40,692 bases of DNA from Bacteriovoracaceae bacterium (GTDB lineage: Bacteria; Bdellovibrionota; Bacteriovoracia; Bacteriovoracales; Bacteriovoracaceae). Under the pieces are notes generated by a model, which did no database searches, was not told the origin of the DNA, and saw only the letters and a program-made list of their open reading frames with translations. The DNA is taken from assembly GCA_947461175.1 (NCBI GenBank), contig CANHIY010000010.1:1-40692 (forward strand), read 5' to 3'. Positions 1 to 40,692 of the stretch are shown one piece after another. Every line of letters starts with the position of its first letter. The stretch's first letter is position 1. The position numbers and the translations under genes are program-made.

Positions 1-201
1 ATTAACATTGATGGTATCCAGGAAAACCGAACCGAGAAATATGAGTTGTCCTGGTACACTAATACTGGGAAATTCAGTAGCCCAAAAACGTCCATAGATG
101 AGACAGTGGATTATGAGGGGGAGGAGCCAAGTTCACTAACTTTGGTCCTGATTAGAGATGAGCGTGGTGGATTAGATTTTGTCAAGGCCTCTTATCCCTA
201 A
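1..201 (+). CDS. C-terminal end of an unknown protein (5' partial)
   Basis: Frame 1 is open from the first base and ends at TAA 199-201, giving the last 66 residues of a protein whose start lies outside the window. The fragment is polar and acidic with alternating beta-type residues (for example WYTNTGKF and SSLTLVLIRD), which would suit the last strands of an extracytoplasmic beta-sandwich, but no family can be named. Its stop lies only 12 bases before the ATG of the next gene, which points to co-transcription with the EI24-like gene and the glycosyltransferase. The coding call rests on the open frame, the tight spacing and the amino-acid composition; function is unknown. Confidence 0.6.
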   Translation: MNIDGIQENRTEKYELSWYTNTGKFSSPKTSIDETVDYEGEEPSSLTLVLIRDERGGLDFVKASYP

Positions 202-213
202 TATCATGTGGTC

Positions 214-951
214 ATGAACTCTATTTTAAAATCATTTAAGCTTGGTTTAAAGGCTATTTTTAGTGATCCAGTGAATATTCTACTGGCCGTTATTCCTTCA
301 CTCATTTCCTTGTTTCTTTATATTTTCGGGATCATGGCAGTATTGAGTAACTCGGGTGTGTTTTATTCATTTTTTAGGAATAATCTTTATTCATCAGAGT
401 CCGCTGATCTTTTTACCAAAATCCTAACTGCTTTATTAGTTATTTTGATTTTTTTCATCATGAATTGGACTTTCGTTTTAGTCGTAGGAATTATCTCATG
501 CCCGTTCAATTCTTTGCTGTCTCATAGAGTGGAACAAAAAATAGTTCTAGGTCAGGCAATGGGAGAGGAACAAAAAAAAGCAATGAGTGAGATGAAGGTA
601 TCTTTCATGAGGACAATAAAAAATGAGTTAAAAAAGATGATTTTCTTGGCCGTTATGACGGTATTTGTTTTTATCATAAATTTTTTACCATTTTTCTATC
701 CATTAGGAGTTGTGCTTGTGGCCCTGCTTCTGGCAATTCAGTTTTTAGATTATTCCTGGTCTCGTCATCAGTTGTCTTTTTTAGATTGTATGAGAGATGT
801 CGTAGGAAGTTTTTTTACCTATATACTTTGTGGAGGGATATTCTTATCACTCATAAGCATTCCTTTGATAAATGCTTTTGTACCATCCATGGCGACCAGC
901 TTTTTTACAGTGTTATGGTTGAGCCGACAAAATAAAATTCAATTTGTGTAG
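214..951 (+). CDS. EI24/CysZ-like polytopic inner-membrane protein
   Basis: A 245-residue membrane protein. Hydrophobic segments lie near residues 20-45, 70-100, 145-185 and 205-235, and the short motif LDYSWSRHQLSF sits in a loop between the last two. This layout, with a conserved D-Y-x-x-x-R-H type loop, is that of the EI24/CysZ family (PF07264), whose best-known member CysZ takes up sulfate; many relatives have no known substrate, so transport of sulfate is not claimed. Two starts are possible, GTG at 208 and ATG at 214; neither has a good ribosome-binding site, and ATG was chosen. It follows the partial gene by 12 bases and precedes the GT9 gene by 46, so the three probably form one operon. 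Confidence 0.7.
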   Translation: MNSILKSFKLGLKAIFSDPVNILLAVIPSLISLFLYIFGIMAVLSNSGVFYSFFRNNLYSSESADLFTKILTALLVILIFFIMNWTFVLVVGIISCPFNSLLSHRVEQKIVLGQAMGEEQKKAMSEMKVSFMRTIKNELKKMIFLAVMTVFVFIINFLPFFYPLGVVLVALLLAIQFLDYSWSRHQLSFLDCMRDVVGSFFTYILCGGIFLSLISIPLINAFVPSMATSFFTVLWLSRQNKIQFV

Positions 952-997
952 GTACATTTAGCTTGAGAGTTATGATGAATTTGCCGATAATGATTTG

Positions 998-1993
998 ATG
1001 GAAAAAAAGCCTGAAACGAATGTAAAAGTGATTGCCATCAAATTGCCTTATGATCTTCAGGATAGAATCCTGACATTCCCATTTTTACATTCAATCAGTG
1101 AGTATTATCCCAAGGCAGATATCCATTTAATAACCTCAAGGAAGGAAGTGGAGGTACTAAATCTTCTGCCCTTTAAGGCCTATTACCACTTATTCAACGA
1201 AGAAGAGATTAAAACAATTTTTGATATTCATCCCTACACAGCGAATGCAGCCATTTATAATGTGGACCTCTTCATTTCTTTAACAAATTCTTTCTCGGAT
1301 GCAAGTCTTGGGCTCGGCCTTAGAGCAAAAATGAGAGTTGGCTTTTCAGATGATTGGAAAACGCTTCTTCTTACTCACAAGGTAAAAAGACCAATAGGAC
1401 ATCATCTGGTAGAAGACTACATGGTCTTATATGAGCTCATCACTGGTGAGTCTTTTAACCGTAGGCTAAGAGTCAATGCTCGTCCCGTGTCTAAAATTTT
1501 TGAGGACGACATCCCTTATATTGCAATTAATCTTCATCCCTTAAAAGATGCTTCTATAAATGATGATTGGTTTGATTTGATTTCTAAATTTGAAGGAAAA
1601 AAAATTGTCTTTTTCGCATCTGAGGATCAGGTAAAGACACAGCTTTTGATAGAAAACTTCATGAACCTTCTCCCCTCAACAAATACCTATGTCTTCTTTT
1701 ATCACGAAAATTGGATAGAATTGGCCCGAATGCTTTCTTATTCAAGCGGCGTGATAACCTTCTCAGGGGCTGGTGCGGCACTTGCCGCTTATGTGGGGTC
1801 CCGTTCTATTATCCTTTATGAGAATGATGATCCAGACAGAACCGCTCCCTTCTATTTTCTTTCAGATGTAGAGATTATGGGGGCGAGTAATAAACTTTTT
1901 AATGAAGTTATTCAAACCAGAACTGAAAATTTCAGGGTTTCATTTGACATGAGTCAGGTTTACAAAAAAGCATTAGATTTTTTCAGGATCTAG
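998..1993 (+). CDS. GT9 family glycosyltransferase (heptosyltransferase-like)
   Basis: The 331-residue product has the GT-B layout of glycosyltransferase family 9 (WaaC/WaaF/WaaQ type, ADP-heptose donors). The N-terminal half opens with VIAIKLPYDLQDRILTFPFL, matching the family start in which a Lys/Arg-rich strand is followed by a G/D-D loop and 'P-L', and the C-terminal half carries SGVITFSGAGAALAAYVGS followed by IILYENDDPDRTAPF. This resembles the donor-binding 'TxDTGxxHLAAALGxP' element, but the usual D-T-G-x-x-H is F-S-G-A-G-A here. The role is therefore probably sugar transfer in lipopolysaccharide core synthesis, but it may be a divergent or inactive paralogue. The open frame begins with TTG at 995; the adjacent ATG at 998 is preferred. 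It converges on the next gene with three bases between the stops. Confidence 0.72.
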   Translation: MEKKPETNVKVIAIKLPYDLQDRILTFPFLHSISEYYPKADIHLITSRKEVEVLNLLPFKAYYHLFNEEEIKTIFDIHPYTANAAIYNVDLFISLTNSFSDASLGLGLRAKMRVGFSDDWKTLLLTHKVKRPIGHHLVEDYMVLYELITGESFNRRLRVNARPVSKIFEDDIPYIAINLHPLKDASINDDWFDLISKFEGKKIVFFASEDQVKTQLLIENFMNLLPSTNTYVFFYHENWIELARMLSYSSGVITFSGAGAALAAYVGSRSIILYENDDPDRTAPFYFLSDVEIMGASNKLFNEVIQTRTENFRVSFDMSQVYKKALDFFRI

Positions 1994-1996
1994 GGG

Positions 1997-2386
1997 TTAT
2001 TCCGAATATCTTTTGTCTCTATTAAAAATAAAATTGATATTCTTGTTATTGTCTTTAGAGATTACAAAATAACCGAGGTTTGTGTAAGCAAAACATGTAT
2101 TAGATTGTGCAATATCAGTTATGATTGACGTGCAGATGGGATGAATCTTAATAACCATTTCACCATTACGACAGAAGAGTTTTGATTGCGTGAGAAAATT
2201 GAGAGAGAGGGTCACCAGTTCTGAATCAAGATAATCCTTTGCGTGTGGCCATTCATCAGATGCAAGTTGGTGAAGACCGGAATGTCGATTGTAGGGCAGA
2301 AGTTTATTTAGGCAGGTGATTTCCTGAGAAAAGCCTGTTACTGACGAAGCTAAAAAGAATATCCCAGACAACAAGAGCTTTTTCAT
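1997..2386 (-). CDS. Small secreted protein of unknown function
   Basis: A 129-residue protein with a clear Sec signal peptide (MKKLLLSGIFFLASSVTGFS, cleavage likely near residue 20). The mature part has four cysteines (C25, C72, C85, C98 approximately), which suggests disulfides in the periplasm or outside the cell. I do not recognise a family. It lies between the convergent GT9 gene and the valS terminator, so it is probably transcribed on its own; a weak -10-like TAAGAT occurs about 20 bases upstream of the ATG. A purine-rich AAAGGTAG precedes the start. Coding status is supported by the signal peptide, start context and the tight fit between neighbours. Confidence 0.65.
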   Translation of the reverse strand: MKKLLLSGIFFLASSVTGFSQEITCLNKLLPYNRHSGLHQLASDEWPHAKDYLDSELVTLSLNFLTQSKLFCRNGEMVIKIHPICTSIITDIAQSNTCFAYTNLGYFVISKDNNKNINFIFNRDKRYSE

Positions 2387-2429
2387 ATTCTACCTTTTTT
2401 TATCTTATGCTAGCACAAATACACTAATG

Positions 2430-2470
2430 AAAAACTAGGCAAGTTTGGAGCGTCAATGACTCCAAACTTA
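2430..2470 (-). terminator. Rho-independent terminator of the hisS-valS operon
   Basis: AAGTTTGGAG (2441-2450) and CTCCAAACTT (2460-2469) form a perfect 10-bp inverted repeat with a 9-base loop. Read on the minus strand it begins within the valS stop codon and is followed, after GCCTAG, by five T residues, as expected of an intrinsic terminator with a slightly displaced U tract. On the plus strand no T run follows, so it should act only on valS transcripts. Confidence 0.75.
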
Positions 2471-5134
2471 CATAAAACTTTCCAGGATGTTTGTAAGAGA
2501 TTTAATTTTATCTTGAAACATTCGTGCTTTTTCTTGAACCTCAGTTCTCACTTCTTCTGGAGCATTGTTCATAAAATTTTGATTGTTTAATTTTGATTCA
2601 ACTTTTTTATACTCATTCTGGGTTTTTTCCATATCCTTCTTTATCCGATTCACTTGTTCAGTTAGATCAATTAATCCTTCAAGGGGAATAAAAATTTCAC
2701 TGTGAGCTGTTGCCAGAGAAGCCGACTTTTTTGGTCTCTCATTTTCTTTGTTTCTGATAGTTCCAGACTTTACGTTGGCAAGATCCTTAAGGAAATGACG
2801 AGACTCAAAAATAAATTTGGCAAGATCTTTGTTATCGGTAAAAAGACGTACATCAACTTCATCTTTGGGTTTTAAATTCACCGAGGATCGGATGTTACGA
2901 ATTCCAGTCGTAACATCAATGAATTTCGACATCATGTCTCTGACTTCATCATTTTCGAGAGCTGGATCGAATTCAACGTAATCCTGAGTAGCAAGAAGGT
3001 TCGATTCATTTTTTTCAAGATGAGACCAAATCTCTTCTGTGATGAAGGGAACAATGGGGTGAAGAAGATTAACAATTTTTTTAAAACAGTACTTAAGCAT
3101 GGTGGCCCGAGTAACTTTTGCGTTTTCATCTTCTCCATAGAGAATGTTTTTTGAAAGCTCAATGTACCAAGAACAAAATTTATCATAGACGAAGGCGTAT
3201 ATAACGGCACTGGCGTCGTCAAAACGATAAAGATCAAAGGACTCAGACATTTGCTTGGAAACAGTATTTAGTTCTGCGAGGATCCATTTATCATGAAGGT
3301 GCCACTTGGATTTTACTGGAAGTTCATCTTGTGCTTTATCAAGATAAGGGTAAATAAATCGAAAGGCATTCCATAGTTTGTTTACAAAATTTCGATATCC
3401 TTCAATCCGTTCAGGATCAAGATTAAGATCTCTATTGTAACCAGAGCCTGCGGCCAGGGTGAACCTCATGGCATCTGCACCATATTGGTTAACCATGTCC
3501 AAAGGATCTATGCCATTACCTAAAGATTTACTCATCTTTCGACCTTGCTTATCCCTGACGATGGCGTGAATGTAGGTGTGTTTGAAAGGGGCCTTTCCGG
3601 TAACTTTCATTCCCATCATCATCATCCGAGCAACCCAGAAAAAGATGATATCAAAGCCAGTGATGAGAGTTGAATTGGGATAAAATTTATCAAACCCTTT
3701 TTCCTCCATGGCCTTCTCATCAGGCCAACCCAGAGTTGACAGAGGCCATAGACCTGATGAGAACCAAGTGTCTAGTACATCAGGATCCTGAAAAATGTCC
3801 GTATCTCTGCACTCAACACAGTGATCAGGAGTTTCTTCAGCGGCCCATTTATGGTGACAGTGCCTACAATAGTAAACTGGAATCTGATGACCCCACCATA
3901 ATTGTCTTGAAATACACCAATCTTTAGGATTTTTTAGCCATGAAAAATAAGTATTCTCCCAACCTTTAGGGAAGAAAGTCATCTCACCACTTTCAACGGC
4001 CTTGAGTGCCACTTCACTCATCGTTGTCGTATTAAGAAACCACTGCTTTGAAACCATGGGCTCCACAATTTCATCAGATCTTTGACCGTGCCCAATCGGA
4101 TGGACGTGATCTTTTTTATCTATTAAAGCCCCAAGCTCAGTTAAAATCCTCTCCACTTCCGCACGTGCGTCCTTTGGCTTCAATCCTTCAATTTCTGGAG
4201 CATTATTATTGAAAGTGCCGTCTTTATTTAAAATATTAATAATAGGAAGAGCATTTCTTTTGCCAATTTCAAAGTCATTAAAGTCATGTCCCGGAGTGAC
4301 TTTCAAGCATCCAGTCCCTTTTTCAATGTCAACATGCTCATCTCCAATAATAGGAACTTCGCGGTTACATATGGGAATAATGGCAGTCTTACCAATAAGA
4401 TCCTTAAAGCGTTCATCTTGAGGATTTACTGCTACAGCGGTGTCTGCAAAAAGAGTCTCAGGGCGTGTCGTGGCGATAATCAGTTCGGTATTTGGCTCTT
4501 CTTTTACTTTATACTTCAAATAATAAAAAAATCCTTTAATTTCTTTGTGCTCAACTTCAGCATCAGAGATGGCACTTTGAAGAATAGGATCCCAGTTTAC
4601 AATATAGTCTGATTGATAAATGAGGCCTTCATTAAAAAGCATTACAAAAAATTTTCTTACTGCTTTATTTGGGATTTCATCAAGCGTGAAAGTTGAGTAA
4701 TCCCAATCGCAGGATATTCCCATCTTTTTTTGCTGATTAACTATTTCACTACCGTATTCTTCTTTCCACGCCCAGACTCGTTTTAAAAAATCATCACGAC
4801 CAAGATCATGACGGGTTTTCTTTTCTTGTTTCCAGATAAGTTTTTCTACCACAGCTTGAGTAGAAATCCCTGCATGATCCGTTCCCGGTATCCAAAGAGT
4901 CTCGTAACCTTTCATCCTCTTATAACGGATGAGAGCATCCTGAGTGGTTGCATCAAGCGCGTGACCCATGTGTAGCTTACCAGTAACATTTGGTGGAGGC
5001 ATAAGAACAGTGAATGTTTCTTTCTTCTTCCCAGGCTTGGGTTTAAAGCACTTATGTTTAAGCCACTCGGAATACCACTTGTCTTCAGCAGACTTAGGGT
5101 CAAAAGTTTTAGGTAAGTTGTTCTCAGTTTCCAT
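2468..5134 (-). CDS. valS: Valine--tRNA ligase (ValRS)
   Basis: The 888-residue class I synthetase charges tRNA-Val with valine in the cytoplasm. The HIGH box appears as PPPNVTGKLHMGHAL (about residues 46-60) and the KMSKS box as GRKMSKSLGN (about 530-540). Between them lie the CP1 editing domain (ATTRPETLFADTAVAVNP) and a cysteine pair cluster (YYCRHC and HCVEC) that probably binds zinc. The C-terminal 65 residues form the charged coiled coil typical of bacterial ValRS, beginning near EGLIDLTEQVNRIKK. Length matches the family. The ATG at 5134 lies one base after the hisS stop, so the two synthetases are translated from one message. The stop codon forms the first base pairs of the terminator stem. 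Confidence 0.98.
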   Translation of the reverse strand: METENNLPKTFDPKSAEDKWYSEWLKHKCFKPKPGKKKETFTVLMPPPNVTGKLHMGHALDATTQDALIRYKRMKGYETLWIPGTDHAGISTQAVVEKLIWKQEKKTRHDLGRDDFLKRVWAWKEEYGSEIVNQQKKMGISCDWDYSTFTLDEIPNKAVRKFFVMLFNEGLIYQSDYIVNWDPILQSAISDAEVEHKEIKGFFYYLKYKVKEEPNTELIIATTRPETLFADTAVAVNPQDERFKDLIGKTAIIPICNREVPIIGDEHVDIEKGTGCLKVTPGHDFNDFEIGKRNALPIINILNKDGTFNNNAPEIEGLKPKDARAEVERILTELGALIDKKDHVHPIGHGQRSDEIVEPMVSKQWFLNTTTMSEVALKAVESGEMTFFPKGWENTYFSWLKNPKDWCISRQLWWGHQIPVYYCRHCHHKWAAEETPDHCVECRDTDIFQDPDVLDTWFSSGLWPLSTLGWPDEKAMEEKGFDKFYPNSTLITGFDIIFFWVARMMMMGMKVTGKAPFKHTYIHAIVRDKQGRKMSKSLGNGIDPLDMVNQYGADAMRFTLAAGSGYNRDLNLDPERIEGYRNFVNKLWNAFRFIYPYLDKAQDELPVKSKWHLHDKWILAELNTVSKQMSESFDLYRFDDASAVIYAFVYDKFCSWYIELSKNILYGEDENAKVTRATMLKYCFKKIVNLLHPIVPFITEEIWSHLEKNESNLLATQDYVEFDPALENDEVRDMMSKFIDVTTGIRNIRSSVNLKPKDEVDVRLFTDNKDLAKFIFESRHFLKDLANVKSGTIRNKENERPKKSASLATAHSEIFIPLEGLIDLTEQVNRIKKDMEKTQNEYKKVESKLNNQNFMNNAPEEVRTEVQEKARMFQDKIKSLTNILESFM

Positions 5135-5135
5135 T

Positions 5136-6443
5136 TTAAATATCCTTAATTTTCACAATTGATTCAGTCTTATTGATGAGGTCCTTGATTCTAACTTCAT
5201 TGTTTTTGAGTTCTTCTTCTCCAATAAAACAAATTTTAGAAATGTTCTTTTTTTCTGAATAACTAAATATTTTTTTTGGTTTTGCCTCACCAAAAAAAAG
5301 TTCAGTTTTATGATTTTTTGACCTAAGTTTTGATGCCAACTCTGAAGCACACTTTTCTGCTTCTGGAACTAAATAGGCAACCAGATATTCAAGTTTTGCC
5401 TTACTAAAATCTGGGAGAAGATGATGTGTTGTTAGAAAGTCTGTGAGAGGGACCTCTCCTAATCCAATTCCCACTCCTTCGAGGGATGGTTCATTGAAAA
5501 TTTGCAAAAGATTAGCGTAAGAGCCACCTCCAGCAATGGCCCTTCTATTCTCTGGTGATTTATCAAAAATTTCAAAAACAATTCCCGTATAGTAATCAAG
5601 GCCTCTCACAATAGAGGGGTCAAATTTTACATAATCACCCAGACCTAGATCTTCAAGAGTTTTAAAAATTGAATAGAGGGGAGCGACGTTATCATTCACG
5701 GAGACAGGTGCTGCAGTTTTTGAATGATAGAAATCAGCAATAAATGATTTTATGTCATCTATCGTATTTAATTGAACAAACCTTTCAAAAATAACAGCTT
5801 TAGCCTCATCATTGGTGATATTTTTTACCTCAGAACTAAATTTATCTGATGGCATTTTGTTTTTTGCATCAACAAGTTTGTAAAGTTTTTTAGTCGACAC
5901 ATCATCTAAGCTTATGAGTCCTTCAAAAACTAAATCAACAAACCTTCTATCGTTAATAAGAACTTCAAAATGTTCGTGAGTGGCCCCAAAACTTCTCAGA
6001 AGGGAGACCGCCATCTGAATAATTTCTGCCTCTCCAAATTGGCCTGCACCAAAAATATCTGCATTGTATTGCCAAAACTCCCTTAATCTTCCTCTTTGAG
6101 GTTTCTCATATCTCATGAGATTAGGAATCGAAAACATGCGGATAGGTTTGGGAACTTCACGATGAATTTGCGCCACCATTCGTGCAAGACTGGGGGTCAT
6201 CTCAGGTCTGATGGCAACTTCCCTGTTTCCTCTATCTGTAAATGAATAGATCTGTTCATTAATTAATTCTTCACCAGATTTCGCCCTATAAAGTTCAACT
6301 TCTTCTAGGAGTGGACCGTCGTATGGTTCGTAGCCATAAAGTTCTGAGACTTCTTCCATTTTTTTAAAAATATACTGACGAGTCCTCATTTCCTTTGGAA
6401 AAAAGTCTCTGGTACCACGGTAAGGGGATTTGGTAAGACCCAT
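5136..6443 (-). CDS. hisS: Histidine--tRNA ligase (HisRS)
   Basis: A 435-residue class II synthetase. Motif 2 is RYEKPQRGRLREFWQYNADI (residues 111-130), and the HisA box is RGLDYYTGIVFEIF (280-293) with the catalytic Arg280. The anticodon-binding domain occupies about 345-435. The second His-specific motif, usually GGGRYD, reads GGGSYA here (305-310), losing the Arg and Asp; the flanking sequence is otherwise normal. The gene begins 'MGLTKSPYRGTRDFFP', as HisRS proteins do, and AAAGGA lies six bases before the ATG. It is the first gene of the hisS-valS operon. It belongs to the RGRLREF type found in archaea, eukaryotes and several non-proteobacterial lineages more than to the E. coli type (this subtype placement is from memory). 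Confidence 0.96.
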   Translation of the reverse strand: MGLTKSPYRGTRDFFPKEMRTRQYIFKKMEEVSELYGYEPYDGPLLEEVELYRAKSGEELINEQIYSFTDRGNREVAIRPEMTPSLARMVAQIHREVPKPIRMFSIPNLMRYEKPQRGRLREFWQYNADIFGAGQFGEAEIIQMAVSLLRSFGATHEHFEVLINDRRFVDLVFEGLISLDDVSTKKLYKLVDAKNKMPSDKFSSEVKNITNDEAKAVIFERFVQLNTIDDIKSFIADFYHSKTAAPVSVNDNVAPLYSIFKTLEDLGLGDYVKFDPSIVRGLDYYTGIVFEIFDKSPENRRAIAGGGSYANLLQIFNEPSLEGVGIGLGEVPLTDFLTTHHLLPDFSKAKLEYLVAYLVPEAEKCASELASKLRSKNHKTELFFGEAKPKKIFSYSEKKNISKICFIGEEELKNNEVRIKDLINKTESIVKIKDI

Positions 6444-6542
6444 AAATGTCCTTTTAAGTTTTAGTCCAATTTATAAGACCTGAAACTCAAGAATTACGAA
6501 TGAATCTCTATCATACACTTAGTCGCACGTTGTGGCATAGTG

Positions 6543-7406
6543 TCATGGAGTGTTTTGATCAATCTCTTTTGTGACTTCATCTGAGAGAGGACTTAGGTCA
6601 TCTGGAGAAACATTTTGGATTTCCTGTAAGGCCCTCTTTTTTTCAATTTTTGATTCCTGATCTAGGGAGCCTGAGTCTATATCGCTTTGCGTTTCCTTGG
6701 GGGAGACTCGAGGCTTTAGCTCTACCAAATGAGCGGGGATATTAAAAATTTGAACTTTCGTTTCACCGGATGAGGCACTGGATAATTGCTTAAACAGTAG
6801 AGACCTTTGGTTTAATGATTGAAGTATGATCCACGAAACTTTTTTTGTGAGTTTATTAAATTCTTCAGGATTTAAACTTAGCATCTTATCTATCCATGGC
6901 ACGAGAAAGATCAGGTAACGTTCAAAACGTAGGGCCTGTGGCTTGTAAGAACCAGAGAAGTGAGTGGCATTAAAATTTTTTTCAGAAATTAAATTCATCG
7001 CCTCTCTATGTTTAAGTTCTGCCAAAATAGATTCCCAGATCCATTGAGAAAAACTTGAAAGTTTTGGTTGTTTGTTCTGAAAGTCTTTTTCAAGATGTGA
7101 GATTAAAGTTTTATTGATCGGATGAGTGTTAAATTTTTTATGTTTATATTCCAGAGTATGTTTTATGACTTCGGACTTCATTAAAAGAAAGATGTGTTCT
7201 TTTCCTAGGAGTCCCAGATTTTCATTAAGGTCTTTGCATAAATCGATGATTTTCATCTTTTCTTGAGGGGAAGAGATGTTTCCTTTTAAGGATTCAAAGA
7301 GGTGATTAAACTCCAGAGGAACCCGGTCATTGACGGTTTTAAAATCTTTGTCAAAACTCAAAGAAAATGCAGAAAAAGTTAAGATGAAAAATAAATTAAA
7401 TATCAA
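6543..7406 (-). CDS. Secreted protein of unknown function, TTG start
   Basis: A 287-residue protein with an N-terminal signal peptide (MIFNLFFILTFSAFSLS) and a polar, helix-rich mature part; the last 60 residues are acidic and low in complexity (KETQSDIDSGSLDQESKIEKK in part). No family recognised. The start is TTG, supported by a strong GAGGAGG six bases upstream and by the signal peptide that follows; there is no in-frame ATG at a better place. It overlaps the end of the preceding gene by 11 bases, and a 7-bp hairpin covers both the ribosome-binding site and the start codon (see 7404-7422), so its translation is probably coupled to the gene before it. It is the last gene of the 12326-6543 transcript. 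Confidence 0.7.
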   Translation of the reverse strand: MIFNLFFILTFSAFSLSFDKDFKTVNDRVPLEFNHLFESLKGNISSPQEKMKIIDLCKDLNENLGLLGKEHIFLLMKSEVIKHTLEYKHKKFNTHPINKTLISHLEKDFQNKQPKLSSFSQWIWESILAELKHREAMNLISEKNFNATHFSGSYKPQALRFERYLIFLVPWIDKMLSLNPEEFNKLTKKVSWIILQSLNQRSLLFKQLSSASSGETKVQIFNIPAHLVELKPRVSPKETQSDIDSGSLDQESKIEKKRALQEIQNVSPDDLSPLSDEVTKEIDQNTP

Positions 7407-8451
7407 GAGGTGCCTCCTCTTGAGTCGGATTTGCCTTTAATTTATCTTCTCTTAGATCAGAATGACCTTCTAGGACATAAAATTCTCCTCTAAAAGGAAT
7501 CATCACTCTTCCATCCATTTCAATTATTTGGGATACATTTTTTAAATTTGAGAGGACTTCCAATTTTTGATCTTTTAAATTAATTTTTGCCGCTTCCGTA
7601 GTTCTATGATTGATTTCGGAATTTTGATCTGTGGTCTTTATAAAATAAATGTGATCTTTGAGGCAGATCATATTGCCATTATCACCATTGACTGATTCAT
7701 AGAGCATTGTAAATCCACTGAGCTCTTCAGTCTCTGAAGTTTTAGAAAGTTGAATCTGGGAATTTCTAAATAATCCTTCATAAGGGAATTCTCCAAAACC
7801 GAGATAGTCTACCCCCCTACAAATTTCAATCTTTGTCCCTTTGTGAGGACTTTTATAGAGGATTGTGCTGTTTTGTGTGATGAAATTGAATGAGACGATG
7901 GCGGAATGACCAGATTCATTTACATCCGAATAGACAACACTCTGAGAATTGACCATCTGAATTTCAGGTGTAAAGAATGGATTTAATTCTTGTGTGGGTT
8001 TAATTTCGTATTTTTTTTCTGTCATAAGATTTTGAAGATGAATAATTTTTTTAGATAAGTCAAAGTAACTTAACCACTCATCACTCAGATGAAGTTTAGG
8101 ATTTTTTCCTTGACCAATTTTTCGAGGGAGAGAGTTGCCGTAATCAACTACAAAAATTTCATGATTTTTTAGAAAACTTAAGTCAGATTGACTATTGGGA
8201 ATAGATTCTATAATGAGACGTTTTTTGGCAGAACTTCCAGTGATTCGGAAGTCATTATTGAATTTTTCATTCAAAACATCTGTGCTTTTAAAGTCACTTA
8301 CTAGGGCGAGTAAGCCAGGCTTCTTTTGAAGGTAAGTGATCCTGCCATTATAGCTTACGTATCGGAGCGTATCACTGGAGTGTTTAGTGAGGAACGCGGG
8401 AAGCTCAGCTGCGTTCAGAGATAAAATAAAAAATAAATTAATCCAGAGCAT
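7396..8451 (-). CDS. Secreted beta-rich protein of unknown function
   Basis: A 351-residue product with a short signal peptide (MLWINLFFILSLNAAELP). The mature part is rich in short beta strands separated by polar turns, for example RLIIES, EIFVVDYG, SVVYSDV, HIYFIKTTD and EFYVLEGH, in a spacing that recalls a beta-propeller such as the TolB-type fold, but no diagnostic motif is visible. It overlaps the upstream gene by 14 bases and the downstream one by 11. The chain of overlaps shows that the three secreted proteins are made together; they may work in one periplasmic or extracellular process. The ribosome-binding site is weak, again consistent with coupling. Confidence 0.68.
   Translation of the reverse strand: MLWINLFFILSLNAAELPAFLTKHSSDTLRYVSYNGRITYLQKKPGLLALVSDFKSTDVLNEKFNNDFRITGSSAKKRLIIESIPNSQSDLSFLKNHEIFVVDYGNSLPRKIGQGKNPKLHLSDEWLSYFDLSKKIIHLQNLMTEKKYEIKPTQELNPFFTPEIQMVNSQSVVYSDVNESGHSAIVSFNFITQNSTILYKSPHKGTKIEICRGVDYLGFGEFPYEGLFRNSQIQLSKTSETEELSGFTMLYESVNGDNGNMICLKDHIYFIKTTDQNSEINHRTTEAAKINLKDQKLEVLSNLKNVSQIIEMDGRVMIPFRGEFYVLEGHSDLREDKLKANPTQEEAPLDI
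7404..7422 (-). promoter_or_regulatory. Hairpin covering ribosome-binding site and TTG start
   Basis: CAAGAGG (7404-7410) and CCTCTTG (7416-7422) are a perfect 7-bp inverted repeat with a 5-base loop. In the minus-strand mRNA the 5' arm plus the first loop bases contain the GAGGAGG ribosome-binding site and the 3' arm ends exactly with the TTG start codon of the gene at 6543-7406. The site should be closed unless ribosomes finishing the upstream gene open it. Confidence 0.55.
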
Positions 8452-10372
8452 ACATTGTCCATAATTTGAGCGGATGCTTTTTTTGATAGCTCCTGACAGA
8501 GGAAAAAACAGAACTCCAACTAATCAGTCTAGGGGCTTCGAGATTATCCACTGCTGTTCGAGTGACAAGAACGACTTTATCCCCCTCATTATTTTTAAGG
8601 ATCCCGTTGATGATAAAGGGAAGAGCAGAGCACTGATTGAGTGAGTATCCTCTGAAAAAAGTGGGCAGTAGATCTTCGGCACATCCGATACCATGTATTA
8701 ATCCAAGATTTGTTTTTTTGAAAAACTTCTTGATGTCGGCCAATTCATTTATCTTTTTACTGCTTTTCTTAAAATCTTTATTAAGCATATAGGTTTGAGA
8801 AAAACGCTCATGTACTAGGTCGGTAGGGAAGTAGTCGATAGTGCTCTTGGATTTTATTTTAATGAAATCGATGACTCGATCATTTAAAATAATTTTGTGT
8901 TTACAGCTTGTCATGTGACAAAAATTTGATTCAACAGTGATAAAACAGCCAGATTTAAATCGTAAGACAAGAGGATTATAATCGGTATTATTGATGACTT
9001 CACAAACCGTGCTTTGATCTAGACCCCTGGTTTTTTTTAGAATATTGGCCACAACACTAGCATAGGAATCCGCCCCTCCTGAAATATCACTAAAAAAAGT
9101 TTTGTAACATATTTCCTTTCCTGTTATCTGATCGGTGTAGCAGGCCTCTACACCCCAGTTCTCATCGTTGTCAAATTGTTTGTTAAATTCATAAAAAAGA
9201 AAAGATGATGAAGAATGACATGGATATTGAGACACTGGAACATTCTTAAAATTAAAATGAGATAGGATTCTTCCCATGTTGGTAATAACCATCTGATCAC
9301 TTTTACCTGGACAATCATTAACAGTGTTCTTAAGTGAGGAAAAATTCAGGGCATTTGATAGTTGATCACAATCCGGCTGTGGTCTTAATCCAGAGCTTTC
9401 TTTGGAGGTATAAAGGCAAAGATCAGGTTCTTTTTTAAGTCTATCTAAACAAGCCTCACGTTGATGAGAAGTAAGTTCTCTTGAATTCATCACTTTACGG
9501 CAGATTTCATCAGAAAAAATCTTATTTTGATTTACGTCTATTTCTTGGTCCCAGAATGAGGAACTCATCATCTCATCACAAAAAAGATCTTCATTGTTGA
9601 GATTTTCACAAAGATTCTTTATATATTTTTTTTCCATTTTGGAAATTTTTTGTTCCAAGATTTTAGAAATGACCTCTCCCTGGGAGGGATCTTTGAGATA
9701 TTCATGAATTTGGCAAAGGAATGGAGTTTCAGGTGCCTTAAGCCAGGATGAGTGTTTAGACTTACACTCATCAATTCCTCTTGGTGTCTTTAGGTCTAAC
9801 CCTTTTATGGTTTCCTTGATCGTTTTAACCTGAAAAACTTGGATGGTTTTTTGTGTTTCTGGACAATCTTCAGGAATAATTTTTTTTAGAAAATCCTTTT
9901 TGCTAATGAATCCTGATTGCCTGATCCCTTTTGCGAAATAGTTCATGACGATATTTTTGATCTTTCCTTCACTATTTTTTAACAGGTCAGTCAGGATGGC
10001 TTCGTAAAAACGGCACTTATTGGTTGAAGCCATTCTGAGGTAGCCAGAGTCTGAGTGAAGAAGGATTGAATTCAGAAAGTCAGGATCAAGATCGAGGTCT
10101 GAAGTGGGAATGGATAAGGGAAGAGTTCCACCTTTTTGAACAATGATGTTCATTTTTTTTTGATTTTTATCACGATCAATTTCAATAATCTTTTCAAAGG
10201 TTTCGATGATCCCTGGATAATTTATATTTTTTGGGAGAGAGAGTGGTTCTGTCTGAGATAGTGAGGGAAGGCATAGTCCAATTAGGACTATGCCCAAAAT
10301 TATTTTATAAAACTGATTTGGCCAAAATCGAGGCAACGTCTTCAACCTGAAGGTTCTCCGTTGTAGAAACAT
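8438..10372 (-). CDS. Large cysteine-rich secreted protein of unknown function
   Basis: A 644-residue protein with a basic n-region (RRTFRLK) followed by a hydrophobic stretch (KIILGIVLIGLCLPSLSQ), that is, a long signal peptide with cleavage near residue 40. The mature chain has 20 cysteines, many in the centre and C-terminal half (CHMTSCKHKI, HGIGCAEDLLPTFFRG, LNQCSALPF), which argues for a disulfide-bonded extracytoplasmic protein. GGADSYASVVANIL and the C-terminal GIGC...C region look like conserved catalytic or structural blocks, but I cannot name the fold. The ATG at 10372 has AAGGGA just upstream and overlaps the Fe-S gene by 68 bases; an internal TTG at 10297 would shorten the overlap but remove the basic n-region, so the long form was kept. 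Confidence 0.68.
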   Translation of the reverse strand: MFLQRRTFRLKTLPRFWPNQFYKIILGIVLIGLCLPSLSQTEPLSLPKNINYPGIIETFEKIIEIDRDKNQKKMNIIVQKGGTLPLSIPTSDLDLDPDFLNSILLHSDSGYLRMASTNKCRFYEAILTDLLKNSEGKIKNIVMNYFAKGIRQSGFISKKDFLKKIIPEDCPETQKTIQVFQVKTIKETIKGLDLKTPRGIDECKSKHSSWLKAPETPFLCQIHEYLKDPSQGEVISKILEQKISKMEKKYIKNLCENLNNEDLFCDEMMSSSFWDQEIDVNQNKIFSDEICRKVMNSRELTSHQREACLDRLKKEPDLCLYTSKESSGLRPQPDCDQLSNALNFSSLKNTVNDCPGKSDQMVITNMGRILSHFNFKNVPVSQYPCHSSSSFLFYEFNKQFDNDENWGVEACYTDQITGKEICYKTFFSDISGGADSYASVVANILKKTRGLDQSTVCEVINNTDYNPLVLRFKSGCFITVESNFCHMTSCKHKIILNDRVIDFIKIKSKSTIDYFPTDLVHERFSQTYMLNKDFKKSSKKINELADIKKFFKKTNLGLIHGIGCAEDLLPTFFRGYSLNQCSALPFIINGILKNNEGDKVVLVTRTAVDNLEAPRLISWSSVFSSVRSYQKKHPLKLWTMYALD

Positions 10373-12326
10373 GTCCCTTAGAGGAGTTAAAATTAATCAT
10401 ACAATATGAACACGAAGTGGCAAGTTTTGGTGCTTGAGTTTCACCAATTTGTTCTAATCTATTTTCTGCCAGATGTTTTCCCTCAGGTAGTTCATACCAC
10501 ATATTTCCTCCACCCATTCCACAACACAGGGCCGTATCCTTGCTTTTCTTCATTTCGATAAGTTTTACACCTGGTATTGAATTAAGAATAGATCTTGGGG
10601 CATCGTACTCCCCATGATGACGTCCAAGGTAGCAAGGATCATGGAAGGTGAGCTCGCCAGCAACATCCTTTAATGCCTTAAGCTTTCCAGACCGGAGAAG
10701 CTCTGAAAGAAGTTCAGTGTGATGAACGGTCTCAAACTTTCCGTCCTCAAATTTTGCATACTCCTTTCCAATAGTGTGTAAGCAGTGAGGACAGTGTGTA
10801 ACAACTTTGTCAAAACTGTACTGCCTCATATTGGCAATATTTTCGATGGCAATTTCATAAAATGAATATTCATCCCCAAAACGACGAACAGGGTCTCCGT
10901 TGCATTTTTCAGTTTTTCCCATCACTGCAAAGGAGACACCAGCCTTTTTGAGAAGGTTGATCGTATCTTTGACAACTTTCTGATTGGAACCATCATAGGA
11001 GCCCGCGCAACCAACATAGTAAAGGTAATCAACTTTTTTACCTGACTCGATGACTGGAACTTCCAAGCCTTGTGCCCAGTTAAACCGGTCATCCTGAGAG
11101 ATACCCCAGGGATTTCCATTCTTTTTAATTTTATTCACAGCATCTGCAGCCGCAGGGGGAAGATCTCCTAGGGTGAGGGCCTTATAGCGTTTCAAATCCA
11201 TAATGAGTTGAACATGCTCTATGTTGGCTGGACATTCTTCCATGCAGGCACCACAGGTAGTACAGGCATCAAGTTCATTGGAAGAATACAAAGGATTCTC
11301 CCCCCAAAGCTCCTTATCATTTTTTTGATCTGGGCATGTTTCAACCTGATAGTCCATGACATCTCTCATTTTTGTGATGATGAGCTTGGGATCAAGTGGT
11401 TTATCAGCGAGGTTTGCAGGACAAACCTGAGTGCATCGACCACACTCTACGCAGGCAAGTGTGTCTAATCGTTGTTTCATGGTCAGTTCTGACGTTTTAC
11501 CCAGACCAAATGTTTCCGCATTTTCATTGGCAAAATCCATTGGCATAAGAACAGCACCACGGCGAAAGGGAGTAAGGAGGGCATTCAGTGGAAGAACTAA
11601 AATATGAAAAAATTTAGAATGTGTCAGTGAGGCCACAAAAAACATGGTATTAACCATGTGAAGAAGCCATAGTGATTTATAGGTTCCAGCAAGAAAAGAT
11701 TGGGAAGGAGAAAGAAGACCAACAATTCCTGCCAGTGAATAACCTATGGGTGACCAAAATCGCTCTCCCTCTGGCATATTAGTCACAAAAATTCTTATGG
11801 CCTCAAGAACATATCCGATGACGACCAGTGCAATGAGCATGGCATACATGAATTTTTCTTGATTGGGTTTTGTTGCTGACAGAAATTTTTTCTTCACCAC
11901 ATAACGTCGGTAGTAAGCCAAACCTATACCAAGAAGAACAAGGAGGCCCCCAATATCGGCCAGAAATGAAACTACTTTGTAAGTGGTCCCTTGAAATACT
12001 TTAAATGGAGTATCGGCATGTATTGCCACCAGTTCAGTGGCAATGAAAAGCGTTAAAAAGCCCCAAAAGATCATGGTGTGGTAAACATTTACAAATCCAT
12101 CTCTTGGTACTTTTCCCTGAAAAAAAATAGTCATGAGAAAATTTTTAACATTTAATTTTTCAGGCAGAATCAGTTTTGGATTTTTACCAGCGGTTACAAA
12201 TCGAAACTTTACCAACAGGCCCTGTGCGAAAAAATAGGTCGCAACTGCCAGAGATAGGTACATGACAACCTTCATCCAAAAAGGGATCATCCACATGATC
12301 TGCCGACTAGCTTCAATACTTTCCAT
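10305..12326 (-). CDS. Membrane (Fe-S) oxidoreductase, heterodisulfide-reductase/EtfD-like
   Basis: A 673-residue protein joining a membrane cytochrome-like part to an iron-sulfur part. Five or so hydrophobic segments occupy residues 12-250 (NarI/DsrM-like). Two 4Fe-4S motifs follow, CVECGRCTQVCPAN (about 290) and CTTCGACMEECPAN (about 355). The C-terminal half has the paired CCG-type sites of HdrD/GlpC proteins: YVGCAG, THCPHC, HDPCYLGRHHGEYDAPR, ALCCGMGGG and SCSYC. The architecture matches the membrane Fe-S protein (EtfD type) that passes electrons from electron-transfer flavoprotein to quinone; no etfAB is in this window, so the partner is inferred. GAGGAGG lies four bases before the ATG. 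It heads a four-gene transcript whose other products are secreted, an unexpected pairing. Confidence 0.85.
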   Translation of the reverse strand: MESIEASRQIMWMIPFWMKVVMYLSLAVATYFFAQGLLVKFRFVTAGKNPKLILPEKLNVKNFLMTIFFQGKVPRDGFVNVYHTMIFWGFLTLFIATELVAIHADTPFKVFQGTTYKVVSFLADIGGLLVLLGIGLAYYRRYVVKKKFLSATKPNQEKFMYAMLIALVVIGYVLEAIRIFVTNMPEGERFWSPIGYSLAGIVGLLSPSQSFLAGTYKSLWLLHMVNTMFFVASLTHSKFFHILVLPLNALLTPFRRGAVLMPMDFANENAETFGLGKTSELTMKQRLDTLACVECGRCTQVCPANLADKPLDPKLIITKMRDVMDYQVETCPDQKNDKELWGENPLYSSNELDACTTCGACMEECPANIEHVQLIMDLKRYKALTLGDLPPAAADAVNKIKKNGNPWGISQDDRFNWAQGLEVPVIESGKKVDYLYYVGCAGSYDGSNQKVVKDTINLLKKAGVSFAVMGKTEKCNGDPVRRFGDEYSFYEIAIENIANMRQYSFDKVVTHCPHCLHTIGKEYAKFEDGKFETVHHTELLSELLRSGKLKALKDVAGELTFHDPCYLGRHHGEYDAPRSILNSIPGVKLIEMKKSKDTALCCGMGGGNMWYELPEGKHLAENRLEQIGETQAPKLATSCSYCMINFNSSKGHVSTTENLQVEDVASILAKSVL

Positions 12327-12368
12327 CTGGCCTCCTCACCTAAACCATGTCATCTAAATAAATCATTT

Positions 12369-12397
12369 TAAGACATTTTCTTAAAATTGTTTATAAT
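12369..12397 (+). promoter_or_regulatory. Candidate sigma70-type promoter
   Basis: A perfect TATAAT lies at 12392-12397, 31 bases before the ATG at 12429. A spacer of 17 bases leads back to TAAGAC (12369-12374), a poor match to TTGACA. Its position also argues against the upstream TTG at 12387 as a start, since that codon would precede the -10 box. Confidence 0.4.
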
Positions 12398-12428
12398 CGA
12401 AGTATTATTTTATTCTTTAGAGGGCCTC

Positions 12429-13025
12429 ATGGGTAGTTTTTTTCTTTCAGTAATCAATCTTGGTCTAAGTTTTTACTGCATTTTCTCATTGCTAAAATTT
12501 ATGGTTCAGTTCGGCTTACCATACCACCCTTTAAACCTTTTGGTTTCTGTTGTTTTATTGAGTGTAACCTCATTCTTTAGCGTTAAAGCGTTGCTTGATT
12601 TTGGATTATACCCTAATGTAAACGCTCTATGGATTGAAATTGCCACGATTTCAGGAAGCTTAGGATTTTTGATCCAGGTTATTTTATTGTCCCTTAATCT
12701 TAACATTTTTCTGGAAAAGATCTTATCCCGCATTCCTATTATAGGAGCAATTTTAGCCTATTCGTTTTTCCCTGATTCCACCATGTGGTTTTTCATGGGT
12801 TCAATTTTGATAAGCGTGTTCGTCATTTTGTTTTTTGTAAAAAATGCCCGTTATGAAAAAAGAATTCTGATCAAAATGGTTTTGTTTTTAAGTTTATTCG
12901 GTTTTTGTTTATGGATAAATACTAACTGGTCTTACATCATAGGCCAATTAATGCTATTTCCTGCCCTCTTTTACTTCTTTATTTTTGAACATAGTTGTGG
13001 GGTGAAGTCACTCGTTCAAGAATAA
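12429..13025 (+). CDS. Polytopic membrane protein of unknown function
   Basis: A 198-residue protein that is almost wholly hydrophobic, with about six membrane segments (near residues 5-25, 35-55, 65-90, 105-122, 126-143 and 150-185). No catalytic or binding motif is evident and no family is recognised. The start is the ATG at 12429, seven bases after AGAGGG; the open frame extends back to TTG 12387 but that would overlap the candidate promoter. The next gene, a lipoprotein, begins 17 bases after the stop with its own ribosome-binding site, so the two are probably an operon. It is divergent from the Fe-S oxidoreductase operon. Confidence 0.7.
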   Translation: MGSFFLSVINLGLSFYCIFSLLKFMVQFGLPYHPLNLLVSVVLLSVTSFFSVKALLDFGLYPNVNALWIEIATISGSLGFLIQVILLSLNLNIFLEKILSRIPIIGAILAYSFFPDSTMWFFMGSILISVFVILFFVKNARYEKRILIKMVLFLSLFGFCLWINTNWSYIIGQLMLFPALFYFFIFEHSCGVKSLVQE

Positions 13026-13042
13026 TTGGCTGGAGAAGAAAT

Positions 13043-14059
13043 ATGCGATTATTAGCTCTTTTGTTTCTTGTAAGTTGTACCCAGGTTACAAGCTTAAATT
13101 TAAAGAAGCACCAGTTTGGTTTAACCCCAACTAAAATTATCTGGTTTCAGGTGGCTGGACTTGAAGAGGAGCAAATTGCAATGTTGCGGTTTCAGCTCTC
13201 CTCTGACAAAAAAACATCCTTTGAGGAAAATATTTGTTATGGGCAAACCTGGAACTATAATTTTTATCAATTAAGAAATTCCGCTGAATCGACATTCCTT
13301 TCTCAGATGACTGGCAAAAAAAACATCAAAAATTCCTGCGATGATGCACTTTTGCGTCCCATCTGGAGTTACATAGCTAGCAATGGCTATAGTACAGCTG
13401 TTTTGGAAAATGGTCCTAAGTCTTATCAAAGCCTCCTCTCCATGAATAAATGTCAATCTGAAGAAGAACAATCGCCTTTTTTGAAATCACTTTATTTTTT
13501 CATGAGATCCGAGCCTTTGGAGGGGAGCAGAAGTTTTCATTATTCTGAGGAGGTAGATTTAAGGCCCAATTCCGTTTCTTACGACCGAACTTGTGGAAAA
13601 AATGGGTGTGCCTCCTTGCTCTCGGAAGATTTTATTGCTGTTTATAGTAAATTTAATAAATCATTTCAAAAGCATTTATTTATTGTAAGGGATTTTTCTT
13701 ATCTAAATGCTTTGGAGTCTAAAAACCTTTCACTTGCTCGTGAAATACTTTTAGATCTTGAAAAAACATATCGAGAGGCCTTGTCTTTTACCGCCTCAAA
13801 TGATTATTTGGTGCTTCTGACGACCGGAGATTCAAAGTTTGTGGATTTGCCAGATCAGGGTAAATCTTTTTATGAATTTGAGAAAGGTAAAACCACAATC
13901 AATGCTAAGAGGACTAAGCTTACGAACCTTGTATTGTCATCAGGTGCCAGAGCAGAAAATTTATGTGGAATGTATGATGATTCAGAAGTTTTTGAGAGGA
14001 TTTTATCCGGTCCAAAACAGCAAGGTCTCGAACTGAAGATCATTAATCCCTTCAGATAA
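13043..14059 (+). CDS. Lipoprotein of unknown function
   Basis: The true start is ATG 13043, eight bases after GGAGAAG, giving 338 residues that begin MRLLALLFLVSCTQV; the lipobox LVSC puts the lipidated cysteine at residue 12. The longer reading frame from TTG 12995 would bury this lipobox and is rejected. The mature protein holds several cysteines (CYGQ, NSCDD, MNKCQ, RTCGKNGC, ENLCG) that may pair. A beta-strand start (TKIIWFQVAGL) and a late LVLLTTGDSKFVDL stretch faintly recall the alkaline-phosphatase/sulfatase fold, but the catalytic metal ligands cannot be found, so no function is given. It converges on hslO with 19 bases between the stops. Confidence 0.7.
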   Translation: MRLLALLFLVSCTQVTSLNLKKHQFGLTPTKIIWFQVAGLEEEQIAMLRFQLSSDKKTSFEENICYGQTWNYNFYQLRNSAESTFLSQMTGKKNIKNSCDDALLRPIWSYIASNGYSTAVLENGPKSYQSLLSMNKCQSEEEQSPFLKSLYFFMRSEPLEGSRSFHYSEEVDLRPNSVSYDRTCGKNGCASLLSEDFIAVYSKFNKSFQKHLFIVRDFSYLNALESKNLSLAREILLDLEKTYREALSFTASNDYLVLLTTGDSKFVDLPDQGKSFYEFEKGKTTINAKRTKLTNLVLSSGARAENLCGMYDDSEVFERILSGPKQQGLELKIINPFR

Positions 14060-14078
14060 TATTTCAAATATTGTAGGT

Positions 14079-14900
14079 TTAAATGTCTGTTCTTAGGATC
14101 TCATAATTTTTTTGGCAATAATCACACTTGATATCTATCTTATCTTGACCTTCAAAGAGGTGATCTAAATCATTTATGAAAAGACCTTTTAGATTCAGAA
14201 CCATTCGTTCTTTAGAACAAGGGCAGTAGAAATCAACTTGTCGACTTCCCATGTAGCTGAGGCCATGGTCTTCAAAAAGTTTAACAATTTTTTCAATATC
14301 ATCTGAAGCAGCTTCAAAAACATCATGAAAAAATGGAGAGTGTTTTTTTATATAATCTTTTCTGGATAGGGATTCATCTATGGAAGAATTAATATTCACT
14401 GGAGGTAGTTTCGTAACCATAATTGATTGATCACTGATTTCGCCGACAATCACTTCAGAATTAGTCTGATAGGACTCCGACAAAATCTTGTTAATCACTT
14501 CTTTTGTTTCAACTTCATAGAGTTGAATCATAGAGGTGTAGGGCTGTGACTGATTCTGAAATATTTTTGAAACTCTGACATTTCCAGTAATTTTCATCGG
14601 AAACTGATTAAAATTTTCTGGCAAAAGAAGTGTTCTTGTGTGCCCAGCACTGTTAGTTTCAATCTTTAATCTAAAGTAGGGCTCATCTGAATCAATGTAA
14701 ATGCCTAATGACTCCTGTGGTTTGAGAAAAAAAATAATGGGTAGGATCCCAAGAAATGTATCCCTGAAATAAGCAAATCCTGCACTTTTGATGGGATGGA
14801 GAAGAGCGAGGTCATGGATGAGTTTTTGTCCCTCGAGAAAATGGATATTAAAGCCGTTCTGGTGATCTAAAAAACTATAGAGCCGGCTTGTTGAGAGCAT
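14079..14900 (-). CDS. hslO: Hsp33-like redox-regulated chaperone
   Basis: A 273-residue cytosolic holdase that in the family is switched on by oxidation and unfolding. The decisive feature is the C-terminal zinc site: C226-x-C228 (FYCPCSKERM) and C259-x2-C262 (IKCDYCQKNYEI), with the conserved S-x-x-R after the first pair and LKGLFINDLDHLFE between them. The N-terminal part begins like Hsp33 (A/S-x-x-x-x-E-G) and contains GHTRTLLLP and IVGEISDQSI. Identity to Hsp33 is low in the first 200 residues, as is common outside the Proteobacteria and Firmicutes. The start is ATG 14900: AGGAG lies eight bases upstream, whereas the in-frame TTG at 14906 would sit only two bases from it. A hairpin covers the AGGAG. 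Confidence 0.85.
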   Translation of the reverse strand: MLSTSRLYSFLDHQNGFNIHFLEGQKLIHDLALLHPIKSAGFAYFRDTFLGILPIIFFLKPQESLGIYIDSDEPYFRLKIETNSAGHTRTLLLPENFNQFPMKITGNVRVSKIFQNQSQPYTSMIQLYEVETKEVINKILSESYQTNSEVIVGEISDQSIMVTKLPPVNINSSIDESLSRKDYIKKHSPFFHDVFEAASDDIEKIVKLFEDHGLSYMGSRQVDFYCPCSKERMVLNLKGLFINDLDHLFEGQDKIDIKCDYCQKNYEILRTDI

Positions 14901-14904
14901 GTAC

Positions 14905-14920
14905 AATTCTCCTGAGAATT
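14905..14920 (-). promoter_or_regulatory. Palindromic hairpin over the hslO ribosome-binding site
   Basis: AATTCTCCTGAGAATT is a 16-base dyad with 7-base arms. In the hslO mRNA it can fold as a 6-bp AU-rich stem with loop CAGG, placing AGGAG partly in the loop and partly in the 3' arm, immediately before the start codon. It could act as a weak translational (possibly temperature-sensitive) gate or, as DNA, as an operator. Confidence 0.45.
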
Positions 14921-15007
14921 ATTTTTTAAAGGCAGAGGGGTATATTTATAACTCATTCATTGTTTTTTGTTAATCTTTCTACGCCACAAAGGTAGAATAA
15001 ATGCAAT

Positions 15008-17365
15008 ATGATGCGTATTGTTTATTTTTCGTTAAGAGAGCAATTTTTAACTGAAGTCCAAAAAATTCCAGGGGATAAAATCTTTGTGACCCCTAGTCCT
15101 ATTAAAGCAGATAGTTTACGCTCTCGCCTCCTATCTGATGATTCCGGAGATGTTATAACCATAGCTAAATTTATTTCTCTTTTAATGGAATTTCTCTGGA
15201 TTCCTGAAGAGCGGCCAGAGCTTAAGAGAAAATCAGAATTGCTTTTGATTTTTGGAATTTTAAGAAATAAATTTTTGTCTGATTTGTCTTTTGAGCAATT
15301 TAATCATGCTTACAATCTTTTTTCAGATTTAAGAAGTTTTACCTTGAATTTGGACGATCTTTCTTCTGCTCTCGATGAAGTACCTGACGTCATAAAGAAT
15401 GCTGTAAAAATTTTCTGGAAAATCCTGGAGCTTACTGGACATAATGATGAACACGGAGTTTATCGAAAAATATGCGATCGTTTAAATTCCTCCCCTGAGT
15501 TTTTAGAAAAGAACAAAACATACATATTTTGGGGATTCCAGCATTTAAATGGACAACAAATTGACCTCCTTAAGGCTTTGTCTTCTTCCTGCCAAGTGAT
15601 CATTCCTCTTCCTTTTTCGATAAAAGGCAAAGAAAAAAGGAGTGATTGGATTTCATGGATGATGGATTCTAGTACGAAGGTGGAAGAACTTCTTACATTA
15701 ACCCCGTCACCAAAAGCTAGTTGGATTAAAATAAATACAAGGGATATTTCAAAAAATTTAAAAAGTGTCCTGCAAGAGGGAGATCAAGTACTACTTGGCA
15801 TCTCAAAATTATCTTCAGAACACATGAACATTGTTCCTTCGGAAGATGTTTTTTTTAAGATACCAGTAGAGATACTCTCAAATGAACTAAATCAGGTCCA
15901 CAGAGAAGTTGAAAAATTTGCTGGAACTCATGTTGATTTAATAAACTATCTGGAAAACAGGATTAATCAAACGACTAATCTTAAGTACATGAGAGGGCTC
16001 CAACTATATAAAGAGGCCCTTCTTTTTATGAGTGAAATGACAGATGATCCTGTTCTCATTGATGCTTTTTTTATAAAACTACTTTCGGAAGTAACCAAAC
16101 TTAATCAGCCTAGGACTTCTTTTGTTCCTCTATCAAATCAACAGGCGCGGATAACCTTAAAGGATGTCGCTTCCATTGAAGAAATAGATTTTTCAAAAAG
16201 AGTGATCCTTTGCATCGACGATCGTTTTGATGGTTTACAAGGCTTGGGTCAAAATTATACCGAATCAATTCAAAAGATTCTTTCATCAATTGGGCCTATA
16301 AAGAGGAGTGATCTTGACCTTTCTTATAAAATCTGGGAATTGCAGGATCTTTTTATTCAGGCAAAAGTCATTGTTTTAATGAATCAGGACACTTTAAAGC
16401 ATAACTTGATATGGAAGAAAATTTTTAATGGTGTTGAATTACAATTAATTGAAAATAAATTACTAGATAATAAATTCACAACAGCTGATCCTTTAAGGTT
16501 AGGTCCGGTATTAAAATTTGAAGGTTCATTTTCGGCAAGTAAAATTCAAACGTTCATTGATTGTCCAAGAAAGTTTTATTTTTCATATATTCATAAGGTA
16601 TTTCCTGAGGTGCTTCTTAAAAAAGATTTTGATCCGATGACCTCAGGTACCATCATTCATGAAATTATTGAAAATTTTTTCAAAGAACAGAAAAAAGATG
16701 AAGAGTTGGTGCTTTTGGTTAAAAAGTTGATGGATGATTATTTGATTAAAAAGAACATTCGCATGGCACGTGAAGTTTATCTTCATCGTGAGCTACTATT
16801 TAATCAACGTTCAATGAATGGTATTAATTTTCTTCGTCATATTAGTCGAATTTCCAACGAAAAAATTGACTGGAAGATAGAAGAGTCGTTTAAGATTGTG
16901 TCTAATTTTTTAATTAATGGAAGGATTGATTGTCTGGGATTGAGCTCTGAAACTATTTATCTTTTCGATTTTAAGTCAACAGCATACTCAGCTTCCACTG
17001 CCAAAGAGGTGATGGATTTAGAAGCAATCCAACTTTGGACATATGCCGTGGCCTCAAAGAAAATGATTGCTGATTTTGACCAGAAAAAGCTTATCATGGG
17101 ATACATTGTGCTGGATGAGCCAGAGAGCTCTTTGATTTTGACCTCTGATGAAGAAGTCTTCGAGCTTTTTGATTCATCAGAGCTTTGTAAAGTTCATAAA
17201 ATGAATTTGAATTTGGAAATAACGGATATCGAGAAAAGAATTGCGGATTATATTCAAAAAATTGAGGAAGAAGTTAATTTTCCTCCTTTACCCCGAAAAA
17301 AAGCTGTTTGTGATTACTGCGAATTGAATAAGGTATGTCTAAAAAGTGATTCAAATAATGTCTAG
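15008..17365 (+). CDS. AddB-like PD-(D/E)XK nuclease with Fe-S signature
   Basis: A 785-residue protein paired with the helicase that follows. The C-terminal 280 residues form a RecB/AddB-type nuclease: TSGTIIHEIIENFF supplies the His, NGRIDCLG the first Asp, YLFDFKST the D-x-K core, and AIQLWTYA the Q-x(3)-Y helix. C519 (IDCPRKFY) and C768-x2-C771-x5-C777 (CDYCELNKVC) match the four cysteines that hold an iron-sulfur cluster in AddB. The N-terminal 500 residues should be the inactivated helicase scaffold of AddB, yet no Walker A motif is visible and the protein is shorter than typical AddB (about 1,150). ATG 15008 and ATG 15011 are both possible. The stop overlaps the next gene by eight bases. 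The likely role is end-resection of double-strand breaks. Confidence 0.82.
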   Translation: MMRIVYFSLREQFLTEVQKIPGDKIFVTPSPIKADSLRSRLLSDDSGDVITIAKFISLLMEFLWIPEERPELKRKSELLLIFGILRNKFLSDLSFEQFNHAYNLFSDLRSFTLNLDDLSSALDEVPDVIKNAVKIFWKILELTGHNDEHGVYRKICDRLNSSPEFLEKNKTYIFWGFQHLNGQQIDLLKALSSSCQVIIPLPFSIKGKEKRSDWISWMMDSSTKVEELLTLTPSPKASWIKINTRDISKNLKSVLQEGDQVLLGISKLSSEHMNIVPSEDVFFKIPVEILSNELNQVHREVEKFAGTHVDLINYLENRINQTTNLKYMRGLQLYKEALLFMSEMTDDPVLIDAFFIKLLSEVTKLNQPRTSFVPLSNQQARITLKDVASIEEIDFSKRVILCIDDRFDGLQGLGQNYTESIQKILSSIGPIKRSDLDLSYKIWELQDLFIQAKVIVLMNQDTLKHNLIWKKIFNGVELQLIENKLLDNKFTTADPLRLGPVLKFEGSFSASKIQTFIDCPRKFYFSYIHKVFPEVLLKKDFDPMTSGTIIHEIIENFFKEQKKDEELVLLVKKLMDDYLIKKNIRMAREVYLHRELLFNQRSMNGINFLRHISRISNEKIDWKIEESFKIVSNFLINGRIDCLGLSSETIYLFDFKSTAYSASTAKEVMDLEAIQLWTYAVASKKMIADFDQKKLIMGYIVLDEPESSLILTSDEEVFELFDSSELCKVHKMNLNLEITDIEKRIADYIQKIEEEVNFPPLPRKKAVCDYCELNKVCLKSDSNNV

Positions 17366-20300
17366 AACACCTAATGCTGAACAACTTAAGGCAATTAATC
17401 ATGATGGAGGTGTTCTTCTTAAAGCTGGTGCAGGTTCTGGTAAAACCTTTGTGCTTGTAGAACACATCTGTCATCTAACTGCAATTTGGATTTCGGAATT
17501 CAAAAAAAGAAAGGATTCAAATTTTGAGGAGTACATAAGGAAAAAGTTTTCTGAAGTCGTCATGATGACATTTACCAAGAAAGCTGCTGGAGAAATGAAT
17601 ATCAGACTGAACGACAGATTCATAGAGCAGTCTCAAATGGAAGGGGATGATAGAAAGTTTTGGGAAATCGCCAACGATGTTCTTCCGGTTTTAACAGTAA
17701 CAACAATAGATGGCTTTTGTCGTAAATTAATCTCTGGTGGTTTTTTTCCTCACCTATCACCGGATGCAAAAATTATTTTTAATGCTGAAAGAACCAATCA
17801 GGTGAAAAAAATCATCGATGAATGGTTTCTCTATTCAATTCAACATATTGATAAGTCTATATTGGACATAGTTCTCCGAGAGAAGAAATCCCTTCTTAAT
17901 GCTTTTACAAACATATTTAATGATCCAGAGCTTAGAATTTCATGGAAAAAATTTGATATTGATCAAATTCGACCTGACTCAGTTAAAGACATACTCATTC
18001 AGTCATTTCAACTTAATGGACTCTCTGAATCCATAGAAGCTTTTAAAAGACTCGATTTGGATACTGAAAATAATCGTTCTGCTTTTGAAAAGATGGTTTC
18101 TATCTTTCAAAATTCTGCACCAGACTTAATTGATTCTGTGGATAAGTTCAAAATTTACGCAGAACTTTTTAGTTCCATTAAAAAGCTTGAAGGAGAACGG
18201 ACACAAAAGAAAAAAACACCCCAGTCTTTGGCAGCAAAAAATGGATTATTTGAATTAAGGAGTTGGATTAATTACTGGAAAGATGGACTTTATGATTATC
18301 ATCACCATTTTGAATCAATGGTTCTTCCGTGGATGAATCTTTGTTTAAATATTTTTAACTATATTGATTCTAGATTAGATCCTAATCAAGGTATGACTTT
18401 CGGAGATATTGAATATTTTGTTTCTTTGGGTCTTGATAATTTTGAGTATAGACAAAAAGTTCAACAAACATATCAATATTTTATTGTAGATGAATTTCAA
18501 GATACCTCAAGTCTTCAGTTCAGTATCATTCGTGAACTCATTGGCTCAGATTATAAAAAATTATTTTGTGTAGGAGACCCCAAGCAGGCAATTTACGGCT
18601 TTAGAGGTGGTGAGTTGACAGTATTTCAAAACTGCATGAACTTAATTCCCCAAGTAAGGAGTTTGGTTAATAACTATCGCTCCCTTGCAGAAATTATTAA
18701 CTTTAATAATTCATTTTTCAAAACCGTACTTCCGTTAGGGCCAAATTTTGAATCCCATGACCCCTTCACTGTTGACTCAGAAGACCAGGAAGTGCCTTAT
18801 TCTGAGCAACCTAAGACTCCTGGAACAGTACTTGTTTATTCTGCTATGCTCAGTAGAGATTTAGAACAAGAGGGTAAGTTTTCCAATGAAGAGATTAACA
18901 GGCTTGAAGCGTTGGCACTTTGTCATGCCATAAAGGCCGAACGACAGACTACCTCTAATATCTGTACTGTTCTTTATAGCAGATTAAGGCCCAGTGCTGA
19001 ACTTATCCGGAAACTTATGGATGAGGGTATAGGTTTTACAGCCCAATATAAGATTGATCTTTTGGATGATCCTCTCATGGGTATCTTTTTATCCCTTCTT
19101 AAGAGAAATTTTGATTCGAATCTGACCAGCAGGGATAGGTACCCACTTTTTATGGTCGATAATTATCTACGGATTCTTGGAATCAAAAAAAGTTGTGAGG
19201 AAAAGTGGTTACTTGATTTTGATGAAGATATTAAATACTGGGGTCTTGTAAATGCTTTTCATAAGTTTATTTTTAAACTCAATATAACTAACGAAAACTC
19301 TGATATTAACTTTGGCTTTATTGAGATCATTGCAAGACTTCATGATCAGGATCCTGAATCCGTTTTAACACAAATCTCTGCCAGTAAAAATGATAAACTT
19401 AATCTTGAACTAAGATCGGGAACTGAATCTCACATGGTGCAGATCATGTCTGCCCATGCCTCCAAAGGACTGGAGTTCGATTCGGTTTATTTAGGTGGCA
19501 TATATACAAATGGTAAGGAGCAAAATGATGGGAGTCTTTTTGGGGATTTCCCAGGAAGCTTTAAATGGTACATGGACTTATCAAAGAAATTAACTCGTAA
19601 ATCTCCGATGTATCTTTTAGAAAGTGAAATAGGTAAAATTAAAAATTTTTCTGAGTCTAAACGTTTATTTTATGTAGCTTGCACAAGGGCAAAGAAAAAA
19701 TTGTCTTGGGTGAAATTTTTATTCCCAGAAAAATCTTTTAGTGTACCTAAAAATAGCTGGTCGATTGGACTTAATCTTTGGATGAGCGATACAGATAAAA
19801 ATGAAATTACAAAGTCAGTTCGGTTTTTAGAATTAAATCTCATGGAAATAGACAAAGGAAGTGTTCATCCATCACTTCCGCTTTTCTTTTTTGACCCAAC
19901 GGGCATCTATCAAAAAGGTCATCGCAGGGAAGATTTATTAATTTCCGCTGAGATGAGTGCTACAAAATTAAATACACTGATAGATTGTCCGAGAAAATTT
20001 TACTTATCAAATACTTTAAAAATGCCCGAGCCTGATTCGATTCCAGGATTCTCTTTCCCTAATGATGAAAACGTGGATACAGATGTAAGTCATCTTAAAT
20101 CTTCAGGAGAAAGAGGGAGTATGCTTCATTTAGAAATATCAAAAGGAATTAAAAATAATTTTAATTTTTCTAAAAATATTTTTGATGAAAGCACGTTGAA
20201 AGCACTTGAGTGGACTCTTGATTTACTAAAGAAAAAAAGTCATGAATTTTTATTAGTATCCGAGACTCCTCTTAAATTTAAATTTTTTAATTTTATGATT

Positions 20301-20639
20301 TCAGGGATTCCAGATCTGATTCTTTTTTCCAAGAATGATCATACTGCTCAGGTTTGGGACTTTAAAACTGGAGGAATTTCAAAAGACAAACTCAATCATT
20401 ACTGGTCCCAGTTAATGATATATGCCTACGCACTTTTTGAACTTAGGAGAGTTGATAAAAGTAGTCTGGTAGATGTTGTGCTATGTTTTGTTGATAAAAA
20501 AGAGCTTCTTCAAAAAAAAGTAAGCTTCACCGATTGTGTTGAATATCTCTACCCCCTGTGGAAATCCCAAAATGAACCCTGGAAAATCAACTCTGACCAT
20601 TGCAGTCAATGTTCTTATGGTAGCATTTGCCCTCGTTAA
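17358..20639 (+). CDS. AddA/RecB-like UvrD-family helicase-nuclease
   Basis: A 1,093-residue SF1A helicase fused to a nuclease. Motifs in order: Q motif NAEQLKAI; I, KAGAGSGKTFVL; Ia, MMTFTKKAAGEM; TTIDGFC; II, FIVDEFQDTSSLQF; III, LFCVGDPKQAIYGFRGG; IV, LVNNYRS; V, IMSAHASKGLEFDSVYLGG; VI, RLFYVACTRAKKKL. The C-terminal nuclease has GSMLHLEISKG, SGIPDLILF, VWDFKTGG and QLMIYAYAL. It also has C877 and C1082-x2-C1085-x5-C1091, an AddB-type iron-sulfur signature that canonical AddA lacks. ATG 17358 is preferred to GTG 17346; either overlaps the AddB-like gene, so the two subunits are made together. Role inferred: processive unwinding and degradation of DNA ends, feeding RecA. Confidence 0.88.
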   Translation: MSRTPNAEQLKAINHDGGVLLKAGAGSGKTFVLVEHICHLTAIWISEFKKRKDSNFEEYIRKKFSEVVMMTFTKKAAGEMNIRLNDRFIEQSQMEGDDRKFWEIANDVLPVLTVTTIDGFCRKLISGGFFPHLSPDAKIIFNAERTNQVKKIIDEWFLYSIQHIDKSILDIVLREKKSLLNAFTNIFNDPELRISWKKFDIDQIRPDSVKDILIQSFQLNGLSESIEAFKRLDLDTENNRSAFEKMVSIFQNSAPDLIDSVDKFKIYAELFSSIKKLEGERTQKKKTPQSLAAKNGLFELRSWINYWKDGLYDYHHHFESMVLPWMNLCLNIFNYIDSRLDPNQGMTFGDIEYFVSLGLDNFEYRQKVQQTYQYFIVDEFQDTSSLQFSIIRELIGSDYKKLFCVGDPKQAIYGFRGGELTVFQNCMNLIPQVRSLVNNYRSLAEIINFNNSFFKTVLPLGPNFESHDPFTVDSEDQEVPYSEQPKTPGTVLVYSAMLSRDLEQEGKFSNEEINRLEALALCHAIKAERQTTSNICTVLYSRLRPSAELIRKLMDEGIGFTAQYKIDLLDDPLMGIFLSLLKRNFDSNLTSRDRYPLFMVDNYLRILGIKKSCEEKWLLDFDEDIKYWGLVNAFHKFIFKLNITNENSDINFGFIEIIARLHDQDPESVLTQISASKNDKLNLELRSGTESHMVQIMSAHASKGLEFDSVYLGGIYTNGKEQNDGSLFGDFPGSFKWYMDLSKKLTRKSPMYLLESEIGKIKNFSESKRLFYVACTRAKKKLSWVKFLFPEKSFSVPKNSWSIGLNLWMSDTDKNEITKSVRFLELNLMEIDKGSVHPSLPLFFFDPTGIYQKGHRREDLLISAEMSATKLNTLIDCPRKFYLSNTLKMPEPDSIPGFSFPNDENVDTDVSHLKSSGERGSMLHLEISKGIKNNFNFSKNIFDESTLKALEWTLDLLKKKSHEFLLVSETPLKFKFFNFMISGIPDLILFSKNDHTAQVWDFKTGGISKDKLNHYWSQLMIYAYALFELRRVDKSSLVDVVLCFVDKKELLQKKVSFTDCVEYLYPLWKSQNEPWKINSDHCSQCSYGSICPR

Positions 20640-20648
20640 CCCGAAAAC

Positions 20649-20701
20649 TTGCGTCACATTATGGACATGTTAGAATTTTAATAAATTGAAAATTGTTCTA
20701 A
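20649..20701 (+). promoter_or_regulatory. Candidate promoter and dyad before the Glt-like operon
   Basis: TTGCGT (20650-20655) and TAGAAT (20671-20676) are 15-16 bases apart and fit a weak sigma70-type promoter. An imperfect dyad, TTAGAA-TTTT (20670-20679) with AAAA-TTG-TTCTAA (20689-20701), overlaps the -10 region and expected start point, where an operator would lie. Both calls are by eye. Confidence 0.3.
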
Positions 20702-20715
20702 CAAGTGAAGTATAA

Positions 20716-21429
20716 ATGAAAAAAAATCTCTTAGTTTTGTTAATGCTCCTTTTGAGCATGTCCTTGATGGCATCGGAAAAATCACTCTACAATTTTTCAT
20801 GGTTGGATAATGATAAAGAAATTTATGTTCTTCAAAATAGAAAGTTCCGTAAGGATGGTAACTTGTATTTGGGCGCCACCGCTGCTTATAACTTAAGTCA
20901 ACCTTTCCTGGATGCTTTTGGTGGTACAGTTCGAGGAGGATATTTTTTCTCAGAGGATTGGGGATTAGAATTTTTGTATGGTAAAAATTCAAATAAGGAA
21001 AATGACACTGCCAAGGGTGTGAAAGAACAAGGCACTGTTCCCTTTTATAGAAGCATTGATTCTTTCATGGGGGCAACCATCATGTGGTCTCCCTTTTATT
21101 CAAAAATTAATACATTCAATAAAGTCTTTTATTTTGACTGGATGTTTGGTTTGGGAATTGGAAGCATTTCAACGGAAGACAATAGAAATAAGTTTGATAC
21201 AACTGCTACAAATCAAGATGAATTAACAAAAGAAAGCCACATCGGTGCCCTCTGGAATACTGGTTTTAGGTTTTACTTAAATGAAAGTTGGAGTTTGCGG
21301 CTTGATCTTACCGGTCAGGCTTATAAGGCAGACAAAACTAAGAAGACTCAAGCTGCAGCTGAAACAACAAAGGCTACTAAAGTTTACAATAATTACGACT
21401 TAGGCTTGGGGCTAAATTACGCTTTTTAA
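20716..21429 (+). CDS. Outer-membrane beta-barrel protein (GltA/GltB/GltH type)
   Basis: A 237-residue protein with a strong signal peptide (MKKNLLVLLMLLLSMSLMAS). The mature part has alternating amphipathic strands typical of an eight-stranded barrel (GNLYLGATAAYNLS, GGTVRGGYFFSEDWGLEFLY, YFDWMFGLGIGS, LWNTGFRFYLNESWSLRLDL) and ends in NYDLGLGLNYAF, with the aromatic C-terminal residue used for outer-membrane insertion. This pattern resembles the small barrel domain (TIGR04565 type) shared by GltA, GltB and GltH of the Myxococcus gliding complex. A Lys/Thr/Ala-rich insertion (about residues 205-222) probably forms a surface or periplasmic loop. As first gene of the Glt-like operon it is likely the outer-membrane anchor. 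Start ATG has only a weak GAAG site. Confidence 0.78.
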   Translation: MKKNLLVLLMLLLSMSLMASEKSLYNFSWLDNDKEIYVLQNRKFRKDGNLYLGATAAYNLSQPFLDAFGGTVRGGYFFSEDWGLEFLYGKNSNKENDTAKGVKEQGTVPFYRSIDSFMGATIMWSPFYSKINTFNKVFYFDWMFGLGIGSISTEDNRNKFDTTATNQDELTKESHIGALWNTGFRFYLNESWSLRLDLTGQAYKADKTKKTQAAAETTKATKVYNNYDLGLGLNYAF

Positions 21430-21442
21430 TAAAAAGGAGAAC

Positions 21443-22855
21443 ATGATGTTCTCAAAGATATTACTTGTTTCATTATTTTTTATAAAAACTTCCTGGGCTT
21501 CCTATGAAGCTGCAGACAGGGTTTACGGTAGCGGAAGTTTTTCATATTCTGATAACCGACGACTTCTTATTGAGTTGATTAATAGTGGGTATTATTTTTC
21601 AATTATTCCATGGATGAAAGAACACATTGTAAAGACTAATAGAGGCCTTGATAAAGAGCTTGAAGAGGCTTTAGATTTAATGATTTATCACACGGGAGTG
21701 AAGCCCTTTGAGTCTCTCCCCGATGAGATTTTAAAAAAATCAAGATCAGGTAATGTTCGATATATTCTTGCGAAAAGACTTCTTAAGAATAATAAGTCCC
21801 AGGAAGCAATTGAAGAGCTAAATCAAATTTCAGGGGATCACCCATCATTTCCCTTCATATCAAACCTCAAAGCTGTCATCTACTCTGAATTAGGTGATCC
21901 TAAAGAAGCAATAAATCAGTTCAGGGATTGCATCAGGTCTTCTGATCAGAGAATCAAAAAAACTGATTCGATGGTTCTTAAAAATCAATTGCAAACAAAC
22001 AAAGATTATTGCCTCGCTGGAATTGCTCGTTCTTTCTTTGCTTTAAAAGATTTCGAAAAAGCAGAGTTAAGTTATTTAGATATACCAAAAGAGTCATTTG
22101 TATGGCCGGAGATACTTTTTGAGGAAGCTTGGAATAGCTACTATCAAAAGAATTATAATCGTACATTGGGTAAGCTCGTTTCCTACAAAGCACCTGTCTT
22201 TGATTTTATTTTTAAGCCTGAGGCCGAGGTATTGAAAGGTTTAAGTTATCTTAAAATGTGTCTTTATGATGATGCTAGAAAGATCTCGGATGATTTTTAT
22301 AATGAGTTATTAAATCCCTCCAGAGACCTTAGGTCATTTCTGATAAAGAGGGGAAAGGACTATAAGTATTTTTACGAATTAATGTCAGACTTTGAGGATC
22401 AAAAGGCACCACCACTTCCCATCATTGAGAATATTCTTAAATCTGTCAGTAAGGATGCCGCTTATATTGAAATGAAAAGTGCACTCCTGATGTCCATTGA
22501 GGAATATAAAAAGTTAGAGAAATTACGGGAGTCCCGGATGAATATTGATCTTGTAAAAAACATCAGGACAGTTGTTGATGAATACAGAACAATGATAGGA
22601 GCCTATGTCCGTTCAAGTTTAGTTTCTAAATATTCAGTTTTGTATTCTGCCTTTCAGGACATGAGCTACATCAAGCTCGAGGTGTTGGCGCAAAGGAAGG
22701 AGAAGCTTTATCAGTCAGATTTCATTCCAAATAAAAAGCGTGGAGATGTTCAATACATTGAAAGAAATGATAAGCAATATTTTTGGATTTTTAACGGCGA
22801 ATTTTGGGCAGATGAACTTGGTGACTATGTATTTGCGTTGAGGTCTGAATGCTAA
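21443..22855 (+). CDS. Periplasmic TPR-type protein, Glt complex component
   Basis: A 470-residue protein with signal peptide (MMFSKILLVSLFFIKTSWA) and helical repeats of TPR type, for example NVRYILAKRLLKNNKSQEAI, ISNLKAVIYSELGDPKEAI, YCLAGIARSFFALKDFEKAE and LFEEAWNSYYQKNYNRTL. The C-terminal 150 residues are a charged helical region ending in an aromatic block (FWIFNGEFWADELGDYVF), which I recall as typical of a class of delta-proteobacterial TPR proteins including GltC-like ones; this is memory, not a search. AAGGAG lies six bases before the ATG and the next gene overlaps its end by seven bases. Expected to be periplasmic and part of the same complex as its neighbours. Confidence 0.78.
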   Translation: MMFSKILLVSLFFIKTSWASYEAADRVYGSGSFSYSDNRRLLIELINSGYYFSIIPWMKEHIVKTNRGLDKELEEALDLMIYHTGVKPFESLPDEILKKSRSGNVRYILAKRLLKNNKSQEAIEELNQISGDHPSFPFISNLKAVIYSELGDPKEAINQFRDCIRSSDQRIKKTDSMVLKNQLQTNKDYCLAGIARSFFALKDFEKAELSYLDIPKESFVWPEILFEEAWNSYYQKNYNRTLGKLVSYKAPVFDFIFKPEAEVLKGLSYLKMCLYDDARKISDDFYNELLNPSRDLRSFLIKRGKDYKYFYELMSDFEDQKAPPLPIIENILKSVSKDAAYIEMKSALLMSIEEYKKLEKLRESRMNIDLVKNIRTVVDEYRTMIGAYVRSSLVSKYSVLYSAFQDMSYIKLEVLAQRKEKLYQSDFIPNKKRGDVQYIERNDKQYFWIFNGEFWADELGDYVFALRSEC

Positions 22856-25716
22856 ATTTTATCTCGTTAATAGTTTTATTTATAAATATAGCTTTTGCTG
22901 AGCGCCTAAATCTTGACCAGAGAAGAAGTAAGATTATTTCAATTGTTGATGAGGAACTGGCAGAAGTGACAAGGCTCGCAAGGCAACAAAATCAAAAGGT
23001 TCCTGATACATTGTTTAGAATCTCAGAACTGTATCTTGAAAAGGCAAGGATTTACCGCGAAACTGAGAATGAAAAATATCTCTCTATCAAACCTGAAGCA
23101 AGGACTACCCTTAATAAGAAAGATTTTTTTAAATATTCAGAAAAGTTGTTTCTGGAGGCTAATGAGTCTGCATTACTTGTTGCCAAGAAGTTCCCCAACT
23201 ACAAAGAGATTGGCGATGTTTATTACATCCTTGCGTTTAACTACAAAGAACTAGGAAATGATGAACTTGCAAAAAAATACTTCAAGCTAGCATCAGGAAA
23301 AGTAAAAGACCCTCAGATTGCAAACAAATCTAAGGTCGCCCTTGCTGACTATTATTTAAATGAAAAGAATTATCAAGAAGCGATTCCTTATTACGAATCA
23401 TCTTTAAAAAATATGGATGATAAATGGTGGACTAAAGATGCCTTTAACTTGGCCTGGTGTTATTACAGGGTTAAAAGTTTCAATTCAGCAATTAATTTGA
23501 TGAAAGATGTTCATAAGAAATCTGGTGGTAAGTTTGTAGACATGAGAGGACAAGTAGAGCGAGACATAGGCATTTTCTATGTAGATGCAAACCGGATTGG
23601 AGAAGGGATCGATTTTTTTGAAAAACTTGGTATTAATTATACAGATCAATTTATTCAAATTTCTACGAAGCTTACCTCTCAAGGAAGATTCGATCTTGCT
23701 GATAGCTTGTTGAAGCGTCTTCATAGTATTGAAAAAAATAAGACCAAAAAGATACAAGTTTTGCTTGCAGAGTTATATCTTTATGACAAGTTTAACAAAG
23801 AAGACGAGCACATTCTTGTTTCTACTGAACTGGTGGACTCTCATTTAAAGTCACCTTTTGAAAAATCTGACCTTGAAAAACTCATTTATCAGGTCAACAA
23901 GAAAGCAGCTGAAATTCAAAAAACTCTCGCCTCTGATATTTATAAGAGTGTACCGAAAATTCAAAAGAAAAAAGCTAAGCTCGCCATGGCTTATTTTGAA
24001 CTTTCTGGAAAGCTAGACCCAGATCAGAGGTCTGAGAAAATATTTTTTCAGGGCGAAACAGCTTTCGTTGCGGGTAATTTTGAAGATGCACTTAAGTATT
24101 ATTTGAAAGCTTTTGACTCGGCAAGGTCTGGTCAGCAGAGTGAAGTCATGAAAAAAAGTTCTGAGGGAATGCTCGCTTGTATCGGAAATCCCGATTTTCC
24201 GCAATCCACTGTCTCGCGCTATTACATTCCAGTTTACTCCAGATACTTGTTGGTTGATTCCAGATCCCAAAGGGCATCTTCAATTTATATAAAACTTTTT
24301 AATTCTCAGTTTGATGCTAAAGATATCTCTGGAGCAGAGGAAACACTCATAAGTTTTGCAAAATCATTCCCCTCTGAATCACTTAATCAAGAAGGTATGC
24401 TCGCCAAAATTATGGAGCATTTTAGAAAATTGAAAGATTACGATAATGTGAAGAAATATGTAAGAAAAATTAATTCAGGTGAATTTAAAGTTTCTACTAA
24501 ATATGCAGACGCTCTCAAAGTTCTTCAAACTAAAATTCAAATAGAGGGTGTTCAGAAATCATTAGAAAAGGGTGAGAAAGATATTGCGCTTAAAGGTTAT
24601 CACCAGATATACGCTTCAAATGAAACTACCCCAAAAGCTAAGGTAAATGCTGCCTATAACCTTGCTACGCTGTATTTTGAAAAAGGTGACACTGAAAATT
24701 GTTACAAATGGATTCAAACAGCATTAAAAGAAATGGATCATCCGGAGGTGGTGAGATTTGCTGATTCTATCCTCAGTATGGCAGCAGGGCTATTTTTAAA
24801 ACAAAAGTTTTTTGAATCATCTGATATCTCTTTTAGTGTTTTAACTAAGTTATGTAGGGAAAATTCTTCAAATAAAGACATTGCTTTTAAAAATGCAGTC
24901 TTTATTTCGCTGGCAAATGAAGACTTGGACAAAGCTTTAGAGGTCAAAAATACAGCAAAATTATGTTCTATTCCAGAGTCAGTAGTCTCAGAAGTTTCGG
25001 TAGAAATTTTGAAAGAGTTATCACTAACGAAGAGATGGGAGGTCTTTCAAGAAACGATTAAAGAGCTTGAAGTTAATTCAAGAAATCACCCTAAGCTCAT
25101 TTCTCCCCTAGAGGATCTTAGAAAGGAGTTAGTTTTAATCGGTGACTCTGATGAGGCGATGAAAATTTTTAATAAACAAAATAATTTCTATGAAACGGCA
25201 AGATCTCAGAAATTGGATATACCGGTTGATGCCCTTGATCTTATCGCTGAACGAATGATTCAGATGGCACGAGATAAAAAGAAAAAGATCGATAGCATTC
25301 AACTTATGTTTCCTGAAGAAAATTTTAACAATCAAATGAGAAACGTTCTGCAAATGATGGATCAACTGGCCAGTGATATTAACCAAATTCAAAAGATAGG
25401 TTCTGGTAAAGGAGTTGTTCAAGGTTATAAACTTATCATTGATACTTACGAAGGTTTTTCTGAAAAGCTTAAGAATTTTAGCCCACCGGATAAACAATCA
25501 GATTATGTTGAGAGTTTTAAAAAAGCGATGGCTGACATTTATGTGCCACTTCTTGATAATGCAAAGAAGCAAAGATCAGAAATCCGAAAACTTATTCTGG
25601 AAAATAAAATTTTGTCACCGCTGAATTCTGAAATTCTCATTCATCAAACCGTCATACCACAGCAGTACATTATGACGAAAGGTTCAGTTCTCATGGATAG
25701 AGGAGGGAAAAGATGA
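22849..25716 (+). CDS. Large periplasmic TPR protein (GltD/AgmU-like)
   Basis: A 955-residue protein with signal peptide (MLNFISLIVLFINIAFA) followed by a long solenoid of TPR-like helix pairs. Clear repeats include IGDVYYILAFNYKELGNDELA, VALADYYLNEKNYQEAIPYY, AFNLAWCYYRVKSFNSAI and AAYNLATLYFEKGDTENCY (each quoted only in part). The C-terminal 180 residues become a helical bundle or coiled coil. No enzyme motif is present. Size, location and position directly before a TPR lipoprotein, a tiny secreted protein and a GltG-like protein correspond to AgmU (GltD) of Myxococcus, a periplasmic scaffold of the gliding machine. GAGGT precedes the ATG; the stop overlaps the next ATG in ATGA. Confidence 0.78.
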   Translation: MLNFISLIVLFINIAFAERLNLDQRRSKIISIVDEELAEVTRLARQQNQKVPDTLFRISELYLEKARIYRETENEKYLSIKPEARTTLNKKDFFKYSEKLFLEANESALLVAKKFPNYKEIGDVYYILAFNYKELGNDELAKKYFKLASGKVKDPQIANKSKVALADYYLNEKNYQEAIPYYESSLKNMDDKWWTKDAFNLAWCYYRVKSFNSAINLMKDVHKKSGGKFVDMRGQVERDIGIFYVDANRIGEGIDFFEKLGINYTDQFIQISTKLTSQGRFDLADSLLKRLHSIEKNKTKKIQVLLAELYLYDKFNKEDEHILVSTELVDSHLKSPFEKSDLEKLIYQVNKKAAEIQKTLASDIYKSVPKIQKKKAKLAMAYFELSGKLDPDQRSEKIFFQGETAFVAGNFEDALKYYLKAFDSARSGQQSEVMKKSSEGMLACIGNPDFPQSTVSRYYIPVYSRYLLVDSRSQRASSIYIKLFNSQFDAKDISGAEETLISFAKSFPSESLNQEGMLAKIMEHFRKLKDYDNVKKYVRKINSGEFKVSTKYADALKVLQTKIQIEGVQKSLEKGEKDIALKGYHQIYASNETTPKAKVNAAYNLATLYFEKGDTENCYKWIQTALKEMDHPEVVRFADSILSMAAGLFLKQKFFESSDISFSVLTKLCRENSSNKDIAFKNAVFISLANEDLDKALEVKNTAKLCSIPESVVSEVSVEILKELSLTKRWEVFQETIKELEVNSRNHPKLISPLEDLRKELVLIGDSDEAMKIFNKQNNFYETARSQKLDIPVDALDLIAERMIQMARDKKKKIDSIQLMFPEENFNNQMRNVLQMMDQLASDINQIQKIGSGKGVVQGYKLIIDTYEGFSEKLKNFSPPDKQSDYVESFKKAMADIYVPLLDNAKKQRSEIRKLILENKILSPLNSEILIHQTVIPQQYIMTKGSVLMDRGGKR

Positions 25717-26603
25717 AAACTATTCTCATTCTTTTTTTTCTGATTTCATGCTCAACTCATAAAAAAACTATGACCCAGGATCTTAGCAAAAATGTTTCTT
25801 CTAATAGTTTTAAGAAAGAAGTTTCACTGAACAACAATAATGTTCAGGATTTTTATGCTCATCGATTAAAAACCATGAGTCCTGCATTAGAAGATGAGAC
25901 TATTGACCGGTTAAACCCTTCTGAATTAAAAAGTATGAAACCCACTTCGGATCCTCTTCTTGATATTTCATTAAAGTGTCAAAAGAAAGATTTTGAAAAT
26001 GCTTTTCATTTAGTATCTTCTCTTTTTAATCGATATCAAAAAACAGCACCTTATTGGAACCAAGTAGCGAATTGTCACCTCCTAAAAGGTTCTTATCGGA
26101 AAGCATTACTTTTTTATAATAAGGCTTTGGAGGTTGCTCCCAACTATGTCCCGGCACTTAATAATATTGGGGTTATGTACTCAAAACAGGGACTAGATCA
26201 AAAAGCGTTAGTTGCTTTTGATAGAGCGAATAAAATTTCCAAGTTTTCAAAAACACCAAGATATAATCTTTCTAGATTATATCTAAGTTATGGTTTAACT
26301 GAGATTGCGATTCCTATTTTTCAAAGTCTCCTGAATTATTCTCCCACTGATGTTGACCTTCTAAATTCGTTGGGAACTGCTTATCTCATCCAATCTGACC
26401 TGGAAAAATCGATGTCCTATTTAAATAAAATCCCAAAAAATTATTTGGTTAATCCTGAAATCGGCTTGAACTTAAGTCTACTCTACAAACGAATGGGTAA
26501 ATTAAATGAAGCGAAAAAAGTTTTTGATTCTATCATTTACCCGAAAGATGAAAGAATAAAAAAATACTTTGAATTTGTTAAAGACCAGATTGGGGAAACA
26601 TGA
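25713..26603 (+). CDS. TPR lipoprotein (GltE/AglT-like)
   Basis: A 296-residue lipoprotein. MKTILILFFLISCSTH contains the lipobox LISC with the lipid cysteine at residue 13; Ser at +2 would favour the outer membrane under the E. coli rule. A polar linker of about 80 residues leads to four or five TPRs, among them YRKALLFYNKALEVAPNYVP, LNNIGVMYSKQGLDQKALVA and LNSLGTAYLIQSDLEKSMSY. Position between the large TPR protein and the small CglF-like protein matches aglT (gltE) in Myxococcus. Translation is coupled at both ends: ATGA overlaps join it to the genes before and after. The likely role is to tether the periplasmic TPR scaffold to the outer membrane. Confidence 0.8.
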   Translation: MKTILILFFLISCSTHKKTMTQDLSKNVSSNSFKKEVSLNNNNVQDFYAHRLKTMSPALEDETIDRLNPSELKSMKPTSDPLLDISLKCQKKDFENAFHLVSSLFNRYQKTAPYWNQVANCHLLKGSYRKALLFYNKALEVAPNYVPALNNIGVMYSKQGLDQKALVAFDRANKISKFSKTPRYNLSRLYLSYGLTEIAIPIFQSLLNYSPTDVDLLNSLGTAYLIQSDLEKSMSYLNKIPKNYLVNPEIGLNLSLLYKRMGKLNEAKKVFDSIIYPKDERIKKYFEFVKDQIGET

Positions 26604-26851
26604 ATATTTTAATCTTATCAATTTCTTTTTTTTTCGTACTAAACGTTTCTGCTGAAGCACAGAAAAACGTTAGATACGAATACAAAAAGTTTGAACGGTT
26701 TGATTTTGATGAGATAGGTGTAGAAGGTGAGGCTGGTTCACCTGGAGATATCTCCATTTCCCCAAGGATGAGGAAAGAATTTCGTAACAAATTACCAGAG
26801 AAAGATAATTTTAATCGAGAAATGAAAAAAGCCATAGACGGCATACGTTAG
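26600..26851 (+). CDS. Small secreted protein, CglF/GltF-like
   Basis: An 83-residue protein with a signal peptide (MNILILSISFFFVLNVSAEA); only about 63 residues remain after cleavage. The mature part goes YEYKKFERFDFDEIGVEGEA, a P-G-D turn, a basic stretch and NFNREMKKAIDGI. The sequence 'hydrophobic/acidic strand - V-x-G - P - basic - N-F-x-x-E-M - D' agrees with what I remember of CglF, the small outer-membrane gliding protein of myxobacteria, and the position just before the GltG-like gene agrees too. Family membership is an inference from memory. The ATG overlaps the preceding stop (ATGA) and the next gene starts nine bases after its stop, so it is firmly inside the operon. Confidence 0.72.
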   Translation: MNILILSISFFFVLNVSAEAQKNVRYEYKKFERFDFDEIGVEGEAGSPGDISISPRMRKEFRNKLPEKDNFNREMKKAIDGIR

Positions 26852-26860
26852 GGGATTGAA

Positions 26861-28858
26861 GTGGAAACAACTAAAACAAAACAAAATGAGATGTTTAAAA
26901 TTAGACCCGTCACTCAATCAACTCCTTCAAGTCTAGGCGTTTTTGGAAGGGGCAGAATCTTGATCGGCAGATCTGAGAGCTGTGATTACGTGATTAATAG
27001 TGAAACAGTTTCAGCTATTCACGCTGTGATGGAGATATTTAATGACCGTGCTGTTATTTATGACATGAATTCCACAAATGGAACTTATGTTAATAACGAA
27101 AAAGTTGTTGTAAAAGAATTTAAACACGGGTCAACCTTCAGAATTTCTGAACTAGAATTTGAATTTGGACTTTATCTACCAGATTCAGAATTGCCACCTG
27201 TCTTAGATTCACTTGATCCAGTTAAGGGAAGTGCCTCAGTCATAAACATTGTGAAGTCACTACCTGATTCTGCACCAAGTGTTACTAATGCCCTTCCAAC
27301 AATAGTTTATCCTTTGGCATCCGACCCTAAGGCGGATTTTAGTGAATACATTTTTGAAGATAAGGATGAGCTTTATCCCATATTTAATTATGATCATTCA
27401 AAGCAAGCAGTAGAAGTTATTGTGTTATTTAAAGACCAAATTTTCAGTGTTGATTACCTGCCCCAGTCAAAAGAACTTTATAAAATTGCAGGCGTTCAAA
27501 AAGATACTTTTTCCATTGAATTTCCCTATTTAGGAAAAACTGAAACATTTCCCTTTATTCAGGCCGGTTCAACATCGGCAACGATCTATACATTGCCAGG
27601 ATTTGATGTTTTCCTTTTGAGTGATACAAAAAAACACACAGGTCACGTGGGTGCAGACATTCAAATCCAAAACCAGGACATTCTCCGTCTCCAAAAAGGT
27701 GACCTACAAATTTTTGTAAGACATGTACAAGCTCCACCTAAAGTAGCACACGCACCCATCCTGAAAAGAGACCCTGAATTTAGAAAATATCTTGCTCTTT
27801 TTCTCATGTTTGTCTTTTTTTTAACCATGGGGCTAAACCTGGTGGAAGTTCCCAAGGATGAAAGAAAAGATGAACTGGCTCCAGAGCGGCTAGCAAAAAT
27901 TTTGTATAAGCAAAAACTGACAGTTTCTGAAAACCCACTTATCGAAAAGACTGAAAAAAAGGAAAATGTGGCTCAAAAAGCTCCTGACAAAGTTGCTGTT
28001 AAAAAAAATGAAGAGAAGGATCAACGCTCTGATGTTAAAAACCCAGACTTGGTGGAAACTAAGGATCAAAGCAAAAAACCTGATCCCGGAAAACTCAATG
28101 CTAATGAAAAGAAAATCGTAAAGCAAGGGACTCAACCAGTAACCAAACCTAATAATGAAGTTGTTAAGAGTTCTCCTACTGCAAAAAGCACGGATAATGC
28201 TAAGACTGCAAAAAGTCCTACGGCCCTTTCTCAGTATCAAGCAAAGACAATGGGACACGTGGAGGTTTATAAGTCAGCCGATTTTAAAAGTTCTTTGAGT
28301 TCTTTAGTTGCTAAAGGTGGATCCCTTTCTGGAATCCAGACAAATTCATTGTCTGGGTCAAGCTCCGATTTAATTGGTGCCAGTGGCGGTATATCTTCAG
28401 GCACAGGTCAAATTAAGACTGCCCAGATTACCACCAATCAAGGAAGTCTTATTGGTGCCGCAACAGGAGTTTTAGGTGATTCAAAAGGTGCAGAGGGTCT
28501 CTCTTCCAAAAAAGCAATTTATACAGCAGGCATACCTTCTGAAACAGTGGTTCTTGGTTCTATGGATCCTGATGTGATCAGAAGACGTTTAATGGAATAT
28601 CTACCTCAATTCAGAAGTTGTTATCAAAAAGAACTTGAGTCAAGAGGAACCGACATCAATGGAATGATCAAGTTAAACTTCGTCATTGGTTCTACAGGCC
28701 ATGTGGCAAAATCAGGACTTGATGGCTCAACGCCTCTGCCTAGAGATGTGAGTAGTTGTGTATTGAGTGTTCTAAGAGGAATTACTTTCCCAGAGCCAAT
28801 GGGTGGTGGAACGGTTGAGGTGAAACAGCCAATGAATTTTCAACCTAAGAGGATCTAG
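26861..28858 (+). CDS. gltG: FHA-TM-TonB-like protein, GltG-like (AgmX/PglI C-terminal domain)
   Basis: A 665-residue inner-membrane protein. Residues 28-100 are an FHA domain with GRSESCDYVI, SAIHAVME and MNSTNGTYVN, the Arg, Ser-x-x-His and Asn of a phosphothreonine reader. A second cytoplasmic region follows, then one membrane helix near 309-330 (LALFLMFVFFLTMGLNLVEV). Next come a Lys/Pro-rich periplasmic spacer (330-460) and a Gly/Ser-rich segment (about 490-540). The last 105 residues are a TonB-like domain with two cysteines (FRSCYQ, VSSCVL), KLNFVIGSTGHV and ITFPEP, which matches the AgmX/PglI tail family. GTG 26861 is the start: GGGGA lies five bases upstream, while the ATG at 26891 has no such site. 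Likely the transducer coupling the motor to the envelope. Confidence 0.85.
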   Translation: METTKTKQNEMFKIRPVTQSTPSSLGVFGRGRILIGRSESCDYVINSETVSAIHAVMEIFNDRAVIYDMNSTNGTYVNNEKVVVKEFKHGSTFRISELEFEFGLYLPDSELPPVLDSLDPVKGSASVINIVKSLPDSAPSVTNALPTIVYPLASDPKADFSEYIFEDKDELYPIFNYDHSKQAVEVIVLFKDQIFSVDYLPQSKELYKIAGVQKDTFSIEFPYLGKTETFPFIQAGSTSATIYTLPGFDVFLLSDTKKHTGHVGADIQIQNQDILRLQKGDLQIFVRHVQAPPKVAHAPILKRDPEFRKYLALFLMFVFFLTMGLNLVEVPKDERKDELAPERLAKILYKQKLTVSENPLIEKTEKKENVAQKAPDKVAVKKNEEKDQRSDVKNPDLVETKDQSKKPDPGKLNANEKKIVKQGTQPVTKPNNEVVKSSPTAKSTDNAKTAKSPTALSQYQAKTMGHVEVYKSADFKSSLSSLVAKGGSLSGIQTNSLSGSSSDLIGASGGISSGTGQIKTAQITTNQGSLIGAATGVLGDSKGAEGLSSKKAIYTAGIPSETVVLGSMDPDVIRRRLMEYLPQFRSCYQKELESRGTDINGMIKLNFVIGSTGHVAKSGLDGSTPLPRDVSSCVLSVLRGITFPEPMGGGTVEVKQPMNFQPKRI

Positions 28859-29367
28859 TTTTCTTTTGTCATCACAACAAACTTAAACTCTTTAAAACCA
28901 GCAGCTGCACAGGTGTACATGACTCTTTTTAGGTAGTTGTATTTTAAGCTCTTATCCACAACCAAGTTGGCCACTCCGGAAAACTTTTTGGCATCAGGTG
29001 AGAGTTTCTCAGAGGCCTTGATCGTTTCTTTGATTTTTATGAGTTCATTAAATAATGGAACAATTCTTCTTCCCCCCTCATCAAAAACTTGAGATTCACT
29101 GGCAGTATCTGAATTCAGGACTTCCACATCATCAACCCAGATTTGAGTTTTAGAGACCTGAATATTAACGCCAAAATTATTTAAAGATTCGGAAGAGGAT
29201 TTTGGAAGCTCAATTCCTTTTGGTACATTGATAATAACACCTGAAGAATTATAACTCTGCAGTAGAAAAACCAGAAGGATAGTAAGAATATCCAAGAGTG
29301 AAGTGATATCTATATCAAACACGGACATTTTTTTTCGACGTGTGAATCTGGATGCTCTTCTTGCCAT
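28855..29367 (-). CDS. ExbD/TolR-family motor protein (AglS/AglQ-like)
   Basis: A 170-residue protein with one N-terminal membrane helix, DIDITSLLDILTILLVFLLQ, in which the Asp of LLD is the proton-carrying residue of TolR/ExbD/MotB-like proteins, and a periplasmic domain beginning near residue 40 that ends with NLVVDKSLKYNYLKRVMYTC, the family's usual D-K-x-x-x-Y-x-x-V/L-x-x-V block. A basic start (MARRASRFTRRKK) marks the cytoplasmic side. It lies eight bases after the other ExbD gene. Its stop codon overlaps that of the convergent GltG-like gene within the palindrome CTAG. Together with the TolQ-like protein it should form a proton-driven stator. Confidence 0.88.
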   Translation of the reverse strand: MARRASRFTRRKKMSVFDIDITSLLDILTILLVFLLQSYNSSGVIINVPKGIELPKSSSESLNNFGVNIQVSKTQIWVDDVEVLNSDTASESQVFDEGGRRIVPLFNELIKIKETIKASEKLSPDAKKFSGVANLVVDKSLKYNYLKRVMYTCAAAGFKEFKFVVMTKEN

Positions 29368-29375
29368 AAAAAATC

Positions 29376-29906
29376 CTAGCTCATTAAGTTACTGAAAATG
29401 ATTTTATCGAACAGTTGTTTAACTTTTTCGTCTATACCGTCTTTATTCTTTTTAAAAATGGCATCATCCGTCTTATTTATCATCCTGACTGCATCCATGA
29501 TGTTAACAATCTCTTCGTAGGTCAAATCTCCTACGGGCTCGAAGATAATTGAGTCTTCGTCTAGGTTTTGTTTTTTTTGATCCATTAAAGCAGCATGTAA
29601 TTCTTCATAATTAAAGGAGCCGTCTGCTTGCCTTTGAAATGTTTGAATAACCTCAGAAGGTATTCCTTTAAGGAGAGTGAGTTCGTTAAGGTCAAGCTTA
29701 AGGGTCAGGGCCAGGGGATCTTTTTTATCTTTTGGAGGTTCTTCTTCAGAAACGATAGGGACATCACTTCCTATTTCATAAATTTTTAGAAAGCTCGCAG
29801 ACATGAGAAGAAAAAAAATGAAAATAAAGACCGAGTCCATGATAGGAACGAGATTTAATTTTTCTTCAGGCTTCTTCCGCTTGCGGCTGGTAGGAATTTT
29901 TAGCAT
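29376..29906 (-). CDS. ExbD/TolR-family motor protein, second paralogue (AglQ/AglS-like)
   Basis: A 176-residue protein: basic cytoplasmic tail (SRKRKKPEEK), LNLVPIMDSVFIFIFFLLMS with the motor Asp in 'P-I-M-D', then an acidic Pro/Lys linker (EEEPPKDKKDP) and a periplasmic domain in which FEPVGDLTYEEIVNIMDAVR is the conserved block near the C-terminus. It is clearly different in sequence from the neighbouring ExbD protein, so the motor probably contains both, as AglQ and AglS do in Myxococcus. It begins ten bases after the TolQ-like gene ends. Which of the two corresponds to AglQ and which to AglS cannot be settled here. Confidence 0.88.
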   Translation of the reverse strand: MLKIPTSRKRKKPEEKLNLVPIMDSVFIFIFFLLMSASFLKIYEIGSDVPIVSEEEPPKDKKDPLALTLKLDLNELTLLKGIPSEVIQTFQRQADGSFNYEELHAALMDQKKQNLDEDSIIFEPVGDLTYEEIVNIMDAVRMINKTDDAIFKKNKDGIDEKVKQLFDKIIFSNLMS

Positions 29907-29916
29907 AAGCTATTCC

Positions 29917-30558
29917 TTACTCGTCGATGGCTTTTTTCGTTCCAAGTAAATCTTGAAGTTTTACTGAGAATTCATCAATCTCATTAACTATTTTTTCTGA
30001 TTTAGCCATAAGAAAAGCATGAATCATCATGATTGTAATAGCGGAGAAAAGTCCCAAGGCTGTAGTATTCATGGCAACTGCAATACCTTTTGCTAAAACT
30101 TCAGCTTTCTGACTTGGATCAGCTGCAGCGACAGCTGAGAATGACTGAATTAATCCCTGGATTGTACCCAGTAGTCCAAATAGAGTGGATAGATTCGCCG
30201 CTAACTGCAGGTAAGCAATTCTTTGTTCGATTTTAGGGATCACCTCAAGTGCCGTGGCATCAATCGCATTTTGAACCTGTTCAGGAGACTGGTTCGCGCG
30301 CTTAAGACCACTTTTAAGAACTTTCGGTAGAGCGGCAGTTGAACCAGAACAAACTCTGATCGCACCTTGTATGTCATTCGAAAGGATATAGCGTTGAAGC
30401 TCGTTCATGAATGATGGTCCATCAACATCAAGAGTGTAGGTGAGTTTTTTGAAACGCTCCATGGCGACGGCCAGAGCAAAGGCCCAAACTCCAAGGATGA
30501 CATACATAAATATACCACCCTCAACAATAAATCTAAGTGTCCATTGAACCAATTCCAT
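29917..30558 (-). CDS. MotA/TolQ/ExbB-family motor protein (AglR-like)
   Basis: A 213-residue inner-membrane protein with three membrane segments (about residues 12-30, 110-135 and 155-180). The second and third carry the family signature: NLSTLFGLLGTIQGLIQSF and GIAVAMNTTALGLFSAITIM, with the conserved Thr residues that line the proton path. It heads a three-gene operon with two ExbD-type proteins, which is the AglR-AglQ-AglS composition rather than the TonB/ExbB/ExbD arrangement for iron uptake. AAGGGGA lies seven bases before the ATG. Given the adjacent GltG-like gene, a gliding or envelope-transport motor is more likely than a Tol-Pal system (no tolA, tolB or pal nearby). Confidence 0.9.
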   Translation of the reverse strand: MELVQWTLRFIVEGGIFMYVILGVWAFALAVAMERFKKLTYTLDVDGPSFMNELQRYILSNDIQGAIRVCSGSTAALPKVLKSGLKRANQSPEQVQNAIDATALEVIPKIEQRIAYLQLAANLSTLFGLLGTIQGLIQSFSAVAAADPSQKAEVLAKGIAVAMNTTALGLFSAITIMMIHAFLMAKSEKIVNEIDEFSVKLQDLLGTKKAIDE

Positions 30559-30598
30559 AACACTTCCCCTTCCATGGAAAAATTAAGTTTTATAATTT

Positions 30599-30604
30599 AT
30601 TATA
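30599..30604 (-). promoter_or_regulatory. Candidate -10 box for the AglRQS-like operon
   Basis: A perfect TATAAT on the minus strand, about 40 bases before the ATG of the TolQ-like gene, in an AT-rich leader. No good -35 box is visible 16-18 bases upstream, so the call rests on the -10 hexamer and position only. Confidence 0.33.
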
Positions 30605-30644
30605 ATCTTATTTGTGTCTGGCGGAATAAAAATTACACCCATCA

Positions 30645-30676
30645 CACTTGAATTTTCACGATGAAAGTTCTAAGTG
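30645..30676. repeat. Imperfect 13-bp hairpin between two operons
   Basis: CACTT-GAA-T-TTTCA (30645-30658), loop CGA, then TGAAA-G-TTC-T-AAGTG (30662-30676). The arms pair at 13 positions with one mismatch (a G-U pair in plus-strand RNA) and one bulged T. It lies just after the stop of the gene at 30695-31102 on the minus strand, but the nearest T run follows only after about 13 bases, so it may be a 3'-end processing or stability hairpin, a poor terminator, or an operator for the TolQ-like operon. Confidence 0.45.
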
Positions 30677-30694
30677 AAGGGTAGAGGTAGTAGA

Positions 30695-31102
30695 TTAGAA
30701 GAAGCAGGAAATGTCTTTGTCTTTATAACGGACTAAGACAGTTTTAATTCTTCCCTCATCATCTATTTTCATTTTGATGGAATTATCTTCTGAGTGATAC
30801 TCAAAATCACGGACTTCAGACCTATCTTTACCAAGGCTGAAAAGATTATTAAGCCAAATGTCTTTTTCAAAGTTTATGCTGTCTAGGCCAATTTGAGCTC
30901 TGACGTTGTAGGCTGGATTTCCAAATGAGTCTTCCTCAAGGAGATTTTTCACTTTTTCTATTTTTATCCTGCAGGATGTTTCCTTGTTCTTAATAAAGAC
31001 TCTCGTTTTTAAAGAACCCTTCAAAACCATGGTGCCTTTAATTGTATGAGAAAGAACATTTAATGAAAGGCAAGAGAGTAGGATAAAGGTTACTATTTTC
31101 AT
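30695..31102 (-). CDS. Small secreted protein of unknown function
   Basis: A 135-residue protein with signal peptide (MKIVTFILLSCLSLNVLS). The mature part is beta-rich (TIKGTMVLKGSLKTRVFIK, YNVRAQIGLDSINFEKDIWL) and has two cysteines, one near residue 43 and one third from the end, which could form a disulfide joining the ends of a small beta-barrel or sandwich. No family recognised. It starts 14 bases after the protein-glutaminase-like gene and has AGGA before its ATG, so the two are probably one operon. A role as inhibitor, partner or substrate-binding accessory of that enzyme is possible but there is no direct evidence. Confidence 0.65.
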   Translation of the reverse strand: MKIVTFILLSCLSLNVLSHTIKGTMVLKGSLKTRVFIKNKETSCRIKIEKVKNLLEEDSFGNPAYNVRAQIGLDSINFEKDIWLNNLFSLGKDRSEVRDFEYHSEDNSIKMKIDDEGRIKTVLVRYKDKDISCFF

Positions 31103-31116
31103 AAAAATTCCTGATT

Positions 31117-32010
31117 TTAATTTCGGTCAGTATTAAAGCCTTCGTAGATACTTGACCAGTTCCAAAAAGCTTTTCTTGCCAGTTGAAGTTCGCCCAGTGT
31201 CCAGTGGTTTCTTACTTCTCCCCTCACGTCTCGGTCTTCAATGCTTAAAGGATCATAATAATACATGGGAACGCTCATTAGGTAGCAAAGCCTAGACCAC
31301 TGATTCACTTCATACTCGGGATAACTCTTAATCATAGGACAAGTGATATTAGAAGATTTGATGAAGTAATCCTTCCACTCTTTTAGAGGCATTGGCTTAG
31401 TCATGAAAGTGCCGTCCATGACAAATTTTTCTCCATTAACGGTCACCATAGGAGCGACGTGGAACCACCAATCAAACTCCTCAAGGTCAATATATCTCCT
31501 GGTGTAGAAGATAAATATTTTTTCCGACAGAATACCTTGTTGAGACCACATGTCATAGGCCCACATGTGTGCCCTTTTATAACATTGTGAAATGGCCTTA
31601 TCTCCATCATTTAACATGCTGTTAAAGACTTCATTAGCAACCTCAATACTCTTTAAGTCAGTAGGTGCGAATAGTCTGAGTTGATTGTAACGAAAATGAT
31701 TAAGGTCTAAAGTTGTTTGGCTAACTTCACCCTGACTTACAACCCTAATGTTATCTACAATCAATTCATCATCTTGTATGTTGTAATCAAGACGAACAAC
31801 CTTACCAAGGAGAGTATTCAGTTTATTGAGATTTCGGTTGGATTTAAAAGTTTTATAAATTCTTCCATCAGATCCAGAAAGGATGAGGATTCTATTGGAT
31901 TTTTTTGATTCAACGACATTAAAAACTGTGGTGTAAATGCTTTCTGAATGGGCCTGTGCCATGATCGAGATTAAAAAGATGAAGACCGAGCCCCAATGTT
32001 TCAATAACAT
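31117..32010 (-). CDS. Secreted protein-glutaminase-like (protein glutamine deamidase) enzyme
   Basis: A 297-residue secreted protein (signal peptide to about residue 22). The N-terminal 90 residues form a small beta domain. The C-terminal part has the Cys-His-Asp arrangement of the protein-glutaminase family (PF18626, known from Chryseobacterium protein-glutaminase): SQCYKRAHMWAYDM with C143 and the family's 'C-x-x-R-A-H' block, DWWFHVAPMV with H184, and KFVMDGTFM with D199, followed by a Pro and Trp-rich stretch (MPLKEWKDYF). Such enzymes deamidate glutamine side chains in proteins, releasing ammonia. The triad and spacing make the family call fairly strong; the target proteins are unknown. 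AAGG precedes the ATG. Co-transcribed with the small secreted protein downstream. Confidence 0.78.
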   Translation of the reverse strand: MLLKHWGSVFIFLISIMAQAHSESIYTTVFNVVESKKSNRILILSGSDGRIYKTFKSNRNLNKLNTLLGKVVRLDYNIQDDELIVDNIRVVSQGEVSQTTLDLNHFRYNQLRLFAPTDLKSIEVANEVFNSMLNDGDKAISQCYKRAHMWAYDMWSQQGILSEKIFIFYTRRYIDLEEFDWWFHVAPMVTVNGEKFVMDGTFMTKPMPLKEWKDYFIKSSNITCPMIKSYPEYEVNQWSRLCYLMSVPMYYYDPLSIEDRDVRGEVRNHWTLGELQLARKAFWNWSSIYEGFNTDRN

Positions 32011-32081
32011 AATAAACCTTCTGTAACCTTTTTTAAGGTTTTAATAAATATCGATATTTAATTCAATTCTTTAGGTAAAGA

Positions 32082-32663
32082 TTACAGATAGTTTTCAGGA
32101 AAAATCTGTCTTTCGATCCCTTCGATAAAAATGTGGATACATTTTATATGAACTTCCTGAATCCGGTCAGTTATGGAGCTAGGGATGATGAGGGGGACAT
32201 CTACCATAGATTTTAGCTTTCCGCCATCTTTCCCAAGTAAACCAACCACTTTCATGCCCTTATTTTGGGCAACCTCAACGGCCTTAATGACGTTTGGAGA
32301 GTTCCCTGAGGTGGAGATCGCAAGAAGTGTATCTCCTTCTTGACCCCAAGCTTCCACATAGCGTGAAAAGATGTACTCAAAACCAAAATCATTTGCGATG
32401 CAGGTGATGTGTCCAGCTTCAGAGATACCAGTGGCGGGGAGAGGGGCCCTGTCCTTCCTGTAACGTCCAGTTAACTCCTCGGCAAAATGGAGAGAGTCGC
32501 ACATGGACCCACCGTTGCCACAACTAAAGACTCGTCCTTTACTTCTAAAAGAATTTACGAAAAGGCTGATGGCCTCTTCTATTTTTTTTATGTTTTGCTC
32601 ATTTTCGATGAACTGATTAAGGGTGAGTTGTGCTTCAGATAAAGATGATTTGATAAAACTCAT
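32082..32663 (-). CDS. gmhA: Sedoheptulose 7-phosphate isomerase
   Basis: A 193-residue SIS-domain enzyme that converts sedoheptulose 7-phosphate to heptose 7-phosphate, the first step of ADP-heptose synthesis for lipopolysaccharide. Diagnostic blocks: SCGNGGSMCDSLHFAEELTGR (start of the phosphate-binding loop, quoted in part), ATGISEAGHITCIANDFG, AISTSGNSPNVIKA and the C-terminal EVHIKCIHIFIEGIE with the catalytic His. The length is that of GmhA. There is no ribosome-binding site before the ATG. It lies 67 bases after trxA, and the gap holds a nested inverted repeat (32676-32702). The GT9 protein at the start of the window could use the same sugar. Confidence 0.92.
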   Translation of the reverse strand: MSFIKSSLSEAQLTLNQFIENEQNIKKIEEAISLFVNSFRSKGRVFSCGNGGSMCDSLHFAEELTGRYRKDRAPLPATGISEAGHITCIANDFGFEYIFSRYVEAWGQEGDTLLAISTSGNSPNVIKAVEVAQNKGMKVVGLLGKDGGKLKSMVDVPLIIPSSITDRIQEVHIKCIHIFIEGIERQIFPENYL

Positions 32664-32675
32664 GGGGATTTAGTG

Positions 32676-32702
32676 CGCAGACAGAGGATTAATCCGCCTG
32701 CG
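32676..32702. repeat. Nested inverted repeat before gmhA
   Basis: GGATTAATCC (32686-32695) is a perfect 10-base palindrome, enclosed by CGCAG (32676-32680) and CTGCG (32698-32702). On the minus strand it lies 13 bases before the gmhA start and after an eight-T run downstream of trxA, so the T run is on the wrong side for a terminator. It could be an operator or a leader hairpin for gmhA. Confidence 0.4.
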
Positions 32703-32730
32703 TCCTCTTCAAAAAAAATTATTCTTAGGT

Positions 32731-33054
32731 TTAAATGAGAGAGTTGATATTTTTTATGATCTCTGCTTTGGGTTGGTTTCCCACAAGTGTGGACTTCACC
32801 TCACCATTTTTGAAAAAAATCAAGGTGGGAATTCCTCTGATACCAAATTTTTGTGCAAGATCTGATGCTTGGTCTACATTCACCTTTACAATATTTGCCT
32901 TGCCGCTCATCTCGGAGGCGATTTCATCTAGGACTGGGGAAAGGGCTTTGCAGGGCCCACACCAATCTGCCCAAAAATCAACGAGAACTGGTTTATCTGA
33001 TTTCATCACTTCTTCCTCAAAATTTGCGGAAGTGACACTAGTTAAATTGGCCAT
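32731..33054 (-). CDS. trxA: Thioredoxin
   Basis: A 107-residue thioredoxin with the active site W31-C32-G-P-C35 in DFWADWCGPCKALSPVLDEI, the cis-proline loop GIRGIPTLIFFKNGE and a normal length. It reduces disulfides in cytoplasmic proteins; no signal peptide is present. The start is ATG 33054, with AAGGAG seven bases upstream; the open frame runs 11 codons further back to 33087 but that extension (MCLKGTAQGDY) has no thioredoxin character. A small hairpin, GTGCTT/AGGCAC, lies just before the ribosome-binding site. It is divergent from the RDD gene and is followed by gmhA. Confidence 0.97.
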   Translation of the reverse strand: MANLTSVTSANFEEEVMKSDKPVLVDFWADWCGPCKALSPVLDEIASEMSGKANIVKVNVDQASDLAQKFGIRGIPTLIFFKNGEVKSTLVGNQPKAEIIKNINSLI

Positions 33055-33209
33055 ATAATCTCCTTGTGCAGTGCCTTTTAAGCACATTTTTCACTTTAAC
33101 TTAATGGGAATCTCAGGACAAGCACTATACCTATTTATGCCTGATAATAGTAGTCAGAAATCAGTGAAATTAACATTCAAGCTGTAATTTTTTAGTTACA
33201 ATAATTTCG

Positions 33210-33710
33210 ATGAAAAAAAAGTCATTTTTGACTGGACCATTGTACAGAGCAAAAAGATCCCGATTAATTGCTAAGTCGATAGATTTAGGCCTGGCACTCC
33301 TGGGTGCTATTTTCTATTACCCTATGGGACTAATTCTTGGAATTATATATCTAAGCGTGGCGGATTCTCTTTACGACGGTCAGTCAATTGGGAAACGCTT
33401 CATGGGGTTTGGGGTTATTTCACTTATTGATGGGTCTCCCTGCTCGGCTTGGCAGTCTCTTATAAGAAATATTCCCTTTACGATTCCCTTACTGTTTTTA
33501 GTATTCCCATTTTGGGGCTGGTTTGTTGCAGGTGTTTTTGCCTTACCGCTCTCTTTTATGGAGGTTTATTTCCTTTTTAGAAGAGATACTGCCCATCGAC
33601 TTGGGGATATCATGGCCGACACCACTGTGATTGCAAACGATGGGACAAGATTAGATTTGCGTAAGAACAAAAACTCATGGTTTGATAGTCCCCCTATACC
33701 ACTTCCTTAA
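33210..33710 (+). CDS. RDD family membrane protein
   Basis: A 166-residue protein with three membrane segments and the RDD signatures: RLIAKSIDLGLALLGAIF (Arg and Asp of the first helix), SLYDGQSIGKRFMGFGVI and the late RRDTAHRLGDIMADTTVI. RDD proteins are small membrane proteins, some linked to ion or metabolite transport; the substrate here is unknown. The ATG has no ribosome-binding site; a TACAAT hexamer at 33197-33202 lies so close that a transcript from it would begin at or within two bases of the ATG, a possible leaderless message. polA follows 32 bases downstream on the same strand. Confidence 0.85.
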   Translation: MKKKSFLTGPLYRAKRSRLIAKSIDLGLALLGAIFYYPMGLILGIIYLSVADSLYDGQSIGKRFMGFGVISLIDGSPCSAWQSLIRNIPFTIPLLFLVFPFWGWFVAGVFALPLSFMEVYFLFRRDTAHRLGDIMADTTVIANDGTRLDLRKNKNSWFDSPPIPLP

Positions 33711-33742
33711 AGATTAAGAACTTTTAAAATTAACAGGTTTAA

Positions 33743-36391
33743 ATGAAAAAACTCATCATCATTGATATTTCTAATTTTATTTTTCGGGCCTTTTTTGCCA
33801 TCAGGCCTTTACACGCACCAGATGGAACGCCAGTTAATGCGGTTTATGGGGTGTTATCCATGATCCATAATATGATGGTAAAATACCGGCCTACTCATAT
33901 CCTGGTGGCGAGGGATACAAAAGAAGGATCTTTTAGAAAAGAAATCTATAAAGATTATAAGGCCCATCGAACAGAACCACCTGATGATCTTATTCCACAG
34001 TTTTCTCTTATTGATGAATTAGTCAGAGTGCTTGGATTGCCAGAAGTTAAACTTGCCTCTTATGAAGCCGATGACATTATTGGCTCTGCTGCTACCCAAT
34101 GGAAAAATCAGTTTGACGAAATTCTTATTGCCTCTGGTGACAAGGACCTGATGCAGTTTGTAGATGGTCCAGTCAAATTGCTTGATACTATGAAAGACAA
34201 GGTTTATTCCCGTGAAGATGTAAAAGATAAGATGGGTGTTTATCCTGAACAAATCATGGACTACCTCTCTCTCATTGGCGATTCTTCTGACAACATTCCA
34301 GGTGTTGAGGGCATAGGACCCAAAGGAGCCCAGAATCTCATCGAAGAATTTGGGACACTGGATAAGATTATAGAAAATATTGGCTTCATAAAAAATAAAC
34401 GCTCCCAAACGGCTTTAGTAAATCATAAGGACATGGCCATCATTTCAAAAAATCTGGTGAAAATCATTTGTGATCTTGATTTGAAAATTTCCTGGGAGGG
34501 AACAAATTACAAGTTAAAGTACACCAAGGATCTGGAACATTTTTTAGAGCAGTTAGGTTTTAGGTCTTGGCAAACAAAACTTGAAAGTTTTAGATCTGAA
34601 GAGGATGTCACTCCAATTAGTTCTCAAGAAGTAAAGCCTCAGTTAAAACCTCTGATACAAAATTTTGAGAAGTGGAGCCTTGAAGATTGTAAAAAAAATA
34701 TTACCGAAGAAAAGGTTATAGCTCTCACTCATTTAAGTCATGATGAAATGAATCAGTATAGTCAATGGCGTGGACTTTCAGTAGCAACTTCTCAATCTAC
34801 GGGTTATTTGTCCTTAACTCCAGAGGAAACAAAAGTATTTATTAACAATCTTAATGATAAAGATGTGATGGTCGTTTGTTATCAGTCTAAGCCACTTTTA
34901 CAGTTTGCAATGAATCTGGGCATAGATCCAAAATTTAAATATTTTGATATTTCTCAAGCACATTTCAATATTAATCCTGAATACAGGCATGACCTTGTTA
35001 CAATTACAGAAGAATTTCTGGGCATCAAATTGAAAAGCACTGGAAAGATTCAAACCGATTTGTTTGGTGATCAGAATGACGATGAATTCTTATCCCTTTG
35101 TGAAAAGGCCCAGGCACTGTTACAACTTTATCCCTTTCTAAAAAATAAGATGAAAGAAATGGATGTAGAACGCCCTTATTCAGAGCTCGATATACCTCTA
35201 ATCAAAGTTTTAGCATCAATGGAGTTAGAAGGTATTTCTTTGGATATCTCTTACTATAAAGAATTAGAAACTGAATTTTCATCACAAATTTCTGAAATTG
35301 AAACTAAAGTTTACGAGGTGGCCGGAGAGAAAGTGAATTTGAGGTCACCTAAACAAGTGGGAGAATTGTTATTTGAAAAACTTCAGTTACCCATCATAAG
35401 AAAAACCAAAACCGGTTATTCCACGGATGCAGAAGTTTTATCTGAACTTTCAGCTCTCAATATCAGTCCGATTCCTGACTTACTCCTTAAGTATAGAGAG
35501 ATTGAGAAACTTCTATCCACTTATGTTAAGGCATTGCCATTGATGGTAGACCCAACGACCAAAAAGATTCATACTCATTTTCAACCATCGAACGCAGCTA
35601 CAGGGAGATTATCTTCGGACAATCCAAATCTTCAAAATATCCCTGTCCGTACTGAAAACGGAAGAAAACTCCGTAAAGGTTTTGTTCCCTCTATGGGGAG
35701 GATTCTCCTTTCTGCTGACTACTCTCAGGTTGAACTCCGGCTTCTTGCACATTTTTCTCAAGACCCCAGCATGCTTGACGCCTTTAAAAATGATAAGGAC
35801 ATCCATCAACAAACTGCTTCTGAAATCTTTGATGTCCCCTTGGACAGAGTAACCAAAGACATGAGAAATAGTGCTAAAGCCATTAACTTTGGACTTATGT
35901 ATGGCCAAACAAGTTTTGGACTTTCCGGTGCTTTACATATTTCTCAAGCTGAGGCGAGGAAGTACATCACAAGTTATTTTCAAAAGTTTCAATCCGTGAA
36001 GGGATTTTTGGATGAACTCAAGGAAAGGGCCGAAAAAACAGGATATGCTGAAACTTTATTTGGAAGAAAAAGATTATTACCTGACATTAAATCTACCAAC
36101 AGACAAATTAAATCTATGGCAGAAAGGGTGGCAATTAATAGTCCCATTCAGGGTACCGCCGCCGACATCATTAAACTCGCCATGATCAACATTCAGGATC
36201 TTATTCTTCAAAAGGGATATAAATCCAGGATGATTTTACAAGTTCACGATGAACTCATTTTTGATGTCGTTTCTGAAGAATTAGAGGGGATGAAAGAGCT
36301 GGTCAGGGAACAGATGGAGAATGCTGTATCCCTGACCGTGAAACTAAAAGTTCAGATGGGAGTGGGAAAAAACTGGTATGATCTAAAATAA
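33743..36391 (+). CDS. polA: DNA polymerase I
   Basis: An 882-residue polymerase that fills gaps and removes RNA primers. Residues 1-285 are the 5'-3' (FEN) nuclease: LIIIDISNFIFRAFFA, ASYEADDIIG, IASGDKDLMQ, LIGDSSDNIPGVEGIGPKGA. Residues about 490-882 are the polymerase: motif A LLSADYSQVELRLLAHF with D659, motif B RNSAKAINFGLMYGQ, and motif C LQVHDELIFDV with D836-E837. The middle region (about 295-475), where the 3'-5' proofreading domain belongs, lacks the D-x-E motif and the other acidic metal ligands, so proofreading is probably absent, as in Taq polymerase. It is 32 bases downstream of the RDD gene and converges on the OmpA-domain gene. Confidence 0.97.
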   Translation: MKKLIIIDISNFIFRAFFAIRPLHAPDGTPVNAVYGVLSMIHNMMVKYRPTHILVARDTKEGSFRKEIYKDYKAHRTEPPDDLIPQFSLIDELVRVLGLPEVKLASYEADDIIGSAATQWKNQFDEILIASGDKDLMQFVDGPVKLLDTMKDKVYSREDVKDKMGVYPEQIMDYLSLIGDSSDNIPGVEGIGPKGAQNLIEEFGTLDKIIENIGFIKNKRSQTALVNHKDMAIISKNLVKIICDLDLKISWEGTNYKLKYTKDLEHFLEQLGFRSWQTKLESFRSEEDVTPISSQEVKPQLKPLIQNFEKWSLEDCKKNITEEKVIALTHLSHDEMNQYSQWRGLSVATSQSTGYLSLTPEETKVFINNLNDKDVMVVCYQSKPLLQFAMNLGIDPKFKYFDISQAHFNINPEYRHDLVTITEEFLGIKLKSTGKIQTDLFGDQNDDEFLSLCEKAQALLQLYPFLKNKMKEMDVERPYSELDIPLIKVLASMELEGISLDISYYKELETEFSSQISEIETKVYEVAGEKVNLRSPKQVGELLFEKLQLPIIRKTKTGYSTDAEVLSELSALNISPIPDLLLKYREIEKLLSTYVKALPLMVDPTTKKIHTHFQPSNAATGRLSSDNPNLQNIPVRTENGRKLRKGFVPSMGRILLSADYSQVELRLLAHFSQDPSMLDAFKNDKDIHQQTASEIFDVPLDRVTKDMRNSAKAINFGLMYGQTSFGLSGALHISQAEARKYITSYFQKFQSVKGFLDELKERAEKTGYAETLFGRKRLLPDIKSTNRQIKSMAERVAINSPIQGTAADIIKLAMINIQDLILQKGYKSRMILQVHDELIFDVVSEELEGMKELVREQMENAVSLTVKLKVQMGVGKNWYDLK

Positions 36392-36420
36392 TGGGAACAT
36401 ACTAAAAATAAATTTAAAGA

Positions 36421-37695
36421 TCACTTCCTGTAAATTCTAATCATCACCTTACGATTGAGAGCTTCATCGATATCTTCAATTGCTCTGGCATCACCATAGG
36501 CCACTGTTTTGATTTTGTCTTTACTGATGCCTAAGCCCACAAGGAAGGCAGACACTTCCCTCGTCCTCTCTTCGCTTAAGATAAAGTTATGTTCAGCATT
36601 TCCTCTTTTTGAGGCAAATCCTTCCAAGATGAAATGATATCCTGGAGAATACTTCTTTTTAAGTTTTCTCAGCTGTTTTTTGAAAGTTTCCACTATGACA
36701 GTCGAATTATTTGCAAAATAGACGTTCCATGCGTAAAACATCCTCCCATAAATTTCACTCTCTCTTCTAAGAAGTTCTTGTCTGGTAAGTTTTTCATCTT
36801 GTTTTTTTTGTTCTACCAGAGGGGCATCCTCGGTCACCGGAGCATATTTTAGGCCAAAAGAGATACGGTAATCGTTTGAACTTTTATCGATAAGACCACC
36901 GGCCGATAGTCCGCCAAAAGTTAGTAAGTTTTGAGATGTTCTATGCCTAAGCCCCGCATAGATTTCATTGGGATGTTGATCTCCCTGAATTTGCTGGTAA
37001 CGATAGGCCTCAATATTGAGTGCCCATGGACCCGTCATGGGCAAATAGGCCCCAAATCCAATCCTTAAAGCTTCTCTCAGGTCGATGGTGTACTCTGATG
37101 TTGCATCCACATCTTGAGTGAGTTTTGAGCCTGGAGAATTCAGGTACCCAAGATTAATTGCAGTTTGAAATGCCTGAAATCTTGATTCCAGGTTCCACCC
37201 CAAGTATGCACTCGCCTTGGGAGAGTTGGAAACATAGTCGCCGGTACCTGTTGGTAGGGTAATTTTTGGGTGAAAGGCAAGGGCATGATTGGAGTTTTCA
37301 AAAAATTTCCAGATCAAGTCAACCTGAGTATCCCCTGGAAAATAGCCTTCTAAATTATTTCCGTACTGGTAACTCATCATTGAGGCCAAACCAAATTGAG
37401 TATTATCATTGTACCTATAGGCTCCACCTAACTGGAGGGTTGATAGAGAGTCAATAACACTACTTACTCTTTCGTTATTTTGTTTGACGGTTAACGGGTT
37501 ACTTACATAACTTAAAGAAGAGGTAAGAATCCATGGATAATTAGAAGGGTAAAGTGAACTTGCCTTTAAGGCATGATGAGTCTGTGAGTAACCTGTATTC
37601 TGTGAAAATTGAAAAAATTCAAGGTTGATAGCTCTGGCCTCAGAAATAAAAATAAATCCTGATAAAAAAAACAATAAGAGAAAATGAATTTTCAT
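36421..37695 (-). CDS. Outer-membrane beta-barrel protein with OmpA C-terminal domain
   Basis: A 424-residue protein with signal peptide (MKIHFLLLFFLSGFIFISEARA), an N-terminal barrel of about 260 residues with transmembrane strands such as LQLGGAYRYNDNTQFGLASM and YDIRISFGLKYAPV (partly paraphrased from residues 90-110 and 270-285), a charged linker, and an OmpA/Pal-like domain in residues 315-424: FANNSTVIVETFKKQL, LEGFASKRGNAEHNFILSEE, RTREVSAFLVGLGI and NRKVMIRIYRK. In Pal the first block reads GHADERG; here it is GFASKRG, so the Asp that contacts diaminopimelate is replaced while the Arg of 'LSxxR' is kept. It probably links outer membrane and peptidoglycan, perhaps weakly. AAAGGG precedes the ATG. 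Confidence 0.85.
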   Translation of the reverse strand: MKIHFLLLFFLSGFIFISEARAINLEFFQFSQNTGYSQTHHALKASSLYPSNYPWILTSSLSYVSNPLTVKQNNERVSSVIDSLSTLQLGGAYRYNDNTQFGLASMMSYQYGNNLEGYFPGDTQVDLIWKFFENSNHALAFHPKITLPTGTGDYVSNSPKASAYLGWNLESRFQAFQTAINLGYLNSPGSKLTQDVDATSEYTIDLREALRIGFGAYLPMTGPWALNIEAYRYQQIQGDQHPNEIYAGLRHRTSQNLLTFGGLSAGGLIDKSSNDYRISFGLKYAPVTEDAPLVEQKKQDEKLTRQELLRRESEIYGRMFYAWNVYFANNSTVIVETFKKQLRKLKKKYSPGYHFILEGFASKRGNAEHNFILSEERTREVSAFLVGLGISKDKIKTVAYGDARAIEDIDEALNRKVMIRIYRK

Positions 37696-37708
37696 CTGTT
37701 GTACCCTT

Positions 37709-37736
37709 TGACAGTGTAATGTAATTTCTTCACTGT
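37709..37736. promoter_or_regulatory. TTGACA box and 6-bp dyad in the divergent OmpA/lipoprotein spacer
   Basis: A perfect TTGACA lies at 37709-37714 on the plus strand, but the hexamer 17 bases on (CACTGT) is a poor -10. ACAGTG (37711-37716) and CACTGT (37731-37736) are a perfect inverted repeat with centres 20 bases apart, the usual spacing for a dimeric regulator. It could govern either divergent gene. Confidence 0.3.
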
Positions 37737-37803
37737 GAATAAATGAGATCAGTATCTGGTGATATCATAGCAGAAAAATTTACTTAAGTTTAAGGACTTA
37801 TTT

Positions 37804-39744
37804 ATGCAATTTTCATTGTTTATCCTTCTTTTGGTTGTGGTTTCTTGTGGTCAGAATCCCCACTTAAAAATAAGGCCCAAGGTAGGGGCACTTGATCGAA
37901 ACATAAATCCCATCACTGTTTCAGCTGAGCTGATCTTAAGAGAGAAGGGGTCTAAAAAAGAGGGTGTGGTAGATTTTGGAAATCTCAAAAAAGGCCAAGT
38001 TCACTCCAGACAACTGGAACTGGTCAACATAGGGCAAATAAACGCAACTGGAATATCAATACCTACGTACATTGACTCCTTTATATTAGAAAATTTAAAC
38101 TGCACTGAAGTTCTGGATAGAGGTCAGTCCTGCGATTTAAATGTTAAAATTAATCCTACAAAAGAAGGGGTTGAGAGCAGTACTTTGATCGTTGGTTATG
38201 ATCCCATTAATGAGAAGCCACAGAAAAATGTAAAATCATTTATTCTTGCTAATGTCCAGGTTGAACCTACGCCCCAAGAAGTAAAGCTAGCTTTTATTCC
38301 TAAGAATTATCCAACTGGATTAATTGTCTTGAAAGACATTCCGTTGTCTGAAAAAAGACGTATTGAATTGGAACTAAGAAATGTTGGTGAAATTGTTGCG
38401 ACGAATCTGCGTTTATCTGAGTTGACCACTCCTTATCGCATGATTAGTACTAATTGTAGTCAAGAACTTTCAGTTGGAGCCTTTTGTTCTCTGGAAATTG
38501 AGTATTCTGCGGATTCTGTTCGCGAGGACTCCCTAACTTTGACGGCTTCTACGAAATTTTCTGACTCCAAGGCCATTCAGGAGATTAAGGCAAATGCTGT
38601 AAAACTTAATCTTCCTGCAAAAATTGAGGTGGTGGATGGAGAAATAAGCCAGGACATTTATGAAATTCTTGGTGTTAAACCTGAATCCCTTTCACCGTTC
38701 CATGAAGTGAGAGGTGTTGATGTTGGCATTCTTACAACGGAACGTCCTATTAGATTCAATTTAAAGCTTAAGAATATTGGAGATAATAAAGCTAAAATAA
38801 CGCAAATTAAGCATCTCGAGACTAACGAGTTTAAATACACGTTGGGAAATTATCCGGGAGAAAAAGGAACCTGCTCATTAGAAATTCAAAAGGGTGATTG
38901 TCACGTTGAGATAATAGTCGCACCAAAAGATATTAGGAATATCTCTGATCTTCTTGAACTTACTTACGAAGATGGAAACGGAAATATTCGAAGATTATCA
39001 ATTCTTTTATTGGCCTCAGTTAGAGAAAAACAACTCATTGCCTGCAAGACCATTTCAGCTCGTTCAAACGCCGAACAAAGGGAAGTTGTTAAAAGATTAA
39101 CATCGTTGAGTGCTTATAAACTCCCTTACAAATTGAATTCAACGGAAACAAATGCCACTCTACAAACACTTTTTAATCTTGAGTCAAATATGACCGTAAG
39201 ATCTCAGAGTGACTTAAGTAATTATGTCATTCCTACAGTAAAGAATGCTATGGTTCAATTCGGTTTTGATATTTCTAAAACTGAACTCTCTAAATACTCA
39301 TCCGCCAAAATTGAGCTGGATATTTTGAAAATTGGCACCGAAGGATCTAAATTTGATACGACTGAGGTTCTTTGTCTAAATGAAAATAGATCGTGTTCAG
39401 GCACCTTTTTTATTGATAGTAATTTTGGTCCTTTGAAGACATCGAATTACAAAATTAATACTCAGCTTTTTTCAGGAGAGCTTTTAAGAAGTGCCAGCGA
39501 AAATCCTGAATCTCTCGATCATGTTTTCTCTTTAAGCGGTAATAAAGGGCTGGTTTCTAAAACTGATAACTATTCCGTTTTTAGGTTAAAAAAGAGAATT
39601 CCATTAAAAGACTTGTTTGGTGACTATACAATCATTTCAGACTTTGGAAATGGATTAAACCTCATTCTTGCCGATGACTCTCTTCTACTGGGTTTACCTA
39701 AGCTGGTGCTTGAAACTGACCAGAATTCCTGCCCGACAGAGTAG
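37804..39744 (+). CDS. Large lipoprotein with repeated ASH/Ig-like beta domains
   Basis: A 646-residue lipoprotein: MQFSLFILLLVVVSCGQN has lipobox VVSC with Cys16. At least three beta-sandwich repeats follow, each with 'V-x-F-G-x-L/I ... L-x-x-x-N-x-G ... C ... G-x-x-C-x-L-x-I/V ... P': residues about 50-145 (VVDFGNLKKGQVHSRQLELV, NCTEVLDRGQSCDLNVKINP), 165-255 (ELRNVGEIVATNLRLSEL, CSQELSVGAFCSLEIEYS) and 295-400 (LKLKNIGDNKAKITQIKHLE, GDCHVEIIVAPKD). This is the pattern of the 'choice-of-anchor D'/ASH family. The last 220 residues are different and unknown. Likely on the outer membrane, in binding or assembly. AAGGA precedes the ATG. Confidence 0.78.
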   Translation: MQFSLFILLLVVVSCGQNPHLKIRPKVGALDRNINPITVSAELILREKGSKKEGVVDFGNLKKGQVHSRQLELVNIGQINATGISIPTYIDSFILENLNCTEVLDRGQSCDLNVKINPTKEGVESSTLIVGYDPINEKPQKNVKSFILANVQVEPTPQEVKLAFIPKNYPTGLIVLKDIPLSEKRRIELELRNVGEIVATNLRLSELTTPYRMISTNCSQELSVGAFCSLEIEYSADSVREDSLTLTASTKFSDSKAIQEIKANAVKLNLPAKIEVVDGEISQDIYEILGVKPESLSPFHEVRGVDVGILTTERPIRFNLKLKNIGDNKAKITQIKHLETNEFKYTLGNYPGEKGTCSLEIQKGDCHVEIIVAPKDIRNISDLLELTYEDGNGNIRRLSILLLASVREKQLIACKTISARSNAEQREVVKRLTSLSAYKLPYKLNSTETNATLQTLFNLESNMTVRSQSDLSNYVIPTVKNAMVQFGFDISKTELSKYSSAKIELDILKIGTEGSKFDTTEVLCLNENRSCSGTFFIDSNFGPLKTSNYKINTQLFSGELLRSASENPESLDHVFSLSGNKGLVSKTDNYSVFRLKKRIPLKDLFGDYTIISDFGNGLNLILADDSLLLGLPKLVLETDQNSCPTE

Positions 39745-39786
39745 ACTTATTCTTAAGTGAGTTTCATAAATTCCGATAAGGAAATT

Positions 39787-40200
39787 ATGAAACTCATAAT
39801 TTTTATTGTTTTTATCTTTTCATTCAATGCCTTTTCAATTCAGTGTGACTGCGAAGTAAGAATTTATGGACCAATCACCGGACCTCAGACTCTGAGTTTA
39901 AAGATTCTTAAAGTTTTTGAACTTGAAGAGTTTAGTCAGCACTCCTTAGTCAATCATAATTTGTGTCGAGTATCATGCACAAAAACATTTGAAAAAGAAA
40001 TGACTAATGAAAGGCTTAAGTTTGAGCTCCTGAACTATTCTCAGGAGCTCATTGAAGAAAATATAATTGGTTATAACTGCACTGGGCCTACAACGTTAAA
40101 ATTTCCAGTCAGAGTAAAGGCTTTATTGGGAGGCAAGGGGTTAGGGAATGTTTCTGACTTTATTGAGGTTGTAGACTTTGAAAAATTTTGTTCAGATTAG
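39787..40200 (+). CDS. Small secreted cysteine-containing protein
   Basis: A 137-residue protein with signal peptide (MKLIIFIVFIFSFNAFS) followed directly by IQCDCEVRIYG. Six cysteines remain after cleavage (CDC, CRVSC, NC and the one three from the end), consistent with disulfides. No family recognised. The start is ATG 39787 with AAGGA four bases upstream; the open frame extends to GTG 39757, which would put ten polar residues before the signal peptide and is rejected. It follows the large lipoprotein by 42 bases and is likely its operon partner. Its stop overlaps that of the convergent rhodanese gene. Confidence 0.68.
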   Translation: MKLIIFIVFIFSFNAFSIQCDCEVRIYGPITGPQTLSLKILKVFELEEFSQHSLVNHNLCRVSCTKTFEKEMTNERLKFELLNYSQELIEENIIGYNCTGPTTLKFPVRVKALLGGKGLGNVSDFIEVVDFEKFCSD

Positions 40201-40523
40201 CCTTTCTCAATAGGGTAACCCTCGCTGATCCATAGATCCATTCCTGCATCGGCAATACAGATCAAATTATTTAAACCTGAGCCCGCTAGAAATTGATATG
40301 CATTCTGGGCCCTGCCACCTCTTTTGCAATGAATGTAAATGTGGTCATATTTTTTTAGTTCCTCAAGATGTTGACCTAATTCCCCCAGAGGGAAGTTGAT
40401 GGCGCCTTTTATGTGAGCCTCTCTATACTCATCTGGATTCCTGACATCTAGGATGATGTCATTTTTTCCCATCTTAAGATGTTTATCATGAAAATCTTTC
40501 AAACTCAGGACAGTATTTGACAT
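40197..40523 (-). CDS. Single-domain rhodanese-like protein
   Basis: A 108-residue cytoplasmic protein with one rhodanese domain. IILDVRNPDEYREAHIKGAI is the conserved 'D-V-R-x-x-x-E-x-x-x-G-H-I-x-G-A' block, and IYIHCKRGGRAQNAYQFL holds the catalytic Cys in a C-x-x-G-G-R-A loop, so sulfur transfer activity is expected. WISEGYPIEKG is the usual domain end. It resembles GlpE/PspE-type proteins, without a signal peptide. GGAG lies five bases before the ATG. Partner and pathway are not indicated by the neighbours. Confidence 0.92.
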   Translation of the reverse strand: MSNTVLSLKDFHDKHLKMGKNDIILDVRNPDEYREAHIKGAINFPLGELGQHLEELKKYDHIYIHCKRGGRAQNAYQFLAGSGLNNLICIADAGMDLWISEGYPIEKG

Positions 40524-40596
40524 GTTTACTCCATTTTTAGGGTTTCAATTATTTTATCCTACCAAATTCCGATAAGTCTTCAGGAGAGTCAAGTTA

Positions 40597-40692
40597 ATGA
40601 TCTACGTCTTTTTTTTGCTCCTGACAATTTGCTATCGCTTTCTTAAGTATCGTTTTGAACGAAAGAACTTCTTGAGATCTTTGACTGAGGCC
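40597..40692 (+). CDS. Start of a membrane-associated protein (3' partial)
   Basis: ATG 40597 is preceded by AGGAG (spacing ten bases) and opens a frame that stays open for 32 codons to the window edge. The first 12 residues (MIYVFFLLLTIC) are hydrophobic and are followed by a basic stretch (YRFLKYRFERKNF), as in a signal anchor with the C-terminal part in the cytoplasm. Too little is present to name a family. It is divergent from the rhodanese gene. Confidence 0.5.
   Translation, partial: MIYVFFLLLTICYRFLKYRFERKNFLRSLTEA

Follow-up and report, generated by a model that had tools for sequence, protein, structure and literature searches.

Which machine is encoded where a six-gene structural operon converges on a proton motor operon, and what might a bacterium of the family Bacteriovoracaceae (Bdellovibrionota) use it for? 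The Agl-Glt machine of Myxococcus drives gliding, and its counterparts in Bdellovibrio are linked to gliding and prey attack. Since such systems have already been described for Bdellovibrio (Luciano 2011), the locus studied here adds a new member to a known family. According to a 2026 review, the machinery behind Bdellovibrio gliding is unidentified (PMC13104615). Our analysis gives good support to an Agl/Glt-type proton-driven machine across both membranes, with a conserved two-operon layout. Found throughout Bacteriovoracales with fixed gene order and the motor attached, the locus is a clear candidate for gliding machinery, and dissecting it may be easier than dissecting the four Bdellovibrio operons.

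The window, i.e., the whole analyzed stretch of 40,692 nucleotides from a MAG that is ~90% complete, contains nine ORFs at positions 20716-30558, every one of them intact. The + strand genes encode, in this order, an outer membrane (OM) barrel (20716-21429), a GltC-like TPR protein with a long C-terminal helix (21443-22855), a GltD-like large periplasmic TPR protein of 955 amino acids (22849-25716), a GltE-like TPR lipoprotein (25713-26603), a CglF/GltF-like secreted protein of 83 amino acids (26600-26851), and a GltG-like protein combining FHA, transmembrane (TM), and TonB-like parts (26861-28858). The three genes on the - strand encode AglS-like (28855-29367) and AglQ-like (29376-29906) proteins of the TolR/ExbD type and an AglR-like channel subunit of the TolQ/ExbB/MotA type (29917-30558). 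Gaps between neighboring genes range from -7 to +13 bp, which is consistent with two operons. The TAG stop codons of gltG and the aglS-like gene overlap in a common CTAG at 28855-28858, bearing out the tail-to-tail meeting of a six-gene and a TolQ-TolR-TolR operon that an earlier note on this DNA had described. The locus is flanked by addAB on one side and by gmhA/trx on the other. An identical nine-gene order was found in a single-contig genome (L042), in Bacteriovorax sp. BSW11_IV (L094), and in Halobacteriovorax marinus (L097), showing that the locus is no assembly artifact of the MAG.

Profile searches matched the locus proteins to Myxococcus gliding families (TIGR04565, NF033756, NF033764, NF033760, and NF033768), in agreement with the Glt/Agl-type identity proposed in the earlier note; the TPR, FHA, and barrel proteins thus point to Glt families and not to an unrelated system. 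The first TPR protein, which the note had labeled plainly as TPR, does consist of such repeats and can now be named GltC: NF033756 matched residues 119-470 (7.2e-31) with a score under the Myxococcus-level cut-off, and the predicted structure is a TPR superhelix (pLDDT 86.5), for which Foldseek returned generic TPR matches only. At its C terminus, the protein carries the motif FxGExWxDExGxY (22790-22828, + strand), which is diagnostic for Glt loci. The F, G, W, D, E, G, and Y of this motif are invariant in 57 sequences, and the pattern retrieved at least 506 GltC relatives. The scores of GltG (128 bits) and GltC (108 bits) are both below the cut-offs, as is to be expected because the published homologues of the B. 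bacteriovorus HD100 operon Bd0828-0838 also fall far under the same Myxococcus cut-offs (236 of 650 bits for GltG and 187 of 450 for GltC).

The GltD-like protein showed TPR Pfam matches, and the HD100 protein at the GltD position of Bd0828-0838 matched our own GltD profile with 316.7 bits (1.2e-95), a profile built in this analysis and trained on members of the same phylum. The next gene product is a candidate GltE, assigned mainly on gene position and its lipobox ISCS; its TPR repeats fit as well, and the match to NF033758 was weak (4.8e-4) and ranked below generic TPR models. The CglF-like protein matched NF033764 over nearly its full length (2e-4), and its gene is kept at the same position among related loci. 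Judged from sequence, the locus would thus comprise the core-complex features GltC, GltD, GltG, and AglRQS, together with CglF/GltF and a GltA/B-type barrel from the expanded set.

The single barrel gene stands at a GltA/B-like place, and its product scored above the cut-offs of both TIGR04565 (5.6e-32) and PF13505. Just behind the signal peptide and ahead of the barrel domain lies a conserved segment, LYNFSWLDNDKEIYVLQNRKFRK (20785-20853, + strand, residues 24-46), and barrel residues 21-40 form one of the two best-conserved blocks among 107 barrels (mean conservation 0.72). GltG matched NF033760 (3e-37), and its predicted structure runs from an FHA domain through a second beta domain, a TM helix, and a disordered linker to a TonB-like C-terminal domain. 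The cytoplasmic FHA domain (26960-27145, + strand) was recognized by PF00498 (1.3e-15) and by Foldseek (3po8, TMt 0.85). The helix at residues 305-327 (27773-27841, + strand) is predicted with the beta domains on one side and the disordered linker on the other. The TonB-like AgmX/PglI tail (28562-28843, + strand) exceeded the cut-off of NF033768 (1.4e-16) and contains two invariant cysteines. Since the 50 Foldseek matches listed for the GltG model were mostly to FHA domains, the tip was tested with HHalign, which gave 89% against TonB C-termini and 0.1% for the control. In published work, AglR binds GltG, and GltG and GltJ are TonB-like (PMC3169522, PMC5349195). The barrel segment is a candidate TonB-box-like contact for GltG.

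For the motor proteins, the ExbD and MotA_ExbB models scored above their Pfam cut-offs (PF02472 with 2e-14 for the AglS-like and 1.9e-12 for the AglQ-like protein; PF01618 with 1.6e-26 for the AglR-like protein). Asp26 in the TM helix of the AglS-like protein is invariant in 17 sequences, and an Asp is kept at the position of Asp24 in the AglQ-like TM helix in 14 of 16. In a quick tree with SH-aLRT as its only support measure, the TolQ of the locus falls in a clade of 44 Glt-linked rows (SH-aLRT 98) that includes all four HD100 agl motors and splits from ExbB, E. coli TolQ, and MotA; this tree does not contain Myxococcus AglR, and the link to Myxococcus runs via HD100 and the NCBIfam models. 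The grouping with Tol-Pal or ExbBD that the earlier note had named as a possible counterargument was therefore not observed. Profile searches found neither TolB nor Pal among the locus proteins, and there is no TonB-dependent receptor within the locus. Both a Tol-Pal and an ExbBD-TonB uptake identity of the motor were rejected, the former on the tree and the lack of TolB and Pal, the latter on the tree and the lack of a receptor in the locus.

It is thus extremely unlikely that the motor represents a standard energizer of the Tol-Pal or ExbBD-TonB type that only happens to neighbor the structural operon. TolQ and ExbB are its best PDB sequence matches, as would be true of any family member, and the NCBIfam tolQ model matches far under its cut-off; against this stand the position in the TolQ tree, the separate ExbB-ExbD-TonB sets on two other contigs of the same genome (C115 and C141), the conserved neighborhood, and the joint absence of motor and gltG in one clade. 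The two operons lie on opposite strands and are transcribed separately, and a single motor powers two complexes in Myxococcus (PMC3858216), so that the motor might stand here by chance and serve another Glt complex. The genome does hold a second complete Glt locus, a single operon on contig C2, but this has its own AglR/Q/S. As the gltG-motor junction is conserved across Bacteriovoracales as well as in three MAGs of more distant Bdellovibrionota, and gltG is gone where the motor is gone, we consider such a chance placement very unlikely.

More room is left for the same machine doing another job, namely an Nfs-like moving or anchoring of a surface polymer or action only inside prey instead of gliding, which we regard as possible, if on the unlikely side. 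In Myxococcus, the Nfs sporulation complex is likewise powered by Agl motors (PMC3858216), each HD100 cluster has its peak at another stage of predation (PMC12546842), and two Glt loci here next to four operons in HD100 suggest a division of labor. GltJ, which is required for gliding in Myxococcus, was not found: NF033761 had no match in the ~90% complete genome and none above the cut-off in HD100. However, B. bacteriovorus has the same set of genes and is able to glide, although GltH, GltI, GltJ, and GltK are reported to be absent from Bdellovibrio (PMC3169522), and MglA is present in the genome studied here. MglA is a regulator of gliding and predation. Its gene (C5:1374-1955; 69% identity to a Myxococcus MglA query sequence) stands after recR and a divergent MglB-like gene, so that the genome cannot be said to lack the polarity switch. 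Of the parts that the earlier note listed as missing from the window, GltJ was not found genome-wide either, as published for Bdellovibrio, and MglA is encoded outside the window. For CglB (NF033757) and CglE, the profiles had no match in the genome, nor in the controls.

In our judgment, the very probable reading is an Agl-Glt type trans-envelope machine whose motor drives GltG against the OM barrel, serving gliding, steps of prey attack, or both. It draws on the family profile matches of GltC, GltG, CglF, and OMP_myx_plus, the TolQ clade, the convergent motor beside gltG in type-A loci, the conserved Asp residues, the TonB-like tip, and the joint absence of gltG and motor in one clade. AglR, AglQ, and AglS would form an inner-membrane proton channel, with the one Asp per AglQ and AglS TM helix as the likely proton carrier. 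This channel would drive GltG, held in the inner membrane by its one TM helix with the FHA domain in the cytoplasm, whose long flexible linker would carry the TonB-like tip, probably across the wall, to act on the OM barrel, probably via the segment behind the signal peptide. A periplasmic scaffold may be provided by GltC, GltD, the GltE-like lipoprotein, and CglF. We infer that the machine would pull or move OM complexes along the cell, and its most likely purpose would be gliding on surfaces, attachment to, entry into, or exit from prey, or a combination of these. In Bdellovibrio, an aglS mutant (Bd0838) showed no prey attachment and no killing (PMC6561027), and aglR (Bd1481) and Bd1483 mutants cleared biofilms poorly (PMC2277423). 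The literature searched on gliding in Bacteriovorax contained nothing specific to this locus.

Among known systems, HD100 Bd0828-Bd0838 is closest in having the same barrel-gltC-gltD-gltE-cglF-gltG order and the aglR-Q-S set, with a candidate gltE in the locus. The four HD100 operons Bd0828-Bd0838, Bd0412-0420, Bd1473-1483, and Bd2368-2377 share the TolQ clade with the locus, and HD100 also has no GltJ above the cut-off. However, Bd0828-0838 is one + strand operon in which two barrel genes are present and the motor genes follow downstream, whereas the locus has one barrel and a convergent motor, and the flanks differ from addAB and gmhA/trx. Homologues of GltC, D, F, and G and of AglR, Q, and S, and a candidate GltE, link the locus to M. 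xanthus, with MglA elsewhere in the genome studied here, but the M. xanthus genes lie in three separate clusters (G1, G2, and M1) instead of one locus and include GltH, I, J, and K (PMC3169522). The Nfs spore-coat complex is a paralogous structural set that is also Agl driven (PMC3858216), with the motor encoded elsewhere instead of linked to the structural genes. Tol-Pal and ExbBD-TonB likewise combine a TolQR-class proton channel with a TonB-like arm to the outer membrane; in contrast, the locus has two TolR genes per TolQ, an FHA domain on the arm, a Glt scaffold, and a separate tree clade.

In related type-A loci, the convergent motor adjoins gltG between addAB and gmhA/trx in all 36 cases where both ends are visible (36/36), and the gltG-motor junction is retained across Bacteriovoracales and the three distant MAGs. 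The "minimal or ancestral" form suggested in the earlier note is borne out only in part: the gene set equals the published expanded core of Bdellovibrio, and the convergent arrangement represents a conserved variant of old origin. GltC homologues were detected in each of the Bdellovibrionota genomes searched (158/158), which suggests that the Agl-Glt machine is a trait of the whole phylum. More doubtful, and offered as a tentative idea, is that Bacteriovoracales own a second Agl-Glt design (convergent operons at addAB-gmhA/trx) specialized for a predation step, of which one Bacteriovorax clade's version lost motor and GltG and uses another energizer or none.

In that Bacteriovorax clade, the structural genes are kept at the locus and gltG and the motor are both absent. 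It offers a natural test of the role of the scaffold without the motor.

The earlier note had read 20716-30558 as a Glt/Agl-type envelope motor locus, and this reading is correct in its main point; the locus adds one more to the already known Agl-Glt systems. The window is an entire contig (C10) of a 3.0-Mb MAG that is ~90% complete. All nine ORFs proposed from the sequence were found at their positions, and strands, tight gaps and overlapping stops fit an arrangement as two convergent operons meeting tail to tail. The forward-strand operon consists of six genes with intergenic gaps of -7 to +13 bp, the reverse-strand operon of three genes spaced 8 and 10 bp apart, and the TAG stops of both overlap within a single CTAG.

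Profile searches against the Glt/Agl families, proposed as a check, matched the barrel, GltC, CglF, GltG and the AgmX/PglI tail. In order, the forward-strand operon encodes an outer-membrane barrel (myxobacterial family TIGR04565, 5.6e-32, above cut-off), GltC (NF033756, 7.2e-31), a GltD-like TPR protein of 955 aa and a GltE-like TPR lipoprotein, both placed by position, a CglF-like protein of 83 aa (NF033764, 2e-4) and GltG (NF033760, 3e-37), whose C-terminal AgmX/PglI tail (NF033768) also scored above cut-off. Equivalog scores of GltG and GltC (128 and 108 bits) are far under the Myxococcus-level cut-offs of 650 and 450, and the published homologues of Bdellovibrio bacteriovorus HD100 are likewise under them (236 and 187 bits).

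The predicted GltC fold is a TPR superhelix carrying a long helix at its C terminus; the short tail is strongly conserved. The GltG model comprises, from N to C terminus, an FHA fold with strong structural matches to FHA folds, a second beta domain, a transmembrane helix, ~180 disordered residues and an alpha-beta-beta-alpha-beta domain. The proposed TonB-like character of GltG was supported, as its tip aligned with TonB C termini at 89% probability (HHalign) versus 0.1% for a control region. TonB boxes in GltA/B have been proposed by Mignot and Nollmann to contact GltG (PMC5349195). Directly after the signal peptide lies one of the two most conserved blocks in 107 barrels, LYxFSWLDPDKEVYVLQN (20785-20853 in the window), which is, we infer, a concrete candidate for a TonB-box-like GltG contact.

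The three reverse-strand genes encode one MotA_ExbB-type and two ExbD-type proteins. All 17 AglS-like sequences compared have the window's Asp26, and 14/16 AglQ-like sequences share its Asp24. In a quick tree of 63 TolQ rows with SH-aLRT support, in which HD100 supplied the reference Agl motors, the window subunit fell within 44 Glt-linked sequences including all four HD100 agl motors (support 98). A Tol-Pal or ExbB identity was rejected, the subunit being separate from ExbB, MotA, a short ExbB type and E. coli TolQ (sequence consistent with the PDB alignment). Type A (the window's layout) and type B TolQ of Bacteriovoracales are neighbours (93).

A genome scan with the GltC alignment gave at least 506 related stretches. 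Those listed were mostly from Bacteriovoracaceae, Halobacteriovorax and Bdellovibrionales, which places the window's genome in or near Bacteriovoracaceae; among them, the nearest type-A loci share ~62-65% GltC identity with the window. GltC also had a match in 158/158 searched Bdellovibrionota genomes (completeness ≥95%), nearly all far below 1e-20. Profiles over ~100 loci revealed two designs in Bacteriovoracales. Type A reads addA-barrel-gltC-gltD-gltE-cglF-gltG, tail to tail with aglS-aglQ-aglR, then gmhA and trx; type B reads barrel-gltC-cglF-aglR-aglQ-aglS-gltD-gltE-gltG on one strand. The same genome holds a second complete Glt locus of type B on contig C2 (L010:5651-15434), a single operon with the motor in its middle. 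gltG and motor are convergent in 36/36 type-A loci with both visible, and the 14 same-strand loci are all type B or other designs. The type-A layout is probably old, since it recurs in the MAGs L125, L137 and L139 of remoter Bdellovibrionota. The inter-operon distance ranges from a 4-bp overlap (window) to 2.9 kb, with extra genes inside in some species. Small lipoprotein or membrane-anchored proteins with only the AgmX/PglI tail lie there in L071:17283-17663 and L043:3056-3568. Several Halobacteriovorax-like genomes (L097:17598-18122, L092:19836-20357, L094, L091, L082, L099) carry in the same place a conserved probable membrane protein of 145-181 aa, and the L097 protein matched no known family.

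In G083, which we take to be the HD100 genome, Agl-type motors lie at 0.40, 0.79, 1.40 and 2.28 Mb, where Bd0412-0420, Bd0828-0838, Bd1473-1483 and Bd2368-2377 are expected. Unlike type A, Bd0828-0838 reads barrel, barrel, gltC, gltD, gltE, cglF, gltG, aglR, aglQ, aglS, every gene on the forward strand. A further HD100 locus at 3.49 Mb (L156:7755-11076) is barrel-gltC-cglF-barrel and lacks a motor.

Six type-A sites (L084, L087, L088, L089, L096, L111) keep barrel through cglF and lack both gltG and motor; this joint absence supports the view that the two act as one unit. A search of three of these six genomes turned up neither a type-A nor a type-B AglR at other sites; two retain a Bd0412-type motor, and their type-B locus has a short ExbB-ExbD-tail set. 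L157 and L160 likewise lack gltG and motor at the type-A site, the gap holding an ORF of 156-163 aa (no family match for that of L157). In the type-B-like L158, L159 and L161, one ExbB, one ExbD and a ~350-aa short GltG-tail protein replace AglR/Q/S.

Contig C5 encodes an MglA with 69% identity to Myxococcus MglA, downstream of recR and an MglB-like ORF that matched neither Pfam nor NCBIfam; the same arrangement is reported for B. marinus (PMC3983030). Gly21 is retained, whereas B. bacteriovorus MglA has Ser there (PMC3983030). GltJ was not found in the ~90% complete genome, and family searches for CglB and CglE gave no match, the controls being equally silent.

In Myxococcus, AglRQS is proton-driven, AglR binds GltG (PMC3169522, PMC5349195), and this motor also powers Nfs (PMC3858216). 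Attachment and killing both fail in a Bdellovibrio mutant of aglS (Bd0838; PMC6561027), biofilm clearance is poor in one of aglR (Bd1481; PMC2277423), and Bd0411-0421 has its peak early within prey, Bd2368-2377 at exit (PMC12546842). Drawing on these data, the locus most likely encodes an Agl-Glt machine for either gliding or a predation step.

Beyond the motor, 30695-32010 encodes two secreted products, one of 135 aa and one with a Gln_deamidase_2 match (PF18626, 9.8e-15); these genes occur in the window's genus and are mostly absent from remoter type-A loci. The 646-aa product of 37804-39744 contains an Ig domain of HYDIN/CFA65/VesB-like type (PF22544, 6.7e-15).
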